From the IMG/VR virus record IMGVR_UViG_3300050035_000592, positions 1 through 25,521 of that record: a stretch of 25,521 nt of DNA. The stretch is one strand, 5' to 3'. Position 1 is the stretch's first letter. Every line of letters starts with the position of its first letter. This stretch comes from a virus. The position numbers and the translations under genes are program-made. Positions 1 through 25,521 of this stretch are shown here, piece by piece. The notes below the pieces were generated by a model. That model did not search any database. It saw only the letters and a program-made list of their open reading frames with translations, and was not told the origin of the DNA.

Positions 1-848
1 AAATAAACAACATATCCGCCAAGGACTTAGAGATCACGGCGGCGTTAGCCCCCTTCCAGGATTATGTTGTGCTGCGTATAGCAGGCCGAGGTACGACGGA
101 ACAAGGGCTTCCAGACCCCTCCTCCGCCGCGTATTTCCAGTTTCTCATTAACCCGGCCCAGGTCACAGTTGCACGTCAGCAGTTGGACGCGCAGGCAATG
201 GCCCGGAGTGGGTGGCAGCTTGGCGTGTGGGGTGAGGATTTCATCGCCATAACTATGGAGGGAAGGACTCCGGGTCGCTACTTTGCAGACGGCCTGACCG
301 ACGCATATGCCGACTTCTCCATGTCCTTCCGTAATCTCGAAGCACTGGAAGTGTTTGTTGAAAACAACGGCTACTGGTTTGAGGGGGAGCAGTCAGCGGA
401 GGGTCCATTGGCCACTGCCGGGTTTACCCGCCGCCAGATCAAGATGCATACCGACGTGGAGCTGTCGGTCGGTGAGTTCATCTGGTCCGGGATGTTTGAG
501 TCCATGACCATTCGTGAGGACTCGCAGAATCCGTACCTACAGGTTTTTTCACTCTCTTTCATTGCCTGGAAGGAGGCCTTTTTCAAGGAAACTCCCTACC
601 AAAACCCGATTGATAAGTCCGTGCAGCGGGGGCATACTCCCAACGCTTACGTCGCGCTCGGAGCCACGGGTGCAGGAGCCGTTCCACAGGGCTCAGCACT
701 TCCCGCATATCAGCCAACGCCAACGCCGGTTCCCAGTAACGTCGATCCGCAAGCTGCGGGGATTCCTAGCCTCTCCGATAATCTCAATCTTACGGGGGCG
801 AACACAAGTGTGTTCCTTCAACCTACTCCAGAATGGCTAACTCAATGA
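1..848 (+). CDS. Tail/baseplate structural protein, 5'-truncated
   Basis: The reading frame is open from base 3 and runs off the left edge. The residues before the first possible start (GTG at 69) read as ordinary protein (..APFQDYVVLRIAGRG), so I treat the gene as truncated rather than starting at 69. The pattern FLINPAQ, then a GW..G.WGEDF segment and I..EGRT, followed by an aromatic-rich stretch ending NNGYWFEG, resembles tail-tube/baseplate junction proteins encoded just before the hub in long-tailed phages. This is resemblance only; no catalytic motif is seen. The C-terminal ~75 residues are rich in Pro, Ala and Thr and look disordered. The stop overlaps the start of the hub gene, which suggests translational coupling and a shared role in baseplate assembly. 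The structural role is fairly safe; the exact family is not. Confidence 0.7.
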   Translation, partial: INNISAKDLEITAALAPFQDYVVLRIAGRGTTEQGLPDPSSAAYFQFLINPAQVTVARQQLDAQAMARSGWQLGVWGEDFIAITMEGRTPGRYFADGLTDAYADFSMSFRNLEALEVFVENNGYWFEGEQSAEGPLATAGFTRRQIKMHTDVELSVGEFIWSGMFESMTIREDSQNPYLQVFSLSFIAWKEAFFKETPYQNPIDKSVQRGHTPNAYVALGATGAGAVPQGSALPAYQPTPTPVPSNVDPQAAGIPSLSDNLNLTGANTSVFLQPTPEWLTQ

Positions 849-3391
849 GCGGACAGGTACGTAATATTCAACAAAGTTTGCAAGATCGAGACGTGACGAA
901 GCAGTGTCCCGACGTGGTCTGCTTTATTGATGGTCAGAACTATCTCAACAATCCATTTCTAGGCACCGAGCCGGGTGTCCGAGTTCCATTCAACGATTAT
1001 CTTAGTTCGTTTGAGGTGTCCTATGACGTGGATGCCTTAGTGCCAAGTGGTTCGGTTACCCTGGTCGTTCCCAATTCCGCTGACCATCAGTTCCGCACTC
1101 CGGGTGGGAATAATCTTCTCACGACTATGAGCGATATCCGGGTCTATGGCAAGGGATACTACCTTTCTCCCGAGGGGAACACCGTTTATCACCAGATATT
1201 CCGGGGCTTCATCACCTCGGTAAACTACAACATTGATGGAAAGCACACCATTATCAGCATCTCTTGCGCGGGGGCCATGGGTCTGCTGGAACGGATGCAG
1301 GTTGACATGGCTCCTTCCCGGATGGCTTACGCCGCGCAGGAAGTGACCCCATTCACATCGACCTGTTGGAACCTGGGGCCGATTGACCAGATTGCCTGGG
1401 TCTTTCTCTATGGTTCGATGTTGGATGGGTTCGATCAAATGGTGTCGCTGCGGCAACGTCACTTTGATCCGACTCAACCCTTCCACGCTGCTGTCGCAGC
1501 CGGTATGGCTGCTATGTGGCAGCCCCTGCTTTACGATCTGGCGCGGGATGTCCACATCTTCGGTAAGCCGAATGTAACCGATGTTCTAACCTCGATCAGG
1601 CTGGCCACTGCCCACCCTGAAACTGCCAACGAGCCCTATTCTAAGAGTGTGATGGCGATTGCCCGCGACCGAGTCGGGAAGTTAAGTCCCAGTGACGCCA
1701 GCGCGGCAGACATGCTGTATACCGAACAACTGCGCGGCTATCTACCAGACCACGGCTGGGGCAATATTCAACCACTTAACAGCAAGGTTACGAGCCGTCT
1801 GGAGCGGTTAAACTACCTCACCAAGTTGATCGGGTTTGAGGCGTATCAGGATATCGATGGCGGGATAATATTCAAACCACCACTGTATAACTTGGATGTG
1901 CTTAACATCAGTAACCCCAACGATCCCGCCTTTGATAGCAAGCTGCTCGATCTTTATGGGAAAAATAACCCCTTTGTAGTGCAGTTGGCGGAGATTCTGG
2001 CAGAGTCCGAGACTGAGGATGAGTCCGCTGTTCGGGCCACCAGGGTCATCGTTCGGGGCAGTCTGAGTCCGGGTTGGCAGGTCCCGGGGACAGAGACCGT
2101 ACTCGCCGTTGCGGAAGAGTTTGATATTCCTAAAATGGCGCAGTTCGGTCTGCGCATGGAACCCCCGATAGAAGCTCCGTGGTTTCGTGACGGGGACTCG
2201 AAAGGACAGCATGGATACGCGGCCCTCGAACTTGCACGAGCAAACCGGGCCTTTCGCACCTACAGCCTAACGATTCCACTGCGCCCCGAATTGAAGCTAG
2301 GGTTTCCGATGTATCTCCCGCACCGAGATATGTATGGTTACATTAAAGGCGTTACCATCAGCTACACTCAAGGCTCTAATGCGACCATGTCGGTTCTACT
2401 GGACTGCCTTCGCCGTCGCCCGATGTTCCCCAAGGTGCAGGGTGTTCTTCAGGTGGATAAGACGACGGTGCAGACAACTACTTTAACCACGCAGCCCAAC
2501 CTTATCATGCAGTGGACTGCAGCACCAACCAGCGTCACTCCCCCACCTCCCGCTGAACTTGCAGGAAGACTGGCCACCCTGCCCGTGCCTCTGGCACAGG
2601 TGTTCAGTCAGGAGATTCAGATGCAGCATTATCGGGAGAAGAAGATTTCGAACAGCATCGGCCCAAACCCCGACTCAACCACACATAACTGGCGTGTGCA
2701 GCCGGATACACAGGGTATCTTTGAGGCGCAACGCAAGGTGGAATCCGCTCCCTCGGACACTCCGAAGACAGCCATGAACGATTACTTCGCGGCACTACAA
2801 CAGTACCGGCCTTACACCGATGGGAAGGGCTATGAAGTTATCAGCCCCTATCCTTTAGGTCGCTGGGATTCACTCAAGAATGCGCTGTATAACTTTACAA
2901 TACAGAATTCGTTGGCGAGCGGTGCTGCGTCTGCGGTCGTTGCCAATGTGGCGGGGGTTCCCACGGCCCTGCTAACCCCCATCAGTAGTACCCCCACCCC
3001 CTTGTCGAACGCGCAGGCCTTTCTCTTTACGGGGTCGGCAGCTCCTTCGAGCTCTCCAGATGCGGCTTCGGCATTGACCGACGCTCTCATTACCCAGACA
3101 AGCAAGTTGGGCAGCTTCAAGGTGATCGAGCTAACTTACGATGCAACGAATACTGCGTCCACAGTAGGAGGTCTTCAGTCCATGACCGATCAGGGAGGGG
3201 TAGTGGACGACTCCATCACCGCCGTGGACAGTCGGATTTCGGGGCGCGTAGAGGCATTTCTAACTGGCAATGTGCCGCAACCTTCAAGTGCCACGACTGT
3301 TCTGCGGAGGGTCACGGCAAATGGAAGTGCAACGAACACCGGAGAGAGTGCAGCAGTCTTACAGAGAATCACTGTGAATCCCCCCGAATAG
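833..3391 (+). CDS. Baseplate hub protein (gp27 / gpD-like)
   Basis: 852 aa. The first ~545 residues read like a phage tail hub: an N-terminal beta domain (PFNDYLSSFEVSYDVDALVPSGSVTLVVPN, about 53-83), a DIRVYGKGYY..YHQIFRGFITSVNY segment near 103-140, and ISCAGAMGLLERM, the usual position of a gpD/gp27-type domain. A region near 330 (LTKLIGFEAYQDIDGGIIFKPP) and a C-terminal hub segment near 475-545 (IPLRPELKLGFPMYLPHRDMYGYIKGV) follow. By family knowledge such proteins form the trimeric hub that connects tail tube and spike. The last ~300 residues are a Ser/Thr/Ala/Pro-rich extension absent from short hubs, possibly a binding site for other baseplate parts. ATG 833 overlaps the upstream gene by 16 bases; an in-frame ATG at 845 would give a 4-base ATGA overlap. 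Neither has a clear Shine-Dalgarno sequence, so coupling is likely and the start is uncertain. Confidence 0.8.
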   Translation: MANSMSGQVRNIQQSLQDRDVTKQCPDVVCFIDGQNYLNNPFLGTEPGVRVPFNDYLSSFEVSYDVDALVPSGSVTLVVPNSADHQFRTPGGNNLLTTMSDIRVYGKGYYLSPEGNTVYHQIFRGFITSVNYNIDGKHTIISISCAGAMGLLERMQVDMAPSRMAYAAQEVTPFTSTCWNLGPIDQIAWVFLYGSMLDGFDQMVSLRQRHFDPTQPFHAAVAAGMAAMWQPLLYDLARDVHIFGKPNVTDVLTSIRLATAHPETANEPYSKSVMAIARDRVGKLSPSDASAADMLYTEQLRGYLPDHGWGNIQPLNSKVTSRLERLNYLTKLIGFEAYQDIDGGIIFKPPLYNLDVLNISNPNDPAFDSKLLDLYGKNNPFVVQLAEILAESETEDESAVRATRVIVRGSLSPGWQVPGTETVLAVAEEFDIPKMAQFGLRMEPPIEAPWFRDGDSKGQHGYAALELARANRAFRTYSLTIPLRPELKLGFPMYLPHRDMYGYIKGVTISYTQGSNATMSVLLDCLRRRPMFPKVQGVLQVDKTTVQTTTLTTQPNLIMQWTAAPTSVTPPPPAELAGRLATLPVPLAQVFSQEIQMQHYREKKISNSIGPNPDSTTHNWRVQPDTQGIFEAQRKVESAPSDTPKTAMNDYFAALQQYRPYTDGKGYEVISPYPLGRWDSLKNALYNFTIQNSLASGAASAVVANVAGVPTALLTPISSTPTPLSNAQAFLFTGSAAPSSSPDAASALTDALITQTSKLGSFKVIELTYDATNTASTVGGLQSMTDQGGVVDDSITAVDSRISGRVEAFLTGNVPQPSSATTVLRRVTANGSATNTGESAAVLQRITVNPPE

Positions 3392-3401
3392 GAGCTGAAT
3401 C

Positions 3402-5702
3402 TTGACCGCTACCCAGGCCCGATACCGACCAACCACGATTGAGCGTGATCGCTATCTGGAGGATCTGCGCCTCTTTCTCGTGGAGGTTCTTACGGTGGAC
3501 TGGGAGCGAAAGAGCCTAACCTGTCTCAATCTGAGTGATGACACGACAATTCAGGAAGTCAGCATTTTTCCGGCTACCCATTCCAGCTTCGAGGGAACGG
3601 ATGTGGATATGCCGGAACGGGGCAGCCGAGGCCTCGCTGTTCCGCTACACTCCAACGCGGGATTCTATGAGTATGCCATCGTCGCCTGGGTCACCTCGGA
3701 CACTGTCCGCGCCCAGCAAGGGGTGGCCACTCGCGCGATCAACATCAAGGAGATGGAGGGCTGGAACGTCCGCACGCGAGGCACCTATCGCAAGGCCTTC
3801 CCGGGCCAGCACACCAAGACCACCTCCGAAGGTTACTCAGAGAAGCATGACGACGGCTGGGACCGGGTCACCGCAGACTTCTCGCGCGATCACCTCGACC
3901 CCCACCGGCGCACATGGACTGGCATCACCTCCCGCAAGGTCAGCTACACGGACGGGGGCCTGTCCCTTGAAGGTCCGGTCAATCGTCCCGGAGCCACTGG
4001 AGTGGGCACTGACACCCTGCCCGACGGCACCGCGCAGGCGGTTGTCTACCTAGCACCTGGTGCTACAGTTTCCAGCCGATATCAGAGTGGGGCACAAGAC
4101 GTCATCGCCCTGGTTGAGCGCACCACGAAGGTGCAGGAGTTTGCCCTGGACTACAGCATTCCCGAGGAGGCCATCGGTACCGCCTTGCTGGATACAGCCC
4201 TCGGCGTTACCGCTGATGCATGGGGCCGGACCGCGATCCAGAAAACCGGCGAGGTAGCACACGACGACCAGTCCTCCATGATCGACCAGGCCTGGGACCA
4301 CCCCTATTACCTGGGCGCGGGCACCACTGCCGTCGGCCCGACCTTGAATGACGGCCCCACACCCCGCCGTCGGGGATACATCCTGGAGCATTCTGAGGGT
4401 ACACTGGTCGGTTCGAACATCTTCGACCCCTCCACCTATGGCCAGGTGCTGAAGCCCACTCTCTTTCCCTACACTACACAGGGCCGCTTTGGCACCGATG
4501 TTGAGTCGGGCTACCTGCCGGTCAATCCTTCGGCGGACCATGTCGAGACTAGGCTCGCGGCTTCCGCATCCGCAACCCGGTTTACGCATGAGGGTAACAC
4601 CACTCGCTGGGATGTGACGAAGGAAGGCTTCATGTCCTTCGAGATCGGCGCTACACTGCCCAAGGAGAACATCCCCCTCGCCGGTGGCTATGAGCACCCC
4701 CACGGGGCCGGGCGTTCGCTTGAAGCCCACCTCGTCGGCTCCATGAAGATGGTGGTCGGCAAGAACCGCGACGAAGAAGATGCGATCGACCTTCAGGCCC
4801 TTGGCCAGACCGTCCTCCGCCTGGGCGCAGACGACGCCTCCTTACCCAACGTGAACCGCTCCGTGATGACCCAGGTGCGCGGATCGAACGACGTGGTACA
4901 GAATCGTACGATCCAGTATTGGGCTACCCCCAAACTCGTTCCCGGAGATGCAGTCAATCTTCAAGCCAAGGTGGGCGCGGAGAACGTCAGCCTACGCGGA
5001 GCCTTCGACGGAGGCACCGTACTTCGGCTCGGCGCTCGTAATCCCAAATCTCTTCGCCGCCACATAATGAATGGCTACTCGGACGGCCCCGGCGTGCAGG
5101 CATGGGCTCCTGGTGATCCGAACCGCAAAGATTCGAAGTCGGCTGGCCGTCCCGTGTATGGCTCCGGGGATTCGACCTATTCCTTCCACGACTTGACCCA
5201 AGTAGGCAAGCCCCTCTTCGGCCAGCTTCCTTACTACTGGTCGGGCTCGCCAGTCAGCAATATGGACGCGCACGGGCTGTCACTGGACGCCCACGCAGTC
5301 CGTGACATTCTTTTGCGGGTTGGCAAGAATACAGCATCTGGTCAGAGTCTGCTGCTGGATCTTGCGGGTGGTTTAGTCGCGGCCTTCGGTAAGGACAATC
5401 AGGGGCGATCGGCCACGGTGGCACTCGACGGCGGCGTCGAGATGACGATTGGGTCAAACCAGCAAGGGAAGGCGCTCAGGATTGAACTTCAAGGCGATTT
5501 GGACCTTACAATTCACGGAAACTGGCATGTCAACTGCACGGGTGATTCCGTTTTTGAGAGCGCTTCGCATACTCATATTGTGAAGACAGACCTCACCACC
5601 AAGGCGCAGACCCAAACGCACGTGGCCATGGCCCTAATGACTCATGAGTCTCCCGAGCACATCAACAACCAAGGCCTGTACTCTAGCGCGGAGGACGCAT
5701 AA
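3402..5702 (+). CDS. Baseplate central spike, OB-fold plus beta-solenoid (gp5/gpV-like)
   Basis: 766 aa. Residues ~24-100 (FLVEVLTVDWERKSLTCLNL ... GSRGLAVPLHSNAGFYEYAIVAWV) look like the OB-fold that seats a spike on the hub. The C-terminal part repeats a solenoid pattern: LLLDLAGGLVAAFGKDNQGRS, then VALDGGVEMTIGSNQQGKAL, then IELQGDLDLTIHGNW. An earlier copy lies near 445-480 (AHLVGSMKMVVGKNRDEED..LQALGQTVLRLGADD). This fits a trimeric beta-helical membrane-piercing needle. An HTH (His-Thr-His) at 723-725 matches the HxH iron-binding motif of P2 gpV-type spikes. No lysozyme domain like that of T4 gp5 is visible; wall cleavage may be left to other proteins. The start is TTG with GGAG at 3391-3394, seven bases upstream. 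The gene follows the hub directly, the expected order. The middle (~100-440) is unassigned. Confidence 0.75.
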   Translation: MTATQARYRPTTIERDRYLEDLRLFLVEVLTVDWERKSLTCLNLSDDTTIQEVSIFPATHSSFEGTDVDMPERGSRGLAVPLHSNAGFYEYAIVAWVTSDTVRAQQGVATRAINIKEMEGWNVRTRGTYRKAFPGQHTKTTSEGYSEKHDDGWDRVTADFSRDHLDPHRRTWTGITSRKVSYTDGGLSLEGPVNRPGATGVGTDTLPDGTAQAVVYLAPGATVSSRYQSGAQDVIALVERTTKVQEFALDYSIPEEAIGTALLDTALGVTADAWGRTAIQKTGEVAHDDQSSMIDQAWDHPYYLGAGTTAVGPTLNDGPTPRRRGYILEHSEGTLVGSNIFDPSTYGQVLKPTLFPYTTQGRFGTDVESGYLPVNPSADHVETRLAASASATRFTHEGNTTRWDVTKEGFMSFEIGATLPKENIPLAGGYEHPHGAGRSLEAHLVGSMKMVVGKNRDEEDAIDLQALGQTVLRLGADDASLPNVNRSVMTQVRGSNDVVQNRTIQYWATPKLVPGDAVNLQAKVGAENVSLRGAFDGGTVLRLGARNPKSLRRHIMNGYSDGPGVQAWAPGDPNRKDSKSAGRPVYGSGDSTYSFHDLTQVGKPLFGQLPYYWSGSPVSNMDAHGLSLDAHAVRDILLRVGKNTASGQSLLLDLAGGLVAAFGKDNQGRSATVALDGGVEMTIGSNQQGKALRIELQGDLDLTIHGNWHVNCTGDSVFESASHTHIVKTDLTTKAQTQTHVAMALMTHESPEHINNQGLYSSAEDA

Positions 5703-8700
5703 TGCCAGCGAACCCCATCACCGTAGCACTCGGAAGCCTCCTCGGCGATGCCAGCTCCGTCAGCCAAGCCTGTTCTTCGCCTGAAGGTGTTGTCAACCTC
5801 ATCATGCAGGAGGCAAAGAGCATCTCCGGTCCCGTAGCCCCACCGACCGACCTCTGGCCTCTCAAGGCCGGGAAGACCATTAACGACCGCCTAATCCTGG
5901 CGGGGCATACTGATCTCGCAAACAAGTGGAAGAACTGGCATGCCTCACTTGAGCAGGGTCGGTTTAACGAGAGCTCGCTTGGTGATGCCAGTGCGTGGAT
6001 GCAAGCCAAGACCACTATCATCAATGAGCACATCATGCACTATATGGGGCTGAATCAGCTTGCCATCGATGGCAAGCTCCCCGACTATCCACGGGCGGTT
6101 AAGTATGCCAAGGACAGCATAAACTTCATCCAACAGGTGCAGACGTACCTGAACGAGATTATGCTCCTGACCGCCGGGCTTCAAGCCAACACAGCTCTCC
6201 TGCTTTCCATTAAGAACCAGATGGTAAGCATGATCGACAACAATCTGATGTGTCTTACCAACCTGCTGAATGAGATTTGTAACTGGGGCCTCCCAGCGCT
6301 TCCGTCCATGAAGACGCGATGGAGCTGGAATGGGTTCAACTTCAATGCCCTGTCTGGATTCCACCTCAACTCACTGCTCTCGACGCCCAACTTTAACTTC
6401 TCCTTTGGAGCATGCGAAAAATTTGCTCAGGGAAACCTCGCCACCCTCTTCAATACGGTTTCTTCGGACATCGAGGATGATGGGTTGACGTTGAATCTGG
6501 CCTCGCCCACGGCGACGCTGAACGGAAGCTATGGTGACCCGACACAGTACAACTCGGTTAACTATCAAAGCACCGTGCAGTCCACGACCTCCCTGGTTCT
6601 GGACCCGGACACCCCCGCGTCCACAACGCCGACCTCGCTGCCCAACCCGGCGGCGGTGATTTCGAACTATGCTCTTCCGGCGAGCACGTATACCGCGAAC
6701 GTTGTATCCGCCACCTCCGCACTTCAGTCAATCGTGATCCAGCCGGACGACCCCGACTACACCAATGGCGTCGCTTCTACCTCGCGCACAGCCAATCTCC
6801 GCGCCCTGCTGATCCAATACGTCAACCTCGGTGACATCTCCCCAAGCTACGACCCGAACCTAATGGCAACCTGGCTTCTCTACCTGGGCTTGAACCGGGC
6901 CGGGCGTGGCGGGAGCTGGCTGCCTACTTTCGAGGCTGCCTACACCGCGCTGATTGAGCCGTCGCTCAACTACCTTAATACCACCGCAGTACCGTGGTGC
7001 CTCCAGACGGCGTCAGAGCCGTGGAACTACATTACTGGGTCCACCGTAGAGGTCAACGCTGCACCCACCGCGATTCCATTGATTGCCACGCTAAAGGCGG
7101 ACGCGACCAACAATCTCCTTTGGAAGCTCTCGTACATTGAAGCGTCCCTGCTCGGCTATCCCCGGACTACCATCTGGGATTCCGGTGCTGACACTACTTT
7201 CTTGGCAGGTGCGACGGGCTCGGCGCTCGACTATATGCCAACCACCGTGAACGCAACCCCAACCGTGAACGTGACCGTCGGAGAGGGCACCGCCAGCTTC
7301 CCGGAAAGCATCACCTATCCGCAGACGCTTACGGTGGCTCTCACCCAGGTCATCGCGACCGCAACAGCATCGATCGCAGGCGCACCGACTTACCAGAGCA
7401 CGCGCCCGCAGTTCCGTTACACCTACAATATGTTCGCGCAGGCCACTCTGGTTGATCGCTACACCCAGTTCTGGCGCGAGTTCAACTTCAACTTGACTGC
7501 TCTATTGGCCGAGAGCCCGTATCTACTCAGCTTCGTGGCCACTTACCCAGTCATCCTGAACAGTGCTATTAATCCGCTGGCTGACCCAAGCGCCTTCGCC
7601 GCGCTCCAGGCCGACGTCAACACCCGCAACCAGGCATGGACTCCGGGATCCGACCTCCCGCCTATCCCTTCGGTTCCTTCCAGTGCCTCTGCTTACGAGC
7701 TACCCACAGATCAGACGAATGGGTGGTCCACCGGCAGCTTCGATGCCGCCGCTTTCCTCAAGCGACCGGACATCCAAGCGCAGACGTTGCCGGTGCAGTT
7801 GGCCATGCTGCGCACCAATCAAAGTTTCAGCAGCCTCATGACCACAAAGGCCAACCTGCAAACCAGCATCCAGAATGCGATCGACAACGCCAACTCATCG
7901 ATCGCGTCCGCCGGAATGCCCGGCTGGGGCGAGGACACGACCGGGATAATGGCCATTCCTCCCGGTCCAGCCACCGCCGTTAGCTTCGACACGATCAACT
8001 TCAACCAGACTGGATACGTGACTGACTCCACGACCGTAGCCATCGTCACCGCAGGCACCTATCTGGTGTACGGTGTCCTGAACTGGGACCTAACCGGCCC
8101 CGCCGCCACCCGCACCATCAATCTGATTCTGAACGGTGCGCTCGCGGCCACCGCCGACGCGGACGCAACCGCCGACACGCCATTTACGGTTCCCTTCTCG
8201 ACACAGGTCACCCTTGCGGTCGGCGATATTCTCCGGATCACAGCGGAGCACGATCAGGCGACGGCACAGAACTTGGTGGCAGGAAGCAGCTTCCTTGGCC
8301 TGCTACCTCCCTCGGCGACCCCGGCGGCAACGTCGTCGAGCTCGGCTTCGCAGGCGGCCTCGGCCACCCTTACCCTTTCGGCGGATGCCGACCTGGCCGT
8401 CTTGACGGCGGTCACTATCCAACCCGATGGTGGTGTCCTGCCCCTTGATCCAACTAGCGTTGGTGCTCCATTCCTCGACGGGGTTACCATCTCCGCTGCG
8501 CCCGCCGGACAGACAGTAGGGGTTGCAAGCGCTTATGGGCAGTCCTACACCGTTGATACTGCTACCTTTACCACCGGTGAGCTGCTTTACGTCGGAGTTG
8601 GTGGTACACTTACCCAGGATTATGCGTCCGTGAGTGCCCTCGCCTGGATTGTCTGCGTGGGGAAGGCCCTGACGGTCACCAGTTTTGTGTTTGAGCCCCA

Positions 8701-8719
8701 CATCCCCACCGCTTCCTAA
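5702..8719 (+). CDS. Large virion protein with C1q-like jelly roll and C-terminal knob
   Basis: 1005 aa. ATG 5702 shares one base with the upstream TAA (TAATG), so it is translationally coupled to the spike gene. The N-terminal ~220 residues look largely helical (HIMHYMGLNQLAIDGKL, INFIQQVQTYLNEIMLLTAGL) and may be the virion-anchoring part. The middle is long and unassigned. Residues ~762-855 fit the C1q/TNF-like jelly-roll pattern: INFNQTGYV, then AGTYLVYGVLNW, RTINLILNG, LAVGDILRITAEHD and SSFLGLL. A Ser/Ala-rich linker (~865-885) leads to a final module with ADADLAVLTAVT, FTTGELLYVGVGGTLTQDY and VGKALTVTSFVFEP, a pattern seen at the ends of phage fibre or decoration proteins. I infer a baseplate or side-fibre protein that displays a binding head. 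Receptor and anchoring partner cannot be told from sequence. Confidence 0.65.
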   Translation: MPANPITVALGSLLGDASSVSQACSSPEGVVNLIMQEAKSISGPVAPPTDLWPLKAGKTINDRLILAGHTDLANKWKNWHASLEQGRFNESSLGDASAWMQAKTTIINEHIMHYMGLNQLAIDGKLPDYPRAVKYAKDSINFIQQVQTYLNEIMLLTAGLQANTALLLSIKNQMVSMIDNNLMCLTNLLNEICNWGLPALPSMKTRWSWNGFNFNALSGFHLNSLLSTPNFNFSFGACEKFAQGNLATLFNTVSSDIEDDGLTLNLASPTATLNGSYGDPTQYNSVNYQSTVQSTTSLVLDPDTPASTTPTSLPNPAAVISNYALPASTYTANVVSATSALQSIVIQPDDPDYTNGVASTSRTANLRALLIQYVNLGDISPSYDPNLMATWLLYLGLNRAGRGGSWLPTFEAAYTALIEPSLNYLNTTAVPWCLQTASEPWNYITGSTVEVNAAPTAIPLIATLKADATNNLLWKLSYIEASLLGYPRTTIWDSGADTTFLAGATGSALDYMPTTVNATPTVNVTVGEGTASFPESITYPQTLTVALTQVIATATASIAGAPTYQSTRPQFRYTYNMFAQATLVDRYTQFWREFNFNLTALLAESPYLLSFVATYPVILNSAINPLADPSAFAALQADVNTRNQAWTPGSDLPPIPSVPSSASAYELPTDQTNGWSTGSFDAAAFLKRPDIQAQTLPVQLAMLRTNQSFSSLMTTKANLQTSIQNAIDNANSSIASAGMPGWGEDTTGIMAIPPGPATAVSFDTINFNQTGYVTDSTTVAIVTAGTYLVYGVLNWDLTGPAATRTINLILNGALAATADADATADTPFTVPFSTQVTLAVGDILRITAEHDQATAQNLVAGSSFLGLLPPSATPAATSSSSASQAASATLTLSADADLAVLTAVTIQPDGGVLPLDPTSVGAPFLDGVTISAAPAGQTVGVASAYGQSYTVDTATFTTGELLYVGVGGTLTQDYASVSALAWIVCVGKALTVTSFVFEPHIPTAS

Positions 8720-8776
8720 AATATTTGTGGTCTGTATTCCCACTAGGCGACTACGGCACGGTATTTAATAGGTAGG

Positions 8777-8808
8777 GTAGCATCTCGCGCAGGCGAGTGG
8801 GTTGAAAC
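8777..8808 (+). CRISPR. Solitary type I-C CRISPR-repeat-like unit (candidate RNA anti-CRISPR)
   Basis: A single 32-nt element starts GTAGCA and ends GTGGGTTGAAAC. Aligned without gaps to the general type I-C repeat form (GTCGC..., 32 nt, ending GTGGATTGAAAC/T), it matches at both ends and in total length. CTCGC (8784-8788) pairs perfectly with GCGAG (8793-8797) around a GCAG loop. The 3' arm ends at repeat position 21, leaving 11 nt (8798-8808), the length of the type I-C crRNA 5' handle. The 5' arm sits at positions 8-12 rather than the usual ~3-7, which is atypical. There is no second full repeat, spacer series or cas gene nearby. An AT-rich TATTTAATA (8762-8770) just upstream could be a -10 box, but no good -35 is visible. 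Solitary repeat units in phages are known RNA anti-CRISPRs (Racr); that role here is inference. Confidence 0.5.
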
Positions 8809-8851
8809 AATGGGTAAGAAGCATCCCCGATGAGGGAGAAAAGGGGCCTAT

Positions 8852-9022
8852 ATGACAATCGTGGTTGAGAGGGTTTTAATCTTTGACGGCGACGTTGTGC
8901 TTTGTTTCGCCCCTGAGACTAACATTGAGGCAACAATCTATGGGGATGAAAAAGTGATAATCAGTCGCCCTCAACGTTTAACAGTACCCGCAAAGGCAAG
9001 GCTAGAGCTGCGAGAACTGTGA
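8852..9022 (+). CDS. Small hypothetical protein, 56 aa
   Basis: Short ORF in the gap between the baseplate and cell-wall genes. ATG 8852 has a good Shine-Dalgarno (AAGGGG at 8841-8846, 5-base spacing), and TGA ends at 9022. The protein begins MTIVVERVLIFDGDVVLCF and ends VPAKARLELREL. It alternates hydrophobic and charged residues, so it is probably a small beta-rich soluble protein, with no signal peptide or membrane segment. I recognise no family. It starts 43 bases after the CRISPR-repeat-like unit and could share a transcript with it. Size and place fit an anti-defence (Acr-like) or other accessory gene, but nothing in the sequence proves this. CCCC at 8825-8828 could pair with the GGGG of its ribosome site and limit translation; this is weak. 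Confidence 0.6.
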   Translation: MTIVVERVLIFDGDVVLCFAPETNIEATIYGDEKVIISRPQRLTVPAKARLELREL

Positions 9023-9067
9023 ATTTGACCTAAGCTAAGGCCAACAAAACAAACCGAATACACGCGA

Positions 9068-9085
9068 GTGGGAGCTATCTCCCAC
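9068..9085 (+). other. Perfect 7-bp hairpin
   Basis: GTGGGAG (9068-9074) and CTCCCAC (9079-9085) form a perfect stem with a CTAT loop, 46 bases after the 56-aa ORF. No run of T follows, so it is not a classic intrinsic terminator. It could stabilise the 3' end of the upstream short RNA or be a processing site. Its left arm lies in GCGAGTGGG (9064-9072), which also occurs in the CRISPR-repeat-like unit at 8793-8801. Confidence 0.4.
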
Positions 9086-9135
9086 CATTGCATTTAACAC
9101 AGTAAACAGTTTTGTGGCGGTCACACCAGAACCAT

Positions 9136-9171
9136 AAGGAAGGAGGCTAATATAACCCTGCACCAACAGGG
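9136..9171 (+). promoter_or_regulatory. Orphan strong Shine-Dalgarno plus small hairpin in rlpA leader
   Basis: AAGGAAGGAGG (9136-9146) is a stronger ribosome site than the one used by the next gene, yet no ATG, GTG or TTG follows at usable spacing. CCCTG (9156-9160) pairs with CAGGG (9167-9171) around a 6-base loop, between this site and the real RlpA-like start at 9195. This could be a ribosome standby site, the remnant of a lost small gene, or chance. Confidence 0.25.
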
Positions 9172-9194
9172 GACCCGCCGCTCTAAGGAGAGCC

Positions 9195-9698
9195 ATGAAA
9201 TCAGTCTTTTTGAGCGTCCTTTTGTGCGTATTCACCCTTCCCGCCGTCGCTATGACCCCGGGACTGCATCCACACTCCGGGATCCCCCGGCACAACCACA
9301 TTTCACACTCGCGCACACCCGCCGTACGCTCCCATGGCCCCACGGCACACCCGAAGCCCCCCAGCACGAGGGCAGGGCTGGAAGCCGAAGGAGTTGCTAC
9401 CTGGTACGGTCCCGAGATGAAAGTTCACGGGCATTACAACAAGATGGCGAACGGTCAGGTCTTCGATCCGCAGAAGCTCACCGCCGCCTCCCTAACCCTC
9501 CCGCTTGGAAAGATTGTGCGGGTGACGAACAAGAAGACCGGTCTTTCAGTGGATGTTGAGATCACGGATCGAGGCCCCTTTGTCAAGGGCTGCATCCTCG
9601 ATCTGGCGCAGGCCGCTGCAAAGAAGATCGAGTGTAATGGAATGTGCCCCGTTCAGATCACGGAAGTTCCAGTTAGCGAAGGAGACCCATCCTCATGA
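9195..9698 (+). CDS. RlpA-like exported protein with double-psi beta-barrel
   Basis: 167 aa. Residues 1-19 form a signal peptide (hydrophobic FLSVLLCVFTLPAVA, with an AVA cleavage site after Ala19). No lipobox is evident, although many RlpA proteins are lipoproteins. Residues ~20-62 are a His/Pro-rich linker. Residues ~65-155 form the double-psi barrel: GVATWYG (66-72), MANG (84-87), LTAASLTLPLGK and ITDRGPF (123-129), then ILDLAQAAAKKI. In characterised bacteria RlpA is a lytic transglycosylase acting on glycan lacking stem peptides, and related folds bind polysaccharide. The usual TAAH appears here as TAAS and DLS as DLA, so activity is uncertain. AAGGAG (9185-9190) precedes ATG with 4-base spacing. 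Its place two genes before the endolysin suggests a role in wall opening from the periplasm, or a virion-borne wall-binding protein. Confidence 0.85.
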   Translation: MKSVFLSVLLCVFTLPAVAMTPGLHPHSGIPRHNHISHSRTPAVRSHGPTAHPKPPSTRAGLEAEGVATWYGPEMKVHGHYNKMANGQVFDPQKLTAASLTLPLGKIVRVTNKKTGLSVDVEITDRGPFVKGCILDLAQAAAKKIECNGMCPVQITEVPVSEGDPSS

Positions 9699-9928
9699 AA
9701 CTAATCGCCGTTGATGAACGCATCCACGACTATCTCATGCACGTGTTCGAGGCCTACACACGTGCGGGAATCGTTCCGGGAGAGCTTGGTCTCGCCGCCG
9801 AAGCTTACCAGCATCTGGTGCAGGCCCGGGATATCTCGATCGACCAGCTCCTCAGCCAGGCCAAGGTGGCCGAGGTAGGCCCCAACGGCATCGCGCTGGA
9901 AGTGGAACTGCCTGAAACCAATCCCTAA
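9695..9928 (+). CDS. Small hypothetical protein, 77 aa, coupled to the RlpA-like gene
   Basis: ATG 9695 overlaps the upstream TGA by 4 bases (ATGA), a standard sign of translational coupling. The protein starts MKLIAVDERIHDYLMHVFEAYTRAG, has a probably helical centre (LGLAAEAYQHLVQARDISIDQLLSQ) and ends with a short beta-like segment (NGIALEVELPE). It is acidic and soluble-looking. There is no membrane helix, so it is not a holin, and no signal peptide. I recognise no family. Its place between two wall-acting genes suggests a helper in the lysis module, by context only. Confidence 0.65.
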   Translation: MKLIAVDERIHDYLMHVFEAYTRAGIVPGELGLAAEAYQHLVQARDISIDQLLSQAKVAEVGPNGIALEVELPETNP

Positions 9929-9971
9929 CCTGCGATAGACCGACTTCGGAATCCCCATTAGGAGGTTCCGC

Positions 9972-10547
9972 ATGGCCAGTGTTAAAATCGCGACAGACTT
10001 CACTTTAAGGCAAGAAGACTCGCTTATGACCGGCAAGGTAACCACCATCCCCGGAGATAGCGGCGGTGCGACCAGGTTTGGCCTCGCGAGCCGATGGCAT
10101 CCCGAATTGGTCGCCAGCGGCTTCTTCGATGTAGTGAAGACACCTCGCGATGCTGCCTTGGCAATCGCGGAGGAAGTGTACACCAAGATCTACGCCGCGC
10201 CTATGTGCATCGCCGGAATCAACGACCAAGCCATCGCCACCGCCGCGCTGTCGCTTGGCGTCAACGCAGGAGACCCGGAATCAGCCGAGCTGCTCCAGGG
10301 CGCATGTGTCTCGTTTGGCAAGCCGATCGCCGTGGACGGCCACATGGGTCCGGCTTCCATCGCAGCAGTCAACTCAATCAATGCAGATGCTTTATTGGCC
10401 CTCTTCTGCGTTAAGGTGAAAAACTTCTACACCGACTTAGTAGTCACGCATCCTCAGGATGCCGGGGATCTCAAGGGATGGATGAACCGCGTGGATGCTT
10501 GGCAGGCATCGGCGGCGTCGTTACGGGCGCAGGCGGCAGCGGTATGA
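9972..10547 (+). CDS. Endolysin: GH108-type muramidase with C-terminal peptidoglycan-binding domain
   Basis: 191 aa. The N-terminal part carries a GH108/N-acetylmuramidase signature: Glu15 in LRQEDS, the likely catalytic acid, then PGDSGGATRFGLASR (27-41), corresponding to the family's E-G-G-Y..D-P-G-G-x-T-x-x-G-I. The spacing between Glu and DxGG is about five residues longer than in the textbook form. The C-terminal part (DGHMGPASIAAVN near 122-134, then LFCVKVKNFYTDLV and GWMNRVDAW) matches the predicted peptidoglycan-binding domain usually fused to GH108. Such enzymes cut the MurNAc-GlcNAc backbone. No signal peptide or membrane anchor is visible, so it should need a holin or other release route, and none is recognised here. 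AGGAGG (9960-9965) with 6-base spacing fixes the start. Confidence 0.88.
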   Translation: MASVKIATDFTLRQEDSLMTGKVTTIPGDSGGATRFGLASRWHPELVASGFFDVVKTPRDAALAIAEEVYTKIYAAPMCIAGINDQAIATAALSLGVNAGDPESAELLQGACVSFGKPIAVDGHMGPASIAAVNSINADALLALFCVKVKNFYTDLVVTHPQDAGDLKGWMNRVDAWQASAASLRAQAAAV

Positions 10548-10705
10548 CCTGCTCCTCCTGCTTAAAAGGAATACTGCGTCTTTGCCTGGCGGACGGGACC
10601 ATTGCTCACCTATCGACAGAAGCACAGGCGTTTGAACCCTGTGCCCGCTCTGCATCCTTGTCGCGGTATGAGGCCGAGACCGGGCTGTCAAGTGACCAAA
10701 TTTAG
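10544..10705 (+). CDS. Small Cys-containing protein, 53 aa
   Basis: ATG 10544 overlaps the endolysin TGA as ATGA, so I choose this start over an in-frame one at 10478 that would lie deep inside the endolysin gene. The protein begins MTCSSCLKGILRLCLADGT and has four cysteines (3, 6, 14, 33) and His22. CxxC plus other Cys/His residues could form a small metal-binding knuckle, but this is not a recognised family. There is no membrane segment. Its TAG shares 3 bases (10703-10705, against TAA at 10702-10704 on the other strand) with the stop of the converging minus-strand gene. It is probably real because of the ATGA coupling, but a chance ORF cannot be excluded. Confidence 0.45.
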   Translation: MTCSSCLKGILRLCLADGTIAHLSTEAQAFEPCARSASLSRYEAETGLSSDQI

Positions 10706-11211
10706 CTGTCGGTAAGCAGCGAGTAGTCCGCGTACACCGAGTCCGTCGTGAAGTCGTAGGTGAGGACCGCGACCGCAAACGTTGATGCCGAAGACACCGC
10801 CTTAAGGGTGATCGAGAGCAGACCGGACGCCCACGTTGCACTTTCCGCTGTGAAGGATGCAACATCCCCAGCAAACGTGGACGGGTAGGCGAAGAAGTCA
10901 CACAGATAGAACAGCATCCATAGGTTCAGGGCGTCCGTAGTCGCGTCAAGAATAGCAAAAGAAGCCTCGGAGATGACTACTACGGTCTGCTCCGGGAAGG
11001 CCGCCAGCGGTCCACGCGTTGCGCTCGATCCCTCGGCTGCCCAGCTCGGCGCGGCGTGCCCGGCGTCCAACACTCCGGCGGTGTAGTGGTTCGTGTCGAA
11101 GGCGAATCCCGTGTGACCCAGGTCAGTCGGGTTAAAGAACGAGTCATCGTCTTTAACGCCAAAACTGAGGGAGGCGAGCACCGGCTGACTGAGGTATTGG
11201 TATGCGAGCAC
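10702..11211 (-). CDS. Minus-strand hypothetical protein, 169 aa
   Basis: The only convincing gene on the minus strand. It starts at GTG (11211-11209) with a GAGGAG ribosome site about 9 bases upstream and ends in TAA at 10704-10702. Codons end mostly in G or C over the whole length and no plus-strand ORF fills the space, so it is unlikely to be a shadow. The protein has an aromatic/acidic first half (SLSFGVKDDDSFFNPTDLGHTGFAF), TVVVISEASFAILDATTDALNLWMLFYLCDFFAYP near 76-110, and a beta-rich tail (LLSITLKAVSSASTFAVAVLTYDF). I recognise no family. The LWMLFYLCDFFAYP stretch is hydrophobic but short for a membrane helix. Only 52 bases separate its start from the divergent fibre gene, so the two may share or compete for promoter sequence. 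It may be an independently expressed accessory gene. Confidence 0.65.
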   Translation of the reverse strand: MLAYQYLSQPVLASLSFGVKDDDSFFNPTDLGHTGFAFDTNHYTAGVLDAGHAAPSWAAEGSSATRGPLAAFPEQTVVVISEASFAILDATTDALNLWMLFYLCDFFAYPSTFAGDVASFTAESATWASGLLSITLKAVSSASTFAVAVLTYDFTTDSVYADYSLLTDS

Positions 11212-11263
11212 TTCGGCAGTCTCCTCTTAATCGACTTCCAACTACTTAAGGGAGGGAAAGTCC

Positions 11264-14200
11264 ATGTCTAGCACCTTCCAGTATCCCGCCGTCGTGAGCC
11301 GCACACTTGATCCCTCGGGCCGTTCTTTCCTTCAAATCGTAGGCCTTCACGATCGCCGCCTTTTGGACTGCGAAATAAACTTAATTCAACAGATTCAGGA
11401 TCTTAAGCGTCGCACCACCCTCGGTGACACAACCTGTTCCGGTGTTTTGACATACGCCCCTTTTGTGTTCAACCAGGCAACAGCCCAGACCTTTGAAATC
11501 CCGGCCTTCGACGCGCTCGTCAACAATGAGATCATCACGGTTGGCGGTAGCAGGTCCACAGACCTGACCAAGAACTTTGTCCTCCTTCCTCCCCCGCCCA
11601 GCACCAGCAGCGCTACCATGGCGGCGGTCTACGTCTGCTTCTTGGAGATGTGGTATCAGCGGATGGACCCGATTTCCGGAACTGGCTTCTACGTCGACTC
11701 GACCACTGGCCTGCGTTACGTGTCCATTAACGGCTGCGTCAACCCCGTTTTCGCGAACCTGGTTCCGGACGACTCCATTGACCCCTTCTCGGGGACGGAG
11801 ACAACCGAGCGCGTACAGCTTCAATGGGGCATCCGCGTACAGCCGGTCGCTCTCTCCTACGACTTCACCAAATATGACTTCGGATTGGATCCCGGCGCTA
11901 TAGCCGCCGAAACGGTATACGGCCAGGGCAACCAAGCAACACCCTCCTCGACCTCTCCGTACCAGTTCACCAAGATGGCAGCCGTCAACGGTGACGGCGG
12001 CCTGTGGCGGGCGGGTGACGGTACTCAGAACGACCTCGGCTCCATGGATGGTTACACATACGCGATCCCCTTGGCGGTGGTTTTCCAGCGTAATACGGGC
12101 GTGTTCTCCGTGGATCAGAATCCCTTTGGCTCCGCGAGTCCAAGTGTCCCTGTTTCCGGTTTGCTCTCCAGCGGTGTCTCTGGACGCTATGACGGCTACT
12201 TTGCCGATGCTGTGTATCACACCGACGTGGTGGACACCCGCTCCATCGTTACGTTGAAGGGATGGCAGGACTCCTCCCTGCTCAAGCGCGGTTTTGTGGA
12301 TCTGATCTCGGGCACCACCATGCAGGCTATCGGTCGTGGCCAGATCCCTGGGAGCCAGGCAATCGCGCTCGGGTCTCAGCTTGCCTACAACATCGCTGTC
12401 AGCGCCACTGCCGTATCGAACACCGATACGGTCGGCTCCTTTGACGGGTTCATGAATGGTTTCTCATCACAAAGTCGCACCTTCAATACCACCAAGCTGG
12501 TGACGGTCAACCAGAAAACGGTCGGCGTTGTTGGAGGTCGCTGGCAGCAGAATGACGCCTTCACGATCGCGCTTCCCGGCGGATCGTTGGCGACAATTGC
12601 CAGCGTGCAGGTGCAGGGTATTGTGAGCAACACGGTGAGCTCGACCAAGACGCCGGTCCAGTTTCTTCCCGGCCAGGTGACGATCACCGGTCTTGGAAGT
12701 TCGGCACTCACCGTCTCCTTCGCAAAGAACCTGGTCGGAACCTCGTATGATCCCGGCCTGAACCCCATTTACCTGACCATCGGGGTTGACTACCCGGTGG
12801 CTACGGGCCTGGACCTTCATCGAGTTCCTTCAAATGTCTTCGGCGGCAGTCTTTATGATGGCGCGTCCGGCGTGACCATGCCGATATATGGCGTTTCCGA
12901 GTACGCGGTGCAGGCAGGCCTTCCGATTTCGACTGCCCTGTCCGCGATCGCTATCAATCCAGAATACTCCAACACCATTTTTGGCACCCGCGTCACCGTC
13001 GGGGTTGCAGGATCTACAGGCAGCGCCGTCATCAGATCATCGGGGTCTACCGTCACCACATTCACCCTTACACGGGCGAATCTCAATGGGTCCTGGACCG
13101 GCATCTTTGTCTTGTCGGCGATTGACTCGGTCACCGGTAGCAGCTACCCCATCTCCGCCCGCTCCATCACTGGCACCTCCGCGCTGGTATCCGTGGCCGG
13201 AGCAGTTCCCGGCACCTCCACGGTCCTCATCACCTTGCTGGTGATGAACACGGCCCAGCTTGCTTACAATGCCCCAGTCAAGGGCGTCACCTCGATCGAG
13301 GAGACCGTGCTTGCGGGAAATGTCACCAACCCGGCTTACCGGATGGATGGGCGTGTGATGGTGGTGCAGGCTACCAACAATCCAGGCACGAGCTCCAATA
13401 CTGTCGTCCTGGTGGCAACCGACTCCATCATGTCTGGAATCGCGGGCGACGACGTCAACAAGCTGATCTGGGTGCAGGATACGCTTGGCAACATGAACGC
13501 GGTCACCATTTCCAGCGCTACCTTCTCGAACGGATTTGTCACGCTGACCGTTCCTTCCAGCGTGAATCTCGCGGTGCAGCCCTTCTTCGTGGTTCTCGCC
13601 CTGCGCCCGGCTCTCGCGCCGTCGTCCACGTTGCTGCTAACCGAATACTATGTTCCCTACCAGGGAGAGGGTAAGGCCCTTCGCGACTACGATATCCTGC
13701 ACACCGAGGACTTCGCACTTGTGACCACCAATGGAACCGGAGCGGCCCCAGTTCCCGGCCTGAGTGATGTTTTCCCCTACAACCGCGAGATTCCGATCAT
13801 CACCACCCTGCCGTCACAGGCCGTGTGGAACGACTCCGGCCTCTCCAACACTCCGGTGGCCAGCTTCTTTGATTCCAACTATGTCGCGAAGCGCTTCCAG
13901 AATGTGGAGCACACCTTCGAGGTTCCGGTTCACACCAATGACTTCATCGAGCCCGTCAATGACGACAAGCGGAAGACCTTCCAGCTCTCCACGCCCGGCG
14001 GCGGGCGCGGCTTCGCCAAGGTCATCCCCCATCTCGGTTTTGCGATTACTCCGGTAACCTCCCGTATCGTGCTGGGTGACAATGTCACCATGACGTCGGG
14101 TCCGGCCACTCTCTATGTGGATAACGTGCTGGGCAGTGATGCCAACAGCGGTCTCACCGTCGGCACCGCGCTCAAGACTTTCGCTGCCGCCCTCAACTCC

Positions 14201-15004
14201 CTGCCCTCGGTGCTGCGACACCCATGCACGATTCAGCTCGTTCCGAACACAGTGCCCTACTCGATCTCTTCGAACTCTCAGACGCTCGAAGTTATGGCCT
14301 TCGGTGACGGGGTCATTCGTCCGCTCAAGTATTATGCGTTGGGCAACATCGCCTTTACTATTCAGGATGCGGGCCGCCTCGTCATCACTGCGCTGGCCGG
14401 TGTTACCGCGCCGGTCACGATCGACGCCACGGGCTTCCTTGGCTTCGGCGATGGACCCACATCGGCCTTCTTCATTGACAGCACGCGCGTGCTCTTCAAC
14501 AACATCCAGTTCAAGGGGTTCACCGATCCGGCGATCAAGGCGATCGACTCCAACGTGGAGCTGGTCAATTGCGTGTTTACGGACAACCTCACCGCCGGAA
14601 GTTTCGAGCAGGGGTGCAGCGTCATCCTAGACGGCGGCGAGATCGATCTCACCGGCGGGGGCACCGGCATGCTTCTGAGCCAGTCGGCGCTGGAATCTTC
14701 TCAGATACAGCTCACCGTGGATGCCGGAGCTGTGGCGGGAATCTTCTTCTTCGCCGAGCTGAATTCCAGCATCGTCCTCCAGACCCACTCTCCCGCGCAG
14801 GAGACGAACATCTCAGCCACTACCATGATTGCCAAGGCTGAATTGAACTCATCCATCTCGACCGCCAGTGACTTCATCAGCCAGGGAGCTGCCGGGCTCG
14901 GGGCAAACTCGGTGCTTTCACAGACCCCGCCTGCAACGCCCTTTAGTGGTGGCGTTACTATCACCGACGTTTCTTCGAGTATAATTACGAACCTAAATAG
15001 CTAA
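11264..15004 (+). CDS. Large tail fibre/spike protein with right-handed beta-helix
   Basis: 1246 aa. The N-terminal ~220 residues (RSFLQIVGLHDRRLLDCEINLIQQIQDL; CFLEMWYQRMDPISGTGFYVDSTTG) probably attach it to the virion. The middle (~300-930) is Ser/Thr/Val-rich beta structure without a recognised family. From ~945 there is a parallel beta-helix: YVDNVLGSDANSGLTVGTALKTFAAAL matches the entry motif of DUF1565/pectate-lyase-type helices, followed by coil repeats such as VLFNNIQFKGFTD, VELVNCVFTDN and CSVILDGGEIDLTGGG up to ~1200. In phages such domains bind or cut surface polysaccharide; no catalytic acid pair can be assigned by eye. AAGGGAGGG (11248-11256) precedes the ATG, and a minus-strand gene diverges 52 bases upstream. 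Confidence 0.7.
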   Translation: MSSTFQYPAVVSRTLDPSGRSFLQIVGLHDRRLLDCEINLIQQIQDLKRRTTLGDTTCSGVLTYAPFVFNQATAQTFEIPAFDALVNNEIITVGGSRSTDLTKNFVLLPPPPSTSSATMAAVYVCFLEMWYQRMDPISGTGFYVDSTTGLRYVSINGCVNPVFANLVPDDSIDPFSGTETTERVQLQWGIRVQPVALSYDFTKYDFGLDPGAIAAETVYGQGNQATPSSTSPYQFTKMAAVNGDGGLWRAGDGTQNDLGSMDGYTYAIPLAVVFQRNTGVFSVDQNPFGSASPSVPVSGLLSSGVSGRYDGYFADAVYHTDVVDTRSIVTLKGWQDSSLLKRGFVDLISGTTMQAIGRGQIPGSQAIALGSQLAYNIAVSATAVSNTDTVGSFDGFMNGFSSQSRTFNTTKLVTVNQKTVGVVGGRWQQNDAFTIALPGGSLATIASVQVQGIVSNTVSSTKTPVQFLPGQVTITGLGSSALTVSFAKNLVGTSYDPGLNPIYLTIGVDYPVATGLDLHRVPSNVFGGSLYDGASGVTMPIYGVSEYAVQAGLPISTALSAIAINPEYSNTIFGTRVTVGVAGSTGSAVIRSSGSTVTTFTLTRANLNGSWTGIFVLSAIDSVTGSSYPISARSITGTSALVSVAGAVPGTSTVLITLLVMNTAQLAYNAPVKGVTSIEETVLAGNVTNPAYRMDGRVMVVQATNNPGTSSNTVVLVATDSIMSGIAGDDVNKLIWVQDTLGNMNAVTISSATFSNGFVTLTVPSSVNLAVQPFFVVLALRPALAPSSTLLLTEYYVPYQGEGKALRDYDILHTEDFALVTTNGTGAAPVPGLSDVFPYNREIPIITTLPSQAVWNDSGLSNTPVASFFDSNYVAKRFQNVEHTFEVPVHTNDFIEPVNDDKRKTFQLSTPGGGRGFAKVIPHLGFAITPVTSRIVLGDNVTMTSGPATLYVDNVLGSDANSGLTVGTALKTFAAALNSLPSVLRHPCTIQLVPNTVPYSISSNSQTLEVMAFGDGVIRPLKYYALGNIAFTIQDAGRLVITALAGVTAPVTIDATGFLGFGDGPTSAFFIDSTRVLFNNIQFKGFTDPAIKAIDSNVELVNCVFTDNLTAGSFEQGCSVILDGGEIDLTGGGTGMLLSQSALESSQIQLTVDAGAVAGIFFFAELNSSIVLQTHSPAQETNISATTMIAKAELNSSISTASDFISQGAAGLGANSVLSQTPPATPFSGGVTITDVSSSIITNLNS

Positions 15005-15011
15005 GGAACCC

Positions 15012-18000
15012 ATGAGCCTATCCCTCGCGTCCAGTTTTGTCAGCAAACAAAATTCCGTCATTCCTCTCGCGCAATCGACGACCAAGGCCGGTTTGGCAGT
15101 CCGCGTCGCCTCGAACGGGACGGATGTTCTCGGAACACTGACAGCGGTGGGAGCGGCGGCAACCACGGTCAACTGGACGATCACGCAGAACCCCACCTGG
15201 GTGACCATTGCACCGGATCCGACTTCGCTGATTCTCACAATCAGCTTTGCCAATGCCCAGGCACAGATGAATCCATATGCGTTCTTTGTCACCTGCACGG
15301 ATGGCGTAACCACCACCTTCTTCCCTATCCTGCTGGAGGTAAAAGATCCCTTCTCGATCGCGGCGGTCGGCGGTGGCACAACATTCAGCATCCCATCCTA
15401 TGACTCGACGGTCGCAGACCTCGTCTTCCAGGGCATCGGCCTGAACGGAGCCATCGAAGCTGGGGTCTCCTTCATCCCACCCGCGTCGCTCCCCCCGGGA
15501 CTTGAGTTTGTCACCTCGGACGAATCGCAGATGATTCTCCGCGTCGCGCCCTCCACCTCAACCAATCTGTCCGGCGGCCTCGCACTTTACACTGACTCAC
15601 CAGCCACGACTCAGATCACACTTTCGGCATATAAGCCGGGCACGATGTACGACAACCCGGATCGCTGCTTCACACAGGAGTTTGCGATCGAGTCCCTGAC
15701 GGCCAAGGCGGGTACCTTGGATCTCGCGCTTGCGGTCGCCTGGGATACTACACTCAGCGCTTTCAGCCTTCGTGCCGCCGTGGACTTCTTGGAGGGCCGT
15801 GCACCCACCGTCACCTATGAATGGGATGTTACCGGCACAGCGACGGGTACCGTTACCTCCGGCGGAACTGCCACTGACACCACCCTGGTCTGGACCCCCA
15901 CTGGAGCCGGGTTGGTAAGCTTCACATTCAAGGTCAAGGATGCTACATCGGGCGCGGTACTCGGCAACCAGGTGGTCAGTCCCGCCGTCAACGGCGTCGC
16001 GGACGGAATCCCTGCCGACGCACCGGGAGCATGGACCTCCACCAGCGCTGTCAAGATTGGCATCTCCAGTCAGGTTACGCGCGGATTTGCAGGTGTAACT
16101 TCTACAGTTGCAATCTCTACCCCAGCAGGAGAGCTGGCTGGCGGCGAGGTTATCCATCTTACTCTGTCGATTGTGGCAGCCGCAGGTATTCCCTGGAGCA
16201 ACCTCATACTGTATGCACCCGGTGACGTGGTCAACTTCTCCGGAGGTTCCTATACTGCTCTCCTAGCGGGTACGAACCACGAGCCCGACACCTCCCCGAC
16301 TTACTGGGGTGCCTTCGAAGCTCCGATCACCTTGTCGGCAACCACCGCAATTCTCAATGCGGGTACCCCGAGCATCAACATTCCAGTGACCATCCCTGCC
16401 TCCGCCCTCAATGATAAGTGGATTCTGCAGGTAGTCGCTGCAAACGCGACATCCAGCCCAACCCGCACCGGCTATGCCGAGGCGGTGTTCGAATCCGATG
16501 GTGAGCCAGTAATGACCGTCAATGTCGGCGGAGGCCCGACCCTTACTTCCAGCACGGGATCCCCGATCGCTGGTGTAGTCTTGCAGGCTCTCAACTCCTC
16601 CAGCGTTGTCATATCGAGTGTAACATTCAGCCTGCTTGGGGCTCCCGATGGTGTGTTTATCAGTGGATCCAATCTGGTCGGCAATGCGCTCAAGCCCGGC
16701 ATTTACACATTTCAGGTTATCGCAGATGCCACCGGCTATGCTCGGAGTCTATCCGCAGTCCAGACACTGACGGTCACGCAGACTGCGGTCCCCCTGCAGG
16801 TCAGTGACGCGGTTCCGTCGGTTGCTTTCCTTCCCGACGGCGTTCCTTACACCGTAACCTGGGGCTCCATTGGAACAGCAATTTCTCTCTACCTAAGCCA
16901 GAACCTCAACCGCACCACCGCGACCGGAAACCAGACCACCCTTACCCAGATCGGTTCTTCGGTCATCGCAATCTACGGCGAGAGCTTTTATGGAGACGCC
17001 TATTCGATCCCGGCACTGGTGCTTTCGTCTTCGACCACCGCCGGGGGAAACCTACTGAATGCCCCCGCCATCGGGACGATTGACGAGAACTTCAACCTCA
17101 CGCTCAACTGGCAGCCGCTGACCGTTCTCGGTACTTACAGCATCTACCGGGCCTTCAACATATGGCTCAGCTCCCCGCTGGGCACGCCGGTTCTCCAGAC
17201 GGTCGCCGGTAGTATCCCAACCGGTCTTGAGGTTTCCGGTTCAACGCAGAGTTCGCGCTTATTTGAGGAGTTGTTGAGCGCGGGCGACTGGGTTCTCGAC
17301 ATGCAGGCATTGTCGAATAACTATTCTATTGCGCAAAATGCCGCGATGTGGGACTTCCCCCACCAGTTTCCGACCGCCATCACCACCGCAACGGTGACTT
17401 TTGACAACGGAACGGTTTCCATTGGTCAGACTGTAACCATTACGCTTGATCCGAACTACGCGGGCGCGGGATCATGGTGCGTCTTCTACCCCGATGGCCC
17501 AGACGGACCCGACGGCACCTATAGCGGCCCCTACAGCACCAACAGTGGCTGGCTGCCTCTTGGACTCCGCTCGACGGCTAAGGCATTTTCATTCACGGGA
17601 TCTCTGTCCCTCATCATTCAGAGCCAGAATGATTTCTCGTCATCCAACCCAGGTGTAAAGCTGCGCCGCCAGCTTACCAAAAAGATATTTGTCAACTCGC
17701 AGGTGTTCAACCCCGGCGGTGGCAACAGCGCTTTGACCGGCAATCTTGGGCTGGGTGGCGCAGATGGGTTCGAAGTTGTTGGCGTAGGAAGCGGCAACGG
17801 CACCGCAGGCTTCACCGTTTCGGATGCCAGCAGCGCTCCGGCTGTGCTCAACCCTTATGAGGTTGTTGTTCGTGCTCTTGTGCGCGACACGCTCACCAAT
17901 GAGTTGAAACTGATGGTGGCTACTGCCCGAACTGCCGATGCTAGCTCTCTGCTCGGAACCATGGCGATGGATGTCTTTCCGATCTTGGGTCGTCCTCGCA

Positions 18001-21000
18001 TCAAGGAGCTCATCAATCCGGCACTTTATTTAACCCCGGAACAAGTACCTTCCGGAAATCCAGTCAGGATCGCAACCACTGCGCTCCCCAGCGTTATCGT
18101 CGGTAAACCGATGAACGACTTTGCCATGCAGGTCACCGTCCTCTCGGGCGTGTCTCCGTTCTCCTGGTACGCGGATGCCCTGCCAGCAGGTCTGACCCTC
18201 TCCATCAACGGAACGCTTACCGGAGTTCCCACTCAGATGGGAACAACGACGGTTAACCTCGTGGTGATGGACTCTAACTTCCCTCCGTTTATTGCTGAGA
18301 CCACGCTTCCAATCACGGTCGAGACCGACCTGGCCCTTACCACCACTTCGCTACCCCCGGCGGTGGTCGGAACCCCTTACAACACCCCGGTCGCTTTCAC
18401 CGGTGGCCTACCTCCCTATTCCTGGGCCATCGTTTCCGGCGCTCCTCCGACCGGCATCACGGTTGACCCCAACACCGGAATTCTGGTTGGGGTCCCGGTG
18501 ACCTACAACTCGACCACGGACTTCTCGAAGGTCTACCAGTTCACCGTTCAAGTGACCGATGCTATTGGTGCCGTGGCGTCGAAGGCGCTCACATGCACGC
18601 TGACTCCGGCTATTCTCAGTTTTGGGCCTCTTGACCAGCCCACCATCTTTGCGGGTGAAACCTTCCGTCTACGCGTTCCCATCTACGGCGGGCGATCGCC
18701 TTACCAATTGAGCAGCATTACCGACGACGGAGTCATCGATATCGGCCCATCGATCATCAATCCCGACGCGATTGCGGCGGTTGCCGGGATCACCCCCGCC
18801 ACGCTTGGCATCACTACCACGGATCAGCAGATTTACCCACAGAGCTACCCGGCCACGGACGCCTTTGTGCTGGAGGCCACCGGCGGCACCGCTCCTTATA
18901 CCTTCTTGGTTCTTCCAGGTGTCCTTACCACGCTGCCGGGTGCTTCGGTCAGCGGTAACCTCCTCACCCTGGCCCCGACCGCCGATGGACAGTTCACCGT
19001 CCAGGTTCAGGTCATGGATTCACTCGGCAACATGGCGGTGAAGACGCTCAACGTGCTGGTTCAGCAGCAGAATGGCGGTACCTACACCATCAAGCCCGTT
19101 TCTGTGAATCTGAACAGCTCAACCAATCCCGCCGCTTGGACAGTTACACCAATCTCCGCGCTTCCAGATGCTCAGAATGGCCAGTCTTACAACCCCGGCG
19201 CGGGCTCGTATTACGGTCTCGCTCTCTACCAGAGCGGCGTGCTGCATATGACCCAGAACACGGGCAACAGCAGCCCGATGAACTTCACGGTCCGCTCGGG
19301 CGCGTTCCCCACAGGCATTGTCGCCTTCTCCGGCAATAGTTTCGCGGGATCCGGCGACTTCTCCGGCATCGAGCTTTTTAACGTCTCCGGCGGCTCGAAC
19401 CCGACTGTCAATGGCAGCTTCTCCTTTGAAGCTGAGTGGTCGAATGTCCAAACTCTGGCCGGAACGATTACGCAGGCTGTCAGTCGCGCGTCTCTCACGG
19501 TCACCACAGCCGGTGGTGGCACGACTCCGGTTACCGTAGTAGTTTTCGACGCATCGGGTGACTTCGCGGTTAATCTCACCACCGCCAAAGGCAGCCCTTG
19601 CCCTTGGATATTTCCCCTCATCGCCGAGGGTGGCACCGGTCCCTACACCTTCACGCTTCAGACCGGCACCACACTCCCCGGGGCGACCATCACCACGTGG
19701 AATGGCCTCCCGGCGCTTGCTGCGACCTCGACCACGACAGGAACCTTCGCCGCTACGGTCACTGCCACCGACGTTAACGGTGTCACCTCGGCCCCGGTCA
19801 CACTCGCTGTTAGCGTTATTCAGACGGTTACCGAGCCGGTTCACATCGTCAACTCGAACCTCCCGACGTCCCTGTTCGCGAGCCGCCCATTGACTCCGAA
19901 CATCTACTTCGTCGAGACCGACCTGACCTCCAGCTTCTCTGCCCCGGGCCTACCCACCGGACTCACCATCTCTACCGGTGAGGGCACCAAGGGCTTCCTG
20001 TCGGGCACCCCGACTGTTACCGGAAACTTTACGGCTACCTTTACAGCGACCTCGGTGCTCTACAACACGGCGGCATCCTCCAGCGTGGCCATCGCGATTG
20101 TGGCACAGTCAGCAGTCTTCCTCAACCCACCGACCTCAGCCATTGTTAGCACAGCCTACCGCGTGGTCAACAACAATGCCATCGTCTACGTCCAGTACAC
20201 CGGCTACCAGCCGACGGATGCTGGGCTGCCGTTGCCTACCAGCCTCAACGGAACGATTGGTGTTCCGGGAACTTCCGTGGGCGGTTGGCCGACGACCGGC
20301 ACCCAGAGTCAGTCCACCACTGGTTTCGTCATGGCATTCGACTATAGCAACGCCACCGTTGGCTCCGATACACTGACCATCGGCGCGTCCCCCGTTTCGG
20401 TTGCTATAGGCTACCCGGTTCTCGTCGCGACCCCGAAGACGGTGGCCATGTCAGTCAGTGAGTATTCGGCATCGGCCCTGTTTGCTGCACCAGTTACGAT
20501 CTCCGGAGGAAATGCTCCATACACAGTTACTTATACAGTCTTCACTGATCCGCGATTTACTGCATCCGGGCAGAATATCCTCGTCAATATCTCTACCTTC
20601 GCGGCCAGCTCGACAACAAAATGCCAGGTTCAGATGACCATCACGGACTCCAGCGGCCAGAGTGTTACAGCCCTGGGTACCGTCTCGCTGACTATTGTTC
20701 AGCAAACCGGCATTACGGTCACCTTTGGCAACAATTCGGAGGCTGTCAACATCAGCTCGGACACCCCATTCACATGGTCGTACCTACCCAACGTGAAGTC
20801 CGCACCTGTTCTCGGTCATGCTCCGTACCAGTATTTTGTAGACAGCGTCACCATTCCAGATGGTTTGGGAAGCTTCGTTCAGGTATCTCCGACCAAGCGG
20901 GTCTTGGCCATTCAGTACAACAACGCTTCCACCTCGGCGACGATCTCCGATGTCAACTCCGCGCTGGCGGCTACGGGAAGCTTCGTAGTGGCCGCCACGG

Positions 21001-21116
21001 CTTATGCCTCTGCTCCAACGCCGGGCACCTATGTCATCACACTGGCGCTCCGGATCGTGGACTCCGAGGGACTCACGGCTTCGCAGACGGTCAGCCTCTC
21101 CCTAATTGTCAGTTGA
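15012..21116 (+). CDS. Giant Ig-repeat fibre/adhesin with embedded CBM5/12-like module
   Basis: 2034 aa, almost all beta-type sequence. Residues ~394-430 (WSNLILYAPGDVVNFSGGSY..LLAGTNHEPDTSPTYWG) match the aromatic pattern of chitin/cellulose-binding CBM5/12 domains (W..Y..Gd.V.y.G..Y.a......P..sp..W). Several He_PIG-type Ig-like domains follow, clearest at ~1019-1105 (LPAGLTLSINGTLTGVPT), ~1107-1200 (GGLPPYSWAI..GITVDPNTGILVGVP), ~1278-1360, ~1525-1605 and ~1611-1700 (LPTGLTISTGEGTKGFLSGTPT). A short PDGPDGPDG run lies near 826. The first ~390 and ~600-1010 are unassigned. Such chains usually act as rigid stalks that carry binding sites away from the virion. AAGGA (15003-15007) overlaps the previous stop. 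No signal peptide, so a virion protein rather than an exported adhesin. Confidence 0.7.
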   Translation: MSLSLASSFVSKQNSVIPLAQSTTKAGLAVRVASNGTDVLGTLTAVGAAATTVNWTITQNPTWVTIAPDPTSLILTISFANAQAQMNPYAFFVTCTDGVTTTFFPILLEVKDPFSIAAVGGGTTFSIPSYDSTVADLVFQGIGLNGAIEAGVSFIPPASLPPGLEFVTSDESQMILRVAPSTSTNLSGGLALYTDSPATTQITLSAYKPGTMYDNPDRCFTQEFAIESLTAKAGTLDLALAVAWDTTLSAFSLRAAVDFLEGRAPTVTYEWDVTGTATGTVTSGGTATDTTLVWTPTGAGLVSFTFKVKDATSGAVLGNQVVSPAVNGVADGIPADAPGAWTSTSAVKIGISSQVTRGFAGVTSTVAISTPAGELAGGEVIHLTLSIVAAAGIPWSNLILYAPGDVVNFSGGSYTALLAGTNHEPDTSPTYWGAFEAPITLSATTAILNAGTPSINIPVTIPASALNDKWILQVVAANATSSPTRTGYAEAVFESDGEPVMTVNVGGGPTLTSSTGSPIAGVVLQALNSSSVVISSVTFSLLGAPDGVFISGSNLVGNALKPGIYTFQVIADATGYARSLSAVQTLTVTQTAVPLQVSDAVPSVAFLPDGVPYTVTWGSIGTAISLYLSQNLNRTTATGNQTTLTQIGSSVIAIYGESFYGDAYSIPALVLSSSTTAGGNLLNAPAIGTIDENFNLTLNWQPLTVLGTYSIYRAFNIWLSSPLGTPVLQTVAGSIPTGLEVSGSTQSSRLFEELLSAGDWVLDMQALSNNYSIAQNAAMWDFPHQFPTAITTATVTFDNGTVSIGQTVTITLDPNYAGAGSWCVFYPDGPDGPDGTYSGPYSTNSGWLPLGLRSTAKAFSFTGSLSLIIQSQNDFSSSNPGVKLRRQLTKKIFVNSQVFNPGGGNSALTGNLGLGGADGFEVVGVGSGNGTAGFTVSDASSAPAVLNPYEVVVRALVRDTLTNELKLMVATARTADASSLLGTMAMDVFPILGRPRIKELINPALYLTPEQVPSGNPVRIATTALPSVIVGKPMNDFAMQVTVLSGVSPFSWYADALPAGLTLSINGTLTGVPTQMGTTTVNLVVMDSNFPPFIAETTLPITVETDLALTTTSLPPAVVGTPYNTPVAFTGGLPPYSWAIVSGAPPTGITVDPNTGILVGVPVTYNSTTDFSKVYQFTVQVTDAIGAVASKALTCTLTPAILSFGPLDQPTIFAGETFRLRVPIYGGRSPYQLSSITDDGVIDIGPSIINPDAIAAVAGITPATLGITTTDQQIYPQSYPATDAFVLEATGGTAPYTFLVLPGVLTTLPGASVSGNLLTLAPTADGQFTVQVQVMDSLGNMAVKTLNVLVQQQNGGTYTIKPVSVNLNSSTNPAAWTVTPISALPDAQNGQSYNPGAGSYYGLALYQSGVLHMTQNTGNSSPMNFTVRSGAFPTGIVAFSGNSFAGSGDFSGIELFNVSGGSNPTVNGSFSFEAEWSNVQTLAGTITQAVSRASLTVTTAGGGTTPVTVVVFDASGDFAVNLTTAKGSPCPWIFPLIAEGGTGPYTFTLQTGTTLPGATITTWNGLPALAATSTTTGTFAATVTATDVNGVTSAPVTLAVSVIQTVTEPVHIVNSNLPTSLFASRPLTPNIYFVETDLTSSFSAPGLPTGLTISTGEGTKGFLSGTPTVTGNFTATFTATSVLYNTAASSSVAIAIVAQSAVFLNPPTSAIVSTAYRVVNNNAIVYVQYTGYQPTDAGLPLPTSLNGTIGVPGTSVGGWPTTGTQSQSTTGFVMAFDYSNATVGSDTLTIGASPVSVAIGYPVLVATPKTVAMSVSEYSASALFAAPVTISGGNAPYTVTYTVFTDPRFTASGQNILVNISTFAASSTTKCQVQMTITDSSGQSVTALGTVSLTIVQQTGITVTFGNNSEAVNISSDTPFTWSYLPNVKSAPVLGHAPYQYFVDSVTIPDGLGSFVQVSPTKRVLAIQYNNASTSATISDVNSALAATGSFVVAATAYASAPTPGTYVITLALRIVDSEGLTASQTVSLSLIVS

Positions 21117-21157
21117 ATCCGGGGAACCGACTAAAGAATGGAAGTTAGGGGTCATCG

Positions 21158-24100
21158 ATGGGCGTACAGAACCAGACAGCCGTGAATCTCGTAGGGGTTG
21201 GAGGAATCGGGCCTTACGCCTACGCCGTCCTCGTCGACGCGCAGACGACAATCCCAGCCTCCATTACTGGCAGCGTGCTCACCATTGATGCCACCACGGT
21301 AGAGCCCGGCGTCTACTCGGTGCATGTGTCCATTACGGACCAGGATGCGGCTGTATCCACGCTTGTGGTTCCCGTAAACGTCATATCCACCAACCAGTTT
21401 GCAATTCTGAACGATGACTACTCCCTCGTGCCTTCTGGATTCGGAACCGGCTCACCCATCGCCTTCCCACTGGTTTCGATTGGTGGCGCGGGTACCATCA
21501 CCTGGTCCGTCCTCCCAGTAGTTACCACTCTGCCAAACGTCGCCATCTCTGGCTCGACCCTTACCTTCTCTGTTCCCACCTTCGGTAACTGGACCCTTGG
21601 CCTTCGCGCCACCGACGTGGTGGGTAACACGGTCACCCGGCTCATCGAGGTCAACGTAGTGGCGTCCGTTGCAGCGGCAATCGTTGACGGACAGGTGGAG
21701 ATCAACGTCACCCCACCGACCACCAAGACCGGTCAGCACAGCTTCACGCTGGAGGTGACCGACTCGGGTGACAGCTCCCCTGCCATCACGACTAAAACCT
21801 ATACCGTCGCCGGTGAGGTCTCATCTATCAAGATCCCGGAGGCGGCGGTTGACCACTTCTGGGGAACTGCTGATACAACCTCGGTTGTCTACCCAATTAC
21901 GGGCGGTCTGACGGGATTTACGCTGGGCCAGAGCGGGGCCTCCACTGCAGGGAATGGACTGACCTGCACCATTGATACGGTCAACGATACCCTGACTGTC
22001 ACCGGGCCTCCTACCGCTTTCCAGAACTCCGAAATCCGCGCCGCGATCGCAGTGCAGCAGAATACAAATCAGGTGGCTCTAATCTCGCGCGAGTACACAC
22101 TGGTCTCACATAGTGGAACGACCGACGTCGGCACCATCACCTGCAACACGCGGCCATACATCGCCGGGATTGGCGGAGAGTTTGTGGGTCTTAACACTTT
22201 GAAGGCTTACTTCAACGCGCCCGAAATCTTTCGGAACCAGCAATACACGGTCCGAGTGCAAGCGGGATCCTCTCTCCCCTCCGGACTTTCCCTCGACGCC
22301 ATCACAGGGCAGATTTACGGCAACGTCATCACCAACGATGTCACCACTTCGGTGCTTGAGTATGTGGATACCGCCCGCGTCGTTCATGGAACCGTCACCG
22401 TTCAGTGGGATATCGTGGTTTCACAGTTTGCTATGAACGCCGCCAGCTCCCTAACCACGGGTCAGGTGCAGGCCGCGTATACGGCCTCCGTTGGCACATC
22501 CTCTTCGTCCCCGCTGACAACGGTTTCCGCATACCGGGGCCGCCTGCCCCAAGGACTCACCGCTTCGATCGATTCAGGCGGTGCGAACGTCGTCGTTGCA
22601 GGTACGCCGATCGAGGCAGGCTACTTTGACATCTGGTTCCGTGTCACTAACGCCAATGGACAGGCTTCCTTTTTCTACACCCGGTTCGTGGTCCAGTACA
22701 TCACGCCGCTGGTGGTTTTGACCGACTCCATGGAGCGCCTGATCACCGGTCAGGCATTCTCCCAGACCGTGCAGGCCTTTGGCGGTGTTGCGCCCTACAC
22801 CTGGTCTGTTCTTTCCGGAACCCTCCCAACAGGGTTGACATTGAATGCCGCATCAGGCATTCTCGCAGGCACTACGACGTTGTCCAGCTACAACGTGAAC
22901 ATCACTTTCGCGGTCACCGATAGCCGGGGTGTCGTCGCCAGTGCCGTCCTCCCTCTGACGATCAACAACACGCTCGCCATCGGGCCGCCGGTGTTACCCC
23001 TCATCTTGCCTGGCCAGCTTTATCAGATTCAGCTTGTTGCCGAGGGCGGAAGTTCCCCCTACACCTGGGCACTCGGTTCCGGATCGCCCTCGCTCCCCGG
23101 CGGCATCTCCCTTTCCTCATCCGGCTTGCTGAGCGGTGCAACTTCACTGACCACTTATAACCAGAACGTCACCATCAAGGTTACAGATGCAGCGGCCTCG
23201 AACGTCTCGAAGGCCTTCAACCTACTCATTGGGGCGTCCTCCGGCCTGACCATTGACACTGAGGGGGTTGGTCCCCTGGTGCGTGGACAGCAGTATCATG
23301 GTTCGCTCTCGCTCGATGGCCCCGGCGTCGCGCCCTACACGTGGTCGGTCTCCCCAAGCACCCCCAACTTGCTGCCCGTGGGACTCATCCTGACCGCTGA
23401 CGCCGCCACTAATGGTGCGACTGCAACCCTATCGGGCATGCTTACATCCGACCTGCTGAACCTTGCAGTCCAGATTCAGGCGGTAGATGCCAATGGCAAT
23501 CTGGCCACCACCTTTCTGCTTCTGAGTACGGTATCGGGTCTGGCCATTACCACGAACACCCCACTGCCGCAGGCTCCGGTGACCAGCGCGTACTCGGTGA
23601 CCTTCGCCGCCATCGGCGTAAACACCCCGTTTGTCTGGTCGTTAGATTCCACGAGCGGTGCTCTACCGGCGGGTCTTACATTGAGCAGCGGAGGTATCCT
23701 TAGCGGAACTCCGACTACACAGGCAACCTCCACGATCGTTATTCGTGTGACCGATGCCCTCGGTGACTATGTCTCCAAGTCGTTCTCCATTACGGTCACC
23801 AACTCGTTACTCACGATCACCACCACTTCGATCGCAGCCGTCGTCACCGGGGTCGCATACAGCCAGCCACTGGTGGCCACGGGTGGATACCCTGCCTACA
23901 ATTGGACGGTGTCCCCAAACTCTGTCTCCACCCTCCCGACGGGCCTCGGTCTCGATCCGGCCAGTGGAATCATCACCGGCGTTACCTTCGTCGCAAGCTT
24001 CTCGGCTGCGGTTACCTTCCGGGTTACCGACTCACTTGGCGTCTACCGCGAAGTCACCTTCACGGTCACGACGTCGGCGGCCCTGGTTCTCACGGCAGGT

Positions 24101-24481
24101 CCCGACTATGTGAATGCAACGACGACCAACTCGCTCGGCATTGGCTACACAACGTTCGATGACGTTACCTCCATCAACCCGCGTCCAAACCTGAGTTTCT
24201 ATATTGTCGCGACCAATGTGATCTCGACTGCACCCAGTGGTATCTCTGTTGGTCTCCCACCGGGCTTCTCCGCCATCGTGGATTCGCTCGCAGGTGGCGT
24301 AGCCACCATCAAGCTATCCGGCCCCTTCTACGGCCCCAACCCCGGAGCGCAAACGCTCGCGGTCACGGTCAATGACAGCGGCGTATCGGTTTCAAAGACA
24401 TTCAACTGGACCATTGACGCGCAGAAAGTAGTCGGGTTTGCCACCCCCGCTGGTTCACTACCGGTCATTTCATTGCCATAA
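21158..24481 (+). CDS. Ig-repeat fibre/adhesin, about nine domains
   Basis: 1107 aa, built nearly wholly of Ig-like domains of the He_PIG pattern (aGG.aPYTWsv..G.LP.GLtL....GilsG....y.v.itfkVtDs.G...s). The clearest copies begin near 517, 604, 695, 794 and 884; two more diverged ones lie at ~335-510 and others before that. The tail (~974-1107) departs from the pattern and ends in TIDAQKVVGFATPAGSLPVISLP. An in-frame stop at 21146-21148 rules out an earlier start; AGGGG (21147-21151) gives 6-base spacing to ATG 21158. The protein opens almost inside an Ig domain (NQTAVNLVGVGGIGPYAYAV) with no anchor or signal peptide, as if split from or paired with the giant Ig protein encoded 41 bases upstream. 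Likely a stalk or decoration fibre; receptor unknown. Confidence 0.7.
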   Translation: MGVQNQTAVNLVGVGGIGPYAYAVLVDAQTTIPASITGSVLTIDATTVEPGVYSVHVSITDQDAAVSTLVVPVNVISTNQFAILNDDYSLVPSGFGTGSPIAFPLVSIGGAGTITWSVLPVVTTLPNVAISGSTLTFSVPTFGNWTLGLRATDVVGNTVTRLIEVNVVASVAAAIVDGQVEINVTPPTTKTGQHSFTLEVTDSGDSSPAITTKTYTVAGEVSSIKIPEAAVDHFWGTADTTSVVYPITGGLTGFTLGQSGASTAGNGLTCTIDTVNDTLTVTGPPTAFQNSEIRAAIAVQQNTNQVALISREYTLVSHSGTTDVGTITCNTRPYIAGIGGEFVGLNTLKAYFNAPEIFRNQQYTVRVQAGSSLPSGLSLDAITGQIYGNVITNDVTTSVLEYVDTARVVHGTVTVQWDIVVSQFAMNAASSLTTGQVQAAYTASVGTSSSSPLTTVSAYRGRLPQGLTASIDSGGANVVVAGTPIEAGYFDIWFRVTNANGQASFFYTRFVVQYITPLVVLTDSMERLITGQAFSQTVQAFGGVAPYTWSVLSGTLPTGLTLNAASGILAGTTTLSSYNVNITFAVTDSRGVVASAVLPLTINNTLAIGPPVLPLILPGQLYQIQLVAEGGSSPYTWALGSGSPSLPGGISLSSSGLLSGATSLTTYNQNVTIKVTDAAASNVSKAFNLLIGASSGLTIDTEGVGPLVRGQQYHGSLSLDGPGVAPYTWSVSPSTPNLLPVGLILTADAATNGATATLSGMLTSDLLNLAVQIQAVDANGNLATTFLLLSTVSGLAITTNTPLPQAPVTSAYSVTFAAIGVNTPFVWSLDSTSGALPAGLTLSSGGILSGTPTTQATSTIVIRVTDALGDYVSKSFSITVTNSLLTITTTSIAAVVTGVAYSQPLVATGGYPAYNWTVSPNSVSTLPTGLGLDPASGIITGVTFVASFSAAVTFRVTDSLGVYREVTFTVTTSAALVLTAGPDYVNATTTNSLGIGYTTFDDVTSINPRPNLSFYIVATNVISTAPSGISVGLPPGFSAIVDSLAGGVATIKLSGPFYGPNPGAQTLAVTVNDSGVSVSKTFNWTIDAQKVVGFATPAGSLPVISLP

Positions 24482-24490
24482 GGACGCACT

Positions 24491-25521
24491 ATGCCGATTG
24501 AGACAGTTCGATACGAGGTAACCGGAGCAAACCCAGGATCGGGTAGCATCCAGGTCGTGTTCAATAACGACGGGACCCTAGCTACTCCCGGATACATCAC
24601 ACTTGCGGGTCCAAACTCCGGCGTGGATATGGTCACGGCGTTTATTGATACCCTTCACGTTTCCTCCAACACGGCCCAGGTGGTCTGGCAGGGAGCCAAC
24701 GGCCTCATCTCGATTGGCCCGATTACCTGCTATGAGAAGCCGGACACCGGTGCCTTGTCGTCGAGCACCGGAGCGCAGTTCACCCAGGCTCCGCAGACCC
24801 TCAATTCACTGATGTTCAACACAATCAGCGGGCTGCTTCCAGGCGATCCGCACCAGAGTGGGGACCAGGCGAATCCGATGGTGAACAACGCCATCACCGC
24901 GAACGGAGTCTATGCGGGGGATGTGGCCATCAACGGTGATTCAGGCGGTAGGATTGACCTCGCGCTGGTGGGCTCCTTCGTCGTGGCGCAGGCCGGTCAA
25001 GTCACCTTCACCGCTCGCGTCAACGACAATCACATTATTGGCTGCCCGGGCGCGACCTTCGTCTCCGGTTATAACAACTTTGGGAACTGGAACCCGGTCA
25101 CCCCGATCAAGGGATACCCCGCCCTCGCCGGGAATGAGCCTTGGATTTCGGGCACCAACGAGGACACGATAAGCTACACGCTGAACTTTCCAGCTCCCGG
25201 AGTCTATCCGTTCGAAATTTACTTCGTCTCCGGCCCCTACCAAGAACGCTCCTTCTCCCTGCTGGCGAATGGCGCGGTGATTCCGCCTGCCTCGCTTATT
25301 GCCGTCCCTACCGCGCCCGCCGCAGGCACCGGCCAGTTGATTCTGTCCCCGAACTCAGCCGGTCCGGACATTCTAGGCAATCCGCAGAACTTCATGCTTA
25401 CGGCCTCGCTGCCAGCGTTTACTACCACTCCCTACATTCCGCTGCTTGAAGGTACCGCCTCGTCCGTCCTCCTGACCAACAGCTCCGGAGGAGCGTTCAC
25501 TTTTCCCGCGCTACCGGGAGG
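24491..25521 (+). CDS. Putative fibre/adhesin with PA14/GLEYA-like domain, 3'-truncated
   Basis: ATG 24491 follows the previous stop by 9 bases with AAGGA (24480-24484) as ribosome site. The frame stays open to the window edge (343 codons visible), so the C-terminus is missing. The start is MPIETVRYEVTGANPGSGSI. Residues ~140-265 fit a PA14/GLEYA-like sugar-binding beta barrel: LVGSFVVAQAGQVTFTARVNDNHIIGCPGA, then SYTLNFPAPGVYPFEIYFVSGPYQERSFSLLANG. PA14 domains typically bind glycans, sometimes with calcium held by an Asp pair; that pair is not obvious here. As the next gene after two Ig-repeat proteins it probably supplies another binding tip. The domain call is by pattern and needs a profile search. 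Confidence 0.6.
   Translation, partial: MPIETVRYEVTGANPGSGSIQVVFNNDGTLATPGYITLAGPNSGVDMVTAFIDTLHVSSNTAQVVWQGANGLISIGPITCYEKPDTGALSSSTGAQFTQAPQTLNSLMFNTISGLLPGDPHQSGDQANPMVNNAITANGVYAGDVAINGDSGGRIDLALVGSFVVAQAGQVTFTARVNDNHIIGCPGATFVSGYNNFGNWNPVTPIKGYPALAGNEPWISGTNEDTISYTLNFPAPGVYPFEIYFVSGPYQERSFSLLANGAVIPPASLIAVPTAPAAGTGQLILSPNSAGPDILGNPQNFMLTASLPAFTTTPYIPLLEGTASSVLLTNSSGGAFTFPALPG

Follow-up and report, generated by a model that had tools for sequence, protein, structure and literature searches.

The window analysed here is a whole virus record of 25,521 bases. In its genes, it is syntenic with part of the genome of Tunturi_5, namely the tail and lysis region; this myovirus-like jumbo phage of Tunturiibacter, an Acidobacteriota host, has a genome of 309 kb (PMC11924767). 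The first gene of the window can be aligned to gp255 of Tunturi_5 and has relatives in 14 further viral contigs, 833-3391 and 3402-5702 are 52% and 67% identical to gp254 and gp253, respectively, and the plus-strand gene at 5702-8719 encodes a virion structural protein orthologous to gp252, with an identity of about 46-48%. The lysis module, which contains a lytic transglycosylase and an endolysin, is opened on the plus strand by the gene of an RlpA-like lytic transglycosylase or lipoprotein (DPBB_1; 9195-9698), corresponding to gp251 of Tunturi_5 (54% over 94 residues). Used as queries in the viral collection, the RlpA-like, structural and gp254-like proteins returned no direct relatives.

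The structural gene is separated from the lysis genes by an intergenic gap of 475 nt (8720-9194); the same slot in Tunturi_5 measures 321 nt and is devoid of the element described in the following. On its plus strand, the gap contains a type I-C-repeat-like 32-mer at 8777-8808, GTAGCATCTCGCGCAGGCGAGTGGGTTGAAAC, in which CTCGC (8784-8788) pairs perfectly with GCGAG (8793-8797) in a 5-bp stem closed by a GCAG loop, giving the hairpin CTCGC-GCAG-GCGAG at 8784-8797. The remaining 11 nt, TGGGTTGAAAC (8798-8808), agree in every letter with the 5' handle that crRNAs from real type I-C repeats ending in GTGGGTTGAAAC should carry. The earlier note, which had singled out this element as a solitary type I-C-like CRISPR repeat and proposed it as a candidate RNA anti-CRISPR, was correct in all letters and coordinates, including the 5-bp hairpin, the GTGGGTTGAAAC end and the 11 nt after the stem; that the element is solitary, intergenic and carried by a phage was also borne out. 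A search for tRNAs and known RNA families yielded no candidate.

A sample of real repeats was obtained by a pattern scan for two GTGGGTTGAAAC copies at array spacing, which returned at least 120 bacterial genomic stretches, from which 67 distinct repeats of at least 30 nt were read. The set used for comparison comprises 74 repeats, all of which share the 3' end of the 32-mer or come from Acidobacteriota. That GTGGGTTGAAAC is a type I-C repeat end proved right, as it terminates the repeats of many arrays, and both arrays examined for their neighbours lie beside type I-C cas genes, cas1c, cas4 and cas7 in the case of L025 and cas5c, cas8c, cas7, cas4 and cas1c in the case of L103, an Acidobacteriota MAG. 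Among the matches listed, the nearest repeat is GTCGCGCCTCGTGCAGGCGCGTGGGTTGAAAC (L025/L020), which is 27/32 identical to the 32-mer without gaps; the next-best repeat-like place in the window reaches 22/32. The L025 repeat, from the Pseudomonadota MAG S5R_St_7, also has a length of 32 nt and the identical 12-nt 3' end, but it forms a 7-bp stem (positions 3-9 with 15-21) and resides in an array, whereas the 32-mer is single and pairs positions 8-12 with 17-21. The likeness extends beyond the 3' end: 14/18 positions agree in the 5' part, which is above chance. Since the 5' part resembles real repeats as well, the observation is stronger than could be known from the letters of the window.

The fold of the element departs from that of genuine repeats. 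As read from the latter, the normal type I-C stem joins positions 3-9 to 15-21; in the 32-mer, A3-G21, G4-A20 and A6-C18 cannot pair and T7-G17 is a wobble, and of the five mismatches to the nearest repeat, none is compensatory in the normal register. The shifted 5' arm and small loop, given as the weak point in the earlier note, go with a broken normal stem, with three of seven pairs lost and one weakened to a wobble; the handle offset is kept. In the substitute stem, made up of positions 8-12 and 17-21, the 5' arm is displaced by 5 nt; the base of the 3' arm, at which Cas5c would cut, is unmoved, as is the 11-nt handle. The 32-mer combines the GTGG[A/G]TTGAAAC end with 11 nt after the stem, as is typical of type I-C; among natural repeats with the same end, 51/64 have exactly 11 nt there. 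The hairpin and the single-stranded 3' end of a repeat are both recognized by Cas5d/Cas5c, which cleaves at the hairpin base, and the type I-C crRNA handle measures 11 nt (PMC3890593). The 32-mer would offer the enzyme a 5-bp stem with a 4-nt loop and a 7-nt 5' extension. On its own, the 32-mer folds only moderately better than shuffled sequences (z -1.75), and its predicted fold includes four weak extra pairs, between positions 2-5 and 25-28, that occlude part of the 3' handle.

Chance expectations were obtained by an exact Markov calculation using the dinucleotide frequencies of the window and the 74 repeats. The 12-nt end occurs once without mismatch in the window, the expected number being 0.004. 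The probability of a match of at least 27/32 is 6.6e-10 per position, which corresponds to 6e-7 in the 475-nt gap and to 3.4e-5 per window, the latter with further trials behind it, namely all other repeat types and the many windows that were presumably read. The chance of a 5-bp stem ending at the handle offset is 0.006; it is independent of the likeness in sequence, which is not made likelier by the presence of such a stem. In real viral sequence, the best match over 323,282 positions, in a set selected in part because it contains the 16-nt end, was 23. The 14-nt end GAGTGGGTTGAAAC is found at 78 distinct other viral places, where the 5' part agrees at 11/18 positions at most, as compared to 14/18 in the 32-mer, and where a stem of at least 5 bp at the right offset occurs once (1/78); many of these places seem to have a higher A+T content, for which reason the Markov calculation provides the fairer control. 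Eight viral contigs carry the 16-mer GCGAGTGGGTTGAAAC, and those that were checked show no type I-C likeness in their 5' part.

These odds look different for the viral collection as a whole, the size of which was calibrated from the eight exact 16-mer matches: 7-23 matches of at least 27/32 are expected in it by chance, as opposed to 0.02-0.07 at 29/32, so that a single match at the former level carries no unique weight. It is quite possible, if somewhat short of an even bet, that the resemblance is accidental, a GC-rich hairpin of the gap (the end of an mRNA, a terminator or a leader) happening to fall between GTAGC and TGGGTTGAAAC. Besides the number of equally good matches expected, the broken normal stem fits this explanation, as does the fact that the stretch 8720-8853 folds no better than its shuffles (z +0.74). 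The same gap in several relatives furthermore holds hairpins that differ in sequence; the scan classed three as terminator-like, and some have T-runs (L296, L291 and Tunturi_5). It is opposed by the expectation for the single window, which the hairpin offset multiplies by a further factor of about 0.006, and by the form of the hairpin itself, since the stem at 8784-8797 is followed by TGGGTTGAAAC rather than by a T-run and hence does not qualify as an intrinsic terminator.

Phages are known to carry solitary repeat units, one of which, RacrIC1, targets type I-C (PMC10651486). Like these Racr units, the 32-mer stands alone between genes of a phage, with a type I-C-like 3' handle and a hairpin followed by 11 nt; unlike them, it has a shifted stem, has neither an identified acr gene nor a predicted promoter to go with it and is 84% rather than at least 90% identical to a repeat. 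By the definition of SRUFinder, whose set comprises 17,823 repeats, a solitary repeat unit must share at least 90% identity with a known CRISPR repeat over 90% or more of its length (PMC10651486). The 32-mer conforms to this definition in being intergenic and outside an array; in the comparison with repeats proposed in the earlier note, the best match among the 74 collected repeats was 27/32, which lies below the 90% threshold. With three pairs broken, no repeat with an intact normal stem could exceed 29/32 against the 32-mer. The chance counts at 27/32 and 29/32 make the cut-off appear sensible, and the 32-mer falls below it.

Intact repeats of the form GTNGC...GCGNGTGGGTTGAAAC are present in five viral contigs, one of which holds a solitary copy (L167) and one a long array. 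Five such contigs against 7-23 chance matches means that real and accidental cases are similarly frequent, so the counts by themselves do not decide the matter. Their existence, be it as solitary (L167) or as paired repeats (L164 and L165), lends some substance to another explanation, according to which the phage lineage once captured a real type I-C repeat as a decoy, mini-array or integration scar that has since decayed and lost its function. An above-chance likeness combined with a broken normal stem devoid of compensatory changes would be expected of such a relic, yet the 3' end is intact over 12 nt and a stem persists at the right offset, neither of which free decay would favour, and we consider this origin unlikely.

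The solitary repeat of L167 (IMGVR_UViG_3300001919_000315), on the minus strand at 12389-12358, is an intact type I-C repeat, GTCGCGCCCCGCGCGGGCGCGTGGGTTGAAAC, followed by GGGGCCATATGGCCCC. It resembles the 32-mer in being a single repeat in a viral contig with the same 12-nt end, and differs from it by a full 7-bp stem and a subsequent GC hairpin, the two being identical at 26/32 positions. As a solitary-repeat candidate, it is much better than the 32-mer of the window.

The nearest isolate infects Acidobacteriota. Cas5c was detected above the cut-off in only 16/396 genomes of this phylum (about 4%), and the repeats read from Acidobacteriota type I-C loci reach at most 25/32, none being nearer to the 32-mer than the L025 repeat. 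In 84,980 species genomes, we found no real array with the 16-nt end GCGAGTGGGTTGAAAC, and the 3,289 spacers of the collected arrays gave no convincing match to the phage or its relatives, only short, chance-like ones. No sigma-70-like promoter was predicted in 8600-9300 by a scan whose model does not cover phage-specific promoters. A TTGAAAC element at a comparable position of the same gap is lacking in Tunturi_5 and the readable syntenic relatives; in L292, this motif occurs only 763 nt downstream of the stop codon. As the window gap has no significant match in most of the relatives' gaps, which are too diverged to be aligned, this absence shows no more than that the family as a whole does not share the element. 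A motif GGTAGRG..CTCG, seemingly common to Tunturi_5, L296 and the window gap, was not significant for the window.

Downstream of the 32-mer, the plus strand offers a possible gene of 56 amino acids (8852-9022), preceded by a purine-rich ribosome site. In a single-sequence AlphaFold model (pLDDT 73), its product is all-beta with six strands; a fold search returned no matches at E < 0.2, we found no relatives of the protein, and the ORF is absent from Tunturi_5. It could represent a small accessory gene adjoining the repeat-like unit and is a candidate for an anti-CRISPR or other counter-defence protein. Its proximity raises the alternative that the hairpin is a cis-acting leader element controlling stability or translation of this gene, the likeness to CRISPR being irrelevant. 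The hairpin does lie directly upstream of an ORF with a plausible ribosome site, the start codon being 44 nt downstream, and a beta fold is predicted for the product even from a single sequence (pLDDT 73), but the ORF is without relatives and the stretch without significant alignment to most relatives' gaps, which makes this reading improbable.

Further downstream, at 9068-9085 on the plus strand, the gap contains a terminator-like hairpin, GTGGGAG-CTAT-CTCCCAC (GTGGGAGCTATCTCCCAC), with a z of -4.2 for 9055-9095; it is the strongest structure tested in the gap and possibly marks the end of the upstream transcript. The 9-mer GCGAGTGGG is repeated at 8793 and 9064, with no excess of near matches across the window. 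The leader of the RlpA-like gene (9113-9194) shares the order TGTGGCGG ... CGCCGCT ... AGGAGAG ... ATG with Tunturi_5 (L002 15149-15237), and GGCGG could pair with CCGCC around an inner hairpin, forming a candidate conserved 5' UTR structure; the sequences searched held no further copy with both halves.

Taken with these alternatives, the confidences in which are not mutually exclusive and need not add up to one, the element at 8777-8808 is best described as a solitary, diverged type I-C-repeat-like unit that owes its form to kinship or mimicry, a reading to which we assign a probability of roughly 0.45. Between kinship to a type I-C repeat and an accidental resemblance, the odds are roughly even, with kinship slightly favoured. 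For the bolder proposal of the earlier note, a decoy RNA acting against a host type I-C system, the type I-C end, the likeness of the 5' part and the solitary, intergenic position in a phage all speak in favour; an identity below 90%, the broken stem, a predicted fold that covers part of the handle, the low share of sampled Acidobacteriota with Cas5c, the lack of a predicted promoter, the absence from relatives and the missing host array with the 16-nt end among 84,980 genomes weigh against it. A working decoy or anti-CRISPR RNA is unlikely, though possible.

If the 32-mer did act in this manner, it would be read within an RNA that starts in the structural gene and extends to the lysis leader, and this RNA would fold into a short hairpin leaving the 11-nt type I-C handle free. 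Cas5c of the host might then bind or cut it like a pre-crRNA, and Cas5c and Cas7 could be tied up by an RNA that lacks a spacer targeting the phage. In the most far-reaching version, a jumbo-type phage infecting soil bacteria, probably Acidobacteriota, would make a repeat-mimic RNA whose stem has been rebuilt in a shifted register with the Cas5c offset and the 11-nt handle kept, such that Cas5c could grip it while ordinary repeat searches miss it; we regard this scenario, too, as unlikely. Were it true, repeat mimicry by phages would extend below the identity threshold used so far, RNA anti-CRISPRs in viromes would be more numerous than estimated, and a shifted stem would be acceptable to Cas5c given the right handle. 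If it is false, the case shows how often a 12-letter handle with a nearby hairpin looks convincing at virome scale.

In two Acidobacteriota genomes, G124 and G166 (loci L136 and L137), we also observed interspersed elements of about 70-80 nt, which start with TTGAAACCC and end with GATCCGTGGGTTGAAAC. They occur at several places, contain an internal CGTCGC..GCGACG palindrome and are apparently not CRISPR arrays.
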